Positions 1-64,000 of a stretch of 64,000 bases of DNA are shown here, piece by piece; within the stretch, counting starts at the first letter, position 1, and every line of letters begins with the position of its first letter. Source of the stretch: Jiangella sp. DSM 45060 (lineage in GTDB: Bacteria > Actinomycetota > Actinomycetes > Jiangellales > Jiangellaceae); the NCBI RefSeq assembly GCF_900105175.1, contig NZ_LT629771.1, positions 372,001-436,000 on the forward strand, written 5' to 3'. The notes below the pieces were generated by a model. That model was not told the origin of the DNA. It did no database searches and was given only the letters and a program-made list of their open reading frames with translations. The position numbers and the translations under genes are program-made.

Positions 1-1058
1 AGCTCGTTGCGCTTGCGCTGGGCCGCCTCGAACCGGCGCGCGGACTCGTCGTCGTCGGTCAGCGCGGCCAGCCGGTCCTCGACGGCGTCCAGCTCCTGCC
101 GCAGCGCCGCCTCGGTGTCGTCCAGCTCGGCCAGCGCCTGCCGCAGCTCGGCCGCCCGCTCGACGCCGTCCAGCAGGTGCCGCGCGCACCGCGACCGCCA
201 GGCCGTCCGCGCGTCGCCGAGCAGCTCGCGCGCGGCGAGCCGGCGGGCGATGCCGGCCTCGATGACGGCGACCTCGCTCTCCCAGTCGGCGATCTGCCGC
301 TCGGTCTCCTCGACCTCGCTGCGGTGCCGGTGCTCGGCCGAGCGCAGCACCTGCTCGTGCTCCAGCTCGCGGTCGAGCCCGGTGAGCGTCGCGATGGCGT
401 CGAAGATGCGGTGCGGCGGGAGGTCGTTCAGCGGCTGGGCCAGCAGGTTCGCCGCCTGGCTGGAGCGCACCGACGTCGACAGGAACGACACGCAGCGCGC
501 GTTCTGCCCGAACAGCACCCGCGACAGCTGGCCGGCGTGGAAGTCGGTGCGGCCGTTGCTGCGCGGCAGCTGCGCCCACAGCTCGTCGACCCGCGCGGCC
601 CGCTCGGACTCCGTCGCGCCGTACGGGACGTGCAGCCCGCCGGTCCAGCGCAGGTCGAGGTAGGGCGCCTTGCGGTTGATGCGCAGCCAGACGGTGACGG
701 CGTCGTCCTGCGGCGCGCTGCCGGGCGAGCCGAAGACGCCGATGACGTAGCCGCGGTCGACGTTGGACCAGCGGCCCTCCTGCGCGGCCAGCTCGGCTGT
801 GAACAGCAGCTCGGCGGCGCCGGCGGCGCCGCTGGCCAGCTTCCACTGCTCGTCGGCGTGCAGCAGGCTCAGCGCGGCGATGAACGACGACTTCCCGGCG
901 CCGTTGGAGTCCTTCGGCCCCTGCCCGGCGACGGTGACCAGCCCCTGCCCGATCATCGGGACCGGGTGCGTGGACAGCCGGGAGATGTCGACGACCTGGA
1001 CGCCGACGAGCACCCGCTCGCCGACGACGTCGAAGGCGCCCGGTGCGGCAGCGCTCAC
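1..1058 (-). CDS. SMC/MukB-like ATPase, N-terminal part (3' end outside window)
   Basis: Only the first ~352 residues are in the window; the gene continues past base 1. Seen: GTG start at 1058 whose GTGA overlaps the stop of the upstream gene; a P-loop at residues ~50-58 (DSNGAGKSS) after a short beta-rich N-terminus; then a globular stretch, and from about residue 225 a charged heptad-like region rich in E, R, A and L that looks like the start of a long coiled coil. Known: an N-terminal Walker A head followed by coiled coil is the layout of SMC, MukB, MksB and JetC ATPases. Inference: this is the motor subunit of a condensin-like complex with the three genes upstream. It could instead be a Rad50/RecN-like ATPase; the Walker B half lies outside the window. 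No minus-strand stop interrupts the frame. Confidence 0.72.
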   Translation of the reverse strand, partial: MSAAAPGAFDVVGERVLVGVQVVDISRLSTHPVPMIGQGLVTVAGQGPKDSNGAGKSSFIAALSLLHADEQWKLASGAAGAAELLFTAELAAQEGRWSNVDRGYVIGVFGSPGSAPQDDAVTVWLRINRKAPYLDLRWTGGLHVPYGATESERAARVDELWAQLPRSNGRTDFHAGQLSRVLFGQNARCVSFLSTSVRSSQAANLLAQPLNDLPPHRIFDAIATLTGLDRELEHEQVLRSAEHRHRSEVEETERQIADWESEVAVIEAGIARRLAARELLGDARTAWRSRCARHLLDGVERAAELRQALAELDDTEAALRQELDAVEDRLAALTDDDESARRFEAAQRKRNE

Positions 1059-1759
1059 GTGTCCTCGTTCCTCTCGGTCGGTGCGTCCGGCTCCGCGGCC
1101 GGAGCCGCGGACGGGGTCGTCGCCGGGCGGCGGGCCCGGATGGCCGCAGCGAGCGGGCTCTCCGGCGCGGCGGCCAGGATCAGCTCGTGCTCCAGCCGCT
1201 CGCGGGCGGCCTTGGTGAGCCGGTGCAGTGCGGGTCCGGGCAGGTAGGCGGGCCCGTCGACGGCGGCGGAGCGGCCGCGCGGCGGGGCGATCTGCACCAG
1301 CCCGGCGGCGCGCAGCCGCTGCAGCGCCGGCCGGATCTCGCCGCGCGGCAGCTGGGTGTACCGGGTCAGCTCGTCGACCGACGTCGGGTGCGCCGACGTC
1401 CACGAGTCGCCGCTGACCAGCCCCTGGCTGCGCGGGATCGCGACCGAGTGCACGAGCACCAGCACCAGCACCGCGCGGTCGATGCGCGACTGCGCTGTGG
1501 CGCCCTCGGCGGCCAGCCGCTCGGTGACGTCGTCGCGGAAGCCGGAGGTCCAGTGCGTGCTGCCGACCCGGACCAGCGTGCGGCCGAGGCGGAACAGCAG
1601 CCGCTGGAGGTCGCGGCGGACGGTCGCGTCGCGCAGCGCCAGCAGCTGGGCCTCGGGGACCGGCTCGCGGCCGTGCTCCAGCGCGGCGAACGCGGCCAGC
1701 ACCTCGTCGCGGTGCCGCTCGTTGAGTTCGGCGAGGGCGCTGTCGAAGACCGTGCTCAT
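1055..1759 (-). CDS. Winged-helix protein of SMC-like operon (234 aa)
   Basis: ATG at 1759 sits in an ATGA overlap with the gene upstream, and the stop overlaps the GTG of the SMC-like gene, so all are translationally coupled. The N-terminal ~100 residues are helical and charged. The middle (around residues 125-185) reads as a winged helix-turn-helix: a serine/threonine-rich turn, then 'VDELTRYTQLPRGEIRPAL', a helix and a hydrophobic wing. The C-terminus is Ala/Pro-rich. I do not recognise the family. By position and fold it could play the MukE/JetB/MksE-like role of a kleisin-binding winged-helix dimer. A longer reading frame extends upstream, but the coupled start and codon pattern favour 1759. 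Confidence 0.6.
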   Translation of the reverse strand: MSTVFDSALAELNERHRDEVLAAFAALEHGREPVPEAQLLALRDATVRRDLQRLLFRLGRTLVRVGSTHWTSGFRDDVTERLAAEGATAQSRIDRAVLVLVLVHSVAIPRSQGLVSGDSWTSAHPTSVDELTRYTQLPRGEIRPALQRLRAAGLVQIAPPRGRSAAVDGPAYLPGPALHRLTKAARERLEHELILAAAPESPLAAAIRARRPATTPSAAPAAEPDAPTERNEDT

Positions 1760-2289
1760 GCGCCGCCCGCCGGGGGCGCGGGCAGCGAGCGCCACAGCTC
1801 GCGCAGCGTGCTCAGCTCCGCCGCGCTCCACGACGCGACCCGCGGGCCGAGCCGGACGACGCGGGTGTCCTCGTCGAACAGCACCCAGCCGGAGCCGGCC
1901 AGCCGGCGCACAGCACCCATCGCGGCGGCGTGCAGCGCGCGCTCGTCGCGGCTGCCGGTGATGCCCCGGAACACGCCGATGACGTGGTCGAACGGCGCCG
2001 GGACTGCGGGCCAGACCGGTCCGCTGGGCTCGGTCCAGCAGCAGCGCAGGCAGGCCGCGAGCACGCGGGCGGTGTCGTTGGGCTGGTCGACGGCGACGCC
2101 GGGCAGCCCGAGCTCGTCGAGCACGTCCGGGCGGGCGTTGTCGGGCAGCTCCGGCAGCAGCCAGACGGCGGCCGCGTCGGGCTCGACCAGGCGGATCATG
2201 CCGGTGGGGTGGGCGCTGGCCGGTGGGACGCGCTGCGGCCCGGCAGCGCGGTGCCGCGCCCACCAGAGGGTGGTGTCGTCGACGGTCAT
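1756..2289 (-). CDS. Small accessory protein of SMC-like operon (177 aa)
   Basis: ATG at 2289 overlaps the kleisin-like stop (ATGA), and its own stop overlaps the next ATG the same way. The protein starts with a WW-containing segment ('TLWWARHRA'), has no signal peptide or membrane helix, and contains a helical middle and a C-terminal part ('RVVRLGPRVASWSAAELSTLRELW') that could form a winged helix. I recognise no catalytic motif. Length and location fit a small structural subunit of the ATPase complex, either a second MukE-like protein or a regulatory subunit. The assignment to the complex rests on coupling, not homology. Confidence 0.55.
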   Translation of the reverse strand: MTVDDTTLWWARHRAAGPQRVPPASAHPTGMIRLVEPDAAAVWLLPELPDNARPDVLDELGLPGVAVDQPNDTARVLAACLRCCWTEPSGPVWPAVPAPFDHVIGVFRGITGSRDERALHAAAMGAVRRLAGSGWVLFDEDTRVVRLGPRVASWSAAELSTLRELWRSLPAPPAGGA

Positions 2290-3497
2290 CGGCTCGCGGC
2301 CCGCCGGAACGTCCCGTCCGACACCCACGACGCGCTGTCGGCGGGGTCGACGCGCAGCCCGCCGGCCCACGTCAGCTCGTAGGCGAGGTCGGGGTGGTGG
2401 TGGATGGCGGTGAGGTCGGCGAGCAGCCGGCGCCCGGACGGCCAGTCGCCGGCGCCGTCGAGTACGTCGGCCACCGCCACCGCGTCGCCGTCGCCGAGCA
2501 GCCGCTCGGCGGTCTCGCGCAGGCTCGCGGCGTCGTCGGCCGGGCGGATGTCGTCGGGCGGCGGCTGGCCCGGCCCCTCGGGCCGGGGCGGCGGCTGGCG
2601 GACGGTGTTGGCGCCGCGGCCGGTCTCGACCGCCTCGGTGAGCAGGTTCGGCGAGAACCACGGCGCCGGCGCGTCGAAGACGAAGGTGTCGAGCACACCG
2701 GCGAGGTCGTCCTCGTCGGCCGTGCGGGCGTAGCTCAGCCACGTCTCGACGGACAGCAGGCCGAGCGCGCGCGTCGTGCCGGCCCGCTCGATCAGCCGCC
2801 CGGCGGCCTTCTCGACGGCGTCGCCGTAAGCGGCCAGCGCGACCCGCAGCGCCGTGCACTCGCGGTCGAGCTGCGGCCAGCGGGTCAGGACGACGGTGTG
2901 CACCTCTTCGGCCTGGCTGATCAGGCCCTTGTTGCCCCAGAGCAGCTGCGCGTGGTCGCCCAGCTGCTCGGCGGTGCTGCCCGCGGCGAGGATCGCGAGC
3001 TCGTTGCCGAGGTGGCGGAAGATCCTGGTCAGGCGGCTGATCGTGGTCTGCCCGGTCTCGGGCTCGGCGTCGGGCGCGGTGACGCTGACGTGCTCGAGCG
3101 TCAGCAGCTGGTGCAGCTCGGCCTGACCGCCCTGCTCGGCCAGCCGGCGCAGGAACAGCAGCATGACGTACGGCGCGAACGCGGCCCGGTGGAACCGTTC
3201 GTTCGGGCGCTCGACCACCTTGCTGATGGCGCCGTACTCGCGCAGCACCTCGAACCGGCGGTGGATCAGGCCCGGGTCGATCGGCCGGCAGGCGGCGGCC
3301 GCCTGGTCGACGGTGAGGCCGTCGCGCCCGGCGTCGGCGAACGCGTCGAGGATCGCCTCGTCGACGTCGAGCAGTTCGAGGTCGCTGATCATGGCGCCGG
3401 ACTCGCGCGCCAGCACCGCGAACACCTGCCGGTAGAGCCGCTCGACGGCGGCGTCGCCGGCGAGCTGATCGATGGTCAGCTCGGGTCCGGCGGTCAT
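2286..3497 (-). CDS. Kleisin/MukF-like protein, first gene of the SMC-like operon (403 aa)
   Basis: First gene of a four-gene ATGA/GTGA-coupled operon. Start ATG at 3497; a longer frame reaches 3779, but its extra residues are arginine/proline-rich and cross another gene, so I reject it. N-terminal ~130 residues look like tandem winged helices ('YRQVFAVLARESGAMISDLELLDVD', then 'GLTVDQAAAACRPIDPGLIHRRFEVLREYGAIS'). Helical bundles follow to ~residue 300, then a Pro/Asp linker (~315-345), then a C-terminal winged-helix-like domain. Known: MukF, MksF and JetA have an N-terminal winged helix, helical middle, linker and C-terminal winged helix. Inference: kleisin of a condensin-like complex. Family identity needs a profile search. 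Confidence 0.58.
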   Translation of the reverse strand: MTAGPELTIDQLAGDAAVERLYRQVFAVLARESGAMISDLELLDVDEAILDAFADAGRDGLTVDQAAAACRPIDPGLIHRRFEVLREYGAISKVVERPNERFHRAAFAPYVMLLFLRRLAEQGGQAELHQLLTLEHVSVTAPDAEPETGQTTISRLTRIFRHLGNELAILAAGSTAEQLGDHAQLLWGNKGLISQAEEVHTVVLTRWPQLDRECTALRVALAAYGDAVEKAAGRLIERAGTTRALGLLSVETWLSYARTADEDDLAGVLDTFVFDAPAPWFSPNLLTEAVETGRGANTVRQPPPRPEGPGQPPPDDIRPADDAASLRETAERLLGDGDAVAVADVLDGAGDWPSGRRLLADLTAIHHHPDLAYELTWAGGLRVDPADSASWVSDGTFRRAASR

Positions 3498-3558
3498 CGG
3501 GACAGCATGCCATTCGAGGCGGGGCCTCTGTCCACCCGGATCGATAGGGTGACCTGCC

Positions 3559-3915
3559 ATGTCGATCACCCGCGAGATGGACTGGCGCCTTGGCGGCCGT
3601 CGTCGCCGTCCTGCTGGCCGGTTGTTCGGGCGATGACGACGACCCGGTCCGGCGACGCCGGGTCGCCGGCGCCGGACGACCCGGCCGCGTCGTCCGATCG
3701 GCGGGCTGGAGTTCACGGTGCAGGGAGCGTCCGGCGAGCGGCACGCCGAACCGTGCGTGGCCGACAATCCGATGAACACGACGGCGTGGCTGGCCGCGCC
3801 GGCGCAGCAGGTGGCCAGCGTGTGCGTGGCGGTGCCGCTCGACGACCTCGACGGCGCGGTGTGGCGGATCGGCCAGCGCGGGGCCGGCGAGGACGCCTAC
3901 GTGGCGCTGTCCTGA
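3559..3915 (+). pseudogene. Frameshifted small lipoprotein gene
   Basis: Read in one frame nothing long is open, but stitched across three frames it reads as a lipoprotein: MSITR (from ATG 3559), then RWTGALAAVVAVLLAGCSGDDD with a clear lipobox (LAGC) in the next frame, then SGDAGSPAPDDPAASSD in a third, and finally 'EFTVQGASGERHAEPCVADNP' through to a stop at 3915. Frame changes are needed near 3574, 3650 and 3710. This is either a decayed lipoprotein gene or a stretch with sequencing indels. It lies divergent to the SMC-like operon. The C-terminal piece keeps Cys residues spaced like a small extracytoplasmic domain. Function unknown. Confidence 0.5.
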
Positions 3916-3930
3916 CGGCCCCTCCGGGCT

Positions 3931-4641
3931 TCAGTTCCGCTGGCCGACCGGCCGGACGATGATCTCGTTGACGTCGACGTGCGGCGGCTGGCCGATCGCG
4001 TAGAGGACCGCCGCGGCGACGTCGTCGGGGTCGAGCTTGGGGTCGTCCCTGCGGTGGGGCGGAATGGCGCCGGTGTCGACGAGGCCCGGCTGCAGCAGCG
4101 TCACGCGGATGCCGGTGCCGACGCATTCCGCGCGGATGGCCTGGGCCAGCCCCGTCACCGCCCACTTCGTCGCCGCGTACAGGTTGCCGGGACGGACGCC
4201 GCGCCCGGCCGCAGAGCCGGTGAGCAGCAGGTGACCCTTCGTCGCGCGCAGCGCGGGCAGCGTCGCGCGGGCGGTCAGCGCCGGGCCGTAGACGTTCGTG
4301 AGGACGAGGTCGCGCCATGCCTCCGGCGGGGCGCCGCCGTCGCCGTCGTCGCCGAGGAAGGAGGTGACGACGCTCGCGCCGGCGTTGGCGAGCACGACGT
4401 CCAGCCGGCCGAAGCGTTCCTCCGCCTCCGCGACGACGCCGGTCAGCGCCGTCCAATCGGTGACGTCCGCGGGGCGGGCGAGCGCGCGGGACGGCCCGCC
4501 GAGCTCGTCGGCCAGGGCCGCGAGGGGTTCGGGCGTCCGGCCGGTCAGAATGAGGCGGTACCCGGCGGCCGCGGCCCGCCGGGCGACGGCCGCGCCGATG
4601 CCGCGGGACGCTCCGGTGATCAGGAAGACCGGGTCTGCCAT
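3931..4641 (-). CDS. SDR-family NAD(P)-dependent oxidoreductase (236 aa)
   Basis: Classical short-chain dehydrogenase/reductase of typical length. Seen: cofactor motif TGASRGIG at residues ~9-16, NAG motif (LANAG) around residue 90, catalytic Ser in LLTGSAAG and the YAATK pair (Y-x3-K) near residue 155, and a C-terminal substrate loop with PGLVDTG. A basic residue after the second strand (TGRT) suggests NADP(H) preference. It has no signal peptide, so it is cytoplasmic. It stands alone, convergent with the lipoprotein remnant and divergent from the ROK regulator gene with ~100 bp between them. The substrate cannot be told from sequence. Confidence 0.9.
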   Translation of the reverse strand: MADPVFLITGASRGIGAAVARRAAAAGYRLILTGRTPEPLAALADELGGPSRALARPADVTDWTALTGVVAEAEERFGRLDVVLANAGASVVTSFLGDDGDGGAPPEAWRDLVLTNVYGPALTARATLPALRATKGHLLLTGSAAGRGVRPGNLYAATKWAVTGLAQAIRAECVGTGIRVTLLQPGLVDTGAIPPHRRDDPKLDPDDVAAAVLYAIGQPPHVDVNEIIVRPVGQRN

Positions 4642-4726
4642 GGGGTGAGCCTAGGGGGTCGTCGTCAGACACACCCGTGAGCGCGGGGTCGCGCGGACGG
4701 GGCCCGGAGCGGTAATACTTTTCATC

Positions 4727-4741
4727 GGAAGGCCACTTTCC
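4727..4741 (+). promoter_or_regulatory. Candidate ROK operator at the regulator's own start
   Basis: GGAAG-N5-TTTCC lies three bases upstream of the ATG of the ROK gene and just downstream of an AT-rich TAATAC/TACTTT stretch that could be the -10. The half-sites match those of the perfect palindrome upstream of the transporter operon (6281-6301) except for one base. This suggests autoregulation by the ROK protein. Confidence 0.5.
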
Positions 4742-4743
4742 GG

Positions 4744-5946
4744 ATGGAGCGAGCAGACGTGTCGCAACGACCTGGCACCCCGAGCCTGCTGCGGGCGATG
4801 AACGACCGCAGCGCGCTCGAGCTGCTGCTCGCGGCCGGCCCGCTGACCCGCGTCGACCTCGGCCGCATGACCGGCCTGTCCAAGGTGACGGCGTCGCAGC
4901 TGCTCGGGCGGCTGCAGGAGCGCAACCTCGTCGAGGTCGTCGGCACCCGGTCGGCCGGCCGGGGCCCCAACGCCGAGCTGTACGCCGTCCGTCCCGGCTG
5001 CTCCTACTCCATCGGCATCGAGCTGAACCCCGATGTCGCCGAGGCGGCGGTCGCCGACGTCACCGGCGCGGTCATCGGTTCCGTGACGGCGCCGGTCGCG
5101 GCCGAGGTCACGGCCGCCGGCGGCGCCGACTCGCGCCGGCTGGTGCACGACATGGCGCTCGCCGCGGCGGCCGACGCCGGCCTCACCCTCGCCGACGTCG
5201 ACGACGTCGTCCTCGGCCTGCCCGGTGTCGTCGACCCGTCGACCGGCGACATCGAGCTGTCGTTCGACCTCCCCGGCTGGCACCGCGGCATGCGCGACCT
5301 GCTGGCCGCCGACCTCGGCTGCGCCGTCTCGTTCGAGAACGACGTCAACCTCGCCGCCGTCGCGGAACGCGCCGAGGGCGCCGGCCGCGACGTCGACGAC
5401 ATGGTGCTGCTGTGGATCGGGCGCGGTGTGGGTCTGGCGGTCGTGCTCAGCGGCCACCTGCACCGCGGCGCCACGGGTGCGGCGGGCGAGATCGGCTACC
5501 TCCCGATGCCCGGCGTGCCGTCGCCCGCCAGCGTGGAGCGCCCGGCGAGCGGCGCGTTCCAGGCCCTCGTCGGCGCCGGCGCGGTGGACGAGCTGGCGGC
5601 CGAGTACGGCATCGTCGGCGACGGCGCGGCCGCTTCGGTCCGGGCCGCGCTGGCCGGCGGCGGCGCAGCGGCGGACGGTTTCCTGCTGGCGTTCTCGCAT
5701 CGGCTGGCGCTCGGTGTGGCATCGGTGTGCACGGTGGTCGATCCCGCGCTGGTGGTCGTGGCCGGTGAGGTGGGGGCGGCGGGTGGGGACCGCCTGTGCG
5801 ACCTCGTCGGCGACGACGTCCGCCGCATTGCCCCCGTCAACCCGCGCGTCGTCCCGACCACGGTGCCCGGCGCCCCCGTCCTGCGCGGAGCCGTCCTCAC
5901 CGCGGTCGAGCACGCCCGGCAGACCCTCTTCGCCTCCACGGAGTAG
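4744..5946 (+). CDS. ROK-family transcriptional regulator (400 aa)
   Basis: N-terminal MarR-like winged helix (residues ~18-75, 'PLTRVDLGRMTGLSKVTASQLLGRLQERNLVEVV') fused to a ROK (repressor, ORF, kinase) sugar-binding domain. ROK features seen: GIELNPD at the start of the domain, the GLPGVVDPSTG loop, and 'GAAGEIGYLPMPG'. The zinc CxCGxxGC motif found in many ROK proteins is absent: residues after the GEIGY region hold no cysteine cluster. The likely role is repression of the downstream sugar ABC transporter/GH3 operon with a sugar or sugar phosphate as inducer. ATG at 4744 is taken as start; GTG at 4759 is an alternative. Candidate operators sit at 4727-4741 and 6250-6301. Confidence 0.85.
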   Translation: MERADVSQRPGTPSLLRAMNDRSALELLLAAGPLTRVDLGRMTGLSKVTASQLLGRLQERNLVEVVGTRSAGRGPNAELYAVRPGCSYSIGIELNPDVAEAAVADVTGAVIGSVTAPVAAEVTAAGGADSRRLVHDMALAAAADAGLTLADVDDVVLGLPGVVDPSTGDIELSFDLPGWHRGMRDLLAADLGCAVSFENDVNLAAVAERAEGAGRDVDDMVLLWIGRGVGLAVVLSGHLHRGATGAAGEIGYLPMPGVPSPASVERPASGAFQALVGAGAVDELAAEYGIVGDGAAASVRAALAGGGAAADGFLLAFSHRLALGVASVCTVVDPALVVVAGEVGAAGGDRLCDLVGDDVRRIAPVNPRVVPTTVPGAPVLRGAVLTAVEHARQTLFASTE

Positions 5947-5988
5947 CGGCCGGGTCGGTCGTTTCGCCGCTCGTGATCCGCGCGGACG

Positions 5989-6011
5989 TTGTCGGTGCCC
6001 GCCCGTAGGGT
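5989..6011 (+). promoter_or_regulatory. RecA-NDp (PafBC-type) DNA-damage promoter motif, copy 1
   Basis: TTGTCGGTG (5989-5997), exactly eight bases, then TAGGGT (6006-6011). This matches the known actinobacterial LexA-independent damage promoter TTGTCRGTG-N8-TANNNT. It lies ~330 bp upstream of the sugar transporter, too far to be its obvious promoter and with no gene start just after it. The flanking bases (GACG before, GGG and a C-rich arm after) are shared with copies at 33968 and 34288, so it belongs to a dispersed repeat. Confidence 0.55.
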
Positions 6012-6249
6012 GGGAGCCCTCCCGGCCGGGCGGGGACCGTACCTCGATCAAGCGCACCGGCCCGCCGACGCCGCCGCTCCGCCTGTGCGCGGGCCCGCGC
6101 GTCGCACCGTCGCTCGCGCCCGGCCACCGGCTGCCACCCTCGCCCAGGCCGCAGCACCCGCCGTCGAGACCCGTCACCCCTGGTATTCCGGCCCATCCGC
6201 GCTGGCTGCTCATTCGGTAGCGGGACGTTACGGAAACGTGATCACCGAG

Positions 6250-6301
6250 ACTGGCAAGAAACCTTACAGTAGGCACAATTACTGGAAGGTTAGCTTCCAG
6301 T
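6250..6301 (+). promoter_or_regulatory. Two tandem operators upstream of the sugar-uptake operon
   Basis: A perfect palindrome, ACTGGAAG-N5-CTTCCAGT (6281-6301), is preceded 31 bp upstream by a weaker copy, ACTGGCAAG-N4-CTTACAGT (6250-6270). Spacing of 31 bp is close to three helical turns, which suits cooperative binding. The GGAAG/CTTCC half-sites recur at the ROK gene start. The site is 44-95 bp upstream of the substrate-binding-protein start and would cover or follow the promoter. It differs from the DasR dre consensus in spacing between half-sites. Confidence 0.65.
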
Positions 6302-6344
6302 TCACCGTCACGCGCCCTGCTCGGGCCGAACCGGAGGAACCGCC

Positions 6345-7640
6345 GTGAACAGAGCACTTCGCCTCACCGCCGGCCTGGCCGCCGCGGCGCTCGCCCTTTC
6401 CGCATGCGGCGACGGCGACGACGACACCACCGAATCCGCCGCCGGCGGCGAGACCGCCGACGCCCCGGAGCCTGCTGAGCTGCGGCTGTGGCTCAACGGC
6501 CCGGACACGCCCCAGCCGATGCGCGACTGGCTGATCGCCGAGTTCGCGGAGCAGAACCCCGGCTCCACCCTCGTCATCGAGGAGCAGGAGTGGGAGGGCC
6601 TGGTCGACCGCCTGACGACGTCGCTGGGCAGCGAGTCCGAGACACCTGACGTCGTGGAGGTCGGCAACACGCAGGCGCCGACGTTCACCACCGTCGGCGC
6701 GTTCAGCGACATCACCGACCTGGTGCCCGACCTCGGCGGCGACGACTTGCTGCAGGGCTTCGTCGACGCGGGGAGCGCGGACGGGAAGACCTACGCCGTC
6801 CCGCTGTACGCCGGCTCGTCCTACGTCTTCTACCGCAAGGACCTGTTCGCGGCGTCCGGCATCGAGGTGCCGACGAACATGCAGGAGTTCGTCGACGCGG
6901 CCGTGAAGCTGAAGCAGGACAACGCGTCCGTGCCGAACTTCTCCGGCTTCTGGCTGCCCGGCCAGGACTGGCGTGACGGCGCCGCGTTCCTGTGGGACGC
7001 GGGCGGCGACTTCGCCGTCGAGGACGGCGGCGAATGGAACGGCGCGCTGTCGACGGCGGAGTCGCAGGAAGGGCTGCAGCTGGTCCAGCGGCTGTTCAAC
7101 GAGGCCTCCGGCGCGCCGAAGGACGCCAACGAGGCCGACGGCCACATCCCGTTCTGCGCCGGCGAGATCGGCATGATGCTGCGTCCGGGCTGGCTGCGCG
7201 GCCAGATCGAGGACCCCGAGGCCGGCTGCCCGGACATGATCGCCAACGTCGGCGTCTTCGCCCTGCCCGGCAGCGACGGCGAGCCCGCCCCCGTCCTGCT
7301 CGGCGGCTCGAACATCGCCATCTCGGCGAAGTCGCAGAACCAGGAGCTGTCCCAGAACCTGCTCGAGCTGATCCTCAGCGACGAGTTCCAGAGCCAGTAC
7401 GCCGAGAACGGCCTCACCCCGGCGAAGGTGTCGCTGGCCGACGGCCTGGGGACGGACGAGTTCGCCGCCGCCACGATCGAGGCGGTCACGAACGCCAAGC
7501 TCACCCCGGCGGCCGCAAACTGGGCCACCGTCGAGGGCTCCCGCGTGCTCGAGGACCTGTTCGTCAACATCGCCAATGGTGGCGACGTGCAGCAGCTGGC
7601 TGAGGAAGCCGATGCCACCATCGCCGAGCAGCTCGGTTAG
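6345..7640 (+). CDS. Sugar ABC transporter substrate-binding lipoprotein (431 aa)
   Basis: Family 1 extracellular solute-binding protein of usual length. Seen: lipoprotein signal MNRALRLTAGLAAAALALSACG (lipobox LSAC, Cys ~21), an acidic linker, then the fold's markers 'LRLWLNGPD', 'NTQAPTFTTVGAFSDIT', 'YAVPLYAGSSYVFYRKDLF' and 'LGGSNIAISAKSQN'. GTG start at 6345 has a good GGAGGA Shine-Dalgarno. It delivers a sugar (probably an oligosaccharide, judged from the GH3 gene in the operon) to the two permeases downstream. No ATPase is encoded here, so a shared MsiK/MalK-type ATPase elsewhere must energise uptake, as is usual in actinobacteria. Confidence 0.92.
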   Translation: MNRALRLTAGLAAAALALSACGDGDDDTTESAAGGETADAPEPAELRLWLNGPDTPQPMRDWLIAEFAEQNPGSTLVIEEQEWEGLVDRLTTSLGSESETPDVVEVGNTQAPTFTTVGAFSDITDLVPDLGGDDLLQGFVDAGSADGKTYAVPLYAGSSYVFYRKDLFAASGIEVPTNMQEFVDAAVKLKQDNASVPNFSGFWLPGQDWRDGAAFLWDAGGDFAVEDGGEWNGALSTAESQEGLQLVQRLFNEASGAPKDANEADGHIPFCAGEIGMMLRPGWLRGQIEDPEAGCPDMIANVGVFALPGSDGEPAPVLLGGSNIAISAKSQNQELSQNLLELILSDEFQSQYAENGLTPAKVSLADGLGTDEFAAATIEAVTNAKLTPAAANWATVEGSRVLEDLFVNIANGGDVQQLAEEADATIAEQLG

Positions 7641-7650
7641 CCGAGCTGGG

Positions 7651-7684
7651 CGGACCGGCCGGGACCAGGGACCCGGCCGGTCCG
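7651..7684 (+). terminator. Hairpin between substrate-binding protein and permease genes
   Basis: A perfect 13-bp inverted repeat (CGGACCGGCCGGG / CCCGGCCGGTCCG) with an 8-base loop starts 10 bp after the stop. It lacks a T-run. Such intercistronic hairpins typically stabilise or partly terminate transcripts so that the binding protein outnumbers its permeases. Confidence 0.7.
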
Positions 7685-7737
7685 TCCCCCCGGCTCCGCC
7701 ACAGGACCCACGGACCGGCCGGGGGCCGGCGGGTGAC

Positions 7738-8649
7738 GTGACACCCCGCCGGCCCCGACGGCCGCGACGATCGCCACTGCCCTACGTGCTGCTGCTGCCG
7801 GCGCTGGCGATCCTCGTCGCCGCACTCGGCTACCCGCTGTACCGCCAGGCGGTGATGTCGTTCCAGGAGTACGGCCTGGCCCAGCAGTTCGGGCAGGCGC
7901 CCGAGTGGATTGGCCTGGACAACTACGTCACGCTGGTCACCGACTCGTACCTGTGGACGGTGATCGTCCGGTCGATCCTGTTCTGCTTCGCGAACGCCGC
8001 CATCACGATGGTGATCGGCACCGCGCTGGCGGTCCTGATGACGCTGGTCTCGCGGGGTCCGCGGCTGGTGTTGCAGATCGGCCTGCTGCTGGCGTGGGCG
8101 ATGCCGCACCTGGCGGCGCTGACGGTGTGGCAGTGGTTGTTCGACGCGCAGTACGGCGTCATCAACTGGGTGCTGGTGAACCTCGGGTTCGACCGGTTCG
8201 CCGGGCACTCGTGGCTGGTCGACCAGCTGTCGTTCTTCGTCGTCGCGACGGTGATCGTGGTCTGGATGAGCGTGCCGTTCGTCGCGTTCGCCGTCTACGC
8301 GGGCCTGACCCAGGTGCCGGACGAGCTGTACGAGGCGGCCGAGATCGACGGCGCGTCGGCGTGGGCGCGGTTCCGCACCGTCACCGTCCCGCTGGTGAAG
8401 CCGGTGCTGCTGATCGTCGCACTGCTGCAGATCATCTGGGACCTGAAGGTGTTCACCCAGATCTTCGTGTTGCAGGACGCCGGCGGCATCACCTCGCAGA
8501 CGAACCTGATCGGCACGTACATCTACCGGCTCGGGCTGGGCGAGGGCGAGTTCGGGCTGGCGGCGGCCGCGTCGTGGTTCGTGCTGCTGCTGACCGTCGT
8601 GCTGAGCCTGTACTACGTCCGGATCCTGGTCCGTGAGGAGGAGTTGTGA
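7738..8649 (+). CDS. Sugar ABC transporter permease, MalF/UgpA-type (303 aa)
   Basis: Six predicted membrane segments, beginning 'PYVLLLPALAILVAALGYPLY' and including 'FVVATVIVVWMSVPFVAFAVYAGL'. The cytoplasmic EAA loop reads 'DELYEAAEIDGASAWARFRTVTVPLVKP', the contact site for the ATPase. The open frame extends to 7576 inside the previous gene, but codon use and the basic N-terminus (TPRRPRRPRRS) favour GTG at 7738; the start is not certain. The stop overlaps the next permease start (GTGA). It forms the channel with the second permease; substrate inferred as a sugar from context. Confidence 0.88.
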   Translation: MTPRRPRRPRRSPLPYVLLLPALAILVAALGYPLYRQAVMSFQEYGLAQQFGQAPEWIGLDNYVTLVTDSYLWTVIVRSILFCFANAAITMVIGTALAVLMTLVSRGPRLVLQIGLLLAWAMPHLAALTVWQWLFDAQYGVINWVLVNLGFDRFAGHSWLVDQLSFFVVATVIVVWMSVPFVAFAVYAGLTQVPDELYEAAEIDGASAWARFRTVTVPLVKPVLLIVALLQIIWDLKVFTQIFVLQDAGGITSQTNLIGTYIYRLGLGEGEFGLAAAASWFVLLLTVVLSLYYVRILVREEEL

Positions 8650-9479
8650 GCACCCGCATCCGCACCAGGCAGCGGTCGTTCGGCGTCCTGGCCGTCGTCG
8701 TCGCGCTGCTCTGGATGTTCCCCGTCTACTGGATGCTGAACAGCTCCTTCCTGCCGTACAACCGCATCCGCTCCGCCGAGCCGTCGTTCGTGCCGCTGAA
8801 CGGGACGGTGTCGGCGTACGGCCGCGTGTTCGACAGCAACTTCTTCGACACGCTGCGGATCAGCGCGATGGTCACCGGGCTCACCGTGGTGGCGGCGCTG
8901 CTGTTCGCGTTCCTGGCGGCGCTGGCGTTGTCGCGGTTCCGGTTCAAGGGCCGGCGCAGCTTCATCCTGGCGGTGCTGATCATCCAGATGATCCCGGCGG
9001 AGGGCCTGTTCATCTCGCAGTTCAAGCTGCTGGAGGGCTGGCAGCTGCTGAACAACGTCATCGGGCTGTCGCTGCTGTACATCGCGGCGGTGGTGCCGTT
9101 CACGATCTGGATGCTGCGCGGGTTCGTCAACGGCGTGCCGCGCGATCTGGAGGAGGCGGCGCTGGTGGACGGCTGCAGCCGCCTGCAGGCCTTCTTCCGC
9201 ATCACGTTCCCACTGCTGGCGCCGGGTCTGGTGGCCAGCGGGGTGTACGCGTTCCTGCAGGCCTGGAACGAGTTCACCCTCTCCCTAGTGATCATGACGA
9301 GACCGGAGAACATGACTCTTCCACTGTGGCTGCGCACGTTCACCGAGGCGAATCGCGTCAGTGACTGGGCCGGTATCATGGCCGGATCCGTCCTCGTGGC
9401 GGTGCCGGTGATGATCTTCTTCCTGCTCGTCCAGCACCGCATGACCTCGGGTCTGGTGTCAGGGGCGGTGAAGGGCTGA
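8646..9479 (+). CDS. Sugar ABC transporter permease, MalG/UgpE-type (277 aa)
   Basis: Second channel subunit, coupled to the first by a GTGA overlap (GTG start 8646). Six membrane segments from 'GVLAVVVALLWMFPVYWMLNSSF' to 'GSVLVAVPVMIFFLLVQHRMTSGL'. The EAA loop is 'NGVPRDLEEAALVDGCSRLQAFFRITFPLLAPG'. The C-terminal 'GLVSGAVKG' is typical of MalG-like permeases. The GH3 gene starts one base after its stop codon, so all four genes form one operon. Confidence 0.92.
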   Translation: MSTRIRTRQRSFGVLAVVVALLWMFPVYWMLNSSFLPYNRIRSAEPSFVPLNGTVSAYGRVFDSNFFDTLRISAMVTGLTVVAALLFAFLAALALSRFRFKGRRSFILAVLIIQMIPAEGLFISQFKLLEGWQLLNNVIGLSLLYIAAVVPFTIWMLRGFVNGVPRDLEEAALVDGCSRLQAFFRITFPLLAPGLVASGVYAFLQAWNEFTLSLVIMTRPENMTLPLWLRTFTEANRVSDWAGIMAGSVLVAVPVMIFFLLVQHRMTSGLVSGAVKG

Positions 9480-9480
9480 C

Positions 9481-10962
9481 ATGAACGCCAGTGACCTGCG
9501 AGGCCTCGCCCTCGCCACGCTGTTCCCCGGCTTCCACGGCGCCCACGACGTCCCGCCGTGGCTGGCCGCCATGGCGGCCGAAGGGCTCGGCGGCGTCGTG
9601 CTGTTCGGCCGCAACGTCGACCCCGACCGCGGCGACGCCGGCGTGGCCGCGCTGACCGGCGCGCTGCACGCGATCAACCCCGACCTCATGGTCGCCATCG
9701 ACGAGGAGGGCGGCGACGTCACCCGGCTCGACGTCGCGGCCGGGTCGATGCTGCCCGGCAACGCGGCGCTCGGCGCGCTGGACGACCCCGAGGCGACGGA
9801 GCGGGTGGCGGCCGAGGTGGCCGCCCGGCTGCGCGCCTGCGGCGTCGACCTCAACCTCGCGCCGGTCGCCGACGTCGACTCCAACCCGCTCAACCCGGTC
9901 ATCGGGGTGCGCTCGTTCGGCTTCGACCCCGACCTCGTCGCGCGTCACGTCGCCGCGTACATCGCGGGGCAGCAGGCGCAGGGCATCGCCGCCACGGCCA
10001 AGCACTTCCCGGGCCACGGCGGCACCAGCGAGGACAGCCACCTGGTGGTGCCGTCCATCGACGACCCCCTGGACGTCATCCAGACCCGCGATCTGCCGCC
10101 GTTCCGCGCGGCGGTGAAGGCCGACGTCAAGATCGTCATGACGGCGCACATCCGCTATCCCGCGCTCGACGGCGACCGTCCGGCCACGCTGTCGCGGCCG
10201 GTCATCACCGGCATGCTCCGCGACGACCTGGGCTACGACGGCCTGGTGATGACCGACGGCATGGACATGCACGCCATCAGCCAGACCGTCGGGCACGCCG
10301 AGGGCGCGGTGCTGGCGCTGCTGGCCGGCGTCGACGCGCTGTGCGTCGGCGGCGAGACCGTCGGCCCCGAGACCGTCGAGGCGATGGTGGCCGCGCTGAT
10401 CGACGCCGTACGCACCGGGCGGCTGCCGGAGGAGCGGCTGGCCGAGGCGGCCGGACGGGTCCAGGCGCTGCGCGGCTGGGTGCTCGACGCGGCGTCGTCG
10501 CCGGTGCTGTACGGGTCGGCGGCCGACGCCGCGCGGCGCGCCGTCACCGTCCACGGCGACGTCACGCTCACCGCACCGCCGCTGGTGATCGAGCTCGACG
10601 ACGACCCGTCCATGGCCGCGGGTCCGATCCCGTGGGGCGTCGGCCGTCATCTGGTCGACCGCCTGCCGGGCACCGTCCTGGCCCGGGTCACGGCGTCGAC
10701 GGCCGACCTCTCCGCGGTGCTCGCGGCGCTGCCGTCGCGGCGGCTGGTGGTCGGCGTGCGAGGGGTGCGACGGCGTCCGTGGCAGGTCGCGGCGGTGCAG
10801 GCCGCCCGCGCCGCCCGGCCCGACCTCATCGTCGTCGACCACGACGTCAATCCGCTGCCGGAGGTCCTCGGCGAGCACTACCTGCTCACGCACGGCGCCG
10901 CCCGCGTCACGGCCGAGGCCGCGGCGGAACGGCTCGCGGCCGCGCTCACCCCGTCGGGGTAG
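9481..10962 (+). CDS. Glycoside hydrolase family 3, NagZ-like beta-N-acetylhexosaminidase (493 aa)
   Basis: Seen: the NagZ-type signature KHFPGHG at residues 174-180 followed by TSEDSH (Asp185/His187, the general acid/base pair of bacterial GH3 beta-N-acetylglucosaminidases), and the nucleophile Asp259 in VMTDGMDM. There is no signal peptide, so it is cytoplasmic. The C-terminal ~150 residues form a divergent extra domain. Known: GH3 enzymes with the Asp-His dyad cleave terminal beta-N-acetylglucosamine. Inference: it hydrolyses imported N-acetylglucosamine-containing oligosaccharides (chitin- or wall-derived), which makes the ROK/ABC operon an amino-sugar uptake module. Confidence 0.9.
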   Translation: MNASDLRGLALATLFPGFHGAHDVPPWLAAMAAEGLGGVVLFGRNVDPDRGDAGVAALTGALHAINPDLMVAIDEEGGDVTRLDVAAGSMLPGNAALGALDDPEATERVAAEVAARLRACGVDLNLAPVADVDSNPLNPVIGVRSFGFDPDLVARHVAAYIAGQQAQGIAATAKHFPGHGGTSEDSHLVVPSIDDPLDVIQTRDLPPFRAAVKADVKIVMTAHIRYPALDGDRPATLSRPVITGMLRDDLGYDGLVMTDGMDMHAISQTVGHAEGAVLALLAGVDALCVGGETVGPETVEAMVAALIDAVRTGRLPEERLAEAAGRVQALRGWVLDAASSPVLYGSAADAARRAVTVHGDVTLTAPPLVIELDDDPSMAAGPIPWGVGRHLVDRLPGTVLARVTASTADLSAVLAALPSRRLVVGVRGVRRRPWQVAAVQAARAARPDLIVVDHDVNPLPEVLGEHYLLTHGAARVTAEAAAERLAAALTPSG

Positions 10963-11028
10963 CGGCGGCCCACCCGACCCCTCCTACGGGGGAGGCCGGG
11001 CCGGACCCGGACCGGAAGCATCGTCGGC

Positions 11029-11946
11029 ATGACGACTGTGCGCACCCGGTCCGGCCCGGCCCGGCCTCGTCAGCTGGCCGGCGACGTCCTCGCGATCGGC
11101 CGGCCGTGGTTCTGGTTCGTCTCGCTGCTGCCGTACTACCTGGGCGTCGTGCTGGCGACCGAGCGGCTCGTGCCGCCGGTGGAGGACTGGCCGGTGCTGG
11201 CGCTCGGCGCGGTGGTGATCGGCCCCTTGGTGTGGATCTCGGTGCTGGCCGTCAACGACGCGCACGACCTGCGCGGCGACCGTCTGAACCCGCGCAAGGC
11301 CGGGTCGCCGCTGGTCGGCGGCCGGTTGACGCCGGCGGCGGCGCAGCTGATCGCGTTGGTGGCCGGGCTGCTGGCGGTGGCCGCGGCGCTGTTCGCGGGG
11401 CCGTTGTTCGCGCTGGGGACTGCCGTCGTGCTGCTGGTCGGCTGGGCCTACAGCGCACCGCCGCTGCGGCTCAAGGCCCGCCCCGGCTTCGACGTCGCCG
11501 TCAACGCGCTGGCCATCGGCGCCGCCGGGCAGCTGGCCGGGTGGTCGCTGCTGCGGCCGCTGACGGAGTTCCCGTGGCCGATGGCGGTGCTCGGGACGCT
11601 GGTCGGCGCCGCCCTGTACGTCCCGACGACCCTGGCCGACCTGGAGGCCGACCGGACCAGCGGCTACACCACGCTGGCCGTGCGGCTCGGCCCGCGGCGG
11701 GCGTACCTGCTGGGGCTCGGGCTGTGGCTGGCGGCCGGGCTGCTGTCGCTGGCGATGTCGGCGGCGGACATGGTGATCCCGCGGTCGATGCTGCCGATGG
11801 AGATCGTGCTGGTGCCGCTGCTGGTGCTGGCCTACCGGCGCCTCGTCCGGGCCGAGCGGACCTTCCGCGGCATCATCGCCGTCGCCGTCCTCTTCCTGGT
11901 GCCGAGCCTGACCTTCGTGCTCACCTTCACCGGCACCCTCCCTTGA
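11029..11946 (+). CDS. UbiA-family prenyltransferase (305 aa)
   Basis: Integral membrane aromatic/polyprenyl transferase. Seen: first Asp-rich motif NDAHDLRGD (from residue ~76) with the following 'RLNPRKAGSPLVGGRLTP', second motif 'DLEADRTSGYTTLAVRLG', and 'WAYSAPPLRLKARPG'; about eight hydrophobic helices. These are the Mg/diphosphate-binding motifs of the MenA/chlorophyll-synthase/UbiA family. The acceptor is unknown: it could be a naphthoate or another lipid precursor. The C-terminus overlaps a convergent minus-strand gene by ~115 bp. It is probably transcribed alone from the 66-bp gap after the GH3 gene. Confidence 0.88.
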   Translation: MTTVRTRSGPARPRQLAGDVLAIGRPWFWFVSLLPYYLGVVLATERLVPPVEDWPVLALGAVVIGPLVWISVLAVNDAHDLRGDRLNPRKAGSPLVGGRLTPAAAQLIALVAGLLAVAAALFAGPLFALGTAVVLLVGWAYSAPPLRLKARPGFDVAVNALAIGAAGQLAGWSLLRPLTEFPWPMAVLGTLVGAALYVPTTLADLEADRTSGYTTLAVRLGPRRAYLLGLGLWLAAGLLSLAMSAADMVIPRSMLPMEIVLVPLLVLAYRRLVRAERTFRGIIAVAVLFLVPSLTFVLTFTGTLP

Positions 11947-12890
11947 TGATCATGGGGGCGGACGCGGCAGGACGGGCCGCACGCGCGTGGTGTTCCCCTC
12001 CAGCCGCGGGCTCGCAGGACTCGGACGTGTTCGGCGGCGACGCCGCAGGGGTCGCCGAAGACGTCGGCGTGGCCGTATCGGAGGGTGGCGTGGCCGTCGA
12101 CGGTGGCGCGGTTGTCGCGGTGCCGGTCGCGGAAGCGGCCTTCGCCGGTGTGTCCGACGCGTCCGTCCAGTTCGACCCGGAGCCGGAAGTCGTCGTAGTC
12201 GACGTCGATCCAGATGACGCGGCTGCCGGCGAGGCGGTGTTGGCGGCAGCCGGTGGGCAGGCCGTGCGCGCGTTCGACGCGGCGCAGGTGGCGCAGCTCG
12301 AGCGGTGACTGGGCGCCGGACGCGACGTCGGCGAGCATGGCTTCGGTCATGGGTCGCCAGCGGATCTTCTTGCGCCGTCCCAACGCGTCGGCCAGCCGTT
12401 CCGGCGTGGTCAGACGACGTTGGCAGGCCGCCGTCACCCAGCCCTCCGCCTCGCGCGGATGCGATGCGACGTCGACGAGGTCGAGGACGGTGTCGTCGAG
12501 TCGGGTCCGGGGCGGGTTCTTCGACGGGTGCCGGGTGTGTGGCAGCCGGTGCGCGTAGTGGACGCGCACGCCGTCGATCTTGGTGCGGACGTGCCGTTCG
12601 ACGGGCGCGGTGACGTGGACGACCGGTCCGGGGTCGTCGCAGAGGCCGTCGAGGTGGGCGGCGGTGCGATGGCTGGCCACGGAACCCGCGCCGACGCGCA
12701 GGATCGCCGCCCACACCTGCGCCTCGTACGGCAGCGGACCGGTGAACGTCGCGAATGTGTGCGCGTGGACGCGCTGCCAGCGGCCCGACTCCACGAGCCA
12801 CCGCAACCGCGCGGCCGTCAGCCCGGCGGCCAGCGCCTGCGCACGGCTGATCACGCCCCGCTGCCGCGCCAGAACGTCGTCGAGATCCAC
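11832..12890 (-). CDS. AbiEi N-terminal / DUF559-like endonuclease-fold protein (352 aa)
   Basis: N-terminus 'VISRAQALAAGLTAARLRWLVESGRWQRVHAHTFA' is the winged helix of AbiEi-type antitoxins. The C-terminal half 'IWIDVDYDDFRLRVELDGRVGHTGEGRFRDRHRDN' is DUF559/Vsr-like (PD-(D/E)XK superfamily), with the ELDG...R..D..RDN pattern kept. GTG start at 12890. Such singletons are common in actinobacteria and their role is unproven (type IV toxin-antitoxin relative or nuclease). The last ~40 residues are read antisense to the UbiA gene and look unlike the family, so the original stop near 11950 may be lost. Flanked by copies of TTGATGATCATGGGG (11943 and 12995). Confidence 0.75.
   Translation of the reverse strand: MDLDDVLARQRGVISRAQALAAGLTAARLRWLVESGRWQRVHAHTFATFTGPLPYEAQVWAAILRVGAGSVASHRTAAHLDGLCDDPGPVVHVTAPVERHVRTKIDGVRVHYAHRLPHTRHPSKNPPRTRLDDTVLDLVDVASHPREAEGWVTAACQRRLTTPERLADALGRRKKIRWRPMTEAMLADVASGAQSPLELRHLRRVERAHGLPTGCRQHRLAGSRVIWIDVDYDDFRLRVELDGRVGHTGEGRFRDRHRDNRATVDGHATLRYGHADVFGDPCGVAAEHVRVLRARGWRGTPRACGPSCRVRPHDHQGRVPVKVSTKVRLGTRKRTATAMMPRKVRSARTRRR
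11943..11957 (+). repeat. Short direct repeat flanking the AbiEi-like gene (left copy)
   Basis: TTGATGATCATGGGG here is repeated exactly at 12995-13009 on the other side of the AbiEi/DUF559 gene; the right copy forms one arm of a hairpin. It overlaps the UbiA stop codon. Confidence 0.6.
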
Positions 12891-12954
12891 GTCCGCCAGC
12901 CTGCGTGAACCCGTCCCGCCGCGCCAGCCCCAGTTGGTCGCCTGTGGATGCCCG

Positions 12955-13004
12955 TGATCATCAACCTTCTGCGTCGTCAGAACAGCTCAGAAGGTTGATG
13001 ATCA
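12955..13004 (-). terminator. Hairpin with 16-bp perfect stem between two minus-strand genes
   Basis: TGATCATCAACCTTCT (12955-12970) pairs perfectly with AGAAGGTTGATGATCA (12989-13004) around an 18-base loop. It overlaps the stop codon of the upstream minus-strand dehydrogenase gene and precedes the AbiEi-like gene, so it most likely terminates the dehydrogenase transcript. It is AT-rich compared with its surroundings. Confidence 0.7.
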
Positions 13005-13880
13005 TGGGGCGGAGCGGCCGGAGAGCTGCTCGACCTGCAGGAGCAGGGCGCTGTGGTCGAGGTCGCCGTGGCCCTGGGCGCGCAGCGCGGCCATCAGCGT
13101 CGCCGCGAGGGAGCCGGCCGGGATGGCGACGCCGGCGTCGCGGGCGGCGGCGGTGACGATGCCGAGGTCCTTGTGGTGCAGGTCGACCCGGAAGCCGGGG
13201 GTGAACTCGTGCGCCAGCATGGCCGTCGCCTTGCGGTCGAGGACGGCGCTGCCGGCCAGCCCGCCGGCCAGCACCTCGACGGCGCGGGACCGGTCGACGC
13301 CGTGGGCGTCGAGGAAGACGAGGGCCTCGGCGACCAGCTGCAGCGTGCCGGCGACGATCAGCTGGTTGGCCGCCTTGACGGTCTGGCCGGCGCCGGGCGG
13401 TCCGACGTGGACGACGGTGCGTCCGAGCGCGTCGAACACCGGCCGGGCCGCCTCGAACGCCGCGGCGTCGCCGCCCACCATGATCGACAGCGTCGCGTCG
13501 ACGGCGCCCTGCTCGCCGCCGCTGACCGGGGCGTCCAGCACCCGTATGCCGCGCTCGTCGCCGGCCGTGGCCAGCGACCGGGCGACGTCCGGGCGGATCG
13601 TGCTCATGTCGACGACGACGGCGCCGGGCGCGAGCACGTCGAGCACGCCGTCCAGCAGGACGGCCTCGACGTCGGGGGAGTCGGGCAGCACGGTGATGAC
13701 GACGTCGGCGCCCTCGGCCGCCTCGGCCGCCGACGCCGCGCCTCGCCCGCCCGCGGCGACGAGCCGCTCGACCTTCGCCGGGCTGCGGTTGAACCCGGTG
13801 ACGTCGAACCCGGCCCGCACCAGGTTGGCCGCCATCGGCCCGCCCATGACGCCGAGTCCGATGAAGCCGATCGCCGTCAT
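13002..13880 (-). CDS. NAD-binding beta-hydroxyacid dehydrogenase (GarR/HIBADH family, 292 aa)
   Basis: Seen: Rossmann motif FIGLGVMGGPMAANL at residues ~5-19, NRSP at the cofactor-selective position (NADP-like), 'VDMSTIRPDVARSLA', the substrate loop 'DAPVSGGEQGAVDATLSIMVGG', and catalytic Lys in 'GQTVKAANQLIV'. Length matches 2-hydroxy-3-oxopropionate (tartronate semialdehyde) reductase and 3-hydroxyisobutyrate dehydrogenase. It is coupled by ATGA to a hydroxypyruvate-isomerase-like gene. Known: Hyi plus GarR/GlxR make the glyoxylate/tartronate-semialdehyde branch, which supports tartronate semialdehyde reductase (glxR-like) here. Start ATG 13880. Confidence 0.88.
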   Translation of the reverse strand: MTAIGFIGLGVMGGPMAANLVRAGFDVTGFNRSPAKVERLVAAGGRGAASAAEAAEGADVVITVLPDSPDVEAVLLDGVLDVLAPGAVVVDMSTIRPDVARSLATAGDERGIRVLDAPVSGGEQGAVDATLSIMVGGDAAAFEAARPVFDALGRTVVHVGPPGAGQTVKAANQLIVAGTLQLVAEALVFLDAHGVDRSRAVEVLAGGLAGSAVLDRKATAMLAHEFTPGFRVDLHHKDLGIVTAAARDAGVAIPAGSLAATLMAALRAQGHGDLDHSALLLQVEQLSGRSAP

Positions 13881-14663
13881 CGCCAGCTCCCTTCCGTGCG
13901 CCACGCGAACGGGTCCGCGTCGTCGCTCACGTGTTCCAGTGCCATCCATCCGTCGTAGCCGCCGTCGACGAGGTCGTCGACCCAGGCCCGCAGCGGCAGC
14001 GTCCCGGTGCCGGGCGCGCCCCGTCCGGGCGCGTCGGCGAGCTGGACGTGCGCGATGCGGCCGCGGAATCGCTCGATCGCCGCCGCGACGTCGTCGCCGT
14101 TGACGGACAGGTGGTAGACGTCGAGCAGCAGGCCGACGTCGGGCGCGCCCACACGGTCGGCGACGGCCACTGCCTGCGCCGCCGTGTGCAGCGGGTAGGC
14201 GTCGATGCCGCTGACCGGCTCGATCAGCACGGTCCCGGGCAGCTCGGCGGCCGCGACGGAGAGGTTGCGATGGGCGACGGCGTCCTGCTCGGCGGGGTCG
14301 TGGCCGGGCAGCCGGTTGCCGTACAGCGCGTTGAAGTTGCGGCAGCCCAGCTCGGCGCCGATGTACGCCGCCACCCGCACGCTGGCCAGCAGCTCGTCCT
14401 CGCGGCCGGGCCACGACACGACGCCGCGCTCGCCGGCCGGCAGGTCGCCGGCGAACAGGTTGAGCCCGGCCAGCGCCAGCCCGGACGCGCGGACCGCGTC
14501 GACGAACGCCTCGACCTCGGCGTCGCCGGGCGTCGCGGTGGGGAACGGCCACCAGAACTCGGCCGCCTCGAACCCGGCCGCGCGGACCGCGTCGAGCCGC
14601 TCGCGCAGCGGGCAGGTGGGTCAGCAGGATCGAGCAGTTGACGGCGAATCGCGGCTCAGGCAT
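13877..14663 (-). pseudogene. Hydroxypyruvate isomerase-like gene with a frameshift near codon 19
   Basis: The N-terminus from ATG 14663 reads MPEPRFAVNCSILLTHLP, a good Hyi start, then continues out of frame. Removing one G near 14609-14612 restores 'LRERLDAVRAAGFEAAEFWWPFP' and a single frame to 13877. The restored protein is ~260 residues, usual for Hyi, with TIM-barrel markers 'NFNALYGNR', 'LIEPVS', 'LLLDVYHLSVNGDD' and 'HVQLADAPGR'. It is either a recent inactivating indel or a sequencing error. The downstream dehydrogenase is translationally coupled to it, so loss could affect both. A shorter product from GTG 14419 would lack the first barrel strands. Confidence 0.7.
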
Positions 14664-14793
14664 CGGCGCCACTGTAGCCGTCGTCGAGGTGCCGGGCAGA
14701 CCATGTCCACGCTCGGCGCAGCGGACGGATCGCCGCTGGTGGCGGGCGGCCCGTAGGCTCCCGCCGTCGCCGAACACCACCAGGGAGCCCGTC

Positions 14794-16206
14794 GTGAACC
14801 GCGCCACCCGGCTGGCCGCAGCGCTCGCCGTCCTCGTCACTTCCGTGATCCTGTCCGGCTCGCCCGCTGCCGGTGCCGAGCTGCCCGACTACGCCGTCGA
14901 GCCGCTGCCGCGAATCGCCGCCGGCCCGGACCGGACGCTGGTGAACGCCGAGACGGGTGAGCAGTTCCGCCCGCGCGGTTTCAACTACGTGCGCCTGACG
15001 CCGATGCCGTCGAAGCCGGCCGCCCCTTACCACTCGACGTTCGAGCCGGGGCTGTACGACGCCGCCCGTGCGGAGACCGCGTTGCGTGACAACTGGCTGC
15101 GTGGTTACAACACCGTCCGGGTGTTCATCGACCCGGGCAACGGGCAGGACAACGCGATCGGCCGGCCGCACGGGCTGGGCCGCGGCAACGCCGACCTGAG
15201 CCCGGCCGACGCCGCCTACCTCGACAACGTCGCCGACTTCGTCCGCCTCGCAGCGGCCTACGGCATCTACGTGCTGCCGTCGCTGGACGTGTTCCCGCAG
15301 AACGGCTACTACCGCGACATCATCGTGAACAGCCCGCACCCGGTGAACGTCGAAGGCCGGAACAGGTCGTTCATGTACGAGGGGTACATCCGGGCGAAGG
15401 AGGAGTACCTCCGCGTCTTCACCCAGGAGATGAAGGACCGTCTCGGCACCTTCATGAGCACGTTCCTCGCTCTGCAGTTGGACAACGAGGCCTATCTCAC
15501 GTCCGCCGAGGCGCCGTTCCACCGGTTCAGCGGGACGGTGACCGTGGCCGGTCGCAGTTACGACATGGCCGTGCCGGCGCAGCGGCAGGCCGCCGCCGAC
15601 AACGCCTTCATCGCCTACGCCGATCGCGGCGTGGCCGCTGTCAAGGCCGTCGACCCGGAGCTCATGGTCACCATGGGCGCGTTCACCAACCTGGCGGTCG
15701 GCAAGTCGTTCGACGGGCTGTCCGGCCGGTGTGGTGCGGTGGCGTGCGCGGACCCTCGGTACCCGGTGCGCGTCTCGACCGTCACCCGCGAGTCCGACCT
15801 CGACTTCTTCGACATCCACACCTACCTCGCCACCGGCCGCACGCTGGCGGCGTCGTTGGGTTCGATGGAGTGGTCGCAGGTCGTCGGGCCGGTGATCAAC
15901 GGCGAGTTCGGCACCCAGCGGCAGTGGTTCGGCAGCATCGACGCCGCCCGGCACGCGCTGGTGATGCACCAGTTGGGCAGCTGCGACTTCGGCATCAGCG
16001 GCTGGCTGTACTGGACCTGGGACACGACGGAGGACGCGACGCAGCGGACGTTCTTCAACGCGGTGGAGTCGGGCGGGGTGCTGGCCACGGCGTTGTCGCC
16101 GAAGGAGCGGCCCGATCCGTGCAGGTACCTCTCCGGTCGCGTCCCCGCGCCGCTCGTGCCGCCGTCGCCGCGGGGTCAGGCCGCGACGGACGCCGGCGCC
16201 TCCTGA
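14794..16206 (+). CDS. Secreted glycoside hydrolase, GH5/clan GH-A-like (470 aa)
   Basis: Start GTG 14794 with a CAGGGAG Shine-Dalgarno; Sec signal peptide 'RLAAALAVLVTSVILSGSPAAGAE'. The barrel has 'FRPRGFNYVRLTP', 'GYNTVRVFIDPG', and a candidate acid/base Glu232 in LQLDNEAYLTS (cf. the family NEP motif) with a candidate nucleophile Glu371 in NGEFGTQ. Known: GH5-type enzymes use two Glu on strands 4 and 7, here ~139 residues apart. The substrate is unknown (beta-glucan or mannan are usual). The last 31 bp overlap the convergent ABC exporter gene. No carbohydrate-binding module is seen. Confidence 0.75.
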   Translation: MNRATRLAAALAVLVTSVILSGSPAAGAELPDYAVEPLPRIAAGPDRTLVNAETGEQFRPRGFNYVRLTPMPSKPAAPYHSTFEPGLYDAARAETALRDNWLRGYNTVRVFIDPGNGQDNAIGRPHGLGRGNADLSPADAAYLDNVADFVRLAAAYGIYVLPSLDVFPQNGYYRDIIVNSPHPVNVEGRNRSFMYEGYIRAKEEYLRVFTQEMKDRLGTFMSTFLALQLDNEAYLTSAEAPFHRFSGTVTVAGRSYDMAVPAQRQAAADNAFIAYADRGVAAVKAVDPELMVTMGAFTNLAVGKSFDGLSGRCGAVACADPRYPVRVSTVTRESDLDFFDIHTYLATGRTLAASLGSMEWSQVVGPVINGEFGTQRQWFGSIDAARHALVMHQLGSCDFGISGWLYWTWDTTEDATQRTFFNAVESGGVLATALSPKERPDPCRYLSGRVPAPLVPPSPRGQAATDAGAS

Positions 16207-18062
16207 GACCGGAACTGCGTGCGGTAGAGGTCGGCGTACGCGCCGCCGGCGGCCAGCAACTCGTCGTGGGTGCCGCGCTCGACGATGCGGCCGTCGTCGA
16301 CCACCAGGATCTGGTCGGCGTCGCGGACGGTGGACAGCCGGTGCGCGATGACCAGCGACGTCCGTCCGGCCAGCGCGGTCTCGAGGGCCCGCTGCACGGC
16401 GGCCTCGGACTCGGAGTCGAGGTGCGCCGTGGCCTCGTCGAGCACGACGATGCGCGGCGCCTTGAGCAGCAGGCGGGCCAGCGCCAGCCGCTGCTTCTCG
16501 CCGCCGGACAGCCGGTAGCCGCGCTCGCCGACGACGGTGTCGAGGCCGTCGGGCAGCGACCGCACCAGCGGGGCGATCTGGGCCGCCTCGAGCGCCGCCC
16601 AGATCTCGTCGTCGGTGGCGCCGGGCCGGGCGTAGCCCAGGTTGGCACGCAGCGTGGTGTGGAACAGGTGCGCGTCCTGCGTGACCACGCCGATGGCGTC
16701 GCGCAGTGACTGCTGGGTGACGTCGCGGACGTCGTGGCCGCCGACCCGCACCGTGCCGCCGGTGGCGTCGTACAGGCGCGACACCAGGTGGGTGACGGTG
16801 GACTTGCCGGCGCCGGACGGCCCGACCAGCGCGATCATCTCGCCCGGCCGCGCCGTGAACGTGACATCGTGCAGCACCTGGCCGCCCGGCGTGCCGGCGA
16901 GGCCGGCCACCGACTCCAGCGACGCGAGCGAGACCTCGGACGCGGCCGGGTAACCGAAGTCGACGTGGTCGAACTCGACCGACGCGGCGTCGGACGGCAG
17001 CGGCCGCGCGCCGGGCGCGTCGGCGACCATCGGCTCGAGGTCGAGCACCTCGAGCACCCGTTCGAAGCTGACCAGCGTGGTCATGATGTCGACCTGCAGG
17101 TTCGACAGCGACGTGATGGGCCCGTACAGCCGGCCGAGGTACGCCGTCAGCGCGACGACGGTGCCGACGCCCAGCGTGCCGGCGATGGCGAGCACGCCGC
17201 CGAGGCCGTACACGAACGCCGTCGCCAGCGCGGCGAGCAGGCCGAGCGACGTCATGAGGACCCGCGAGTAGACCGCCGTCGTGACGCCGATGTCGCGGAC
17301 CCGGGCGGCCCGCTCGTCGAACTCGGCGGACTCGGCCTCGGGCCGGCCGAAGACCTTGACCAGCAGCGCGCCGGCGACGTTGAACCGCTCGGTCATGGTC
17401 TGGCCCATGTCGGCGGTGAGCTCGTACCGCTCGCGGGTGAGGTCGGCGAGTTTCCGTCCGACCAGCTTGGCCGGCAGCACGAACAGCGGCACCAGGATCA
17501 GCGCGGCGACGGTGATCTGCCACGACAGCACGAACATCGCGGCCAGCACCGTCGCCGTCGTGGCGATGTTGCCGACCACCGTCGACAGCGTGGACGTGAA
17601 CGCCTGCTGGGCGCCCTGCACGTCGCCGTTGAGCCGGCTGACCAGCGCGCCGGTCTGGGTACGGCTGAAGAACGCGATGGGCATGCGCTGGACGTGCGCG
17701 AAGACCTGGCTGCGCAGGTCGTGCACCAGCCCCTGGCCGATCTTGGCCGAGACGTAGCGCTGCGTGAGCCCGATGGCCGCCGTGACGACGGCGAGCCCGG
17801 CGACCGCGACGGCCAGGCCGATGACCAGGCCCTGGTCGCCCTTCAGGACGCCCTCGTCGATGATTAGCTTGAACAGCAGTGGCTGGGCGGCCCCGAGCAG
17901 CGCGTCGACCAGGATCAGGCCCAGGAAGACGGCGAGCTGCTTCTTGTAGGGGCGGGCGAAGGTGAGGATGCGCCGGACGGTGCCCGGCGCGAGCTTGTGG
18001 GCGGTGACGGAGCGGTCCTTGGTGAAGGAGCGAGTCCGGCCGCCGCGAGTGGAGTCATCCAT
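16176..18062 (-). CDS. ABC transporter, fused permease-ATPase exporter (628 aa)
   Basis: Type IV half-exporter: six membrane segments (residues ~50-330, starting 'LAVFLGLILVDALLGAAQPLLFKLIIDEG'), then an ATPase with Walker A GPSGAGKST, signature LSGGEKQRLALARLLL, Walker B RIVVLDEATAHLD and H-loop LVIAHRLSTV. All catalytic residues are present. ATG 18062 has a strong AGGGAGGT Shine-Dalgarno. A MarR repressor gene diverges 82 bp away, which fits ligand-induced multidrug or lipid export. An insertion between Walker A and the preceding strand ('SLASLESVAGLAGTPGGQ') is slightly longer than usual. Functions as homodimer, or as heterodimer with a partner elsewhere. Confidence 0.93.
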   Translation of the reverse strand: MDDSTRGGRTRSFTKDRSVTAHKLAPGTVRRILTFARPYKKQLAVFLGLILVDALLGAAQPLLFKLIIDEGVLKGDQGLVIGLAVAVAGLAVVTAAIGLTQRYVSAKIGQGLVHDLRSQVFAHVQRMPIAFFSRTQTGALVSRLNGDVQGAQQAFTSTLSTVVGNIATTATVLAAMFVLSWQITVAALILVPLFVLPAKLVGRKLADLTRERYELTADMGQTMTERFNVAGALLVKVFGRPEAESAEFDERAARVRDIGVTTAVYSRVLMTSLGLLAALATAFVYGLGGVLAIAGTLGVGTVVALTAYLGRLYGPITSLSNLQVDIMTTLVSFERVLEVLDLEPMVADAPGARPLPSDAASVEFDHVDFGYPAASEVSLASLESVAGLAGTPGGQVLHDVTFTARPGEMIALVGPSGAGKSTVTHLVSRLYDATGGTVRVGGHDVRDVTQQSLRDAIGVVTQDAHLFHTTLRANLGYARPGATDDEIWAALEAAQIAPLVRSLPDGLDTVVGERGYRLSGGEKQRLALARLLLKAPRIVVLDEATAHLDSESEAAVQRALETALAGRTSLVIAHRLSTVRDADQILVVDDGRIVERGTHDELLAAGGAYADLYRTQFRSQEAPASVAA

Positions 18063-18092
18063 GGCGACCTCCCTGAAAGTCTGCGTGATACA

Positions 18093-18113
18093 GAGGTTAC
18101 CTCGTAAAGAGGT
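18093..18113 (+). promoter_or_regulatory. Candidate MarR operator in the divergent promoter region
   Basis: Overlapping inverted repeats: GAGGT-T-ACCTC (18093-18103) and ACCTC-GTAAA-GAGGT (18099-18113), with a further degenerate half at 18109-18119. They occupy the centre of the 82-bp gap between the exporter and marR genes, the expected place for an operator repressing both. Confidence 0.65.
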
Positions 18114-18144
18114 TTTCTCGCAAGTTGATGGTAGGGTGGGCGCT

Positions 18145-18570
18145 GTGGACAGGGAGCTCGCCGGGCACATCGCCGACCTGCTGACCAGCGCGAACCGCCG
18201 CCTGCGCCGTGCGTCCCGGGCCGAGCTCGAACGCGCCGGCGTCACACCCAGCCAGCTGCGGGTGCTGCGGCTGCTGCACGCGGCCGGCGCGCCGCTGCGG
18301 GTCAGCGAACTGGCCCGTCAGCTCGACGTCATCCCGCGCTCCGCCACCTCGGTCGTCGACCTGCTCGAAGAGCGCGGCCTCGTCTCGCGGCAGCCCGACC
18401 CCGCCGACCGGCGGGCCATCCTGGTCGCCCTGACCCCTCCGGCCACCGACCTGCTGCGGGCCTTGCGCGCGAGCCGCGCCGCCGGGGTGGCGCAGCTGAT
18501 CGACCGGCTCTCGCCGGGGGAGCAGGCCGAACTCGCCCGCCTGCTCACCGTCCTCACCGACGACGACTGA
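18145..18570 (+). CDS. MarR-family transcriptional regulator (141 aa)
   Basis: Winged-helix regulator of normal length: 'VTPSQLRVLRLLHAAGAPLRVSELARQLDVIPRSATSVVDLLEERGLVSRQPDPADRRAILVALTPPA', containing the recognition helix and the DRRA wing typical of MarR. The upstream frame is open to 17962 but crosses the exporter's coding strand; GTG 18145 after GGGTGGG is preferred. Divergent from the ABC exporter with palindromic sites between them, so it most likely represses both genes and is released by the exported compound. Confidence 0.9.
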   Translation: MDRELAGHIADLLTSANRRLRRASRAELERAGVTPSQLRVLRLLHAAGAPLRVSELARQLDVIPRSATSVVDLLEERGLVSRQPDPADRRAILVALTPPATDLLRALRASRAAGVAQLIDRLSPGEQAELARLLTVLTDDD

Positions 18571-18583
18571 GCGCCGCGGCCGG

Positions 18584-18943
18584 TCAGCGGTTGGTCGCGG
18601 CCTTGATGACGTCGTCGAGGACCTCGCGCGACCGGGCGAGGTCGCCGATGGCGCGGTCGAGCCGGTCGCGTTGGGCGATCAGCTCCTGTTCGAGCCACGG
18701 CGTCGCGTCGGCGGCCGGGCCGCCGTCGGCGTCGCGCATGCAGGGCAGCAGCTCGGCGATGGTGGCGGAGTTGAGGCCCGCGGCGAACAGCTCCTGGATG
18801 CGGATGACGCGGTCGACGGTCGCTGGCGGGTACTCGCGGTGTCCGCCGGGCGTGCGGGTGGCCTCGAGCAGGCCCTGCTGCTCGTAGTAGCGCAGCGACC
18901 GTTCGCTGACCGCCGTCAGCCGGGCGAGCTCACCGATGCGCAC
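18584..18943 (-). CDS. MerR-family transcriptional regulator (119 aa)
   Basis: N-terminal MerR helix-turn-helix 'RIGELARLTAVSERSLRYYEQQGLLEATRTPGGHREYP' followed by a dimerisation coiled coil ending '...LVDDVIKAATNR'-like. A single Cys (LLPCMRDAD) in the effector region is not a metal-binding pair. The length is that of small MerR members. It is divergent from an old yellow enzyme gene whose promoter shows the stretched spacer typical of MerR targets. An oxidative or electrophile signal is plausible from the partner gene; this is inference. Confidence 0.9.
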   Translation of the reverse strand: MRIGELARLTAVSERSLRYYEQQGLLEATRTPGGHREYPPATVDRVIRIQELFAAGLNSATIAELLPCMRDADGGPAADATPWLEQELIAQRDRLDRAIGDLARSREVLDDVIKAATNR

Positions 18944-18958
18944 CTGGGCCTCCAGGGG

Positions 18959-18990
18959 TTGAAACTGACATCAATGTCAGATTCTACCGT
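18959..18990 (+). promoter_or_regulatory. MerR-type promoter with 20-bp spacer and central palindrome
   Basis: -35 TTGAAA (18959-18964), 20-bp spacer, -10 TACCGT (18985-18990). The spacer holds the perfect dyad CTGACAT-CA-ATGTCAG (18965-18980). Overlong spacers with a dyad between the boxes are the hallmark of promoters activated by MerR proteins through DNA untwisting. The predicted start site falls at about 18997, the A of the oxidoreductase ATG, so the mRNA may be leaderless. Confidence 0.75.
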
Positions 18991-18996
18991 GGCGGC

Positions 18997-20073
18997 ATGA
19001 CTGCGAACGCCCTCTTCACGCCGGTCGACGCCGGCGAGCTGCGGCTGCCGAACCGCATCGTGATGGCCCCGATGACGCGGCTGCGGGCCGCGGTGGACGG
19101 GACGCCGACGCCGGAGATGGCCGAGTACTACGCCCAGCGCGCGTGCGCGGGGCTGATCGTCACCGAGGGGATCTGGCCCGAGCCGGCGGGGCAGAGCGAG
19201 TGGCGGGTCCCCGGCCTGAGCGGCGAACGGCACGTCGACGGATGGCGGTCCGTCACCGCCGCCGTCCACGCGGCCGGCGGCGTCGTCGTGGCCCAGCTCA
19301 TGCACGGTGGCCGCAACGGCCACCCGGCCGCGCGGTTCGACGGATCGACGCCGGCCGGGCCGTCCGCGGTCGCCAAGACCGAGCCGGTGCACCTGCCGGA
19401 CGGGACGAAGGCGGTGCCGCCGACGCCGCTCGCGATGACGCGCGCCGACATCGACCGGGCGGTCGCGGCGTACGTGACGGCGGCGGCGAACGCGGTCGCG
19501 GCCGGGTTCGACGGCGTCGAGATCCACGCCGCCAACAGCTACCTGCCGCACCAGTTTCTGGCCGACAACACCAACCTGCGCACCGACGAGTACGGCGGCG
19601 ACGTGGCCGGGCGCATCCGCTTCCCGCTGCGGGTCGCCCGGGCCGTCGCGGACGCCGTCGGCGCCGCCCGGACCGGCATCCGGCTCTCGCCCGGCAACCC
19701 ACAGTTCGAGATGAGCGAGAGCGACCCCGCCCCCGTCTACCGGGCGCTGCTCGGCGAGCTCGACCCGCTCGGCCTGGCCTACCTGCACCTCACCGACGAC
19801 GACGCCTACCCCGCGCTGGCCGATCTGCGGCCACGGTGGTCCGGCACGCTGATCGCGAACGTCGGCGAGAACCGGGCGCCCACGACCGCCGAAGCCGCGG
19901 CTCGCGTCATCGACGACGGGCTGGCCGACGCGGTGTCGTTCGGGCGCGGCTTCCTCGTCAACCCGGACCTGCCGTACCGGTTGCGGCACGGGCTGTGCTG
20001 GAACCCGCTGGACGAGGCGCACCTCTACACCCCGGGCCCGGTCGGGTACACGGACTATCCGGCCGTGCGTTGA
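18997..20073 (+). CDS. Old yellow enzyme-family alkene reductase (358 aa)
   Basis: FMN-dependent TIM barrel. Seen: 'LFTPVDAGELRLPNRIVMAPMTRLRA' at the N-terminus, active-site 'HAANSYLPHQFLADNTNLRTDEYGG' (the family's H-x2-N-x-YL and FL-x4-N-x-R-x-D-x-YGG), 'QLMHGGRNG', and phosphate-binding 'VGENRAPTTAEA' with 'FGRGFLVNPDLPYRL'. These are NemA/XenB-class features. It reduces activated C=C bonds (enals, nitro compounds) with NADPH. It has no classic Shine-Dalgarno; the promoter position suggests a leaderless transcript under the divergent MerR protein. Confidence 0.93.
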   Translation: MTANALFTPVDAGELRLPNRIVMAPMTRLRAAVDGTPTPEMAEYYAQRACAGLIVTEGIWPEPAGQSEWRVPGLSGERHVDGWRSVTAAVHAAGGVVVAQLMHGGRNGHPAARFDGSTPAGPSAVAKTEPVHLPDGTKAVPPTPLAMTRADIDRAVAAYVTAAANAVAAGFDGVEIHAANSYLPHQFLADNTNLRTDEYGGDVAGRIRFPLRVARAVADAVGAARTGIRLSPGNPQFEMSESDPAPVYRALLGELDPLGLAYLHLTDDDAYPALADLRPRWSGTLIANVGENRAPTTAEAAARVIDDGLADAVSFGRGFLVNPDLPYRLRHGLCWNPLDEAHLYTPGPVGYTDYPAVR

Positions 20074-20281
20074 CCGGCGGGGCGGCCACCACGGCGCCCC
20101 GCCGGTCGTACGAGTGGTGCGGACCGACAGCTGGATCGGCCCGCGCTTTGGATCATGATCAACTCCGGCGGACCTGTCAAGATCGCGTCCGCCGGCTGGC
20201 GGGGGTTGACGCCGCCGATAGGGTCGACTCCCTGGCCGAATGGTGCCGGAGGGGTGTCCCGTCCGGTATCAGGAGGATCGT

Positions 20282-21175
20282 GTGAACCCCGACCCCGCCA
20301 GCATCCCCGCGCCCACGCCACGGCTCGACGTCGTGCGACTGGTCGACGCGTTGTCCCGCACCCACGGCATCGAGCTGGAGCTCGTCGGCCCCGCGCCGGG
20401 CGGCGAGGTCGGCGCCGCGTTCGTCCGCTGGCCGTCCGGCCGCATGGGGGTGCTCACCCAGGTGAGCGACGACTCGCCGGCGGCCGCGGCGGCGCTCCGG
20501 GCGACGGCGGACGTGCTCGGTGTCGCCCGGGCGCGCGGCCTGCCGGTGCCGCGCTACGACCTCATCGCCGCGGCCGGCGGGGTGCACGCGGTGGTCCAGG
20601 AACGGCTGCCCGGTGCCCCGCCGCGCACCGTCGGCCAGGCGCTGGTCGCGCAGCTGGTCGCGGCCGTGCAGCAGTGGACCGGCCTGCTCGCCGAGCGGAC
20701 CGAGCTCGCGCCGCCCCCGCTGTACCTCACCGAGAGCAGGCCCGGCTTCTGCCTGCACGAGTCGCTGCAGCACTACGACGCCCGGACCCGACGACTGCTC
20801 GGCCAGGTCCGCGAGGTCGGGCGGACCGCCGCCTCGGCGGCCGGCACCGACCTCGTCCACCTGGACTTCCACCCCGGCAACGTCCTGGTCGACACCGCCG
20901 GCCGGATCACCGGCATCGTCGACTGGGACGGCTGGGGCCGCGGCGACCGCTGGTTCTCACTCGAGGTGCTGGCGTTCGACCTGGCGCGACGGCGGGCCGG
21001 TGCGGCGACGCGCAGCCGGCTGGACGAGCGGATCGCAGCCGCCGTCGCGCCGGACCGCCTGCTGGCGTACCGCGCCCACCTGGCGTTGCGTCAGGTCGAC
21101 TGGGTGATCCGGCACCACGGCCCGGCCGAGGTCGACGTCTGGCTGGCGATCGTGGCGGACCGCTTCCGGCCGTGA
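20282..21175 (+). CDS. Aminoglycoside phosphotransferase-like (APH family) kinase (297 aa)
   Basis: GTG 20282 follows AGGAGG. C-terminal kinase motifs are clear: HxDxxxxN as 'LVHLDFHPGNVLVD' (catalytic Asp and Mg-binding Asn), then 'ITGIVDWDGWGRGDRW' giving the DxD metal site. The N-terminal lobe is weaker, with 'AVVQERLPGAPP' as the hinge. Small-molecule kinases of this fold act on aminoglycosides, homoserine, choline or fructosamine; nothing here identifies the substrate. It is a single gene, convergent with a Nudix gene. Confidence 0.85.
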   Translation: MNPDPASIPAPTPRLDVVRLVDALSRTHGIELELVGPAPGGEVGAAFVRWPSGRMGVLTQVSDDSPAAAAALRATADVLGVARARGLPVPRYDLIAAAGGVHAVVQERLPGAPPRTVGQALVAQLVAAVQQWTGLLAERTELAPPPLYLTESRPGFCLHESLQHYDARTRRLLGQVREVGRTAASAAGTDLVHLDFHPGNVLVDTAGRITGIVDWDGWGRGDRWFSLEVLAFDLARRRAGAATRSRLDERIAAAVAPDRLLAYRAHLALRQVDWVIRHHGPAEVDVWLAIVADRFRP

Positions 21176-21202
21176 CGGCCGTGACGGCCCCGGCCGCCGC
21201 GG

Positions 21203-21616
21203 TCAGCCGTCGAGGCCGATGCGGACGGTGTCGAGCAGGTCGGCCGGTTGGCAGCGCCGCGCCACCTGGTCGACCGGCACCCACTCGGACGCGGTGTACT
21301 CGGCGCTGAGCTCGACGGGCGTGCCCCACGGCAGGTCGAGGCGGTACACGGCGACCTCGGGGTCGTCGACGCGGACGGGTTCGGGGGTGGCGACGATGCC
21401 GGTCTCTTCGCGTAGCTCGCGGGCGGCGCAGTCGGCGATCTTCTCGCCCGGCTGCCTGACGCCGCCGGGCGGCACCCAGGCCCACTCGCCCTCGAGGGAC
21501 TCGATGTCGGCCGGGTGCAGCAGCAGCACGTGCGGCCCCTTCGGCCCCCGGCTGGTCACGACGATCGTGGCGACGTCCGGGCCGTTCTCGAGCGCCTCGC
21601 TGGTCGGGTCGGTCAT
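21203..21616 (-). CDS. Nudix hydrolase (137 aa)
   Basis: The Nudix box is complete: GGVRQPGEKIADCAARELREETGI, i.e. G-x5-E-x7-R-E-x2-E-E-x-G, at residues ~52-75. Preceding 'EGEWAWVPPGG' and overall size fit a single-domain Nudix pyrophosphatase. ATG at 21616 is chosen: the upstream extension to 21769 is Arg/Pro-rich and crosses the desaturase upstream region. Substrate (nucleoside diphosphate derivative) unknown. It overlaps nothing and is convergent with the APH gene. Confidence 0.92.
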   Translation of the reverse strand: MTDPTSEALENGPDVATIVVTSRGPKGPHVLLLHPADIESLEGEWAWVPPGGVRQPGEKIADCAARELREETGIVATPEPVRVDDPEVAVYRLDLPWGTPVELSAEYTASEWVPVDQVARRCQPADLLDTVRIGLDG

Positions 21617-21789
21617 GGCGGACAAGTGTGACGCATGACGTGGCCGAATGCGGCCGTATCGGCAGGATCGCGTCGTCCGGCGCGTCGCGGACGGCCCGGC
21701 CGCGGGCCCGCGCGGTGGGGCTAGCCCTACCGCAAGCTCGGGTGGCAACCGGCCTGTCCCGGCGATCACACGTACGTATGATTTCGATC

Positions 21790-22893
21790 ATGACAGCTCT
21801 CGACGCCATGACCAGCACAGATACCGTCCAGGGCCGTCCGCGGCAGCGATTCGTCACCGACTATGCGGAGCTCTCCCAGCGTGTCCGCGACGCCGGCCTC
21901 ATGCGGCGGCGTCCGGTCTACTACGCGATCCGGGCCGGCCTCCTGGCGGGGGCGTTCGCCGGCGCCGTGGCGGCGTTCCTCGCCCTGGGCGACTCGTGGT
22001 GGCAGCTGCTGCTGGCGGCCGGGCTCGGCCTGCTGCTGACCCAGGCGGCCTACCTCGGGCACGACGCGGCGCATCGGCAGATCTTCGTGTCGGGCCGGCG
22101 TAACGAGCTGACCGCGCTGCTGCTGGGCAACGTCGTCGTCGGGCTGAGCCACGGCTGGTGGATGTCCAAGCACAGCCGGCACCACGCCAACCCGAACAAG
22201 GTGGACGTCGACCCCGACGTCGAGCCGGCGGCGCTCGTGTGGACCAGCGACGTCGCGGCCCAACGGCGGCAGGACCGTGGATTCTCCGGGTGGTGGGTGC
22301 GGCGCCAGGGCACGTTGTTCTTCCCGCTGTTGCTGCTGGCCGGGCTGAACATGCACGTCAGCGGCCTGCGGACGGTGTTCGGGCGGGGCCGCGTGAAGTT
22401 CCGCGCGGTGGAGATCCCGCTGCTGCTCGCCCGCCTCGTCCTGTACCCCGTCGCGTTGTTCGCGTTCCTCTCGCCCGGCATCGCCGCCGCCTTCCTCGCG
22501 GTGCAGCTGGCGGTGTTCGGGTTCAGCATGGGCGCGACGTTCGCCCCGAACCACAAGGGCATGCCGATGATCCCCAAGGACCTCAGCCTCGACTACCTGC
22601 GCCGGCAGGTGCTGACCAGCCGCAACGTGCGCGGCGGCCGGTTCGTGGACGTCGCGATGGGCGGGCTGAACTTCCAGGTCGAGCATCACCTGTTCCCGAG
22701 CATGCCGAGCTCCAGCCTGCGCGCGGCCCGTCCGATCGTGCGGCGGTTCTGCGCCGAGCGCGGCGTGACCTATACCGAGGCGGGCGTGCTGGAGTCGTGG
22801 CGCATCGTGGTCAGGCACCTCAACCGGGTCGGCACCACGAACGTCGACCTGTTCGAGTGCCCCATGGTCGCCCAGCTGCGCGCGCCCGCCTGA
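21790..22893 (+). CDS. Membrane fatty acid desaturase (367 aa)
   Basis: Three histidine boxes of acyl-lipid/acyl-CoA desaturases: HDAAH (~residue 98), HSRHHANPN (~135) and QVEHHLFP (~300), which bind the di-iron centre. Membrane pairs flank them ('AGLLAGAFAGAVAAFLALG', 'LLLAAGLGLLLTQAAYLG', 'VALFAFLSPGIAAAFLAVQLAVFG'). It resembles actinobacterial DesA3-type delta-9 or delta-6 desaturases. ATG 21790 is taken; ATG 21778 is in frame. An ATGAT-N4-ATCAT dyad at 21778-21791 overlaps the start and might be a TetR operator. The TetR gene is convergent, 2 bp past the stop. Confidence 0.92.
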   Translation: MTALDAMTSTDTVQGRPRQRFVTDYAELSQRVRDAGLMRRRPVYYAIRAGLLAGAFAGAVAAFLALGDSWWQLLLAAGLGLLLTQAAYLGHDAAHRQIFVSGRRNELTALLLGNVVVGLSHGWWMSKHSRHHANPNKVDVDPDVEPAALVWTSDVAAQRRQDRGFSGWWVRRQGTLFFPLLLLAGLNMHVSGLRTVFGRGRVKFRAVEIPLLLARLVLYPVALFAFLSPGIAAAFLAVQLAVFGFSMGATFAPNHKGMPMIPKDLSLDYLRRQVLTSRNVRGGRFVDVAMGGLNFQVEHHLFPSMPSSSLRAARPIVRRFCAERGVTYTEAGVLESWRIVVRHLNRVGTTNVDLFECPMVAQLRAPA

Positions 22894-22895
22894 CG

Positions 22896-23471
22896 TCACT
22901 CGTCGGAGCGCTCGCCGAGCTCCCCGAGCGCCGCGGCCAGCACCGTCGCGTCGGGCAGCGACTCGGGGTCGACGAGCGCCTGCGCGACCATGCCCGTCAC
23001 CAGCGCGTAGACGAGTGTGCCCAGGCCCTGCGCGGCCGGGGAGCCCTCGTCGACGGACGGCCGGCCGAGCCCGACCGCCGCCAGCGCCGCCCGTCCGCGG
23101 GCATGGCCGGCCGCGATCTCGGCGCGCAGCTCGTCGTCGAACTTCGACTGGGTGAGCGCCAGCAGGCTGGCCGCTTGGGTGTCGCCGGCGCGCGGGATCA
23201 TCTCCAGCAGCGTGGTCAGCAGCGCGCCCAAGCGCTCGGTCCGGGTCGCCCCGCCCGCCGCCCGCGCGGCCGCCTCGAGGGTGTCGCCCCACTCGCTGCT
23301 CAGCTCGATCGCGGCGAGGTTCATCAGCCGGTCCTTCGAGCCGAAGTAGTAGCTGATCGACCCCAGGTTGGCGGCTGCCGCGGCGGCGATGTCGCGGGCG
23401 GTGGTGCCGCTGTAGCCCTTCTCGACCAGGCACTTCTTCGCCCCCGCGATGAGGGCTTCGCGCTGAGACAT
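22896..23471 (-). CDS. TetR-family transcriptional regulator (191 aa)
   Basis: N-terminal helix-turn-helix 'REALIAGAKKCLVEKGYSGTTARDIAAAAAANLGSISYYFGSKDRLM' with the YYFGSKDRL end that marks TetR proteins; the ligand-binding domain (residues ~60-191) is helical. It starts 5 bp after the Lrp-type gene stops, so the two minus-strand regulators may be cotranscribed. It is convergent with and almost touching the desaturase gene (2-bp gap). Candidate targets are the desaturase or its own operon; neither is proven. Confidence 0.92.
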   Translation of the reverse strand: MSQREALIAGAKKCLVEKGYSGTTARDIAAAAAANLGSISYYFGSKDRLMNLAAIELSSEWGDTLEAAARAAGGATRTERLGALLTTLLEMIPRAGDTQAASLLALTQSKFDDELRAEIAAGHARGRAALAAVGLGRPSVDEGSPAAQGLGTLVYALVTGMVAQALVDPESLPDATVLAAALGELGERSDE

Positions 23472-23476
23472 GGTCG

Positions 23477-23959
23477 TCAGCGTACGGAGGCGAGGCGCGC
23501 GAGGAGAGGGGTGATGCGGTAGGGGACGAGCTCGCGCATGACGAGCGCGGTGTTGGTGCGCTCGACCCCGGGGATGGCCAGGATCTGCCCGGCGATGCGG
23601 TAGAGGTCGGTGTCGTCGACGGCGACGATGTGGACCAGCAGGTCGGTGGGCCCGCTGATGCCGTGGACCTGCAGCACCTCGGGGATGTCGGCGAGCGCCG
23701 CGCCGACCTCGTCGAGGAAGCGCTGGGTGACCTGGGTGGTGACGAACGCCGTCAGCGGGTAGCCGAGCGTGCGCGGGACGACCCGGCGCTCGAACGAGTC
23801 GAGGACGCCCGCGCCCTCCAGCCGGGTCAGACGGGCCTGGACGGTGTTGCGGGAGAGCTTGAGCCGGTCGGCGAGGGCGAGGACGGTGGCGCGCGGGGTC
23901 TCGGTGAGCGCGGCCACGAGCCGCGCGTCGGTGGCGTCGAGTCGGTCGTGCGTGGGCAT
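23477..23959 (-). CDS. Lrp/AsnC-family transcriptional regulator (160 aa)
   Basis: N-terminal helix-turn-helix 'LDATDARLVAALTETPRATVLALADRLKLSRNTVQARLTRLEGAGVL' and a RAM/AsnC ligand domain 'TAFVTTQVTQRFLDEVGAALADIPEVLQVHGISGPTDLLVHIVAVD'. Standard length. Divergent from a pyruvate-dehydrogenase-E1-like gene with 132 bp between starts, the usual arrangement for an Lrp protein that controls its neighbour in response to an amino or keto acid. Start ATG 23959. Confidence 0.93.
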   Translation of the reverse strand: MPTHDRLDATDARLVAALTETPRATVLALADRLKLSRNTVQARLTRLEGAGVLDSFERRVVPRTLGYPLTAFVTTQVTQRFLDEVGAALADIPEVLQVHGISGPTDLLVHIVAVDDTDLYRIAGQILAIPGVERTNTALVMRELVPYRITPLLARLASVR

Positions 23960-24091
23960 TGTGCTCGCTCCCGTCCCCGGTCGGCGTGGTCGGCCTGAGC
24001 ATACTGCTGAATCTCGACGCGATAGATGGTGCAACCTGGGCTGGTCGTGCTGTGATCGAGCGCATTCTGTCCGAACGGCGTGGAGGTCGGG

Positions 24092-26401
24092 ATGACGATG
24101 GTCGCGGCGGTGCCCGAGGCGGATCGGTTCGAGACGCTGCGCGAGATCGAGCGCCGGGTGCTCTGGTTGTCGACCGCGATGGTCCACCACGCGAACCGCG
24201 TCCGGCCGAACCCGTCGGGCGTGAAGGTGGGCGGCCACCAGGCGTCGTCGGCGTCGATGACCACGCTCATGACGTCGCTGTGGTTCCGGCACCTGCGCGC
24301 CGAGGACCGGGTGTCGGTGAAGCCGCACGCGTCGCCCGTCCTGCACGCCGTCAACTACCTGCTCGGCCGGCTCGACGCGGCGAAGCTGACGACGCTGCGG
24401 GAGTACGGCGGCCTGCAGAGCTACCCGAGCCGGTCGAAGGACCCGGACCCGGTCGACTACTCCACCGGCTCGGTCGGCATCGGGGCGACGGCGCCGATCT
24501 GGGGTGCGCTGGCCGGCCGGTACGTGGGCGCGGCCGGCGCCGGACGGCAGTACTCGCTGGTCGGCGACGCCGAGCTGGACGAGGGCGCGGTCTGGGAGGC
24601 GATCCTCGATCCGCAGGTCGCCGAGCTTGGCGAGATCGTCTGGATCGTCGACGTGAACCGGCAGTCGCTGGACCGCGTCGTGCCCGGCATCGCGATCCCG
24701 CGGCTGCAGGGCATGTTCGCCGCCGCTGGCTGGCAGGTGCTGACGGTGAAGTACGGCCGGCTACTGGACGACCTGTTCGCCCGGCCGGGCGGTACGGCGC
24801 TGCGCGACCGGCTGGACCGGATGTCCAACCCGGAGTACCAGCGGCTGCTGCGCTGTACGGCCGCCGAGCTGCGCGACCGGCTGCCGGACGGCGACGCCGC
24901 CGTCGCGGAGGTGCTCGCCGACGTCGACGACGACGCCCTGCTGGCCGCGGTGCGCAACCTCGGCGGTCACGACCTGCCCGCGCTGGACGCCGCGCTGGGC
25001 GCCGTCGACGACACCCGGCCGACGGTGATCTTCGCCTACACCATCAAGGGCCATGGCCTGCCCACCGCGGGGCACCCGCAGAACCACTCCGCCCTCCTCA
25101 CCGACGCACAGCTGCACGCCCTCGCCGCCACCATGGGCATCGACCCGGACCGGCCGTGGGAACGTTTCGCCGACGGCACCGACGCCGCCCGGCTGTGCGC
25201 GGCGACGGCGGACCGGCTGGCCCCGCCGGACCTCCGCCCGGTGGCCGCGCCGGAGCTGCCGGTGGACCTCGGCCGGACGCCGAACGGCACCGCGACCACC
25301 CAGGCCGCGCTCGGCCGGGCGCTGGTCGACCTCACCCGGCAGGCGCCCGACGCGGCCCGTCGCGTCGTCACCGTCAGCCCGGACGTCTCGTCCTCGACCA
25401 ACCTGGGCGGCTGGGTGAACAAGGTCGGTGTCTGGTCGCCGCGCGAACGGGTGGACTGGTTCGCCGACGACGCCGAGACCATCCTGCACTGGCGCGAGCG
25501 GCCGACCGGCCAGCACATCGAGCTGGGCATCGCCGAGACCAATCTGGTCGGGCTGCTCGGCGAGCTGGGCGCGACGTGGAGCCGGTGGGGCGAGCCGTTG
25601 CTGCCCATCGGCGTCCTCTACGACCCGTTCGTCGCGCGCGCCCTCGAGCCGTGGTCGTTCGGCATCTACTCCGGCGGCCAGTCGATCCTGGTCGGCACCC
25701 CGTCCGGCGTCACGCTGGCCCCCGAGGGCGGCGCGCACCAGTCGATCATCACGCCGTCCATCGGGCTGGAACAACCCGGCTGCGTCAGCTACGAACCGGC
25801 CTTCGCCATCGACCTTGAGTGGACCCTGCTCGCCGCGCTGGCCCGGCTCGGCCGCCCGGACGGCTCGTCGGCGTACCTGCGGCTGTCCACCCGCCCCGTC
25901 GACCAGTCCCTCGCCGCCGTGCCCGCCGACCCGGCCGCCCGGGACCGGCGCCGCCGCCAGGTCGTGGCCGGCGGCTACCCGCTGCGCCGGGCCGCCCGGC
26001 CGGACGTCACCATCGCGGCGATGGGCGCGCTCGTCCCCGAGGCGCTGGCCGCGGCCGACCGGCTGGCCGAGAACGGGGTCGCCGCCGACGTCGTCTGCGT
26101 CACCAGCCCGGACCTGCTGTTCCGCGCCGTCCAGGCCCGCCGCGGCCGCGACGACGCCCCGTCCTGGATCCTCGACCAGCTGCTGCCCGCCGACCGCGCC
26201 CGCCCGCTCGTCACCGTCCTCGACGGGCACCCGCACACGCTGGCGTTCCTCGCCACCGTCCACCGGGTCGACCACCTCGCCCTCGGAGTCGCCGGGTTCG
26301 GCCAGTCCGGCTCGCTGGAGGACGTCTACCGTCACCACGGCATCGACATCGACAGCATCATCGGCGCCGCGCTCGACCTCACCGGTACGCTCCTGAACTG
26401 A
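24092..26401 (+). CDS. Thiamine-diphosphate enzyme, pyruvate dehydrogenase E1 (AceE)-like (769 aa)
   Basis: Homodimeric E1/transketolase architecture. Seen: N-terminal 'HHANRV...SGVKVGGHQASSASM', ThDP motif GDAELDEG from residue ~158 ending in 'IVDVNRQSLD', 'AYTIKGHGLPTAGHPQNHSALL', the Pyr domain 'HIELGIAETNLVGLLGELGATW', and a transketolase C-terminal domain. It is ~120 residues shorter than enteric AceE (~887). Known: E1 decarboxylates pyruvate and acetylates the E2 lipoyl group. No E2 or E3 gene is nearby, so its partner or true 2-oxo acid is uncertain. ATG 24092 has GGAGG just upstream; an in-frame GTG lies at 24080. Probably controlled by the divergent Lrp protein. Confidence 0.85.
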   Translation: MTMVAAVPEADRFETLREIERRVLWLSTAMVHHANRVRPNPSGVKVGGHQASSASMTTLMTSLWFRHLRAEDRVSVKPHASPVLHAVNYLLGRLDAAKLTTLREYGGLQSYPSRSKDPDPVDYSTGSVGIGATAPIWGALAGRYVGAAGAGRQYSLVGDAELDEGAVWEAILDPQVAELGEIVWIVDVNRQSLDRVVPGIAIPRLQGMFAAAGWQVLTVKYGRLLDDLFARPGGTALRDRLDRMSNPEYQRLLRCTAAELRDRLPDGDAAVAEVLADVDDDALLAAVRNLGGHDLPALDAALGAVDDTRPTVIFAYTIKGHGLPTAGHPQNHSALLTDAQLHALAATMGIDPDRPWERFADGTDAARLCAATADRLAPPDLRPVAAPELPVDLGRTPNGTATTQAALGRALVDLTRQAPDAARRVVTVSPDVSSSTNLGGWVNKVGVWSPRERVDWFADDAETILHWRERPTGQHIELGIAETNLVGLLGELGATWSRWGEPLLPIGVLYDPFVARALEPWSFGIYSGGQSILVGTPSGVTLAPEGGAHQSIITPSIGLEQPGCVSYEPAFAIDLEWTLLAALARLGRPDGSSAYLRLSTRPVDQSLAAVPADPAARDRRRRQVVAGGYPLRRAARPDVTIAAMGALVPEALAAADRLAENGVAADVVCVTSPDLLFRAVQARRGRDDAPSWILDQLLPADRARPLVTVLDGHPHTLAFLATVHRVDHLALGVAGFGQSGSLEDVYRHHGIDIDSIIGAALDLTGTLLN

Positions 26402-26439
26402 AGCGCCCCCGTGGCGCCGGACCGACCTGAGGAACCGAG

Positions 26440-27627
26440 TTGCGCAGTCTCTCGGAGGCACCCGACCTCTTCGCGATGGCGGGAGCGCTCGCGAACCTGC
26501 TGGGCGCCCCGGTCACCATCGAGGACCACGACGCGAGGGTCCTGGCGTACTCCGACGGCCAGATGTCGGCCGACCAGGCGCGCACGGCGACGATCCTCGG
26601 CCGTCAGGTCCCGCCCGAGTACCGCGAGGCGTTGCGCGCCGCGGGCGTGTACCGCCGCATCGCCACTCAGGACGGCGTCGTCTACGCCGACCTCGCCGAC
26701 GCCGGCATGAAGCCGCGCGCCGTGGTCGGCATCCGCGCCGGCGACGAGCTGCTCGGGTCGATCTGGGCGCTCGTCCCCGGAGAGCTGACCGCGGCGCAGG
26801 AGAAGGACCTGCTGGAGGCGGCCCCGATCGTCGCCGACGCCCTGCTGCGGAACCGGGCCCGCGACGACCGGGCCGGCGAGCAGGTCGCCGCGCTCCTCGA
26901 AGGCGGCGCCGACGCGGAGGCCGCGGCGGCCCGGCTCGGGCTGGCCGGCCGGCTCACCGTGCTGGCCGTCGCGACGACCGACGCGACCCGGGTGGACCGC
27001 ACGGCCGGCGCCCTGACCCTGCGGCTGGCCGCCTCGGGCACGACGCCGGTCTCGGCCGTGCTCGACGGCGTGCTGTACGTCGTGGTTCCCGCCGAGGCCG
27101 ACGTCGTGCACCGGATCGGGGCGGACTTCCTGCGCCGCGGCGGCGGCCCGCTCGTCGCCGGAGTCGGGCGGACGGTTCCCGGCCCGGCGCAGGCCCATCG
27201 GTCCAGGTCCGACGCCGACAGCATCGTCCGCATGCTGGCCGGCCGGGGCGCGGCCGGGGTGGCGCTGCCGATCCAGGACGCCTTCGTCGACGTCGTCACG
27301 GCCCGGGTCGCGGAGGTCATCGAGGCCGACGACCTCGGCGACTACGGCCCGCTGGCCGCGCTGGAGCGGTTCGACGCCGACCGGGGCACGGAGCTCGTGA
27401 AGACCGCGCGCGCCTACCTGGCCCGCGGCGGCGACGTCAGCGCGGCCGCCGCCGATCTCACCGTCCACCCGAACACGCTGCGCAACCGGCTGCGCAGGGC
27501 GCAGGAGGCCGTCGGCGTCGACCTCGACGACGCCGATACCAGACTCGCGCTGATGCTGCAGCTGAAGGCGGCGGCACTGGCCGATCGCACCGCGCGCGGC
27601 GGGGAACGCTGGCCGCCCCGCCAATGA
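26440..27627 (+). CDS. PucR/CdaR-type transcriptional regulator (395 aa)
   Basis: TTG start at 26440, preceded by GAGGAA. N-terminal GAF-like sensor ('LLGAPVTIEDHDARVLAYSD' to 'ELLGSIWALVPGELTAAQEKDLLEAAPIVADALLRN'), a GGDEF-related CdaR middle, and the C-terminal PucR helix-turn-helix 'LVKTARAYLARGGDVSAAAADLTVHPNTLRNRLRRAQEAVGVDL'. This order is typical of PucR regulators of purine and amino acid use. It lies between the E1-like gene (38 bp) and the DadA-like oxidase gene (58 bp), on the same strand, so a role in amino/keto acid catabolism is plausible. Confidence 0.9.
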   Translation: MRSLSEAPDLFAMAGALANLLGAPVTIEDHDARVLAYSDGQMSADQARTATILGRQVPPEYREALRAAGVYRRIATQDGVVYADLADAGMKPRAVVGIRAGDELLGSIWALVPGELTAAQEKDLLEAAPIVADALLRNRARDDRAGEQVAALLEGGADAEAAAARLGLAGRLTVLAVATTDATRVDRTAGALTLRLAASGTTPVSAVLDGVLYVVVPAEADVVHRIGADFLRRGGGPLVAGVGRTVPGPAQAHRSRSDADSIVRMLAGRGAAGVALPIQDAFVDVVTARVAEVIEADDLGDYGPLAALERFDADRGTELVKTARAYLARGGDVSAAAADLTVHPNTLRNRLRRAQEAVGVDLDDADTRLALMLQLKAAALADRTARGGERWPPRQ

Positions 27628-27685
27628 CCCGGCGCCTCCGCTCGGTGACGATGGCCACAAGCCGTCTCACCAGGAGGTTTCGTCC

Positions 27686-28945
27686 ATGTCCGCCCAGCCG
27701 TCCGGCCGCGCACCGCGGCACGTCGTCGTCGCCGGCGCCGGCATCGTCGGCCTGTCCACCGCGTGGTTCCTGCAGGAGCGCGGCGCGGAGGTCACCGTCA
27801 TCGACGGCGTGGGCGTCGCGGGCGGCTCGTCCTGGGGCAACGCCGGCTGGCTCGCGCCGGCGCTCACCACGCCGCTGCCGGAGCCGGCCGTCCTGGCCTA
27901 CGGGCTCAAGGCGGTGCTGAGCCCGTCGTCGCCGGTGTACGTGCCGCTGCGGTTCGACGCCGGGCTGATCCGCTTCCTGGCCGGCTTCGCCCGCAACTCG
28001 ACGCCGCGGCGGTGGCGGCGGTCGATGGCGGTCTTCGCCGGGCTCGGCCGCGACGGCCTGGCGGCGTACGAGGCGCTGGTCGGCGGCGGCGTCGCCGCGG
28101 AGGTGCGCGACGCCGACCCGTTCCTCGTCGGGCTCGGAACCGACAAGGCGGTGCGCGATTTCACCACCGAGCTGCATCACATCGAGGCGGCCGGCGTGGA
28201 CGTCGCGGCGGACGTGCTCGGCGGCGCCGAGGCGCGCGAGCTCGAGCCCGCCCTCGGCCCGGGGGTTGCGGCGGCGGTGCGGCTGCGCGGGCAGCGCTAC
28301 ATCGACCCCGCCGTCTTCGTGCACGCGCTCGCCGACGCCGTCGTCGCCCGTGGCGGCAAGCTGCTGGAGGGCGTCGCCGTCGACGGCGTGCGCGACCTCG
28401 GCGCCGAGGTCGTCGTGGACTCCGGCTCCGGCGAGGTGCGCGCCGACGCCGTCGTGCTGGCGACCGGTGCCCGGCTGGGCGAGCTGGCCCGGCCGTTCGG
28501 CGTGCGCCGGGTGGTCCAGGCCGGGCGCGGCTACAGCTTCAGCGTGCCGCTCGACCACGTCCCCGCCGGACCCGTCTACTTCCCTGACGTGCGCGTGGCC
28601 TGCACGCCGCTGCGGGGGCGGTTGCGGGTGGCCGGCACCATGGAGTTCCGCCCGCCGGACGCCCCCCGCGACCCCCGTCGCATCGCGGCGATCATCGAGT
28701 CCGCCCGCACCCGCCTGGCCGGTGTGCGCTGGGACGAGCGCACCGACGAATGGGTGGGGTCGCGCCCCTGCACGAGCGACGGCCTGCCCCTGGTCGGGCC
28801 CACCCGCTCTCCCCGCGTCCACGTCGCCGGCGGCCACGGCATGTGGGGCGTCGCGCTCGGGCCGCTCACCGGCCGCCACGTGGCCGAGACCCTGGTGACC
28901 GGCCAGCGGTCCCGTCAGATCGCGGCCTTCGACCCGCTGCGCTGA
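27686..28945 (+). CDS. FAD-dependent D-amino acid dehydrogenase-like oxidase (419 aa)
   Basis: DAO superfamily. Seen: dinucleotide-binding VVVAGAGIVGLSTAWFLQERGAEVTVID-type fold at residues ~10-38 (GxGxxG), 'GSSWGNAGWLAPALTTPLPEP' typical of DadA, 'VVLATGARLGELARPFGV', and a C-terminal FAD loop 'VAGGHGMWGVALGPLTGRHVAE'. ATG 27686 has AGGAGG at ideal spacing. DadA oxidises D-amino acids to keto acids and passes electrons to quinones. Placed after the PucR gene and E1-like gene, it could feed keto acids to the E1-like enzyme; this is inference. Confidence 0.9.
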   Translation: MSAQPSGRAPRHVVVAGAGIVGLSTAWFLQERGAEVTVIDGVGVAGGSSWGNAGWLAPALTTPLPEPAVLAYGLKAVLSPSSPVYVPLRFDAGLIRFLAGFARNSTPRRWRRSMAVFAGLGRDGLAAYEALVGGGVAAEVRDADPFLVGLGTDKAVRDFTTELHHIEAAGVDVAADVLGGAEARELEPALGPGVAAAVRLRGQRYIDPAVFVHALADAVVARGGKLLEGVAVDGVRDLGAEVVVDSGSGEVRADAVVLATGARLGELARPFGVRRVVQAGRGYSFSVPLDHVPAGPVYFPDVRVACTPLRGRLRVAGTMEFRPPDAPRDPRRIAAIIESARTRLAGVRWDERTDEWVGSRPCTSDGLPLVGPTRSPRVHVAGGHGMWGVALGPLTGRHVAETLVTGQRSRQIAAFDPLR

Positions 28946-28998
28946 GCTCTGCGCCGTCCACCGTCGACAAATTCGGTGCAGGGGACCACAATCGGGAC

Positions 28999-29136
28999 AT
29001 GAGGCGGTCGCTCCTGTGCCGCGTGGGCTGGCACAAGTGGCAACGGCTGTCCACCGAGGACGGCCACCGGTACCTCGTGTGCCGTCGCTGCGGCAAGGAA
29101 GGCGAGGTCGGCCCCATGCTCGGCGACGGGCCGTGA
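28999..29136 (+). CDS. Small zinc-ribbon-like protein (45 aa)
   Basis: Compact basic protein MRRSLLCRVGWHKW...LVCRRCGKEG. One Cys-x2-Cys pair (CRRC) plus Cys7 and His12 could make a single zinc site. Small proteins with this 'C-x3-W-H-x-W...C-x2-C-G' look occur widely in actinobacteria, but I know no assigned role. It has its own ATG 54 bp after the oxidase gene. Codon use resembles its neighbours, so it is likely real. Confidence 0.6.
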   Translation: MRRSLLCRVGWHKWQRLSTEDGHRYLVCRRCGKEGEVGPMLGDGP

Positions 29137-29177
29137 GGCCGGCGCCGGACTGGTGGCGCGGTACCCGGCCATCGCCC

Positions 29178-29783
29178 ATGCCGGTCCATCCCGGGGCTGT
29201 CCACCTGAGCGGGCAGCTGACGCAGCAGAGCTTCCCGACGTTCTCCCAGCGACCCGCGGACCTCCAAGGCGTGGTCGTCACGCAGGCCCGGGCCGAAGGG
29301 CTCACCGTCTCGTTGGACGACCTCCACTTCCTGGCCAGTTGGTCGGAGTTCGAGGACTGCACCTTCACCCAGCGACGCAGCGGGCCCGTTCTGAACGCCT
29401 CGGGAGCGGCGGCACAAGGCAGTCTGGGTTGGGCCGGCGGTCCCAGCGTCTACCGTGGTTGCCACTTCGAAGGCATCCGGTTCAAGACGCTCGGCGGTTA
29501 CCGCATGGACGCCGCGACCTTCGAGGACTGCACGTTCGACCGCTGCCGCTTCAACGGTCACTTCCACACGACCGCCGATCTGATCGGTTGTCGCTTCGTC
29601 GGCACGATGGACGGTTGCGTCTGGTACGGAATGTCGGCGGAGCACCAGGGCAGCCGGCGAAACGTCGTTCGCGGCAACGACTTCACCGGTGCCACCATCA
29701 CCTCGAATGTGGCATGGCGCGGGCGCTTCGATGTCGGAGCACAGCGCTGGCCCGAAGAGTTCACTCCCACGGTTGACGACTAG
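29178..29783 (+). CDS. Pentapeptide-repeat-like beta-helix protein (201 aa)
   Basis: The protein has repeated short turns of the form (A/F)-(D/E)-x-C-x-F: 'WSEFEDCTFTQ', 'SVYRGCHFEGIRF', 'ATFEDCTFDRCRFNG', 'ADLIGCRFVG', 'VVRGNDFTGATI'. That pattern builds a right-handed quadrilateral beta-helix as in pentapeptide-repeat proteins, here degenerate. There is no signal peptide. It sits downstream of the zinc-ribbon ORF and convergent with a hypothetical gene. GC content is lower than its neighbours, hinting at a different history. ATG 29178 is chosen; the frame upstream is open but crosses the small gene before it. Function unknown. Confidence 0.65.
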   Translation: MPVHPGAVHLSGQLTQQSFPTFSQRPADLQGVVVTQARAEGLTVSLDDLHFLASWSEFEDCTFTQRRSGPVLNASGAAAQGSLGWAGGPSVYRGCHFEGIRFKTLGGYRMDAATFEDCTFDRCRFNGHFHTTADLIGCRFVGTMDGCVWYGMSAEHQGSRRNVVRGNDFTGATITSNVAWRGRFDVGAQRWPEEFTPTVDD

Positions 29784-29805
29784 CCGGCCGCGCCGGTGCG
29801 CTGCG

Positions 29806-30222
29806 CTACACCGTCGGTGGCCCGCCGAACGCCCCGGCCGGGAAGCCGATCCGGAGCATCACCTCGGGCGTGAACACGACCATGATCTCGTCGCCGGGGA
29901 TGAAGACCTCACCCCTCTCGGAGGGGTTGCCCCCGACGAACCACAGCGGGCCGGCCGCGAAGTCGAGCCGAAGCGCGACCGGCACCTCGACCGCCCGGGC
30001 CGGGCCGGCGATGCTCCCGTCGGCGTACCTGGCGGGTCCGAGCTCGAGCCGCTCCCAGAAGGCGCCGGCGGCGAGGACCGGCTGATCGGCGCGTGATCTC
30101 CACGCAGGATGGTCCGTGACCCTCAAGCTCCGCGGGCCGTCGTCGCCCCGCACGACGAGCTTCGACATCGGCTCGTCGAAGATCTCGACGCCGTAGGGGT
30201 GGAACGTGTTGGTGCACAGCAC
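29806..30222 (-). CDS. Hypothetical protein in VOC operon (138 aa)
   Basis: GTG start at 30222 lies three bases after the VOC gene stop, so the two are cotranscribed and probably coupled. The sequence is beta-rich with no recognisable motif: 'YGVEIFDEPMSKLVVRGDDGPRSLRVTDHPAW' at the N-terminus and 'PLWFVGGNPSERGEVFIPGDEIMVVFTPEVMLRIGFP' near the end. No signal peptide or membrane span. It might be a small beta-barrel; I cannot assign a function. Confidence 0.6.
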   Translation of the reverse strand: MLCTNTFHPYGVEIFDEPMSKLVVRGDDGPRSLRVTDHPAWRSRADQPVLAAGAFWERLELGPARYADGSIAGPARAVEVPVALRLDFAAGPLWFVGGNPSERGEVFIPGDEIMVVFTPEVMLRIGFPAGAFGGPPTV

Positions 30223-30225
30223 CCG

Positions 30226-30612
30226 TCATCGAGCCTGGGCGCCGGCCGACCAGTCCGGGAGCTCCTGCAGCGCCCAGCCGTTGCCGTCCGGGTCGGAGAA
30301 GAAGACGAACCGGCCCCACGGCTGGTCGTCGACCTCGCTGACCTCGATGCCGCGCGCGACCAGGTCGGCACGGGCAGCGTCGGCGTCGGCCACCACCATC
30401 TGCAGGTTGTCCAGCGACCCGGGCTCCATGCCGGTCAGCCCCTGGCCGATCGCGATCGAGCAGGCCGACCCCGGCGGGGTGAGCTGGACGAACCGCACCG
30501 CGTCGCTGACCGTGTGGTCGTGGTCGGCGTTGAAGCCGGCCCGGACGTAGAACTCCTTGGCCCGGTCGACATCGGTCACGGGCACTGCCACAAGCTCCAG
30601 TTTCATGTCCAT
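30226..30612 (-). CDS. VOC-family (glyoxalase/bleomycin resistance-like) protein (128 aa)
   Basis: 'LELVAVPVTDVDRAKEFYVRAGFNADHDH' opens the first beta-alpha-beta-beta-beta module, and 'GRFVFFSDPDGNGWALQEL' is the classic second-module ending, with Glu as likely metal ligand. One VOC domain of usual size, probably a homodimer. MDMK places ATG at 30612 or 30606. Members act as glyoxalases, dioxygenases or drug-binding proteins; the substrate is unknown. Confidence 0.9.
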   Translation of the reverse strand: MDMKLELVAVPVTDVDRAKEFYVRAGFNADHDHTVSDAVRFVQLTPPGSACSIAIGQGLTGMEPGSLDNLQMVVADADAARADLVARGIEVSEVDDQPWGRFVFFSDPDGNGWALQELPDWSAGAQAR

Positions 30613-30786
30613 GTCGCGAGCGTAGCGGCGTTTACCCAAAGTGCCGCTGACCTGCAAGCACCTTCGTACTGGCTCTCGGTGGATCACGGCGGTTTCCGAC
30701 CTGCGGCGGCCCACAGGCGGCCCGCTGCACCGCACCGAAGCCGAAGAAGCGAGAGATCATCACCGCGCGCCGTTCGTTGCACCCCG

Positions 30787-31189
30787 ATGTCGGAGAGGTC
30801 GTCGTCTTCCGTGACGAGGAAGGCCCGAGCGGCTGGACCGGCTGTACCTCCGGTTCCGGAGCCGGCGGATCGGCTGGATGAGTTGCGCTCGTCGTTGGCG
30901 GACGTGAGACGGCTGTACCTCGCTGAGCAGAAGCGCCGCTTGATACCGAAGAGCCGAGCGCGGCAACTCTGCCGATCTCGACGCTGTCCTGTCGCGGGTG
31001 AAGTCTGACGGCCGTGTGGCGGCTGATGCTTGGCACGTACCGCCCGCAGGGTCGAAATGCGACGCAGAGGCCTATCGCAAGCTCCATGCAGGCGAGGAGG
31101 ATGCGTGGGACTCTCTGGACCACATCACCGAGCGGACCGAGGTCCTGCATGAACTCTGGCAGGACGTGGCCGCTGCCTACGAGGCCTGA
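30787..31189 (+). pseudogene. Degenerate or frameshifted hypothetical locus
   Basis: Two overlapping frames look like pieces of one gene. The first, from ATG 30787 to 31008, encodes a charged helical segment ('PADRLDELRSSLADVRRLYLAEQKRRLIPKSRAR'). The second, ending at 31189 and open from about 30930, encodes 'NSADLDAVLSRVKSDGRVAADAWHVPPAGSKCDAEAYRKLHAGEEDAW' and a helical tail. A shift near 30960 would join them. GC is lower and codon bias weaker than elsewhere, which suggests decay or foreign origin. Alternatively, GTG 30998 starts a real 63-residue protein. No family recognised. Confidence 0.35.
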
Positions 31190-31283
31190 GCGGACGGCCC
31201 CAAGCACGGAGATCGGACTGACATTCCTTGGTCGGTCCGACCGGCTCACGAGCGGGATCGACGGCCTGTCGCGCGCCCGTGGG

Positions 31284-32453
31284 TTAGAAGCTCACAACCC
31301 CTTTGAGCAGCTGTCTTGCCATGACCATGCGTTGGATCTGGTTGGTGCCTTCGTAGATCTGGGTGATCTTGGCGTCGCGCATCATGCGTTCGACGGGGTA
31401 GTCGCGGGTGTAGCCGGAGCCGCCGAAGAGCTGGACGGCGTCGGTGGTGACGGTCATGGCGATGTCGGAGGCGAAGCATTTGGCGGCGGCGCCGAGGAAG
31501 CTCAGGGTGGGTTCGTCGCGCTCGGAGGCGGCGGCCGCGCGGTAGACCATCTGGCGGGCGGCCTCGGTCTTCATGGCCATGTCGGCGAGCATGAACTGCA
31601 CGCCCTGGAAGTCGGCAATGGGACGGCCGAACTGCTGGCGTTGCTGGACGTAGGTGGTGGCGGCCGCGACGGCGCCGGCGGCGATGCCGACGGCTTGGGC
31701 GCCGATGGTGACGCGGGTGTGGTCGAGGGTGCGCAGGGCGATCTTCAGGCCCTGGCCGAGGTCGCCGACGACGCGGTCGGAGGGGATCCAGCAGTTGTCG
31801 AAGAGCAGTTCGCGGGTGGGCGAGCCCTTGATGCCGAGTTTGCGTTCGGGTGCGCCGTAGGAGAAGCCGTCGTCGGTGGCCTCGACGACGAAGGCGGTGA
31901 TGCCGCGGGAGCCGGCGTCGGGGTCGGTGACGGCCATGACGGTGTAGTACTGCGATACCCCGGCGTTGGTGATCCACGACTTCTGGCCGGACAGCCGGAA
32001 CCCGTCGCCGTCGGGGACGGCACGGGTGGTCATGGACGCGGTGTCGGAGCCGGCCTCGCGTTCGGACAGCCCGTAGGAGAACATCGCCTGCCCGGCGGCC
32101 ACCGGCGGCAGGTATTTCTGCTTGAGGGTGTCCGAGGCGGCGAGCAGCAGCGGCATGGTGCCGAGCTTGTTGACCGCCGGGATGAGCGACGACGACGCGC
32201 AGACGCGGGCGATCTCCTCGATGACGATGCAGGTGGCCAGCGCGTCGGCGCCGGCGCCGCCGTACTCGTCGGGGATGTGCGGTGCGTGGAAGTCGGCCGA
32301 GCGCAGCGCGTCGTAGGAGGCCTGCGGGAACGTGCCGGTCTCGTCGGCCTCGGCGGCGTGCGGGGCCACCTTGTCGGTGCACAACTCGCGCACCGCGGAC
32401 CGGATCGCCTCGTGCTCGTCGCTGAGCCGGTACAGGTCGAAGTCGGCATCCAT
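31284..32453 (-). CDS. Acyl-CoA dehydrogenase (389 aa)
   Basis: Full-length ACAD. Seen: N-terminal helical domain, beta-domain FAD/substrate signature '[22 protein letters not shown]' and '[11 protein letters not shown]', C-terminal '[23 protein letters not shown]', '[38 protein letters not shown]'. The catalytic base is Glu368 in IYEGTNQ, the position found in short/medium-chain enzymes. It oxidises an acyl-CoA to the enoyl-CoA using FAD and ETF. It stands alone, divergent from the UDP-glucose dehydrogenase gene (118-bp gap). Exact chain length or branched-chain specificity is not clear. Confidence 0.95.
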
Positions 32454-32571
32454 GGTCCGATGCTACTCGCCAGTAGCGTCGGGACCGCAAGTGCGGCATG
32501 GCGGCGCCCGGCACCGGCTTGTACATTCGAGCAGACGAACCGGCCACAAACGGGTGGGAATGATCGTGACC

Positions 32572-33882
32572 ATGCGCATCTCCGTCATCGGCACCGGCTA
32601 CCTCGGCGCCGTCCACGCCGTCGGCATGGCCGAGCTGGGCTACACCGTCGTCGGCATCGACGTCGACGCCGAGAAGGTCGCGGCGCTGGCCCGCGGCGAG
32701 GCCCCGTTCTACGAGCCCGGGCTCGACGAGCTGCTGGCCAAGCACTCCGGCACCGGACGCCTGACGTTCACCACCGACTTCGCCGCGGCCGCCGGCGCCG
32801 ACGTCCACTTCGTCTGCGTCGGCACCCCGCAGCGCCGCGACGGCCTGGCCGCCGACATGCGCTACGTCGAGGCGGCCGTCGACTCCCTCGCGCCGCACCT
32901 CGACGCCGCCTGCCTGGTGGTCGGCAAGTCGACGGTGCCGGTGGGTACCGCCGTGGCGCTCGCCGACCGGCTGGCCAAGACGGCGCCCGTCGGGGTCGGC
33001 GCGGAGCTGGCGTGGAACCCCGAGTTCCTGCGCGAGGGGTTCGCCGTCGAGGACACCCTGCACCCCGACCGCCTGGTAATCGGCGTGACGTCCGACGACG
33101 CCGAGCGCAAGCTGCGCGAGGTGTACGCGCAGACCATCGCCGACGGCACCCCCGTCATCGTCTCCGACCTGCCGACGGCGGAGCTGGTGAAGGTGTCCGC
33201 CAACGCGTTCCTGGCCACGAAGATCTCTTTCATCAACGCCATGGCCGAGATCGCCGAGGTGGCCGGCGCCGACGTCACCAAGCTGGCCGACGCCATCGGG
33301 CACGACGCCCGCATCGGCCGCAAGTTCCTCAACGCCGGCATCGGCTTCGGCGGCGGCTGCCTGCCCAAGGACATCCGCGCGTTCATGGCCCGCGCCGGCG
33401 AGCTGGGCGCGTCGCACTCGCTGGCCTTCCTCGCCGAGATCGACGCCATCAACCTGCGCCGCCGCCAGTACGTCGTCGACCTCACCCGCGACCTCGTCGG
33501 CGGCAGCGTCGCCAACCGCCGCATCGCTGTGCTGGGCGCCGCGTTCAAGCCGCACTCCGACGACGTCCGCGACTCGCCCGCGCTGAACATCGCCGGCCAG
33601 CTGCACCTGCAGGGCGCCCGGGTGTCCGTGTACGACCCGAAGGCCACCGACAACGCCCGCAAGGTCTTCCCGACGCTGCCCTACGCCGACTCCGCCGTCG
33701 AGGCCTGCCGCGACGCCAGCGTCGTCCTGCACCTCACCGAGTGGCAGGAGTTCCGCGAGCTCGACCCCGCCGAACTGGCCGGCATCGTCGAGACCCCGCT
33801 CGTCGTCGACGGCCGCAACTGCCTCGACGCCGACGCCTGGCGGGCGGCCGGCTGGACCTACCGGGGCCTCGGCCGCCCCTGA
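32572..33882 (+). CDS. UDP-glucose 6-dehydrogenase (436 aa)
   Basis: UDP-glucose/GDP-mannose dehydrogenase family with N-terminal Rossmann 'RISVIGTGYLGAVHAVGMAELGYTVVGIDVDAEKV', 'GKSTVPVGT', and catalytic Cys263 in FGGGCLPKD, then C-terminal UDP-binding 'VLGAAFKPHSDDVRDSPAL' and 'VSVYDPKA'. These are typical of Ugd. It makes UDP-glucuronate for the wall or capsule polysaccharide encoded downstream. Start ATG 32572 after GGGTGGGA; an in-frame ATG lies at 32560. The long repeat-rich gap after it suggests it ends a transcription unit. Confidence 0.9.
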   Translation: MRISVIGTGYLGAVHAVGMAELGYTVVGIDVDAEKVAALARGEAPFYEPGLDELLAKHSGTGRLTFTTDFAAAAGADVHFVCVGTPQRRDGLAADMRYVEAAVDSLAPHLDAACLVVGKSTVPVGTAVALADRLAKTAPVGVGAELAWNPEFLREGFAVEDTLHPDRLVIGVTSDDAERKLREVYAQTIADGTPVIVSDLPTAELVKVSANAFLATKISFINAMAEIAEVAGADVTKLADAIGHDARIGRKFLNAGIGFGGGCLPKDIRAFMARAGELGASHSLAFLAEIDAINLRRRQYVVDLTRDLVGGSVANRRIAVLGAAFKPHSDDVRDSPALNIAGQLHLQGARVSVYDPKATDNARKVFPTLPYADSAVEACRDASVVLHLTEWQEFRELDPAELAGIVETPLVVDGRNCLDADAWRAAGWTYRGLGRP

Positions 33883-33951
33883 CCCGTGCGGCGGTGACGG
33901 GCGCTGCGAGGCGATGTCGGCGCAGCGATGACGGGCGGCGGCGCGGCGGGC

Positions 33952-34030
33952 GTTCGCGAGCGCGACGTTGTCGGTGCCCGCCCGTAGGGTGGGCCCCACC
34001 CGGGCCGGGAGGGGTCTACCTACCACCGCG
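33952..34030 (+). repeat. 79-bp direct repeat, copy A, with RecA-NDp motif
   Basis: Identical over 79 bp to 34272-34350, exactly 320 bp away. It contains TTGTCGGTG-N8-TAGGGT (33968-33990) followed by the inverted repeat GGGTGGG-C-CCCACCC overlapping the predicted start site. It lies in a gap between convergent genes, so it drives no obvious gene. Confidence 0.85.
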
Positions 34031-34087
34031 ACGCGGCCGACCGGTCCTGCCGAAACCGCGGTCGAGCTGAGGCCGCTGCGGTACGGG

Positions 34088-34257
34088 GGTGGCGGGACGC
34101 GTGGTGGCGGAGGGCTGCCGCGGTGGCGGGACGCGTGGTGGCGGAGGGCTGCTGCGGTGGCGGGACGCGTGGTGGCGGAGGGCTGCTGCGGTGGCGGGAC
34201 GCGTCGTAGCGGAGGACTGCCGCGGTGGCGGGACGCGTCGTAGCGGAGGACTGCCGC
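34088..34257 (+). repeat. Five tandem copies of a 34-bp unit
   Basis: Units begin GGTGGCGGGACGCGT at 34088, 34122, 34156, 34190 and 34224. Copies 1-3 and copies 4-5 form two subtypes (GTGGTGG versus GTCGTAG in the middle). A sixth partial unit starts at 34258. The period is not a multiple of three and no start or Shine-Dalgarno fits, so it is non-coding. There are no spacers, so it is not CRISPR. It lies between the two 79-bp repeats. Confidence 0.9.
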
Positions 34258-34271
34258 GGTGGCTGCGGGGT

Positions 34272-34350
34272 GTTCGCGAGCGCGACGTTGTCGGTGCCCG
34301 CCCGTAGGGTGGGCCCCACCCGGGCCGGGAGGGGTCTACCTACCACCGCG
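34272..34350 (+). repeat. 79-bp direct repeat, copy B, with RecA-NDp motif
   Basis: Perfect copy of 33952-34030. TTGTCGGTG at 34288-34296 and TAGGGT at 34305-34310. The remaining ~110 bp to the end of the LCP gene holds only short GCCGACGACCGGG-like repeats and no gene. The 33883-34462 gap as a whole encodes nothing I can support. Confidence 0.85.
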
Positions 34351-34462
34351 CGACGTGGCCGTGCCGAACCTCGCGGCCCCGCCGACGGTGGCGGCGCCGG
34401 GCCGGCCCCGCCGACGACCGGGCCGCCCCCGCCGACGACCGGGCTGGCTGAGCCGACGACGG

Positions 34463-35737
34463 CTACGGCTGGGCGTCGATGACGGACTGGGGGACGGCGT
34501 CGCCGTTCTGGAGAGCGGTCCACAGCTCGCCCGCGAGTTCGGGGTCCCAGGTGACGGTGTTGCCGACCTCGCCCAGTGGGACGGTGATGGTGTCGCCGGA
34601 ACCGCCGGAGACCGAGCCCATGGCGCGGGCGAACGCGACCATGTCCATGGGGCCGGTGTCCTCGTCGAGCACCAGGGCGTCGCCGCCGGCGAGTGCGGTG
34701 CGGGTCAGCTCGATCGGGTTGACCAGCGTGCCGGGGGATGTGGCCTTGTCGGCGATGGCCGAGATCAGTTCGCGCTGCCGCTGCACCCGGCCGATGTCGG
34801 CGGTGGGGTCGAAGTAGCGCGCCCGGGCGTAGCCGAGCGCGTCGGGGCCGTTGAGCGTCTGGCAGCCGGCCGGGAGGTCGATGTGCGCCTTGTCGTCCTG
34901 GATGGCTTCGTCGAGGCACATCTCGACGCCGCCGAGGGCGTCGACGATGCCGGCGAAGCCGCCGAAGCCGATCTGCACGTAGTCGTCGATGGCGACGCCG
35001 CTGGCCGCCTCGATGGTCTCGACCAGCAGCGGGGCGCCGCCGAACGCGAACGCGGCGTTGATGCGGTTCTCGCCGTGGCCGGGGATGTCGACGACGGAGT
35101 CGCGCGGGATGCTGATCAGCGCGTTGCGCTCGCCGCCGCCGGGGACGCTCAGCAGCATGATGGTGTCGGTGCGCTGGCCCTCGACGCTGCCGGTGCCCAG
35201 CTCGCTCTGCTCCTCGTCGGAGAGGTCCTCGCGGCTGTCCGATCCGACCAGCAGGAACACCCGGCCCTCGGACGTCGCCGAGCCGTGGTCGGACGGGATG
35301 GCGTCGACCTTCTCGATGCGGCCCCACACGTACCAGAGCAGCGCGCCGAGCGCGACGAGGACGACCAGCCAGAACGACAGGAACCAGCGGAGGAACCGGA
35401 CGAAGCCGGAGCGCTTGCGCTTCGGCCGGCCGGGCGGCTCGGCGCCCTCGCGGCGACGACGGGTGGGTGGCGGCGCCGCGGGGGGAGCGCCGGCGCCGTC
35501 GGTCGCGGCCGGGCCGTACGCGTCGGCGGGCATGACGCTGGTGCCGCTGGGCACCGCCGCAGCCGGGGCCGGCCCGGGCTCGTCCTGCGGGCTGTGGGCC
35601 ACACCGCCGCGATAGGAGACGCCGGGGACGTGGCCGGCCTGGTACTCGGTGACCTTGACCTCGGTCCCCCGGGCACCGCCGTCAGCCCCGTATGCCGCCA
35701 TGCCTGCCTCGCCGTCTGGTCGCATCAGCTCGACCAT
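34463..35737 (-). CDS. LytR-CpsA-Psr (LCP) family protein (424 aa)
   Basis: Cytoplasmic Pro/Ala/Gly-rich N-terminus (~120 residues), basic stretch RRRREG...KRKRSG, one membrane helix 'FLRWFLSFWLVVLVALGALLWYVWG', then an extracytoplasmic LCP domain: 'RVFLLVGSDSRED', 'RTDTIMLLSVPGG', 'ALISIPRDSVVDIPGHGENRINAAFAFGG', 'YARARYFDPTADIGRVQRQRELI'. The Asp and Arg residues that bind Mg and the polyprenyl diphosphate are present. Known: LCP proteins join undecaprenyl-linked glycopolymers to peptidoglycan. The first Met could be 35725 or 35737. It fits attachment of the polymer made by this locus. Confidence 0.92.
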   Translation of the reverse strand: MVELMRPDGEAGMAAYGADGGARGTEVKVTEYQAGHVPGVSYRGGVAHSPQDEPGPAPAAAVPSGTSVMPADAYGPAATDGAGAPPAAPPPTRRRREGAEPPGRPKRKRSGFVRFLRWFLSFWLVVLVALGALLWYVWGRIEKVDAIPSDHGSATSEGRVFLLVGSDSREDLSDEEQSELGTGSVEGQRTDTIMLLSVPGGGERNALISIPRDSVVDIPGHGENRINAAFAFGGAPLLVETIEAASGVAIDDYVQIGFGGFAGIVDALGGVEMCLDEAIQDDKAHIDLPAGCQTLNGPDALGYARARYFDPTADIGRVQRQRELISAIADKATSPGTLVNPIELTRTALAGGDALVLDEDTGPMDMVAFARAMGSVSGGSGDTITVPLGEVGNTVTWDPELAGELWTALQNGDAVPQSVIDAQP

Positions 35738-35777
35738 ACCGTCGCCGGACGGCTCTGTAACCTGCCGATCTCGCGTG

Positions 35778-36584
35778 TCAGCCCTGGACGACCACGACAT
35801 CACCGGCGCTCAGGCCGAACTCGGCGGCCGCCGAGCCGCCGTTCACGACCAGCTCCAGGAAGCCCGGCCCGGAGCTGCCGGTGACCAGCGCGGCGACGCC
35901 GACGGGCACGTCGGAGAGCCGCTCGTGGTGACGCACCTTCGTGGCGCCGACGGCGACCCGGTCGCCCGCGACGATGCCGAGGTCAGCGGCGGTGCAGGTC
36001 AGCTTGCAGTTGCCGAAGTTGTCGACGAGCGCGACGCGGACGCCGTCAGGCTGCTCAGGCGCCGCCAGCTCGACGGACGACGACGGCACCGGCCGGTCGT
36101 CGAGCACCCACTTGGCCAGCAGCGGGAGGTACCAGAGGCTGCGGAACTGCGTGGTCGCCAGCCCGGCGGCGTCGGCCGCGCCGATGGACGCCCACTCGGC
36201 CGCCGCCAGCACCGTCGCCGCGTCAGTCACCGAGACGGAGCTCACGCCGAGGTGGCGGCGCACCGGGTCGAGCAGCACCGGGTCGCACGTCGTGAACACG
36301 GTGTGCCGGCCGTGCCGGAACCAGCCGAACGGCGCCCCGTTGGGCCACCGGCCGTCCCGCGGCGCCACGTTGACCAGCGTCACCGTCGGGAAGCCGTCCT
36401 CGCCGAGCAGCCGCGTCGACAGCAGCACGTCCAGCAGCGTCAGCCCGGCCGACTCCAGCGGCGCCGGCCCGTCCAGCGGCAGCAGCACCGGCGACCGCCC
36501 GAACAGCGCCGCCAGGCGGGTGGTCAGCCGGGCCTGCGCGTTGGCGTCGGAACAGTCGGTGAGGTACGTGATCGGCGGATACAT
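35778..36584 (-). CDS. SAM hydroxide adenosyltransferase-like protein (DUF62 family, 268 aa)
   Basis: N-terminal 'PITYLTDCSDANAQARLTTRLAALFG' and C-terminal 'DGVRVALVDNFGNCKLTCTAADLGI' match the two domains of the SAM-dependent halogenase/hydroxide adenosyltransferase family. Members of this family hydrolyse S-adenosylmethionine to adenosine and methionine, and a few chlorinate or fluorinate it. The Asp of the first motif (LTDC) is present. I cannot verify halide selectivity. A short Met-rich ORF and an intrinsic terminator precede it on the same strand, which suggests attenuation control. Confidence 0.8.
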   Translation of the reverse strand: MYPPITYLTDCSDANAQARLTTRLAALFGRSPVLLPLDGPAPLESAGLTLLDVLLSTRLLGEDGFPTVTLVNVAPRDGRWPNGAPFGWFRHGRHTVFTTCDPVLLDPVRRHLGVSSVSVTDAATVLAAAEWASIGAADAAGLATTQFRSLWYLPLLAKWVLDDRPVPSSSVELAAPEQPDGVRVALVDNFGNCKLTCTAADLGIVAGDRVAVGATKVRHHERLSDVPVGVAALVTGSSGPGFLELVVNGGSAAAEFGLSAGDVVVVQG

Positions 36585-36608
36585 GCTTCCCCTCGGGACG
36601 TGGGCATG

Positions 36609-36637
36609 AAAAAAGGCCCCCGCGCGGTGCGGGAGCC
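36609..36637 (-). terminator. Intrinsic terminator (attenuator) upstream of the SAM-hydrolase-like gene
   Basis: On the minus strand: a 9-bp GC stem (GGCTCCCGC / GCGGGGGCC, one G-U pair) with a 5-base loop, directly followed by six T. It lies 25 bp upstream of the DUF62 start codon and 24 bp downstream of a 15-residue leader ORF. No protein-coding gene ends just before it, so it must act on the leader transcript. Confidence 0.85.
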
Positions 36638-36660
36638 CGAGAGACTGACGGTGGGACGCG

Positions 36661-36708
36661 TCAGGCCAGCATCGAACGGCCGCACAAGGAGTGCAGCATT
36701 CGCATCAT
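36661..36708 (-). CDS. Putative Met-rich leader peptide (15 aa)
   Basis: ATG ATG at 36708 opens MMRMLHSLCGRSMLA, stop at 36661-36663. Four of 15 residues are Met. It starts ~20 bases after the predicted transcription start and is followed by an intrinsic terminator before the SAM hydroxide adenosyltransferase-like gene. This is the layout of amino-acid attenuation leaders. Translation itself is not shown by sequence; Shine-Dalgarno complementarity is weak (CACGGCCACGCC). Confidence 0.5.
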   Translation of the reverse strand: MMRMLHSLCGRSMLA

Positions 36709-36733
36709 GGCGTGGCCGTGCGTCACGTCACAG

Positions 36734-36763
36734 ACCGTACCGACGCACTTTCGGCGGGGTCAA
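36734..36763 (-). promoter_or_regulatory. Promoter for the leader/SAM-hydrolase transcript
   Basis: Minus strand: -35 TTGACC (36763-36758), 18-bp spacer, -10 TACGGT (36739-36734). The start would be near 36727, just upstream of the leader ORF. Close to housekeeping sigma consensus. Confidence 0.65.
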
Positions 36764-36780
36764 GCCGTAGCGTGGCGGCC

Positions 36781-37293
36781 ATGAGTCCCGAGGGCCGACC
36801 GGCCTCCGCCGCGCAGACCAGCCTGTCGCGCATCATGACCGCGCTCGACACCAACCTGCTCGGCACCGTGCACGGTGGCGTCATCATGAAGCTCGTCGAC
36901 GACGTCGCGGGCGCGGTGGCGCAGCGGCACTCCGGCGGCCCGGCCGTCACGGCGTCGATGGACGAGATGACGTTTCTCGAGCCGGTGCACGTCGGCAACC
37001 TCGTGCACGCGCACGCGAAGGTGAACTGGACCGGCCGGACGTCGATGGAGGTCGGCGTGCGGGTGGTCGCCGAGCCGTGGAACGAGGTCCGCCCGGCCAC
37101 CGCGGTCGCCACCGCCTACCTCGTGTTCGTCGCGCTCGACCCCGACGGCGCACCGCGCGAGGTGCCGCCGGTGCTGCCGGAGACCGACGAGGACCGCCGC
37201 CGGTTCGCCGAGGCCGAGATCCGCCGTACCCACCGGCTGGCCCGGCGCGCGGCGATCCTGCGCTCCCGCGAGGAGTCCACGCCGACGGCCTGA
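36781..37293 (+). CDS. Hot-dog fold acyl-CoA thioesterase (170 aa)
   Basis: 'SLSRIMTALDTNLLGTVHGGVIMKLVDDVAGAVAQRHSGGPAVTASMDEMTFLEPVHVGNLVHAHAKVNWTGRTSMEVGVRV' is the YciA/BFIT-type hot-dog domain with the HGG motif and active-site Asp (LVDDVAG). A C-terminal Arg/Glu-rich helix follows. ATG 36781 fits; the longer frame from 36691 crosses the divergent leader. It hydrolyses acyl-CoA esters; the physiological substrate is unknown. It is divergent from the leader/DUF62 transcript with promoters back to back. Confidence 0.9.
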   Translation: MSPEGRPASAAQTSLSRIMTALDTNLLGTVHGGVIMKLVDDVAGAVAQRHSGGPAVTASMDEMTFLEPVHVGNLVHAHAKVNWTGRTSMEVGVRVVAEPWNEVRPATAVATAYLVFVALDPDGAPREVPPVLPETDEDRRRFAEAEIRRTHRLARRAAILRSREESTPTA

Positions 37294-37474
37294 CCGATGG
37301 TCTGACCCAGAGTCAACCGAACGACCCCGTTCTGCCTACTCCTGTGACTGATGTGACAGAAGAGGCGCTTGGGCTCGGCGTGCCGCCCGTGAAATCGGCT
37401 CGGCCTGTGGTGATACTGACCAAGCGGCGGGCAACGGGGACCCGCCGGCACGTCCGGTTCGATGGGGGAAGTGC

Positions 37475-39040
37475 ATGACGACAGCGGCACGTCCGCCGGA
37501 TCCACGGCGGGTGCGGGCCCGCCGCGAAGCCATCGCCGCGCTGCGCGCCCAGAAGGCCGAGGCGGCGCGGTTCCGCCGATCGGTGACGCTGGTCGCCCTG
37601 TCCGTCGTCGCCCCCGGCAGCGCGCAGCTGATCGCCGGCCACAAGAAGACCGGCAAGATCGCGCTCGGGATCTACGGCGGGCTGATCGGCGTCCTGCTGC
37701 TGGTGCTGTGGCTGGTGCCGCTGCAGGACCTCGCCGGGCTGGCCGTCCGGCCGTGGCTGCTGACGGCGTTCAAGCTGCTCGCGTTCGGGGTCGCGGCCGC
37801 GTGGATCGTGCTGCTGCTGGACGCGTGGCGGCTCGGCCACCCGCCGGGACTGAGCCAGAAGCACCGGCTGATCATGATCGGCGCGACGCTCGCGCTGGCG
37901 GCCATGGTGTCGACGCCGTTCTTCGTGGCCGCCCGGTACGCGACGGCCGCGCACGACGCCGTCGTCGAGATGTTCCCGTCAGGCCAGGTGGCGGCCGCGA
38001 GCGACGGCCGGCTCAACATCTTGCTGCTCGGTGTCGACGCCGGTGACGGGCGGGTCGGCGTGCGGCCGGACAGCATCAACCTGGTCTCCATCGACGTCCG
38101 CACCGGCGAGCCGGCCATGATCAGCCTGCCGCGCAACCTGGAGAGCGCCCGGTTCCCCGACGGCACGCCCGCCGACGACGAGTTCCCGCGCGGCTTCTCC
38201 GGCGACGGTGACGAGTCCGACTACATGTTGAACGCGACGTGGACCTTCGGCGAGGAGAACCCGGAGCTGTTCGAGGGCCCGTCCGGCCCCGGCCCGACCG
38301 CCGTCAAGCAGGCCGTTGAGGGCACCCTCGGCGTGCCGGTGCACTACTACGTGGCCGTCGACCTGCAGGGCTTCCGCGACATCATCGACGCGATCGGCGG
38401 CATCACCCTCAGGGTGAACGAGGAGTTGCCGATCGGCGACAAGGGCAAGGTGCTCGAGCCCGGGTTGCAGGAGCTCGACGGCTACCACGCGCTCTGGTAC
38501 GCGCGGTCCCGCGAGGGCTCGTCCGACTACGCGCGCATGGCCCGGCAGCGCTGCGTCATCGGCGCGCTGGTCAACCAGGCCGACCCGCAGACCGTGCTGT
38601 CGAACTTCGTCGAGCTGGCCGACGCGTCGAAGTCGGTCATCACCACCGACATCCCGCGCCAGGACCTCGCCAACCTCGTCGACCTCGCGCTGAAGGCGAA
38701 GGACGAGGAGATCACCTCGCTGCAGTTCGTGCCGCCGCTGATCGTGCCGGCCGACCCGGACATCGGGCTCATCCACGACGAGGTCGACGCGCTGCTGTCC
38801 GGCGACGCGAAGCCGGCGCCGTCGGAGACCGCCGCCGAGGAGCCGTCCGACCCGCCCGCCGAGGAGTCCGACGAGCCGTCCGAAGAATCCGAGGAAGCTC
38901 CGACGGAGGAGGCGGCCGACGAGCCGTCGGACGACGGCTCGAAGGACGAAGAGGCCGAGGAGGCCGAGGAGACCGAGGAGACCGAGGAGACCGAGGAGCA
39001 GACGCCGGTCGAGATGTCGTCGGTGTGCTCCTACGAGTGA
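37475..39040 (+). CDS. LCP-family glycopolymer ligase with multi-span N-terminus (521 aa)
   Basis: The N-terminal ~160 residues hold about four membrane helices ('KIALGIYGGLIGVLLLVLWLVPL', 'LLTAFKLLAFGVAAAWIVLLLDAWRLG', 'RLIMIGATLALAAMVSTPFFVAARYA'), unusual for LCP proteins, which normally have one. The LCP domain follows: 'RLNILLLGVDAGDGRVGVRPDSINLVSIDVRTG', 'MISLPRNLESARFP', 'WYARSREGSSDYARMARQRCVIGALV'. The last ~90 residues are strongly acidic (repeated E/D/P/S, then runs of EETEE). The second LCP in this locus may attach the same or another polymer. ATG 37475. The acidic tail may bind cations or position the domain in the wall. Confidence 0.9.
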   Translation: MTTAARPPDPRRVRARREAIAALRAQKAEAARFRRSVTLVALSVVAPGSAQLIAGHKKTGKIALGIYGGLIGVLLLVLWLVPLQDLAGLAVRPWLLTAFKLLAFGVAAAWIVLLLDAWRLGHPPGLSQKHRLIMIGATLALAAMVSTPFFVAARYATAAHDAVVEMFPSGQVAAASDGRLNILLLGVDAGDGRVGVRPDSINLVSIDVRTGEPAMISLPRNLESARFPDGTPADDEFPRGFSGDGDESDYMLNATWTFGEENPELFEGPSGPGPTAVKQAVEGTLGVPVHYYVAVDLQGFRDIIDAIGGITLRVNEELPIGDKGKVLEPGLQELDGYHALWYARSREGSSDYARMARQRCVIGALVNQADPQTVLSNFVELADASKSVITTDIPRQDLANLVDLALKAKDEEITSLQFVPPLIVPADPDIGLIHDEVDALLSGDAKPAPSETAAEEPSDPPAEESDEPSEESEEAPTEEAADEPSDDGSKDEEAEEAEETEETEETEEQTPVEMSSVCSYE

Positions 39041-39048
39041 GCCGGACG

Positions 39049-39189
39049 TCAGGCGCGGCGGGTGCGCAGGAGCACCACCGCGCCGGTCGTCAGCAGCACG
39101 ACGCCGGCGATGATCGCCTCCGGGGGTTCGCCTACGAGGGCGACGCACGGCCGCCGGGAGGGGTCGCCCGATGACGCGGAGTCGATCAC
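39049..39189 (-). CDS. Possible small single-span protein or C-terminal anchor remnant (46 aa)
   Basis: GTG 39189 opens a short frame ending 'EPPEAIIAGVVLLTTGAVVLLRTRRA': one hydrophobic helix and a basic tail, like the end of a sortase-anchored or tail-anchored protein. The stop lies 8 bp from the convergent LCP gene end. No Shine-Dalgarno is convincing. It could be the remnant of a larger wall protein or chance. Confidence 0.25.
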   Translation of the reverse strand: MIDSASSGDPSRRPCVALVGEPPEAIIAGVVLLTTGAVVLLRTRRA

Positions 39190-39230
39190 TGAGCTCCTCG
39201 GTGCCGGCACCGGGTAAGGTGCCAGCCGAC

Positions 39231-40316
39231 ATGAACGCCGCCGATCCCACCCCTTCCGGCCGGCCGGTCGCGCCCGACGAGCGCGTGTGGCCGGCCGTCT
39301 CGGTCATCATGCCCGTGCTCGACGAGGAGCGGCACCTGGCCGAGGCCGTCGCCGGCGTGCTCGCCCAGGAGTACCCGGGCGAGCTGGAGCTGCTGCTGGC
39401 GCTCGGCCCGTCCCGCGACCGCACCGACGAGATCGCCCGCGAGCTGGCCGCCGCCGACCCCCGGGTGCGGCTGGTCGCCAACCCGGCCGGGCGCACCCCC
39501 GCCGGGCTGAACGCGGCCCTCGGCGCCGCGCGGCACGGCGTCGTCGTGCGGGTCGACGGCCACGGCGTGCTGTCCGACCACTACATCCGCACCGCCGTCG
39601 CCGAGTTGGAGCGCACCGGCGCGGCCAACGTCGGCGGCATCATGAACGCCGAGGGGCAGACCGACTTCGAGCGGGCTGTCGCCTGGGCGTACACGTCGCC
39701 GTTCGGGCTGGGCGGGGCGAAGTTCCACCTCGGCGGGCAGGCCGGCCCCGCCGACACCGTCTACCTGGGGGTGTTCCGGCGCGAGGTGCTAGACCGCCTC
39801 GGCGGCTTCGACGAGCACTTCGTCCGCGCCCAGGACTGGGAGCTGAACTACCGCATCCGGGCCGCCGGTGAGACCGTCTGGTTCACGCCCGACCTCGTCG
39901 TCAGCTACCGGCCGCGGCCGAACCTGCGCGCGCTGGCCCGGCAGTTCCTCAAGACCGGCCAGTGGCGGCGCGAGGTGGTCCGCCGCTATCCCGACACCGC
40001 GAACGTCCGCTACCTCGCCGCACCCGCCGTCACGGTCGCCGTCGCCGCCGGGACGGCAGCCGGGCTGGCCGGCCTGGTGGGGCCGTCGTGGCTGCTGATC
40101 GGCTGGCTGGCGCCGGCCGGGTACGCCGCCGGCGTCACCGCCGCCGCGCTGCTGGCCGGTCGCGGGCTGCCGGCGAAGGCGCGCGCCTGGCTGCCGCCCG
40201 TCCTCGCGACGATGCACCTGACGTGGGGCGCCGGGTTCCTCCTGGGATCCCGCGACGCCGCCCGGTCGCGGCGCGCCGACCACGACGCCACGGCCGCGGG
40301 AGGACCGGCGACGTGA
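39231..40316 (+). CDS. Family 2 glycosyltransferase (361 aa)
   Basis: GT-A fold: 'VSVIMPVLDEERHLAEAVAGVLAQEYPGELELLLALGPSRDRTDEIA', then 'VVVRVDGHGVLS' supplying the DxD-like metal site, 'LGVFRREVLDRLGGFDEHFVRAQDWELNYRIRAAG' (ED-like catalytic motif) and 'PRPNLRALARQFLKTGQWR'. It ends with three membrane helices. This matches ExoA/succinoglycan-type GT2 enzymes acting on lipid-linked sugars at the membrane. It is coupled by GTGA to the next glycosyltransferase. Confidence 0.92.
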   Translation: MNAADPTPSGRPVAPDERVWPAVSVIMPVLDEERHLAEAVAGVLAQEYPGELELLLALGPSRDRTDEIARELAAADPRVRLVANPAGRTPAGLNAALGAARHGVVVRVDGHGVLSDHYIRTAVAELERTGAANVGGIMNAEGQTDFERAVAWAYTSPFGLGGAKFHLGGQAGPADTVYLGVFRREVLDRLGGFDEHFVRAQDWELNYRIRAAGETVWFTPDLVVSYRPRPNLRALARQFLKTGQWRREVVRRYPDTANVRYLAAPAVTVAVAAGTAAGLAGLVGPSWLLIGWLAPAGYAAGVTAAALLAGRGLPAKARAWLPPVLATMHLTWGAGFLLGSRDAARSRRADHDATAAGGPAT

Positions 40317-41479
40317 ACGTCCTGATGCTCGTGCAGTCACCGGTGGCCGGCGACTCGCGGGTGCTCCGGGAGGCCGCCACGCTGACGGCCGAGGGGCACG
40401 CCGTGCACATCGTCGGCCGCGACGTCCCCGACGGCTTCGACCCCGGCGACGGCGTCACCGTCGAGTCGGTGACCCGGTCGCGCGGCATGCGCCCGCCCGG
40501 CACCCCGCGCGGCGCCGCCCTGGCGTCGTCGTCCGGGCCCAAGGCGGTGGTGCGCCGGGCCGGACGCTGGCTGCTGCTGCCCGAGCACCGCGAGCGCACC
40601 GAGCGGCGCTGGCGCGACGACGCCGCCCGGCTGCTGGCCGGCCGGTCGGCCCCCGACGTCGTGCACGCCCACGACTACAACACACTGGCGCTCGGCGCCG
40701 ACCTCGCCCGGCGGTGGTCCGCCCGGCTGGTCTACGACAGCCACGAGCTGTGGTTCGACCGCGGGCTGCCCGGCCGGCCCACGCCGCTGGCGCACTGGCG
40801 CGGACGGCGCAAGGAGACCGCGCTGGCCCGGCAGGCGCGGGTGGTCCTGACCGTCAGCGAGGGCATCGCCGCCCGGCTGCGCGGCCGCGGGCTGCCCGAC
40901 GTCCGTGTCGTCCGCAACACCTTCCCGCTGGCCGACCACGAGCCGCCGGAGCTGCCCGCCACACCCGCCGGATTCGCCTACGCCGGGCGCATCGGCCCCG
41001 GCCGCGACCTCGAGGCCGTCGTCGGCGCCGCCGCCCGGCTGCCGTCGCTGCGCACCGTCGTCGCCGGGCCGGCCGACCCCGGCTACCGCCTCGACACCAC
41101 CGGCGTCGAGGTGCTGCCGCCGATGTCGCTGCCCGCGGTCGACACCCTCTACCAGGAGGTGGGTGTGGCGGTGGTCACCCTCACCGACACCTGTCTGAAC
41201 CACCGGCTGGCGCTGCCGAACAAGTTGTTCCACGCCGTCCGGGCCGGTGTTCCCGTGGTGGCGGCGAACCTCCCGGAACTCCATTCCTTCGTGCTCCGTT
41301 ACGGTCTGGGCCGCCTCTACACGCCCGGCGACGCGTCGTCGCTGGCCACGGCCGTAGAGGCGGTTGCGTCCGATTACACTGGGTACGTCGAGGCGGTGCG
41401 CAAGGCACGGCTGGAACTGGCCTGGGAGCACGACTCCCGCGTACTCGCCGACGCGTACGCGAACCTGGGGACGGCGTGA
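40313..41479 (+). CDS. Family 4-like glycosyltransferase (388 aa)
   Basis: GT-B fold. N-terminal 'VLMLVQSPVAGDSRVLREAATLTAEGHAVHIVGRD', 'VVHAHDYNTLALGADLARRWSARLVYDSHELWF' and the C-terminal nucleotide-sugar region 'AYAGRIGPGRDLEAVVGAA', 'LALPNKLFHAVRAGVPVVAANLPELHSFV'. GTG 40313 overlaps the previous stop. The HAHD...YDSHE pattern recurs in the GT4 parts of the two large fusion proteins of this locus (47866, 59392), so these enzymes are paralogues. Sugar donor unknown. Confidence 0.9.
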   Translation: MNVLMLVQSPVAGDSRVLREAATLTAEGHAVHIVGRDVPDGFDPGDGVTVESVTRSRGMRPPGTPRGAALASSSGPKAVVRRAGRWLLLPEHRERTERRWRDDAARLLAGRSAPDVVHAHDYNTLALGADLARRWSARLVYDSHELWFDRGLPGRPTPLAHWRGRRKETALARQARVVLTVSEGIAARLRGRGLPDVRVVRNTFPLADHEPPELPATPAGFAYAGRIGPGRDLEAVVGAAARLPSLRTVVAGPADPGYRLDTTGVEVLPPMSLPAVDTLYQEVGVAVVTLTDTCLNHRLALPNKLFHAVRAGVPVVAANLPELHSFVLRYGLGRLYTPGDASSLATAVEAVASDYTGYVEAVRKARLELAWEHDSRVLADAYANLGTA

Positions 41480-41606
41480 GATGGCATACATCGTCGCGTG
41501 TGGCCCACGGGTGCGATATTTCGTCTGTGTGTCGTCTACCCTTGACCCGATCCGGTGCGGATCCACTCGGTCCAGCGCCTGGCCGCGGTAGAAAGGCAAG
41601 CCTTCG

Positions 41607-42470
41607 ATGAACGCCACTCGTACCGACGAGGATTTCACCTCGTCGGTGCACGTGTACGAGCCGCATCGAGCGGGGCTGCCCCGGCTCGGGCCGTACATCC
41701 GCACTCTGTGGCAGCGCAGGCAGTTCGCCGCGGAGATGTCGCGGTCGAACATCCGGGCCGCGAACACCAACACGTTCTTCGGCCAGATCTGGCTGGTGCT
41801 CAACCCGCTGCTGCTGGCCTGCGTCTACTACGTGCTGATCACCATCCTGCGCAGCGGCGACACCACCGACGCGGCCGAGCGGTTCGTCCACCTGTGCGCC
41901 GGGCTGTTCGCGTTCTACTACTTCTCCGGCTGCCTGCAGACCGGCGCGTCCAGCGTGGTGGGCGGCGGCAAGCTGCTGCTGAACATGTCGTTCCCGCGGC
42001 TGCTGCTGCCGTTGTCGGCGGTGCGCACGGCGTTCTTCCGGTTCCTGCCCACGCTCATCGTCTACTTCCCGATCCACGTCGCGTTCGGGCAGCCGCTGCG
42101 CTGGCAGATGCTGCTGGCGCCGGTGTTCCTGCTGCTGCTGACGATCTTCGGTGCGGGCGCGGCGATGATGTTCGCCACGCTGCAGGTGTACTTCCGCGAC
42201 ACCGCCAGCTTCCTGCCGTACTTCGTGCGCATGTGGCTGTACCTGTCGCCGGTCCTGTGGTTCGCCGAGGACGCCCCCGAACGGTTCGAGCGGTTCATGG
42301 TCTTCAACCCGCTGTACTCACTGCTGGGGGGCTGGACCGACCTGCTCGTCCGCGGGCAGATCCCGGACCTGTCGTTGTGGATCGCCGGTGTCGCCTGGGC
42401 GGCCGCCGCGGCCATCGTGGGGAGCCTGTTCTTCATGTCGAGGGAGCGCGAGTTTGTCGTCCGTCTCTGA
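41607..42470 (+). CDS. ABC-2 type polysaccharide export permease (287 aa)
   Basis: Six membrane segments; 'RRQFAAEMSRSNIRAANTNTFFGQIWLVLNPLLLACVYYVLI' is the N-terminal amphipathic/first helix signature of Wzm/TagG/RfbA permeases, and 'YFVRMWLYLSPVLWF' with 'NPLYSLLGGWTDLLVRG' closes the domain. It works with the ATPase downstream to export a lipid-linked polysaccharide across the membrane. The 127-bp gap before it contains TTGACC at 41545 but no convincing -10. Confidence 0.93.
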   Translation: MNATRTDEDFTSSVHVYEPHRAGLPRLGPYIRTLWQRRQFAAEMSRSNIRAANTNTFFGQIWLVLNPLLLACVYYVLITILRSGDTTDAAERFVHLCAGLFAFYYFSGCLQTGASSVVGGGKLLLNMSFPRLLLPLSAVRTAFFRFLPTLIVYFPIHVAFGQPLRWQMLLAPVFLLLLTIFGAGAAMMFATLQVYFRDTASFLPYFVRMWLYLSPVLWFAEDAPERFERFMVFNPLYSLLGGWTDLLVRGQIPDLSLWIAGVAWAAAAAIVGSLFFMSREREFVVRL

Positions 42471-42480
42471 GGTTGGCGCC

Positions 42481-43266
42481 GTGACCACCACATCGGCCGC
42501 GCCTGATGCCGTCGTCGTCGAGAATGTCTCGCTGACGTACCGCACCACGTTCGAACGCGTCCCGACGTTCAAGACGGCGATCGTGCGGTTCGGCCGCGGC
42601 GAACGCGCCGTCAAGGAGGTCGAGGCCGTCCAGGACGTCTCGTTCTCCGTGCCGCACGGCAACGCCATCGGCATCATCGGCGCCAACGGCGCCGGCAAGT
42701 CCACGCTGATGCGCATGATCGCCGGCATCCTGCCGCCGACGAAGGGCCGCATCCAGGTCAACGGCCGGGTCAGCACGCTGCTGTCGCTCGGCGTCGGCTT
42801 CAACGCGGCGCTCACCGGCCGCGAGAACGTCGTCCTGGGCGGGCTGGCCGCGGGCCTGAGCCGCAAGGAGATCCAGGAGCGCTACGAAGAGATCGCCGAC
42901 TTCGCCGAGATCGGCGAGTTCATCGACATGCCGATGCGCACCTACTCCTCCGGCATGTTCCAGCGGCTGGCGTTCTCCGTCGCCGTGCACATGGACCCCG
43001 ACATCCTGCTCATCGACGAGGCGCTGTCGGCCGGCGACGCCAAGTTCAAGCAGAAGGCCGCGGCGAAGATGAAGGACCTGGTGACGCACGCGCGCACCAT
43101 GTTCCTCGTCAGCCACGCCCTCAGCAGCGTCCGCGACCTCTGCAACGACGCCGTGTGGCTGCACAAGGGCAAGCTGATGATGCGCGGCACCCCCAACGAG
43201 GTCATCGAGGCCTACAACACCTTCCTCAAGGTCGGCGAGGACGCCTTCAGCCTCGAGGACCTCTGA
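42481..43266 (+). CDS. ABC polysaccharide export ATPase, TagH/Wzt-type (261 aa)
   Basis: Walker A GANGAGKST, signature YSSGMFQRLAFS (degenerate LSGGQ, usual in TagH/Wzt), Walker B ILLIDEALSAGD and H-loop LVSHAL. The N-terminal 'RTTFERVPTFKTAIVRFGRGERAVKEVEAVQDVSFSV' insertion is typical of O-antigen/teichoic acid exporters. There is no C-terminal carbohydrate-binding domain, so it is not length-sensing like Wzt of E. coli O9a. GTG 42481 is the preferred start; it follows the permease by 10 bp. Confidence 0.93.
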   Translation: MTTTSAAPDAVVVENVSLTYRTTFERVPTFKTAIVRFGRGERAVKEVEAVQDVSFSVPHGNAIGIIGANGAGKSTLMRMIAGILPPTKGRIQVNGRVSTLLSLGVGFNAALTGRENVVLGGLAAGLSRKEIQERYEEIADFAEIGEFIDMPMRTYSSGMFQRLAFSVAVHMDPDILLIDEALSAGDAKFKQKAAAKMKDLVTHARTMFLVSHALSSVRDLCNDAVWLHKGKLMMRGTPNEVIEAYNTFLKVGEDAFSLEDL

Positions 43267-43269
43267 GTC

Positions 43270-44370
43270 GTGGCCGCACCACGTGTCGACGTCGCCATCG
43301 TGTCCGCCGGGCACGACGTCGCCGACGCGCGGCTGCACAAGATCACCGCGGCGCTGCGACGGGCCGGCCTGAGCGTCGAGCTGGCCGGGCTCGGTGACGC
43401 CGACGGCGGGCCGGCCGGTGTCCGCGTCCGCACCGAACAGCGCGGCGGCATGGCCCGGCGCGCGGTGCGTGCGGCCATGCTGCCGTGGCGCTCTCGTGCC
43501 CGCGTGCTGATGACCGTCGACCCCGACGTCGTCCCGATGGCCCGTGCCGCCGCGTCGATGCGCCGCTGCAAGGTCGTCGTCGACATCCACGAGGACTACG
43601 CCCGGCTGCTGTCCGACCGGTCCTGGGCGCGCGGCCTCATCGGCTTCGGCGCGCGCATGATCGTGCACGCCAGCACCCGCCTGGCCGCCGGCGCCGACGT
43701 CACCGTCGTGGCCGACGACCACATCCCGCCGCACCAGGCCCGCCGCCGCCTCGTCGTCGAGAACCTGCCCGACCTCCAGCTGCTCTCGCCCGGCCCGCCC
43801 GACGACCGTCCGCGCGCGGTCTACATCGGTGACCTCCGCGCCAGCCGTGGCCTGTTCGACATGGTCGACGCCGTCGCGGGAGCGCCCGCCTGGACGCTCG
43901 ACCTCATCGGCCCGGTGGCCGCCGCCGACCGCGACCAGCTGGCCGCCCGGCTCGCCCACCCCGACGTCGCCGGCCGGGTCGTCCTGCACGGCCGGCAGCC
44001 ACCGGAGCTGGCCTGGCAGATCGCCCGCGGCGCCTGGGCCGGCCTGGTGTTCCTGCGCGAGACGCCGGCGTTCCGGCAGGCGATGCCGACCAAGCTGTAC
44101 GAGTACCTCGCCAGCGGCCTGCCCGTGCTGTCGACGCCGCTGCCGCGGCAGACCTCGGTCATCCGCGAGTCCGGCGGCGGCGTCCTCATCTCCGGCCCCG
44201 CCGAAGCCGCCGACGTCCTGCGCCGCTGGAGCGACCATCCCGAGGAGCTGGACGACTACCGCGCGGCGGCGGCGGAGTGGACGGAGCGCAAGCTCAGCGA
44301 GCGCACCCCCTACGACCTCCTCGCCGAGACCGTGGCCGAGCTGCTCGGTCAACGGTCTGCCGTCGCCTGA
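43270..44370 (+). CDS. Family 4-like glycosyltransferase (366 aa)
   Basis: GT-B layout with 'RVDVAIVSAGHDVADARLHKITAALRRAGLSVELAGLG', 'CKVVVDIHEDYARLL', 'RAVYIGDLRASRGLFDMVDAV' and the donor-binding 'QAMPTKLYEYLASGLPVLSTPLPRQ'. GTG 43270 is 3 bp after the exporter ATPase stop, so it belongs to the exporter operon and probably adds a sugar to the exported polymer. No membrane helix. Confidence 0.88.
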   Translation: MAAPRVDVAIVSAGHDVADARLHKITAALRRAGLSVELAGLGDADGGPAGVRVRTEQRGGMARRAVRAAMLPWRSRARVLMTVDPDVVPMARAAASMRRCKVVVDIHEDYARLLSDRSWARGLIGFGARMIVHASTRLAAGADVTVVADDHIPPHQARRRLVVENLPDLQLLSPGPPDDRPRAVYIGDLRASRGLFDMVDAVAGAPAWTLDLIGPVAAADRDQLAARLAHPDVAGRVVLHGRQPPELAWQIARGAWAGLVFLRETPAFRQAMPTKLYEYLASGLPVLSTPLPRQTSVIRESGGGVLISGPAEAADVLRRWSDHPEELDDYRAAAAEWTERKLSERTPYDLLAETVAELLGQRSAVA

Positions 44371-44493
44371 CCCCTCGCCATTCGCCGCAGCGGAACGGCA
44401 GGCGGCGAACGGCGGACGGTGCGGGCTGTGCCCGGTCTTCCCCCGTCCCCCTGATAGGTGCCCGTTCTTGGGCCGGGGTGCCGCGGGTCAAGC

Positions 44494-44517
44494 GGTGCTT
44501 CGCTCGCGCGAAGCGCC
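44494..44517. terminator. Hairpin between convergent genes
   Basis: GGTGCTTCGC-TCGC-GCGAAGCGCC forms a 10-bp stem (one G-U) with a 4-base loop midway in the 259-bp gap (44371-44629) between convergent genes; it may serve both strands. I see no gene in the rest of the gap. Confidence 0.55.
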
Positions 44518-44629
44518 GAACAGGGCTCCGCTTGAGGCGTGGTGCCGCGGCTAGGAGAATGGGCGCCAGGGGGACGGCCAACGGCGGCAAAGCCCGAACT
44601 GAGCACAACGGCCAACGAGCAGGCCGGGG

Positions 44630-45160
44630 TCAGCGAGCGGCGAGCTCGCGGCCGGCCGCCGCGGCGCCGTTGATGACCTGCGGCGCGGACGGACGGCGGG
44701 CCAGGTGCCAGCCGGCGCGGAGGGCGCGGCTGTCGAGCACCACGACGAGGTCGGCGCCGGTGGCGGCGGCCAGCGCCTCGGGCCGCGAGCGCAACCGGGA
44801 CCAGTACCGCGCCGCCAGCCGGCCGGCCTTGAACTGGCGCACCAGCTTGCGCAGCCGCGAGACCGGCCGGGCCGGAGCGGGCGCCGCCGGGGGAGCCGCG
44901 GGAGCCGCGGGAGCCGGGGCCGGAGCCGCCGGGGCGGGAACAGCCGGCGCGGGAACAGCCGGCGCGGGAGCAGCGGGCGCAGGGGAGGCCGCGGCCGACC
45001 CGCTCAGCACGATGACGTTCGGCACGACGTCGGCGACGGGGTCGAGGGGCGGCTGCCAGGAGATCAGCGTCAGCTCGAGGTCGTCGCGGCCGAGGTCCTT
45101 GGCGACGGTGGCCAGCTGGGCGCGGCCGAGCTTCCCGGTGCCGAGCAGGGTGACCTTCAC
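44630..45160 (-). CDS. Hypothetical protein with Pro-Ala linker (176 aa)
   Basis: GTG 45160 overlaps the stop of the upstream glycosyltransferase (GTGA). N-terminal ~52 residues 'VKVTLLGTGKLGRAQLATVAKDLGRDDLELTLISW' resemble a small Rossmann-like strand-helix pair. A ~45-residue linker of repeated (A)PA units follows (encoded by GC-rich tandem repeats, ~44880-44990), then a basic helical segment 'VSRLRKLVRQFKAGRLAARYWSRLRSRP' and 'GADLVVVLDSRALRAGWHLARR'. I do not recognise it. The linker repeats make its length likely to vary between strains. It may assist the coupled glycosyltransferase. Confidence 0.65.
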   Translation of the reverse strand: MKVTLLGTGKLGRAQLATVAKDLGRDDLELTLISWQPPLDPVADVVPNVIVLSGSAAASPAPAAPAPAVPAPAVPAPAAPAPAPAAPAAPPAAPAPARPVSRLRKLVRQFKAGRLAARYWSRLRSRPEALAAATGADLVVVLDSRALRAGWHLARRPSAPQVINGAAAAGRELAAR

Positions 45161-46527
45161 GACGCGGCCTCCACGGCGACCGGGGCGCCGCGCAGGGCCT
45201 CGATGCGCGGGTCGAGTTGGAGATCGCGGCGGTAGCCGGCCCCGAAGGCGCGGGCCTGGGCGCGCTGCTCCTGCGTCGCCGAGCGGGCGGCCTCGGCGGC
45301 CGCGGCCAACGCGGCGGCGACGGTCTCGGGGCGCAGGTCGGCGACCGGGAACCAGAGCGGGTGGCCGCGCAGCACGTCGGTGGCGGCGTTGCCGGGCTCG
45401 TGGACGGAGACGACGGGCAGGCCGGTGGCGAGGTACTCGAACACCTTGCCGCTGGTGACGTAGCGGCCGGCGCCGAGGATCAGCAGCAGCACGTCGAACC
45501 CCGCGTAGGTGGCGGCGATGTCGGCCTTGCCGACCGGGCCGCGGTAGCTGACGCCGTCGGCGGAGGCGGAGTCGATGACGGCGAGCAGGTCGGGCCGCGG
45601 CTGGCCGTAGAAGCCGAGGTAGCCATGGATGCGGGCCTCGGCGCCGGCCAGCGACGGCGACGTGGCGCGGCCGTGCTGCCAGCCGCGGACGAACTCGGCG
45701 AGGGGCACCTTCGGGGTGACGGTGCCGACGTAGCCGAAGACGACGGGACGGTCGCCGACGGGCGGCCGCTCGCCCGTGGGCGCCGGCGCCAGCTCGGCGT
45801 CGAAGCCGTTGGCCACCGTACGCATGCGGTCGGCGTGCGCGGGGTAGAGCCGCCGGTGCCAGTCGCGGATGGGGTCGTTGACGAACCACACCTCGCGGGC
45901 GCCGGCCACCAGCCGCCGCTCCCAGCGGGCCGCCCGGCTGCGGGGGGAGTGCAGCCGCTCGCCGCTGAACACGTCCAGCAGCCAGGCGTCGCGGTAGTCC
46001 ATGACGTACGGGACGCCGTGGCGCCGGTGCAGCCGCCAGGCGGCGGTGAACGCGACGTGCGGGTTGGCGGTGGCGAGGACGAGGTCGACGGGGTCGCCGG
46101 CGTGGATGCGCTCGGCGGCGGCCTCGATGACGCGCCGCCACGGGCCGTAGCCGACCTCGGGGAACGCGACGGTGTCGCGGCGGGCGCGCCACTTCGCCCA
46201 GGCGCGCGGGAACCGGGCCCGGAACCGCGACCAGCGGCGGAGGTCGGGCTCGTGGACGGGCCACGCGAACGGGACCCGGACGACCTCGACGGCGGGGTCG
46301 ATGCGTGCCTCGAGAGTGGGATCGGTGCCGGTGAACCGGACGAACGTGTCGCGCTCGACCGTCAGCACCGTGACGCGCCAGCCCAGCCGGGCGAACCGGT
46401 TGGCGGTGGCGAGGCCGCGGTAGACGCCGCCGCCCCGGCAGGGAGGGAAGCCCCAGGCCACGTAGAGCAGGTGCGGCCGGCGGTCGTGGGGCGCGCCGGA
46501 GCGCCCCGAGCTGGCGTGCGTCATCAT
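45157..46527 (-). CDS. Family 4 glycosyltransferase (456 aa)
   Basis: 'HLLYVAWGFPPCRGGGVYRGLATANRFARLGWRVTVLT' is the WcaI/WbuB-type N-terminus; 'VDLVLATANPHVAFTAAWRLHRRHGVPYVMDYRDAW' and 'PVVFGYVGTVTPKVPLAEFVRGW', 'SGKVFEYLATGLPVVSVHEPGNAA' complete a GT-B enzyme. Full length for the family. It forms a two-gene minus-strand operon with the Pro-Ala protein and is divergent from the next gene (33-bp gap), an island of opposite polarity within the locus. Confidence 0.9.
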   Translation of the reverse strand: MMTHASSGRSGAPHDRRPHLLYVAWGFPPCRGGGVYRGLATANRFARLGWRVTVLTVERDTFVRFTGTDPTLEARIDPAVEVVRVPFAWPVHEPDLRRWSRFRARFPRAWAKWRARRDTVAFPEVGYGPWRRVIEAAAERIHAGDPVDLVLATANPHVAFTAAWRLHRRHGVPYVMDYRDAWLLDVFSGERLHSPRSRAARWERRLVAGAREVWFVNDPIRDWHRRLYPAHADRMRTVANGFDAELAPAPTGERPPVGDRPVVFGYVGTVTPKVPLAEFVRGWQHGRATSPSLAGAEARIHGYLGFYGQPRPDLLAVIDSASADGVSYRGPVGKADIAATYAGFDVLLLILGAGRYVTSGKVFEYLATGLPVVSVHEPGNAATDVLRGHPLWFPVADLRPETVAAALAAAAEAARSATQEQRAQARAFGAGYRRDLQLDPRIEALRGAPVAVEAAS

Positions 46528-46560
46528 GTCACGGACAGGCTACGACACCCGGAGGGCTCC

Positions 46561-47748
46561 ATGGCACTGCGCACGGCGGCGAAACGCTGGCTGCCCGGCG
46601 CCGTCGTCGACGGTCTTGCCGGGGCCCGGCGGCGGGTCTCGTGGCTGCGCCGCCCACTGCCGCCGCAAGAGCCGTTCCCGCAGGTCCGCGCGGCCGCCGC
46701 GCGGCTGCTGGTGGGCCCGACGAACTCCGCCGGGCAGGGCTGGGCGTGGGCCCGCGCCGCCGAACGGGCGAGCGGCGACGTCGCGGCGGCCTGCTTCGCC
46801 ATCCGGCGCAACAACTACGGGTTCGCCGACGACTACGGCGTCGCGGTGCCGGTCTACGCGCACCCGGCGTGGCAGCGGGCGCACGAGCAGTACGTCCTCA
46901 GCACCTTCACGCACGCCGTCGTCGAGTCCATGCGGCCGCTGTTCGGCGCCCGGCACGCCCGCGACGCCAGTGGCGACGTCGCCGTGCTGACGCGGGCCGG
47001 CCTGCGGGTCGCGCTGGCCTTCCACGGGTCCGACATCCGGCTGCCCAGCCGGCACGCCGAGCGCGAGCCGTGGTCGCCGTTCCGGGTCCGCGACGACCTC
47101 ACCGCGCGGCTCGAGGAGCAGGCTCACCGGCACGCCGCGTTCGCGACGGAGTTCGCGGCCGGCGGCGGCGCGGTGCTGGTGTCCACCCCGGACCTCTTCG
47201 ACGACCTGCCGGAGGCCACCTGGCTGCCGGTCGTCGTCGACCCCGATCGCTGGCAGGCGCCGCCGTCGCCGGGCCGCCGCCGTCCCGTGGTCGTGCACGC
47301 GCCGTCGAACTCGCGGCTCAAGGGCACCGAGGCCGTCGAGGCGGCCATGGACGCGCTCAGCGCGAAGGGCGTCGTCGAGTACCGCCGGCTCGAGGGCATC
47401 CCGAACGACCGCATGCCGGCCGCACTGGCCGAGGCCGACATCGTCGTCGACCAGCTGACCATGGGCTTGTACGGGGTCGGCGCCTGCGAGGCGATGGCGG
47501 CCGGGCGCGCCGTCGTCTCATACGTCGGGACGGCTGTCCGCGAGCGGGTCCGCGACCGCACCGGGCTCGACGTCCCGATCGCCGAGGCGACCCCCGACGA
47601 CCTCGCCGACGTCGTCGCCGCGCTGGCCGCCGACCCGGACGCCGCGGGGGAGCTCGCGGCGCGCGGTCCCGGCTTCGTCCGCGCGGTGCACGACGGCACG
47701 GTGTCCGGGACCGTGCTCGACGATTGGCTTCGGCAGACGACCCGATGA
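46561..47748 (+). CDS. Glycosyltransferase-like protein, stand-alone 'GPxNxAGQG' module (395 aa)
   Basis: N-terminal 'RLLVGPTNSAGQGWAWARAAER', then 'VALAFHGSDIRLPSRHAE', 'VLVSTPDLFDDLPEATWLPVVVDPDRW', 'VVVHAPSNSRLKGTEAVEAAMDAL' and 'DIVVDQLTMGLYGVGACEAMAAGRAVVSYVG'. The last part is GT-B-like (donor domain), so it is probably a glycosyltransferase of an unassigned or GT4-related group. The same module is the N-terminal half of the 47866 protein and the C-terminal half of the 59392 protein. ATG 46561 with GGAGGG upstream. Cytoplasmic; no signal peptide. Confidence 0.8.
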   Translation: MALRTAAKRWLPGAVVDGLAGARRRVSWLRRPLPPQEPFPQVRAAAARLLVGPTNSAGQGWAWARAAERASGDVAAACFAIRRNNYGFADDYGVAVPVYAHPAWQRAHEQYVLSTFTHAVVESMRPLFGARHARDASGDVAVLTRAGLRVALAFHGSDIRLPSRHAEREPWSPFRVRDDLTARLEEQAHRHAAFATEFAAGGGAVLVSTPDLFDDLPEATWLPVVVDPDRWQAPPSPGRRRPVVVHAPSNSRLKGTEAVEAAMDALSAKGVVEYRRLEGIPNDRMPAALAEADIVVDQLTMGLYGVGACEAMAAGRAVVSYVGTAVRERVRDRTGLDVPIAEATPDDLADVVAALAADPDAAGELAARGPGFVRAVHDGTVSGTVLDDWLRQTTR

Positions 47749-47786
47749 TCTGATGGGAACCGGCGGAGCGTCTCTGCGAGACTGGG

Positions 47787-47832
47787 TATATTCGCCGATC
47801 GGCCGGCAAACAGCCCCGGGAGCTCCCGGGGC
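47787..47832 (+). promoter_or_regulatory. -10-like TATATT and 20-bp perfect palindrome
   Basis: TATATT (47787-47792) is the most AT-rich hexamer nearby. Its predicted transcript would begin near 47799 and carry the perfect self-complementary GCCCCGGGAG-CTCCCGGGGC (47813-47832) in its 5' leader, 33 bases before the preferred GTG. This could be a protein-binding site or RNA hairpin controlling the fusion glycosyltransferase operon. Confidence 0.5.
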
Positions 47833-47865
47833 CGATATCTCGTGAAGGGCGTGGAGGGCAACACG

Positions 47866-50709
47866 GTGGCTCGGGGAACAGACAGGCGCCGAGACGACCG
47901 GCCGGAGCTCGAGGACGACGCACCCGCCACCCGCGACGGGTTCCCGCCGCGGCTCGACGCGCCGGTCCGGCTCCTGGTGGGGCCGGCCAACTTCGCGGGT
48001 CAGGGCACCCGCTGGGCGCGTGCGCTGGAAGAACGCGTGCCCACCGTGAAGGCGACGTCGTACGCCTTCCTCAAGGGCGTCCTCGACTACCCGGTCGACT
48101 ACGGCATCCCGGCGGGCACGTACCGGCGCAGCCGCCGCTGGCAGCAGAAGTTCCTCACCCACGTGCTGCAGAACTACACCCACGTGCTGGTCGAGGCGTC
48201 GCGGCCGATCTTCGGCACCTGGCACGGCCAGGACGCCTCCTTCGACATCCCGCCCATGCTGGCGAAGGGGTTGCGGGTCGGGCTCATCGCGCACGGCTCC
48301 GACGTCCGCATCCCCAGCCGGCACGTCGAGACCGAGCCGTGGTCGCCGTTCCCCGACCTCGAGGACGAGACCGTCGAGCTGCTCGAGCGCAACTCCACCC
48401 GCGCGGTCGAGCTGTTCACGTCGTACCCGGGCGCGGTCTACGTCTCCACCCCCGACCTCCTCGACTACGTGCCCAACGCGGTCTGGTGCCCGGTGGTCGT
48501 CGACGTCGCCACCTGGCGCAGCGACGCCCCCGTGCTCGAGCACGAGAAGCCGGTCGTGGCGCACGCGCCGAGCAAGTCGGCCATGAAGGGCTCGGAGCTG
48601 ATCGACCCCATCATGGAGAGCCTGGCCGAGCGCGGCCTCATCACCTACCGCCGGGTCGAGGGCGTCGACCCCGAGGACATGCCGGGCGTCTACCGCGACG
48701 CCGACATCGTCCTCGACCAGTTCCGGGTCGGCAGCTACGGCGTCGCCGCGTGCGAGGCCATGGCGGCCGGCCGCGTGGTCGTCGGGCACATCTCCCAGCA
48801 CGTCCGCGACCGCGTCCTGGCCGACACCGGCCTCGAGCTGCCGATCGTCGAGGCCACGCCCGACACCATCGAGCAGGTCGTCCTCGACCTCATCTCGCAC
48901 CCGGACCGCGCGCGCGAGGTGGCCGCCAGCGGCCCGGCCTTCGTCGAAGAGGTGCACGACGGCCGCCGCTCGGCCGAGTCGCTGGCGCCGTTCGTCGAGC
49001 GGCCCAGCGCCGTGCCGGCCGAGTGGAAGCCGTCGTGGATCAGGCCCAAGGTCGTCATGATGGCCGGCAACGACATCATCCCCGACGCGCGCGTCCTCAA
49101 GTACGCGCAGACGGTGGCCAACTGGGACCTCGACGTCACCTGCATCGGCATCCCGGGACGCCGGCTCAAGGGCGCCCGCGAGCTGGGCCGGGTGCACGTC
49201 CTGTGCCCGCCCATCCAGTCGAAGGTGCTGGTCACGGGGTGGCGTAAGCGGCTGTCCAACCTCCGGCCGTGGTTCACCACCGAGGCCGAGTACACCCTGG
49301 CCTACGGCCGCTGGCAGTACGCCAGCCGCGAGCTGCGCGGCGACCGCGGCCGCGACCGCCGCGACTCCGGGCGCACCGGCGGCGTCGACGCGGCGCCCGC
49401 GGTGCGGCGCTCCACCCGCGACCGCCTGCTGCGCGCGGCCCGCTGGCGCTCGCTGAAGCTGCACCGGGCCGTCCTCGACGCCCGCGCGTACCCCGTCCGC
49501 CGGGCCAAGCGGAAGAGCCCGCCCACCGACCTCGGCATCGGCAAGCGGCGCGAGCGGCTGCTGCGGCTCTACCGCTACCTGCCGTCGGGCCGCTGGCGCC
49601 GGGTGATGCCCGAGGTGGTCGACCAGGAGCTGACCCTCGGCCCGCTGCTGGACCGCCTGCAGCCCGAGGTCATCCACGTGCATGACGTGTTCATGCTCGG
49701 CATCGCCGCCCGCGCGGCGCACCGGGCGGCGCTCGACGACCGCACCATCAAGATCATCTACGACGCGCACGAGTACATCCCCGGTGTGCCGGTGGTGGCG
49801 CCGCGCCGGGTCGCGGCCTACAGCGACCTCGAGCGCGAGTTCATCCACGACGCCGACCGCGTCATCACGGTGTCCGAGCCGCTGGCCGGCTGGCTGCAGC
49901 GCGACCACAAGATGGCCCGCCGGCCCGACGTCGTCCTCAACGCGCCGGTCGAGCCGCCCGAGGACGCCGAGGTCAAGGGGCTGCGCCAGCACCTCAAGCT
50001 GCCCGACGACGTCCCGCTGCTGGTGTACGGCGGCGGCGTCAACCGCGCTCGCGGCGTCGGCACGGCGGTCGAGGCGCTGCCGCAGCTGCCCGGCGTGCAC
50101 CTCGCCGTCGTGGCCCGCGCCAACCCGGTCACCGCGGAGCTGCAGGCGCGCGCCGTCGAGCTGGGCGTGGGCGACCGCGTGCACCTGGCGCCGTTCGTCG
50201 ACGCCGAGGTGGTGCCGCTGTACCTGCGCTCGGCCACCATCGGGCTGAGCCCGCTGCTGCACGCGCCCAACCACGACATCGCCGTCACGAACAAGTTCTG
50301 CGAGTACATCGCCGCGGGTCTGCCGATCATCACCAGCGACACCCCCGCGCAGGCCGACCTCGTGCGCGAGCTCGACCTCGGCGCGGTCCACACCGCCGGC
50401 GACGTCGACGACTTCGTGCGGGCGGTCCGCACGGTGCTGGCCGACCACGACCGCATCGCCAAGCGCATCGCCGACGACCCCCAGCTGCGGCACCGCTTCT
50501 CGTGGGCGGCGCAGGCCGAGGTCATCAGGTCGGTGTACGCCGAGGTCATGGAGAAACTGCCCGACGCCGCGTGGGCGCCGGGCGCCACCGTCGTCAACCG
50601 GCTGATCCCCGACCCGCCGGAGCCACCCGAGACCAAGTGGCGCGCCTTCAAGGAGGCGGCCCGCGTGGCCGAGCGGGACCACCAGGAGCAGGAGAAGAAG
50701 CAGCGGTGA
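47866..50709 (+). CDS. Two-domain glycosyltransferase: module B + GT4 (947 aa)
   Basis: Residues ~30-385 form the GPxNxAGQG module ('RLLVGPANFAGQGTRWARALEE', 'IAHGSDVRIPSRHVE', 'DIVLDQFRVGSYGVAACEAMAAGR'), matching the whole 46561 protein. Residues ~395-920 form a GT4 enzyme ('VVMMAGNDIIPDARVLKYAQTVANWDLDVTCIG', 'VIHVHDVFMLGIAARAA', 'YDAHEYIPG', 'NKFCEYIAAGLPIITSDTP'), with a basic insert at ~490-570. GTG 47866 has GGAGGG at good distance; GTG 47842 in frame lacks one. It heads a tight four-gene operon with wbpD/E/B-like genes, so it likely transfers the diacetamido-uronic acid or a neighbouring residue. Confidence 0.85.
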   Translation: MARGTDRRRDDRPELEDDAPATRDGFPPRLDAPVRLLVGPANFAGQGTRWARALEERVPTVKATSYAFLKGVLDYPVDYGIPAGTYRRSRRWQQKFLTHVLQNYTHVLVEASRPIFGTWHGQDASFDIPPMLAKGLRVGLIAHGSDVRIPSRHVETEPWSPFPDLEDETVELLERNSTRAVELFTSYPGAVYVSTPDLLDYVPNAVWCPVVVDVATWRSDAPVLEHEKPVVAHAPSKSAMKGSELIDPIMESLAERGLITYRRVEGVDPEDMPGVYRDADIVLDQFRVGSYGVAACEAMAAGRVVVGHISQHVRDRVLADTGLELPIVEATPDTIEQVVLDLISHPDRAREVAASGPAFVEEVHDGRRSAESLAPFVERPSAVPAEWKPSWIRPKVVMMAGNDIIPDARVLKYAQTVANWDLDVTCIGIPGRRLKGARELGRVHVLCPPIQSKVLVTGWRKRLSNLRPWFTTEAEYTLAYGRWQYASRELRGDRGRDRRDSGRTGGVDAAPAVRRSTRDRLLRAARWRSLKLHRAVLDARAYPVRRAKRKSPPTDLGIGKRRERLLRLYRYLPSGRWRRVMPEVVDQELTLGPLLDRLQPEVIHVHDVFMLGIAARAAHRAALDDRTIKIIYDAHEYIPGVPVVAPRRVAAYSDLEREFIHDADRVITVSEPLAGWLQRDHKMARRPDVVLNAPVEPPEDAEVKGLRQHLKLPDDVPLLVYGGGVNRARGVGTAVEALPQLPGVHLAVVARANPVTAELQARAVELGVGDRVHLAPFVDAEVVPLYLRSATIGLSPLLHAPNHDIAVTNKFCEYIAAGLPIITSDTPAQADLVRELDLGAVHTAGDVDDFVRAVRTVLADHDRIAKRIADDPQLRHRFSWAAQAEVIRSVYAEVMEKLPDAAWAPGATVVNRLIPDPPEPPETKWRAFKEAARVAERDHQEQEKKQR

Positions 50710-51320
50710 ACGTGCGCATCATGGCCTCGGCCGACGTCGACGACAGCGCCGAGATCGGCGCCGGCTCGTCGGTCTGGCACCTGGCCCAGGTCCGGGAGAA
50801 GGCCGTGCTCGGCCGCGACTGCGTCATCGGCCGCGGCGCCTACATCGGCACCGGCGTCCGCGCCGGCGACAACTGCAAGGTGCAGAACTACGCGCTGGTC
50901 TACGAGCCGGCGGTGCTCGAGGACGGCGTGTTCGTCGGCCCCGCGGCGGTGCTCACCAACGACACCTTCCCGCGCGCCGTCAACCCCGACGGCAGCGCCA
51001 AGAGCGCGGCCGACTGGGACGCCGTCGGCGTCACGCTGCGCGAGGGGTGTTCCGTGGGGGCTCGGGCGGTATGCGTGGCTCCGGTCACCGTGGGACGATG
51101 GGCTACCGTAGCCGCCGGAGCCGTCGTCACCCGCGACGTCCCTGATTTCGCGCTGGTGGTCGGTGTGCCGGCGCGGCGGGTCGCGTGGGTGGGGCGTGCC
51201 GGCGTCCCGCTCGAGGACGCCGGCGGGGGCACCTGGCGGTGTCCGCGCACCGGCGAGCTGTACATCGAACAACACGGGCACCTGCGGGAAGCCGGTCAGA
51301 GCACGGAGGACAACGCATGA
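50706..51320 (+). CDS. WbpD-like N-acetyltransferase, left-handed beta-helix (204 aa)
   Basis: Hexapeptide repeats throughout ('AEIGAGSSVWHLAQVREKAVLGRDCVIGRGAYIGTGVRAGDNCKVQNYALVYEPAVLEDGVFVGPAAVLTND') and 'RDVPDFALVVGVPARRVAWVGRAG', features of UDP-2-acetamido-3-amino-2,3-dideoxy-glucuronate N-acetyltransferase (WbpD/WlbB). GTG 50706 overlaps the previous stop. It uses acetyl-CoA to acetylate the 3-amino group made by the aminotransferase encoded next. The C-terminal 'TWRCPRTGELYIE' segment is a known extension in this group. Confidence 0.88.
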   Translation: MNVRIMASADVDDSAEIGAGSSVWHLAQVREKAVLGRDCVIGRGAYIGTGVRAGDNCKVQNYALVYEPAVLEDGVFVGPAAVLTNDTFPRAVNPDGSAKSAADWDAVGVTLREGCSVGARAVCVAPVTVGRWATVAAGAVVTRDVPDFALVVGVPARRVAWVGRAGVPLEDAGGGTWRCPRTGELYIEQHGHLREAGQSTEDNA

Positions 51321-52408
51321 GCACCAGCCCGATCCCGGCCGCGAAGCCGATCATCGGCGACGATGAGCGGGAGGCGGTCGACCGCGTGCTGCGCAGCGGC
51401 ATGATGGCGCAGGGACCGGAGGTCGCGGCCTTCGAGCAGGAGTTCTCGGCCGAGCTGGTCGCCGGGCGGGCCTGCGTGGCCGTCAACTCCGGCACCTCCG
51501 GCCTGCACCTGGGCCTGCTGGCCGCGGGCGTCGGGCCCGGCGACGAAGTCATCGTCCCGTCCTTCACGTTCGCCGCCACCGCCAACTCCGTCGCGCTCAC
51601 CGGCGCCACCCCGGTGTTCGCCGACATCGAGCCGCGGTACTTCTGCCTCGACCCCGCCGCCGTCGAGGCCGCCGTCACCGAGCGGACCGTCGGCATCATG
51701 CCGGTGCACCTCTACGGCCACCCGGCCGACCTCACGGCACTCGGCGACATCGCCGAGCGGCACGGCCTGAAGATCTTCGAGGACGCCGCCCAGGCGCACG
51801 CCGCCACCTGGAAGGGCGCGCCGGTCGGCTCGTTCGGCACCTTCGCCATGTTCAGCCTGTACCCGACGAAGAACATGACGTCGGGCGAGGGTGGCATGGT
51901 CAGCACCGGCGACGACGACCTCGAGCGCCGGCTGCGGCTGCTGCGCAACCAGGGCATGCTGCGCCAGTACGAGAACGAGCTGGTCGGCCTGAACAACCGC
52001 ATGACCGACATCCACGCCGCCATCGGCCGGGTCCAGCTGCGCAAGCTGGCCGGCTGGACGAAGCAGCGGCAGGAGAACGCCGCCTTCCTCGACGCCCACC
52101 TCGACGGCGTCGTGGTGCCGCCGGTGTCCGAGCACGCCACGCACGTCTACCACCAGTACACCGTCCGGGTGTCCGGCGATCGCGACGGCTTCGCGGCGGC
52201 GCTGCGCTCCGAGTACGGCGTCGGCTGCGGCGTGTACTACCCCATTCCGAACCACCGCCTGCCGTCGTTCGGCCGCGACGCCGACCTCCCCGAGACCGAG
52301 CGCGCGGCGGCCGAGGTCATCTCGCTGCCGGTGCATCCGTCGTTGAGCTCCGAAGACCTCGACCGCATCGTGACGGCCGTGAACACGCTGGCGAAGGCGG
52401 GTGCCTGA
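51317..52408 (+). CDS. DegT/DnrJ/EryC1/StrS aminotransferase, WbpE-like (363 aa)
   Basis: PLP-dependent sugar aminotransferase. Seen: 'GTSGLHLGLLAAGVGPGDEVIVPSFTFAATAN', 'EDAAQAHAATWKG', and Schiff-base Lys185 in SLYPTKNMTSGEGG. Length and order fit WbpE/WlbC, which aminates the 3-keto sugar UDP-3-keto-GlcNAcA with glutamate as donor. ATG 51317 overlaps the preceding stop (ATGA); its stop overlaps the next ATG by one base. Context with WbpB and WbpD homologues supports the assignment. Confidence 0.9.
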   Translation: MSTSPIPAAKPIIGDDEREAVDRVLRSGMMAQGPEVAAFEQEFSAELVAGRACVAVNSGTSGLHLGLLAAGVGPGDEVIVPSFTFAATANSVALTGATPVFADIEPRYFCLDPAAVEAAVTERTVGIMPVHLYGHPADLTALGDIAERHGLKIFEDAAQAHAATWKGAPVGSFGTFAMFSLYPTKNMTSGEGGMVSTGDDDLERRLRLLRNQGMLRQYENELVGLNNRMTDIHAAIGRVQLRKLAGWTKQRQENAAFLDAHLDGVVVPPVSEHATHVYHQYTVRVSGDRDGFAAALRSEYGVGCGVYYPIPNHRLPSFGRDADLPETERAAAEVISLPVHPSLSSEDLDRIVTAVNTLAKAGA

Positions 52409-53400
52409 TGACCGACCTGCGAGCCGGGCTGATCGGCCTGGGCATGATGGGCCGGCACCACGCGCGGGTGCTGCGCTCCCTCGACGGCGTCGACCTCGTC
52501 GGCGTGGCCGACCCCGCCGGCGACCCGCACAAGGTGGCCGGCGGGCTGACCGTCCAGCCCGACATCGAGGCGCTGATCGAGACCGGCCTCGACTACTGCG
52601 TCGTCGCCACGCCGACCGCCTACCACGAGGAGATCGGCCTCGCGCTGGCCGCGGCCGGCGTGCACGCGCTGATCGAGAAGCCGCTGTCCAAGGACAGCGA
52701 GGGCTCGGCCAAGCTGGCCGCGGCGTTCCAGGCGGCCGGGCTGGTCGGCGCCGTCGGGCACATCGAGCGGTACAACCCGGCGCTGCAGAGCCTGCGGGCG
52801 CGGCTGCTGGACGGCGAGCTCGGCGACATCTACCAGATCATCACCCGCCGGCAGGGCCCGTTCCCGGCCCGCATCGCCGACGTCGGCGTCGTCAAGGACC
52901 TCGCCACCCACGACATCGACCTCACCGCCTGGGTGGTGGGCTCGCCGTTCGTGTCCGTCGCCGCCCGCACCGTGCACAAGAGCGGCCGTGCCCACGAGGA
53001 CCTCGTGGCCGTCACCGGCCAGCTCGCCGACGGCACCGTCACCAGCCACCTCGTCAACTGGCTGTCGCCGATGAAGGAGCGGGTCACCATCGTCACCGGC
53101 GACCGCGGCGCCTACATCGCCGACACCCTGCACGCCGACCTCACCTTCCACGCCAACGGCTCCATCCCCACGGCCTGGGACGACCTCGCCCAGTTCCGCG
53201 GCGTGTCCGAGGGCGACGTCGTCCGCTACGCCATCGCCAAGCCCGAGCCGCTGCGCACCGAACACGAAGCCTTCCGCGACGCCATTCTGGGCAAGGAATC
53301 GGATATTGTCACAATGCAGCAGGGCCTGGCAACCGTCGAGGTCGCCGAGGCCGTGCTCCACTCCGCCGCGGAAGGCACTACCGTGCGGCTACCACACTAG
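52408..53400 (+). CDS. Gfo/Idh/MocA oxidoreductase, WbpB-like (330 aa)
   Basis: N-terminal NAD-binding 'RAGLIGLGMMGRHHARVLRSLDGVDLVGVADPAG', then 'CVVATPTAYHEEIGLALAAAGVHALIEKPLSKD' with the catalytic Lys of the EKP motif, and 'GHIERYNPALQSL'. This matches WbpB/WlbA, the 3-dehydrogenase that oxidises C3 of UDP-GlcNAc-uronate. It couples to the aminotransferase gene by a one-base overlap. With WbpA-, WbpD-, WbpE- and WbpI-like genes in the window the route to UDP-ManNAc3NAcA looks complete. Confidence 0.9.
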   Translation: MTDLRAGLIGLGMMGRHHARVLRSLDGVDLVGVADPAGDPHKVAGGLTVQPDIEALIETGLDYCVVATPTAYHEEIGLALAAAGVHALIEKPLSKDSEGSAKLAAAFQAAGLVGAVGHIERYNPALQSLRARLLDGELGDIYQIITRRQGPFPARIADVGVVKDLATHDIDLTAWVVGSPFVSVAARTVHKSGRAHEDLVAVTGQLADGTVTSHLVNWLSPMKERVTIVTGDRGAYIADTLHADLTFHANGSIPTAWDDLAQFRGVSEGDVVRYAIAKPEPLRTEHEAFRDAILGKESDIVTMQQGLATVEVAEAVLHSAAEGTTVRLPH

Positions 53401-53421
53401 AGCTCGACCAGGGGGGTCCTG

Positions 53422-54579
53422 GTGGTGCACGGCACGGTGCATTCCGGTTCCGAACGGCGCCCGGCGACGGGCGCCGTCCGTCTTGCCTGGGTCGACATCG
53501 CGAAGTCCGCCGCCATCGTGCTGGTGGTCTTCTACCACGTGGGGCGGGTCGGCCTGGGCGCCGCGCCCGGCACCGTCGGCCCGGCCACGCGTCCCTGGCT
53601 CGACCTCAACATGGTGCTCGTCCCGGTGCGGATGCCGGTGTTCTTCCTGGTGTCCGGGCTGCTGGCGGCGTCGGCGCTGTCTCGCCCGTGGCCGCGGGTG
53701 CTGCGCGGCAAGGTGCTGGACCTGCTCTGGCCGTACGTGCTGTGGACGGTCCTGTTCGGGTTCGTGTGGGTGCACGCGTCGTTCCCCGACGACCCCGGCA
53801 CATGGTTCTGGTACAACCTGCGCATGCTGCCCTTCGGCGGCCTGGCCTACTGGTACCTCAGCCTGCTGATCGTGTTCTTCCTGACGGCCAAGGCGTTGCG
53901 GCGGTACCCGGTGCCCGTCCTGGTGGGCACGCTGGTGCTGCTGGCGGCGGCGCCGGCCATCGGCACGCTGGTCGACGCCAACGGCGACCAGTCGGGGACG
54001 GTCAACGTCATGCGGCTGGCGACGTTCGCCGTCTGGTTCTTCGCCGGTGCCTACCTGCCGGCGCTGGTGCGCCGCATGGCGACGGCCGGCGGTCCGGCCG
54101 GTCTGGTGGCGGCCGTGGCCGGGTACGCGCTGCTGGCCTACCTGTTCTACTACGACCACGCGCCGGGCGGCGTCGAGTTCTTCCTGGCCCCCGTGGGCGT
54201 GCTGGCGTCGGTCTGGGCCGCGGTGGCGGTGGCGCGGTTCGGCTGGGTCTGCCGGCTGTCCGGCTACCTGTCGCGGCGGACGCTGGCCATCTACGTGTTG
54301 CACCCGATCCTGATCCACGCGACGGTGTGGGCGGCGCGCGAGTCCGGCGCCGACCCGCTGGGCGACCTCGACAACGTCGTGGTCGACTTCCTGTTCGTGC
54401 CCGTGTTCGCGCTGCTCGTGACGGCTGTGGCGGTCGGGTTCCACGACCTCGCCGGACGCGTCGGGCTGGGCTGGCTGTTCCGCTGGCCGGTGCGCCCGGC
54501 CGTCAGTCCTTCGGCGCCATCGCCTGGTTCAGGCGTTCCCCCAGCACCGGAGCCAGCGCCGCAGCGTACTCCCGCGTGA
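53422..54579 (+). CDS. Membrane acyltransferase, family 3 (385 aa)
   Basis: About ten membrane helices. Family hallmark 'RLAWVDIAKSAAIVLVVFYHVG' (His in the first loop) and 'MPVFFLVSGLLAASAL' at the N-terminus, 'LAIYVLHPILIHA' near the end. GTG 53422 is 21 bp after the WbpB-like stop, so it is probably in the same operon and acylates (for example O-acetylates) the polymer or its lipid-linked precursor. The last 77 bp overlap the convergent OafA-type gene; the Pro-rich tail in this overlap is probably dispensable. Confidence 0.85.
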   Translation: MVHGTVHSGSERRPATGAVRLAWVDIAKSAAIVLVVFYHVGRVGLGAAPGTVGPATRPWLDLNMVLVPVRMPVFFLVSGLLAASALSRPWPRVLRGKVLDLLWPYVLWTVLFGFVWVHASFPDDPGTWFWYNLRMLPFGGLAYWYLSLLIVFFLTAKALRRYPVPVLVGTLVLLAAAPAIGTLVDANGDQSGTVNVMRLATFAVWFFAGAYLPALVRRMATAGGPAGLVAAVAGYALLAYLFYYDHAPGGVEFFLAPVGVLASVWAAVAVARFGWVCRLSGYLSRRTLAIYVLHPILIHATVWAARESGADPLGDLDNVVVDFLFVPVFALLVTAVAVGFHDLAGRVGLGWLFRWPVRPAVSPSAPSPGSGVPPAPEPAPQRTPA

Positions 54580-56680
54580 GGTGGCTGTAGTCGCGGTAGA
54601 CGATGATGTCGCCGACCACCGGGTAGCAGTGCTCGTCGTCGCAGAACCGGTCGGTGAGGTCGACGGCGTGCACCTTGGGGTCGTCGAGGCGTCCGGCCTC
54701 GACCACGGCGGCGTCGTCGGGGAGGTCGGCGGCGGACGTGGCGCACTCGAGGGGGTCGCCCGGGTGGGCCGACAGGCAGGTCGGGACGTACTCGCCCTGC
54801 GTCGGCGGCACGTCGCGGAGTACGACGACGTCCTTGCCGGAGTCGGTCCACTTCTGCCAGATCGGCGCGAAGCCGTCGTAGGCGGGGTCGTCGAACTCGG
54901 TGCCGCGGGCGTCGGTGAACTCGTAGGCGTTGGTGTACGACGACGTCAGCACCATGGAGATGGAGTCGTCGGCGGCGATCTCGTCGCGGACCTCGCGCAC
55001 CCAGCTGTCGCAGCTGTCGGCGGCCTCGCCGGTCTGCTCGGAGTCGAGCTCGCGGCGCGCGGCCGTGACCGGGCAGGAGCTCTTCAGGTACGTGACGACC
55101 GTCCAGTCGCTGGACTCGCCGATCAGCTCGATGGCCGGCAGCCAGTGGGTGGCGTGGGAGTCGCCGACCACCGCGATGACCCGCTTGGGGTCGGGGCCGG
55201 TGTAGCCCTTCTCGCACCGGATGACGTCGGGCTCGGTGATGGCCTGCTGGCACTCCTGATAGTCGGAGCGGCGGTTCTGCTCGACGACCACCTCGGGCGG
55301 CGGGATCAGCGGGCCGGAACCGATCGGGTCGCAGTCGCTGCCGGGGGCGAGCGCGCCCGGTCCGACGCACGGCTCGGCGACGGGGTCGGCGGACAGGACC
55401 GCCTCGGCGCGCTCCTCCGCCTCGGCCTCGCGGCGGTCGAGGTCGTTGGTGACGGCGACGGTGCCGGCCACGACCACGGCCATGCCGGCGACGGCGAACG
55501 CGAACGAGCGCCACGGCGCCGCGGCGAGGAACGTCCGGGTGCGCAGCGGGTCCTCGACGAACACCTTGCTGAGCCAGGCCAGCACCAGCGTGGCCACGAG
55601 GATGCCCAGCTTGTCGCCCCAGCGCAGCTCGGTGCCGGTGACGTGCGGCAGCACCACGATGAGCGGCCAGTGCCACAGGTACACCGAGTAGGAGATGTCG
55701 CCGACGAACGTGACCGGGCGGCGGGTCAGCCACCAGTGCGGCGCGAACCGGCGGTACGTCGGCCCTGCGGCCATGACGGCGACGGTGCCCAGCACCGGCA
55801 GCAGCGCCACCCAGCCGGGGAACAACGTCGCGCCGTCGTACGTCACACCCGCGACGACGATGGCGACCAGCCCGGCGGCGGCGATCAGCGCTCGGATGAT
55901 GCCGCGGCGGGCCGGACGCACGGCCAGCAGCGCCAGCAGGGCGCCCGCGGCGAACTCCCAGATGCGGGTGGGCGTGACGAAGTATGCGGCGGCGGGGTCG
56001 GCGTTGGTGGCGATGATCGACCACGTCAGCGACGCCGCGCCGAGCACCGCGATGCCGCCGGCCAGCAGCCGCCGGGTGGACCACCGGATCCAGGCGCGCC
56101 GGCCCAGCACGACGATGGCCAGCACCAGCACCGGCCACAAGACGTAGAACTGCTCCTCGACCGACAGCGACCAGTAGTGCTGCGCCAGTGTGGGCGCGTT
56201 GTCCTGGGCCATGTAGTCGACGGCGTCGTCGGCCAGCGCCCAGTTCTCGACGTAGAGCGCGCTGGCGGCCAGCTGGCGGGCTGTGTTGGCCCACTCGGTG
56301 GCCGGCAGCAGCGTGACCGTCGCGACCGCGCCCAACGCCAGGACCAGCAGCGACGCCGGCAGCAGGCGGCGGATGCGGCGGGCCCAGAACCGGCGCAGCG
56401 AGAGCGTGCCGGTGCGCTGGGTCTCGCGGTGGATGTGGTCGGTGATCAGGTAGCCGGAGATCACGAAGAACACGTCGACCCCGACGAACCCGCCGCTCAG
56501 CTCCGTCGGCCAGAGGTGGAAGAACACCACCAGCAGCACGGCGACCGCGCGCAGCCCCTGGATCTCCGGCCGGTGCCGGGCCGCCGGCGCGCCCGTCGCC
56601 GTGCGCTTCGTCTGCTCGGGCGTCGCGGCCGCGGCCGGCTCGGGCGCCGGGTCGGGGCGGACCTGGGCGTCAGTGCTCAT
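54503..56680 (-). CDS. OafA/YrhL-type acyltransferase fused to SGNH hydrolase (725 aa)
   Basis: N-terminal acyltransferase-3 domain ('RHRPEIQGLRAVAVLLVVFFHLWP', 'GGFVGVDVFFVISGYLIT', 'AQHYWSLSVEEQFYVLWPVLVL') with ~11 helices to residue ~390, then an extracytoplasmic SGNH domain: block I 'VVGDSHATHWLPAIE' and block V 'DYSHLTREYA' giving the Ser-Asp-His triad. Typical for O-acetylation of wall or surface polysaccharides. ATG 56680 overlaps the epimerase stop (ATGA), so the two are one operon. The open frame upstream to 58063 is a shadow through the epimerase. Confidence 0.93.
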   Translation of the reverse strand: MSTDAQVRPDPAPEPAAAATPEQTKRTATGAPAARHRPEIQGLRAVAVLLVVFFHLWPTELSGGFVGVDVFFVISGYLITDHIHRETQRTGTLSLRRFWARRIRRLLPASLLVLALGAVATVTLLPATEWANTARQLAASALYVENWALADDAVDYMAQDNAPTLAQHYWSLSVEEQFYVLWPVLVLAIVVLGRRAWIRWSTRRLLAGGIAVLGAASLTWSIIATNADPAAAYFVTPTRIWEFAAGALLALLAVRPARRGIIRALIAAAGLVAIVVAGVTYDGATLFPGWVALLPVLGTVAVMAAGPTYRRFAPHWWLTRRPVTFVGDISYSVYLWHWPLIVVLPHVTGTELRWGDKLGILVATLVLAWLSKVFVEDPLRTRTFLAAAPWRSFAFAVAGMAVVVAGTVAVTNDLDRREAEAEERAEAVLSADPVAEPCVGPGALAPGSDCDPIGSGPLIPPPEVVVEQNRRSDYQECQQAITEPDVIRCEKGYTGPDPKRVIAVVGDSHATHWLPAIELIGESSDWTVVTYLKSSCPVTAARRELDSEQTGEAADSCDSWVREVRDEIAADDSISMVLTSSYTNAYEFTDARGTEFDDPAYDGFAPIWQKWTDSGKDVVVLRDVPPTQGEYVPTCLSAHPGDPLECATSAADLPDDAAVVEAGRLDDPKVHAVDLTDRFCDDEHCYPVVGDIIVYRDYSHLTREYAAALAPVLGERLNQAMAPKD

Positions 56681-57747
56681 GCCGCGCCCCCGCCGAGCAG
56701 CGACTGGACCACCTGCCCGGCGGCGTGACCGTCGCCGTACGGGGTGCCCTGCGGCGCCGACGGGACCGGCCGGGTGACGGCGTCGGCGAGGTCGGCCGGC
56801 TCGGGCACCAGCACGTTCCAGCCGTCGTGCAGGGTCTCGAGCCACTCGGTCTCGGTGCGCAGCGTGCTGCACGGGCGGCCCAGCAGGTAGGCCTCCTTCT
56901 GCAGGCCGCCGGAGTCGGTGACGACGCCCGCGGAGTGCAGCACGGCCGCGACCATGCCCGGGTACGGCAGCGGCGGCGCGGTGTGCAGAGCGCTGCCCGG
57001 ACGGTCCAGCTCGATGCCGAACTCGCGGCAGCGGGCCACCAGGCGCGGGTGCGCCAGCAGCAGCACCGGCACCGGCAGCCCGGCCAGCGCCTCGACCACG
57101 GCCGTCAGCCGCTTGGGGTCGTCGGTGTTCTCGGCGCGGTGGACGGTGGCCGCGACGTAGCCGCCCGGCTCGAGGCCGGACGGCAGCTCGGGCGGGGTGT
57201 CGCGGACGGCGTCGCGGACCCGGAAGCAGACGTCCGTCATGACGTCGCCGACCCGGACGGTGCGCTCGGCGAGGCCCTCGCGGGCGAGATTCGCCACCGC
57301 GACGTCGGTGGGCGCCAGCAGGAGGTCGGCCGCATGGTCGGTCAGTACCCGATTGTGCTCTTCCGGCATCGCCCGGTTGAACGAGCGGAGCCCGGCCTCG
57401 AGGTGCGCGACGGGAAGATGGAGCTTGACCGCGGCCAGCGTTGCGGCCAGGGTGGAGTTCGTGTCGCCGTAGACGAGCACCCAGTCGGGGCGGCGGTCGG
57501 CGAGCACGCCGTCCAACGCCGCCAGCATGGCGCCGGTCTGCGTGCCGTGGCTGCCCGAGCCGATGCCCAGGTGCACGTCGGGAGCCGGGATGCGCAGGTC
57601 GGCGAAGAACACGTCGGACATGTTCGCGTCGTAGTGCTGCCCCGTGTGCACGATGACGTGCTCGTGTCCGCCCGCCGTCAAGGCCTCGGCCACGGGAGCG
57701 AGCTTGACGAATTGCGGGCGGGCTCCGACGATGCTGAGCACCTGCAT
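56677..57747 (-). CDS. Non-hydrolysing UDP-GlcNAc 2-epimerase, WecB/WbpI-like (356 aa)
   Basis: 'VLSIVGARPQFVKLAPVAEAL' and 'VHTGQHYDANMSDVFFADLRIPAPDVHLGIGSGSHGTQTG' are the family start; 'HLEAGLRSFNRAMPEEHNRVLTDHAADLLLAPT' holds catalytic residues; 'VVTDSGGLQKEAYLLGRPCSTLRTETEW' is the UDP site. In the Wbp route the epimerase (WbpI) converts the UDP-GlcNAc3NAcA product to the manno epimer; alternatively, as WecB, it acts on UDP-GlcNAc. Start ATG 57747. The dehydrogenase gene diverges 110 bp away. Confidence 0.92.
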   Translation of the reverse strand: MQVLSIVGARPQFVKLAPVAEALTAGGHEHVIVHTGQHYDANMSDVFFADLRIPAPDVHLGIGSGSHGTQTGAMLAALDGVLADRRPDWVLVYGDTNSTLAATLAAVKLHLPVAHLEAGLRSFNRAMPEEHNRVLTDHAADLLLAPTDVAVANLAREGLAERTVRVGDVMTDVCFRVRDAVRDTPPELPSGLEPGGYVAATVHRAENTDDPKRLTAVVEALAGLPVPVLLLAHPRLVARCREFGIELDRPGSALHTAPPLPYPGMVAAVLHSAGVVTDSGGLQKEAYLLGRPCSTLRTETEWLETLHDGWNVLVPEPADLADAVTRPVPSAPQGTPYGDGHAAGQVVQSLLGGGAA

Positions 57748-57857
57748 GGAAGTCCGTCCTCGAAACCTGTGCACGACCCCGACACCGGGCAAGGCCGCGA
57801 GCCAACCCCGGTAGCCTATACGCCGGACCGCATCCGCCATCACGACCGAGGTCATAC

Positions 57858-59165
57858 GTGAGAATCACCGTCGTCGCCCTGGGCAAGATAGGGCTGCCGT
57901 TAGCCGTCCAGTTCGCCACCAAGGGCCACGAGGTCATCGGCGTCGATGTCAACGAGACCGTCGTCGACCTCGTCAACAAGGGTGAAGAGCCGTTCCCCGG
58001 CGAGGACCAGCTGGCCGAGAAGCTGGCCGAGGTCGTGAGCGCCGGGCGGCTGCGGGCCACCACCGACTACGCCGACGCCGTCCCGGGCAGCGACGCCGTC
58101 GTCCTCGTGGTGCCGTTGTTCGTCGACGACACCACCGGCGAGCCCGACTTCGGGTGGATGGACTCCGCCACGCAGTCGCTGGCCGAGAACCTGACGCCGG
58201 GCACGCTCGTCTCCTACGAGACCACGCTGCCGGTCGGTACCACCCGCAACCGGTGGCGGCCGCTGATCGAGAAGGTGTCCGGGCTCACCGAGGGCACCGA
58301 CTTCCACCTGGTGTTCTCGCCCGAGCGGGTGCTCACCGGGCGGGTCTTCGCCGACCTCCGCAAGTACCCCAAGCTCATCGGCGGCCTGACGCCGGCCGGC
58401 GCCGAGCGGGCGCGGGAGTTCTACGACGCCGTCCTCGACTTCGACGACCGCCCTGACCTCCCGCGCGGCAACGGCGTCTGGGACCTCGGCAGCGCCGAGG
58501 CGGCCGAGATGGCCAAGCTCGCCGAGACCACCTACCGCGACGTCAACATCGGCCTGGCCAACCAGTTCGGCCGGTTCGCCGCCGCCAACGGCATCGACGT
58601 CTTCCAGGTCATCGAGGCGTCGAACTCGCAGCCGTACAGCCACATCCACCGGCCCGGCATCGCGGTCGGCGGCCACTGCATCCCGGTCTACCCGCGGCTG
58701 TACCTGTGGACCGACCCCGACGCCACCGTCGTCCGGGCCGCGCGCGAGGCCAACGTCGGCATGCCCGAGTACACGGTCGGCCTGGTCGAGGCCGCGGCCG
58801 GCGGCTCGGTCGACGGCCTGCGCGTGGTCGTGCTGGGCGCGGCCTACCGCGGGCGCGTCAAGGAGACCGCCTTCTCCGGCGTCTTCCCGACGGTGGCGGC
58901 GCTGCGCTCGCGGGGCGCCGAGGTGCTCGTCCACGACCCCATGTACACCGACGCCGAACTGCGCGACCTCGGCTTCTCGCCGTACCACCTCGGCGAGCCC
59001 GCCGACGCCGTCGTCGTCCAGGCCGACCACCCCGAGTACGCCGAGGTCGGCGCCACAGACGTCCCGGGCGCCAAGATCCTGGTCGACGGCCGCGACGTCA
59101 CCGACGCCGCCCGCTGGGACGGCGTCACCCGCATCGTCGTGGGCCGGGCGTCGTCACCGGCATGA
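57858..59165 (+). CDS. UDP-N-acetylhexosamine dehydrogenase, WbpA/WecC-like (435 aa)
   Basis: UDP-sugar dehydrogenase with 'RITVVALGKIGLPLAVQFATKGHEVIGVDVNETVVDLVN', 'LVVPLFVDDTTGEPDF', 'SYETTLPVGTTRN', 'FSPERVLTGRVFADLRKYPKLIGG', catalytic Cys274 in AVGGHCIPVYPRL, and 'VLGAAYRGRVKETAFSGVF'. GKIGLP and GHCIPVYP are closer to WbpA/WecC than to Ugd. It oxidises C6 of UDP-GlcNAc or UDP-ManNAc, the first step for the WbpB-E-D genes. It differs from the UDP-glucose enzyme at 32572. Confidence 0.9.
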   Translation: MRITVVALGKIGLPLAVQFATKGHEVIGVDVNETVVDLVNKGEEPFPGEDQLAEKLAEVVSAGRLRATTDYADAVPGSDAVVLVVPLFVDDTTGEPDFGWMDSATQSLAENLTPGTLVSYETTLPVGTTRNRWRPLIEKVSGLTEGTDFHLVFSPERVLTGRVFADLRKYPKLIGGLTPAGAERAREFYDAVLDFDDRPDLPRGNGVWDLGSAEAAEMAKLAETTYRDVNIGLANQFGRFAAANGIDVFQVIEASNSQPYSHIHRPGIAVGGHCIPVYPRLYLWTDPDATVVRAAREANVGMPEYTVGLVEAAAGGSVDGLRVVVLGAAYRGRVKETAFSGVFPTVAALRSRGAEVLVHDPMYTDAELRDLGFSPYHLGEPADAVVVQADHPEYAEVGATDVPGAKILVDGRDVTDAARWDGVTRIVVGRASSPA

Positions 59166-59250
59166 TCTCCGTTCCGGTGCCGGCAGGACGGGCCCCCGTG
59201 CGCCCGTCCGGCCGGCGCCCGGCGGGTCCGCGTGTGTTGGAGCGGCGTGC

Positions 59251-59340
59251 GCTGGACCCGCGGTCGCCGGATCGGCGTCTGCTGGACCCACGGTCGCCGG
59301 ATCGGCGTGCGTCCGGCCCGGCTCCGGTTCGTCGGCGCGC
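59251..59340 (+). repeat. Three tandem 30-bp units, third degenerate
   Basis: Units at 59251-59280 and 59281-59310 are 27/30 identical (core CGGTCGCCGGATCGGCGT); 59311-59340 is a diverged third. They fill the 226-bp gap between the WbpA-like gene and the promoter of the next gene. Nothing coding is apparent there. Confidence 0.75.
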
Positions 59341-59343
59341 GCT

Positions 59344-59366
59344 CTGTCAGTGCCCGCCCGTAGGGT
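59344..59366 (+). promoter_or_regulatory. RecA-NDp (PafBC-type) promoter before the GT4/module-B gene
   Basis: CTGTCAGTG (59344-59352; 8/9 match to TTGTCRGTG), exactly eight bases, then TAGGGT (59361-59366). The predicted start lies ~19 bases upstream of the ATG at 59392, with the inverted repeat GGGTGGG-T-CCCACCC across it and GGTAGGGGCGGG as Shine-Dalgarno region. This is the one copy of the motif placed exactly like a working promoter. Confidence 0.65.
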
Positions 59367-59391
59367 GGGTCCCACCCGGTAGGGGCGGGTC

Positions 59392-62007
59392 ATGACTACC
59401 GCAGAATCGAGTACGCCGAAACCACCTACGTCGGGCTCCGCCGTCGGTGGCGGCCGTCCGCACGTCGTCATGCTGGTGGCCAACGACGTCGTCACCGACA
59501 GCCGGGTCAAGAAAGAGGCGCAGGCCGTCGCCGACGCCGGGTACCGGGTCACGGTGCTGGGCGTCGCGGCCGACGGGCGGCGGTCGTTGGAGTTGCTCGG
59601 CGACGTGCTGGTGGTCCGGGTGCCCGTGGCGTTCCAGCTGCGCGACGAGCGCGACCGCAAGCGCCGCTCCCACCGCGACTGGCGCCCGCCTTACGTCGGC
59701 TATCCGGCGAAGTCGGCGCAGACGGCGCGCAAGCAGGCGCTGAAGGCCCGGCGCGTCGAGCTGAGCGGCCGTCGCGGCCTCGGCACACAGCTGGCCACCG
59801 CGCGCCTCACCGCCGCCGAGCGGGCCGCCTGGCTGCGCGCCGGCGTCGGCAACCGGGCCGACAAGCTGTTCCGGTTCGGCTGGCGGGCGTGGGACGGCGT
59901 CGCCGCGCGCACACCGTGGCCGGCCCGCTGGCGGCTGGTGCACCCGCAGGCCTACGACTACGAGCTCGCCTTCGGGCCGCTGCTCGACCAGCTCGCGCCC
60001 GACGCCGTCCACGCCCACGACATGCACGTCATCGGCGTGGCCGTGCGGGCGGCCGAGCGAGCCCGCGCCGCCGGCCGCCGGCTCCCCGTCGTCTACGACG
60101 CGCACGAGTACGTCCCCGGCCTGTCCCGCTACGGCCCCCGCACGCCGCGGTTCATCGCCGCCTGGGCCAACCACGAGCGCGAGTACATCGGCCGCGCCGA
60201 CCGCGTCGTCACCGTCAGCCCGGCCATCGCCCGCACGCTGCGGCAGCGGTACCGCCTCGACCGCGAGCCCACGGTCGTCATCAACTCGCCGAGCATGACC
60301 GAGCTCGACGGCGGTGACGTGCCCGGCCTGCGCGCCCGCGTCGGTCTCGCGGCGGACGTGCCACTGCTGGTCTACAGCGGCGGCGTCACCAAGGCGCGCG
60401 GCGTCGAGACCGCCGTCGAGGCGCTGCCGTCGCTGCCCGGCGTCCACTTGGCGGTCGTGTCCGTCCCGCACATCGAGATCGCGCCCGTGCACCAGCTGCG
60501 CGCGCTGGCCGGACGCCTGGGCGTCACCGACCGCGTCCACTTCCTCGATCCCGTGCGGCCGCACGAGGTCGTCGCGTTCCTGTCGTCGGCCGACGTCGGG
60601 CTGATCCCGATCCTGCGCTACCCCAGCCACGAGATGGCGCTGCCGAACAAGGTGTTCGAGTACGCGTTCGCCGGACTGCCGGTGGTCACCAGCGACATGC
60701 CGAGCCTGACGGAGTTCATGCGGCAGTCCGGCATCGGCGAGGTGTACCGCGTCGGCGACGCCGCCGACCTCGCCGCCAAGGTGCGCGCCGTCCTCGCCGA
60801 CCCCGCTCCGTACCGCGCCCGGCTGGAGCGGCCGGAGTTCCGCGAGGAGGTGTCCTGGGAGGGGCAGGCGCAGCACCTGCGCGAGCTGTACGCCGACCTG
60901 CTCGGGACGGCGGCCGCGGCGACGGTGCCTGCGCCGGCAGCCACGACTGCGCCCGCGACGCCGGCCGCCGCGCCGCACCTGCTCATCGGCCCGTCCAACA
61001 GCGCCGGCCAGGGCTGGCGCTGGGCGCGCGCCGTCGAACGGTACGCACCGCCGGCGACGGCCGAGAACCTCATGACCGAGTCCGGCTCGTTCGCGTTCCG
61101 CGCCGACCACGTCGTCACGGCCGAGCGGTTCCAGCACGACGCCGCCTGGGTGGTCGAGTTCGCCGACCACGTGCTGCGCACCGCCACCCACGTGCTGTTC
61201 GAGGCGGCCCGGCCGGTGCTCGGCCAGGCCCGCGGCCAGCTGTTCGTCGAGGACCTGCCGACGCTGCGGGCGGCCGGCATCGCGGCCGGGGTGATCCTGC
61301 ACGGGTCCGAGATCCGCGATCCGCGCCGGCACCGCGAGCTGTTCCGCCACTCGCCGTTCGCCGACCCCGACGACCCGCTGACGCGGCGGCTGCAGCAGGC
61401 CACCGCGGTCGTGCTCGGGCACCTGCGCGACTTCGACGGCCCGCGCCTCGTCACCACGCCCGACCTCCTCGACTTCGTCGACGGCGCGCAGTGGCTGCCG
61501 GTCGTGGTCGACGTCGACGACCTCGCCACCGACCGGCCGGTGCTGGAACGACCGGTGCCGGTGGTCCTGCACGCGCCGTCGCGTGGTGCGCTCAAGGGCT
61601 CGGCCGCCGCCGACCCCGTCCTGCGCGACCTGCACGACCGCGGCCTGATCGAGTACCGGCGCATCGAGGGCATCGCGCACACCGAGCTGATGGCCCAGCT
61701 GCGCGACGCCGACGTCGTCGTCGACCAGCTGGCGCTGGGGTCGTACGGCGTGCTGGCCTGTGAGGCGATGGCGGCCGGACGGGTCACCGTCGGGCAAGTC
61801 GCCGAGCACGTCCGGGCCGCCATTCCGGCCGAGCTGCCGATCGTCGAGGCCACGCCGGACGACCTTGGCGCCGTCGTCGAGCGGCTGGTCGCCGAGCGCG
61901 AGCCGGCCGCCAAGACGGCCTCGGCCGGCCCCGACTACGTCCGGCGGTTCCATGACGGACGGGCATCGGCGCGGGTCCTGGCGTCGTTCCTGGGCGTCGC
62001 GGACTGA
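59392..62007 (+). CDS. Two-domain glycosyltransferase: GT4 + module B (871 aa)
   Basis: Residues ~20-500 are GT4 ('VVMLVANDVVTDSRVKKEAQAVADAGYRVTVLG', 'AVHAHDMHVIGVAVRAAE', 'YDAHEYVPGLSRYGPR', 'LPNKVFEYAFAGLPVVTSDMPSLTEFM'). An Ala/Thr/Pro linker (~505-525) leads to the GPxNxAGQG module (~525-871: 'LLIGPSNSAGQGWRWARAVERY', 'ILHGSEIRDPRRHRE', 'DVVVDQLALGSYGVLACEAMAAGR'). This is the same pair of domains as the 47866 protein in the opposite order. The module-B motif is HGSEIRDPRRH rather than HGSD(I/V)RxPSRH. Likely bifunctional polymer-building enzyme; possibly damage-inducible judged by its promoter. Confidence 0.85.
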   Translation: MTTAESSTPKPPTSGSAVGGGRPHVVMLVANDVVTDSRVKKEAQAVADAGYRVTVLGVAADGRRSLELLGDVLVVRVPVAFQLRDERDRKRRSHRDWRPPYVGYPAKSAQTARKQALKARRVELSGRRGLGTQLATARLTAAERAAWLRAGVGNRADKLFRFGWRAWDGVAARTPWPARWRLVHPQAYDYELAFGPLLDQLAPDAVHAHDMHVIGVAVRAAERARAAGRRLPVVYDAHEYVPGLSRYGPRTPRFIAAWANHEREYIGRADRVVTVSPAIARTLRQRYRLDREPTVVINSPSMTELDGGDVPGLRARVGLAADVPLLVYSGGVTKARGVETAVEALPSLPGVHLAVVSVPHIEIAPVHQLRALAGRLGVTDRVHFLDPVRPHEVVAFLSSADVGLIPILRYPSHEMALPNKVFEYAFAGLPVVTSDMPSLTEFMRQSGIGEVYRVGDAADLAAKVRAVLADPAPYRARLERPEFREEVSWEGQAQHLRELYADLLGTAAAATVPAPAATTAPATPAAAPHLLIGPSNSAGQGWRWARAVERYAPPATAENLMTESGSFAFRADHVVTAERFQHDAAWVVEFADHVLRTATHVLFEAARPVLGQARGQLFVEDLPTLRAAGIAAGVILHGSEIRDPRRHRELFRHSPFADPDDPLTRRLQQATAVVLGHLRDFDGPRLVTTPDLLDFVDGAQWLPVVVDVDDLATDRPVLERPVPVVLHAPSRGALKGSAAADPVLRDLHDRGLIEYRRIEGIAHTELMAQLRDADVVVDQLALGSYGVLACEAMAAGRVTVGQVAEHVRAAIPAELPIVEATPDDLGAVVERLVAEREPAAKTASAGPDYVRRFHDGRASARVLASFLGVAD

Positions 62008-62010
62008 TCC

Positions 62011-62028
62011 GAATCGTCCGAACGATTC
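62011..62028 (+). terminator. Hairpin after the glycosyltransferase gene
   Basis: GAATCGT-CCGA-ACGATTC, a perfect 7-bp stem with 4-base loop, begins 3 bp after the stop. No T-run. Probably the end of the 59392 transcript. Confidence 0.6.
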
Positions 62029-62122
62029 ACCCCAATCGGTTGCGTGGCTCGTGTTACTGGTGAGACTGTTGTTGCATCAGTAGTCATGTGAAGCATCACA
62101 GCTGGTCTGCGGGGGACGAGTC

Positions 62123-64000
62123 GTGAAGGTCATCAACGCGGGACTGGCGGGCGCGCTCGTCGCGTTCGCGATGGCGCCGGCCGTGCCCACGTACGGCGTT
62201 CCGGAGGTGCCGCCGGCGTCGCCGCCGGCATCGGGGAGTGCGACGGCGACGCCGGACGCCGCGGCACCGGAGGACGCGTCGCCTGGCGACGCCGCGCCGG
62301 ACGAGGGCACGGCCGGAGCGGCCGACGCCGCCGAGCCGACCGCCACGAACACACCCGCCGCCACAGACACGCCGGGCGCCGCGGGCACGCCGGGTGCGCC
62401 GGGTGCTGCGGGTACGTCGGCCGCCTCGGGCGCTGCGACTGCCTCGGACGCTGCGGGTGCGTCGATCGCGGACGACCTGCAGACGATCAGCCTGCCGGTC
62501 GCGGCCGGCGGGTTCGGGCGGCTGCCCAGCCTGCCCCCCGCCCCGGGCGGCACGCCGCGCGAGTTCGCCGACCTCAGCGCGAAGATCCCGCTCGTCTACT
62601 CCGAGGAGTACACCGTCCGGCCGTTCCGGCTGGCCGCCGTCACCTGGACCGGCGCCGCTCCGGTGCGGGCGTGGGCGCGGGTGCGCTCCGACGGCGAGTG
62701 GTCGCAGTGGTACGAGCTGCCCGGAGGCGACGACCACCAGCCCGACCCCGGCACGGCCGAGGCGGCGAGCGCCCGCAACGGGACCGACCCGCTGCTGGTG
62801 CCGGCGTCGGACGGCATCCAGGTACGCGTCGACGGCGCGCAGTCGGGCGCGCGGCGACCGTCCGACCTGCGGCTGGACCTCGTCGAACCGGGCACCGCGC
62901 CGGCCGCGAGGGTCGAGGCGCCGGAGCTGACCGTCAACGGCGGCCCGACCATCTACAGCCGGGCGCAGTGGGGCGCGGACGAGTCGATGCGGGCCGATCC
63001 GCCCAGCTATGGCGAGGCGCGCGGCGCGTTCGTGCACCACACCGTCAGCGCCAACGCCTACAGCTCCGCCGACGTCCCGGCACTGATCAGGTCGATCTAC
63101 GTCTACCACGTGCGCTCGCGCGGCTGGAACGACATCGGCTACAACTTCGTCATCGACCGCTTCGGCCGCATCTGGGAGGGCCGCTACGGCGGCGTCGACC
63201 GCGCGGTCATCGGCGCGCACACCCAGGGCTACAACGACGACGCGTTCGCGGCGTCCGCGCTGGGCACCTACGAGAACACCGCGCCGCCCAGCGTCATGCT
63301 CGGCGCGTACGCGCGGCTGTTCGGGTGGAAGTTCCGCATCCACGGCATCCGCCCGCTGCGCCAGGTCAACTACGACGGCGAGGCCTGGCCGGCCATCGCC
63401 GGACACCGCGACGCCGCCGCCACCGCCTGCCCCGGCGACGCCCTCTACGCGCGGCTGAACACCATCCGGTCCGGCACGCTGCGGCAGATGGGCATCGGCG
63501 GCGACTCCACCAGCGGCCGCGACGTCAATGGCGGCGGCCGGTCCGACATCATGGCCCGGCAGCGCTCGAACGGCTCGTTCTGGCTCTGGCCCGGCAGCAC
63601 CATCGCCGGTTTCGGCAACCGCATCGCGTTCGGCACCGGCTGGTCGTCGATGATCTCCGTCGCGCTGCCCGGCGACTGGGACGGCGACGGCCACGACGAC
63701 GTCATCGCCCGCAGCGCGACCGGCGGGCTGTGGCTCTACTCCGGCCGGTCCGGCCAGGGGTTCTCGGCGCAGCGGCGCATCGGCACCGGCTGGGCCGGCT
63801 TCACCTACGTCGTCGCGCCGGGCGACTGGGACGGCGACGGCCGGGTCGACCTCATCGCGCGCCGCCGCGACGGCGTGCTCATGCTGTACCCGGGCAACGG
63901 CAGCGGCGGGTTCGGGACGGCGCGGGTCATCGGCACCGGCTGGGGCGCGTTCACCGCGATCGTCGGGGCGGGCGACTGGAACAGCGACGGCGCCGTCGAC
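62123..64000 (+). CDS. Secreted peptidoglycan-recognition/amidase-2 protein with FG-GAP repeats (3' end outside window)
   Basis: GTG 62123; signal peptide 'INAGLAGALVAFAMAPAVPTYG'. Then ~80 residues of Ala/Thr/Pro/Asp-rich spacer, a beta-sandwich-like region (~130-265), and a PGRP/amidase-2 domain (~275-445): 'YSRAQWGADESM', zinc ligands His in FVHHTVS, His in AGHRDAAATACPGD and that Cys, with 'SRGWNDIGYNFVIDRFGRIWEGRYGG'. At least three FG-GAP/VCBS repeats follow, each with a calcium-loop motif such as PGDWDGDGHDDVIAR and GTGW. N-acetylmuramoyl-L-alanine amidase acting on the wall is expected; the repeats may bind polysaccharide or form a propeller. 626 residues are in the window with no stop. 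Confidence 0.9.
   Translation, partial: MKVINAGLAGALVAFAMAPAVPTYGVPEVPPASPPASGSATATPDAAAPEDASPGDAAPDEGTAGAADAAEPTATNTPAATDTPGAAGTPGAPGAAGTSAASGAATASDAAGASIADDLQTISLPVAAGGFGRLPSLPPAPGGTPREFADLSAKIPLVYSEEYTVRPFRLAAVTWTGAAPVRAWARVRSDGEWSQWYELPGGDDHQPDPGTAEAASARNGTDPLLVPASDGIQVRVDGAQSGARRPSDLRLDLVEPGTAPAARVEAPELTVNGGPTIYSRAQWGADESMRADPPSYGEARGAFVHHTVSANAYSSADVPALIRSIYVYHVRSRGWNDIGYNFVIDRFGRIWEGRYGGVDRAVIGAHTQGYNDDAFAASALGTYENTAPPSVMLGAYARLFGWKFRIHGIRPLRQVNYDGEAWPAIAGHRDAAATACPGDALYARLNTIRSGTLRQMGIGGDSTSGRDVNGGGRSDIMARQRSNGSFWLWPGSTIAGFGNRIAFGTGWSSMISVALPGDWDGDGHDDVIARSATGGLWLYSGRSGQGFSAQRRIGTGWAGFTYVVAPGDWDGDGRVDLIARRRDGVLMLYPGNGSGGFGTARVIGTGWGAFTAIVGAGDWNSDGAVD

Follow-up and report, generated by a model that had tools for sequence, protein, structure and literature searches.

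Amino-acid attenuators of Actinobacteria are known from the trpE/trpS, leuS and ilvB leaders (Seliverstov et al. 2005, PMC1262725; S. lividans TK24, PMC8079986). Several of the trp/leu-type examples are leaderless in Streptomyces (PMC1262725, PMC8079986), a genus in which leaderless transcripts commonly have their start some 6 nt after a TAnnnT box (PMC8079986). No conserved RNA structure was found upstream of methionine operons (PMC1262725), and the metL leader before metNIQ of S. lividans, MSTTSDRTPATEATTTPGARCMCRRMCAF, has been proposed as a Met-dependent attenuator (PMC8079986, table 4). As to the protein family concerned here, SAM hydrolases activate water with a His-Arg-Asp triad (PMC10491745); the physiological relevance of (R,S)-SAM hydrolysis has been doubted, and the role of the DUF62 proteins is debated (PMC12120602). 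Here we describe the leader of a DUF62-like gene of Jiangella which, from sequence comparison and folding models, appears to be a ribosome-mediated transcription attenuator with Met control codons, a reading to which we assign a probability of roughly 0.8.

The window, i.e. the whole stretch of 64,000 nucleotides that was analysed, sits in a 7.5 Mb Jiangella chromosome. Read directly from its sequence, the minus strand carries a promoter, a short ORF, an intrinsic terminator and the DUF62-like gene, in that order (Table 1). The elements named by the first-pass annotation (a promoter, a Met-containing ORF, a GC stem with six T and a DUF62-like gene on the minus strand) are thus all present, and the stretch ATGATGCGAATGCTG lies between the -10 box and the stop TGA. 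A generic promoter scan using a TATAAT-like -10 found no promoter at the locus; the terminator scan found one site against 0.3 expected, the intrinsic terminator at 36638-36614. Folding predicts that strands 1 and 2 pair around a variable 5-nt loop (36690-36686), and CCGCAC (36632-36627) within strand 3 is the antiterminator partner. The small hairpin over the stop codon, analogous to a Streptomyces hairpin at the same place (GCTTCGCTAGCGAAGC), falls inside the antiterminator loop. A divergent gene for a hotdog thioesterase (Pfam 4HBT) is the nearest one on the other side. Elsewhere in the window, a 34-bp tandem array (5.2 copies, 96% match, 34088-34263) is placed between a UDP-glucose dehydrogenase-like gene and a LytR-CpsA-Psr gene, and a second array of 21-bp x 3 occurs at 34397-34460.

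Table 1. Predicted and observed features of the leader and the regulated gene (positions in the window)
Feature	Position	Strand	Basis and remarks
Sigma-70-type promoter TTGACC-18-TACGGT	36734..36763	-	Direct reading; -35 = 36763-36758, -10 = 36739-36734; spacer 18 nt
Leader-peptide ORF, GTG start (most likely), MTHGHAMMRMLHSLCGRSMLA*	36661..36726	-	Start from conserved 7-nt spacing to the -10 box; stop TGA 36663-36661
Putative control-codon core ATG-CGA-ATG-CTG (Met-Arg-Met-Leu)	36694..36705	-	Pattern in 47/47 leaders; unique per Jiangella genome
Strand 1 (CGAATGCTGCAC), 5' arm of 1:2 hairpin	36691..36702	-	Folding
Strand 2 (GTGCGGCCGTTCG)	36673..36685	-	Folding; partner is strand 1, or strand 3 via GTGCGG (antiterminator)
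Small hairpin over uORF stop codon, CTGACG..CGTCAG	36645..36664	-	Alignment and fold
Strand 3, terminator 5' arm GGGCTCCCGC(AC)	36627..36638	-	Terminator scan and folding
Strand 4 and T-tract, intrinsic terminator	36609..36623	-	Strand 4 = 36623-36614; six T = 36614-36609
Shine-Dalgarno-like GAGGGG of regulated gene	36589..36594	-	Direct reading; conserved in Jiangella alignment
Regulated gene, DUF62/SAM_HAT-like, 268 aa, divergent N-terminal domain	35778..36584	-	SAM_HAT_C match; AF2 fold; ATG at 36584

The leader ORF had been annotated with 15 residues from ATG 36708. The ORF itself is real, and its start lies most likely further upstream at GTG 36726, exactly 7 nt past the -10 hexamer, which gives 21 codons and makes ATG 36708 the internal codon 7. 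A GTG in frame at exactly this distance occurs in 11/11 aligned Jiangella upstream regions. Because the 7-nt distance between the -10 box and GTG is conserved, we infer a leaderless start, without a 5' UTR, and leaderless translation of the uORF.

A search for related loci gave 64 relatives, and 48 actinobacterial orthologue loci were examined. One of them (L079), a partial match with unusable upstream sequence, was left out, so that the comparison covers 47 leaders from the seven genera Jiangella, Kribbella, Streptomyces, Kitasatospora, Streptacidiphilus, Actinospica and Catellatospora. In all 47 an in-frame RTG follows TANNNT by 6-8 nt (exactly 7 nt in 45/47), the in-frame core [AC]TG-CGA-ATG-[AC]TG is invariant, and a terminator lies 16-32 nt past the uORF stop; the core is at codon 7, 8, 9, 10 or 11 depending on the lineage. 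The leader peptides include MQHTATLAMMRMMPPPPEALR in Streptomyces, MTWYAAMRMLSPRCGGL in Kribbella and MTSPEPQPSLRMMRPVGRETAGA in Catellatospora; those of Kribbella are Met-poor, with AMRML and in one case LRML. Every gene-bearing Jiangella genome has a single copy of the 12-mer ATGCGAATGMTG, found only at the leader, and G005, the sole Jiangella genome without the gene, lacks it. Since the core is invariant in 47/47 leaders and the 12-mer, within Jiangella, is confined to gene-bearing genomes, conservation of the leader, as judged by alignment, is beyond chance. The proposal that Cys, His or Ser serve as the control codons did not hold up: Streptomyces leaders are without Cys, Kribbella has C, Y or F at that place, and the H-x-x-C of Jiangella spans the variable hairpin loop (CGAATGCTGCAC-NNNNN-GTGCGGCCGTTCG).

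A Met regulon would show further copies of the motif. Such copies were sought in Jiangella and related genomes and in those of Patescibacteria; the other exact matches lie within longer or unrelated ORFs, where no terminator-and-gene arrangement was seen, and in the genomes checked the motif was seen nowhere else together with a leader and a terminator. In the leader of Streptomyces sp. WAC08241 (L064) one C is missing from the hairpin loop, and the frame consequently runs past the uORF stop; the cause is a sequencing error within a run of C, or else control was lost naturally. In Kribbella loci L025-L056 the entire core and the last part of the uORF are surrounded by an outer stem (TACGCCGCT..AGCGGCGTA, roughly 100-160 nt upstream of position 2501), an arrangement that differs from the stop-codon hairpin of Streptomyces.

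The transcripts of the 47 leaders, each up to the terminator loop, were folded by partition function with the positions occupied by a ribosome masked. With the P site on the xTG, CGA or ATG of the core, strand 3 was paired to upstream RNA in 47/47, and with the ribosome at the stop codon its pairing to the leader ORF was zero. Without a ribosome, strand 3 was little paired in Streptomycetaceae and Actinospica, and in Jiangella and Kribbella its pairing varied. When the ribosome was moved one codon further, the pairing was largely lost in Streptomycetaceae and Actinospica, and the switch window therefore matches the conserved codons. The observed contrast was reached by 0/300 leader shuffles in the tested Streptomycetaceae, 0-1/300 in Actinospica, 0-8/300 in Kribbella and 13/300 in Catellatospora. 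Within Jiangella alone 1-82/300 shuffles reached it, so that the switch is less distinct there, because the region is GC-rich. Strand 2:3 duplex energies inside Jiangella are for the same reason mostly not significant, and the evidence for pairing therefore rests on the other genera. The sequence of the antiterminator helix varies by genus with the pairing kept (GTGCGG:CCGCAC in Jiangella, CCGGAGG:CCTCCGG in Streptomyces), and in most actinobacterial 1:2 hairpins the CGA, which lies in strand 1, is itself paired (CGAA:UUCG). Antiterminator and terminator are accordingly predicted to be mutually exclusive, with the position of the ribosome on the control codons deciding between them, less clearly so within Jiangella alone.

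Patescibacterial homologues, 30-38% identical, have leaders of their own in unrelated sequence. At least four ATG within six consecutive in-frame codons were found in 8/21 patescibacterial upstream regions, against an expectation of 0.01 from shuffles and 0/1060 background windows; by this strict test most of the 21 homologues, the Microgenomates-type ones among them, are without a Met leader. The Met-rich runs include MMMGMM, MMRMM, MMMMMMRMM, MMMEMM and MSMMHMM, and examples of the leaders are MMMGMMTSAYEG (L072), MMMMMMRMMNLFHVG (L076), MMMEMMT (L077), MMRMMRAASVRAV (L078), MSMMHMMTCENRG (L065), MMMAMMTLKNEG (L097) and MMMDMMMFTV (L105). Sequence 3' of the Met codons is complementary to the terminator arm beyond shuffles in 10/13 patescibacterial leaders (p<0.05 each), and the strand 2:strand 3 complementarity gives a Fisher chi2 of 113 (26 df) overall; in the folding models of these leaders the ribosome-free state is antiterminated as well. 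The middle codon of the Met cluster is arbitrary (CGT, CGG, GGA, GAA, GTA, GCA, GAT or CAC), for which reason Met, and not CGA/Arg, is taken as the common signal. Cys, His, Ser and Arg are not common to the patescibacterial and actinobacterial leaders, and Met is. Alignments and predicted folds together give a conserved ORF, conserved codons, terminators and alternative pairings, with Met as the codon feature that the two phyla have in common. The short ORF and terminator, whose conservation had been named as the check on the first-pass annotation, are kept in seven genera and in a second phylum; what conservation and predicted pairings support in that annotation is a leader whose Met codons are regulatory, together with attenuation by terminator and antiterminator.

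In the proposed mechanism, the transcript would be leaderless and begin at the start codon of the uORF, where the ribosome would start translating. With charged elongator Met-tRNA plentiful, the ribosome would reach the stop codon and cover strand 2, strand 3 would pair with strand 4, and transcription would terminate ahead of the gene. With Met-tRNA scarce, the ribosome would stall with the invariant ATG (or the adjacent xTG) in the A site and cover strand 1; strand 2 would stay free and capture strand 3, the terminator would be blocked and the DUF62-like gene transcribed. If no ribosome is present, the 1:2 hairpin should favour termination, most clearly in Streptomyces and its relatives. CGA itself may slow decoding at one more step, or may simply be there for the 1:2 hairpin. 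The signal would then be the charging of Met-tRNA, with the gene on under methionine shortage and off when methionine is plentiful, and it is probably ribosomes slowed for want of methionine that turn the gene on.

Three other explanations were weighed against Met control codons. The sensor might be the invariant CGA, reporting Arg-tRNA or slow CGA decoding, with the ATG codons as spacing only. CGA is as invariant as ATG in the 47/47 actinobacterial leaders, Met is singled out by the patescibacterial comparison only, and in the folding strand 2 is also freed when the stalled ribosome has CGA in its A or P site. We nevertheless consider this improbable: Patescibacteria have the eight different codons listed above at this place, with Met on both sides, and the pairing of CGA in strand 1 of most 1:2 hairpins is another reason for its conservation. 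A marginally lower probability is given to nascent-chain arrest, in which MMRM[ML] would stall in the ribosome in response to SAM, methionine, an antibiotic or the like, and not to an empty tRNA. Arrest peptides need fixed side chains, whereas the residues around the Met codons vary between the phyla (MMMGMM, MMMEMM, MSMMHMM, MMMMMMRMM), and single-codon runs are typical of tRNA-sensing attenuators; these points outweigh, in our judgement, a short conserved motif and an exact stall position that recall arrest peptides, the SAM-enzyme fold of the target, and a sporadic gene distribution that recalls inducible resistance genes.

Least probable of all, and very unlikely, is an RNA element that works independently of translation, i.e. 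a riboswitch or protein-binding leader in which the ORF is incidental. The strong conservation at the nucleotide level and the stable hairpin inside the ORF would suit such an element. Against it, the leaderless start keeps the frame although its distance from the core takes five different values, the patescibacterial leaders have Met codons and not RNA sequence in common, and no Rfam family matches at the gathering threshold. In the window the Rfam search at that threshold gave no match, SAM riboswitches included, which also leaves the earlier suggestion of a SAM-binding RNA unsupported; at a permissive threshold only weak sub-threshold matches to unrelated families appeared at the leader. 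An attenuator with Met control codons remains the preferred reading.

The only domain that Pfam and NCBIfam recognise in the target protein is a C-domain of the SAM_HAT_C type: no Pfam model matched the N-domain at the threshold used, and NCBIfam scores were far under cut-off. The AlphaFold (AF2) model (pLDDT 91.7) matches DUF62, fluorinase and chlorinase structures with Z about 16-20 (VIA-align), the next unrelated fold reaching 6.7, and the protein as modelled has a DUF62/fluorinase-type fold. In a sequence alignment with genuine DUF62 proteins of the same bacterial family, VDPGVGTERR (VDPGVGTxR) is replaced by VNVAPRDG (VNVAPRxG) and TFHGRD by TQFRSL (TQFRSxx), so that two members of the hydrolase triad are replaced, Asp by Asn72 and His by Arg148. 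Residues invariant across both phyla include N72, A74-R76, G78, N82-G83, Q146-S149 and V187-K194. On this alignment the target is a distinct conserved DUF62 branch, because the triad residues are replaced and other residues are invariant over two phyla. The annotation as a SAM-hydrolysing enzyme is not supported for a protein in which SAM_HAT matches the C-domain only and the triad is replaced. Jiangellaceae also encode genuine DUF62 proteins (L013, L014, L017) with the VDPGVG[TS]xRR motif intact, and the divergent protein is therefore an additional branch and not a replacement.

Met codons in the leader would go together with the SAM-enzyme fold predicted for the target. Since amino-acid attenuators mostly control genes that help to restore the amino acid concerned, we infer, by analogy, that the enzyme helps to restore methionine. 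Only tentatively, and at somewhat less than even odds, do we suggest that the attenuator marks a DUF62-derived family which, by a chemistry other than that of the hydrolase triad, releases or salvages methionine from SAM or from a compound resembling it. If so, we know of no earlier physiological signal for any protein of the DUF62 type.

The gene is sporadic. It was found in 10/11 other Jiangella genomes, in 4/247 Streptomyces genomes (one split by a frameshift) and in 16/335 genomes of a patescibacterial class; a phylum-wide actinobacterial sampling of 396 genomes returned the query itself only, and neither viral contigs nor plasmids yielded homologues. The split orthologue, in Streptomyces genome G1008, falls into two frames (L114, L115) near residue 122 of the profile, which may reflect an error of assembly. 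No gene neighbours are conserved across genera, conservation being confined to one genus, and the gene therefore travels alone with its leader.

If the proposed attenuation is correct, the leader hints at what a little-known gene, present in soil actinobacteria and in ultra-small bacteria very distant from them, is for. A Met-codon attenuator kept with one DUF62 branch in two distant phyla would mean that the branch is wanted under methionine shortage, and its role becomes directly testable. Methionine would become a further amino acid served by a leader-peptide attenuator of the terminator type, and leader-peptide attenuation would appear to work in Patescibacteria, bacteria with very small genomes. 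No description of such an attenuator of a DUF62 gene was found in the literature searched, a coverage that left most subscription journals and preprints outside.

Compared with the DUF62/(R)-SAM hydrolases, the fluorinase FlA and the chlorinase SalL, the target has a like predicted fold and the SAM_HAT_C domain, but its N-domain is without a Pfam match and the hydrolytic Asp and His are missing. The metL leader of S. lividans is similar in being Met-containing, leaderless and proposed for Met attenuation; it differs in its peptide and its target, a methionine importer, and no typical Rho-independent terminator was found there. With the classical actinobacterial attenuators the locus shares a short leader ORF (often leaderless there), control codons, a predicted antiterminator and an intrinsic terminator (found in several of them). 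Unlike them, it has putative control codons for Met, a conserved CGA-ATG pair, a counterpart in Patescibacteria, and a target that is neither a biosynthesis nor a tRNA-ligase gene.
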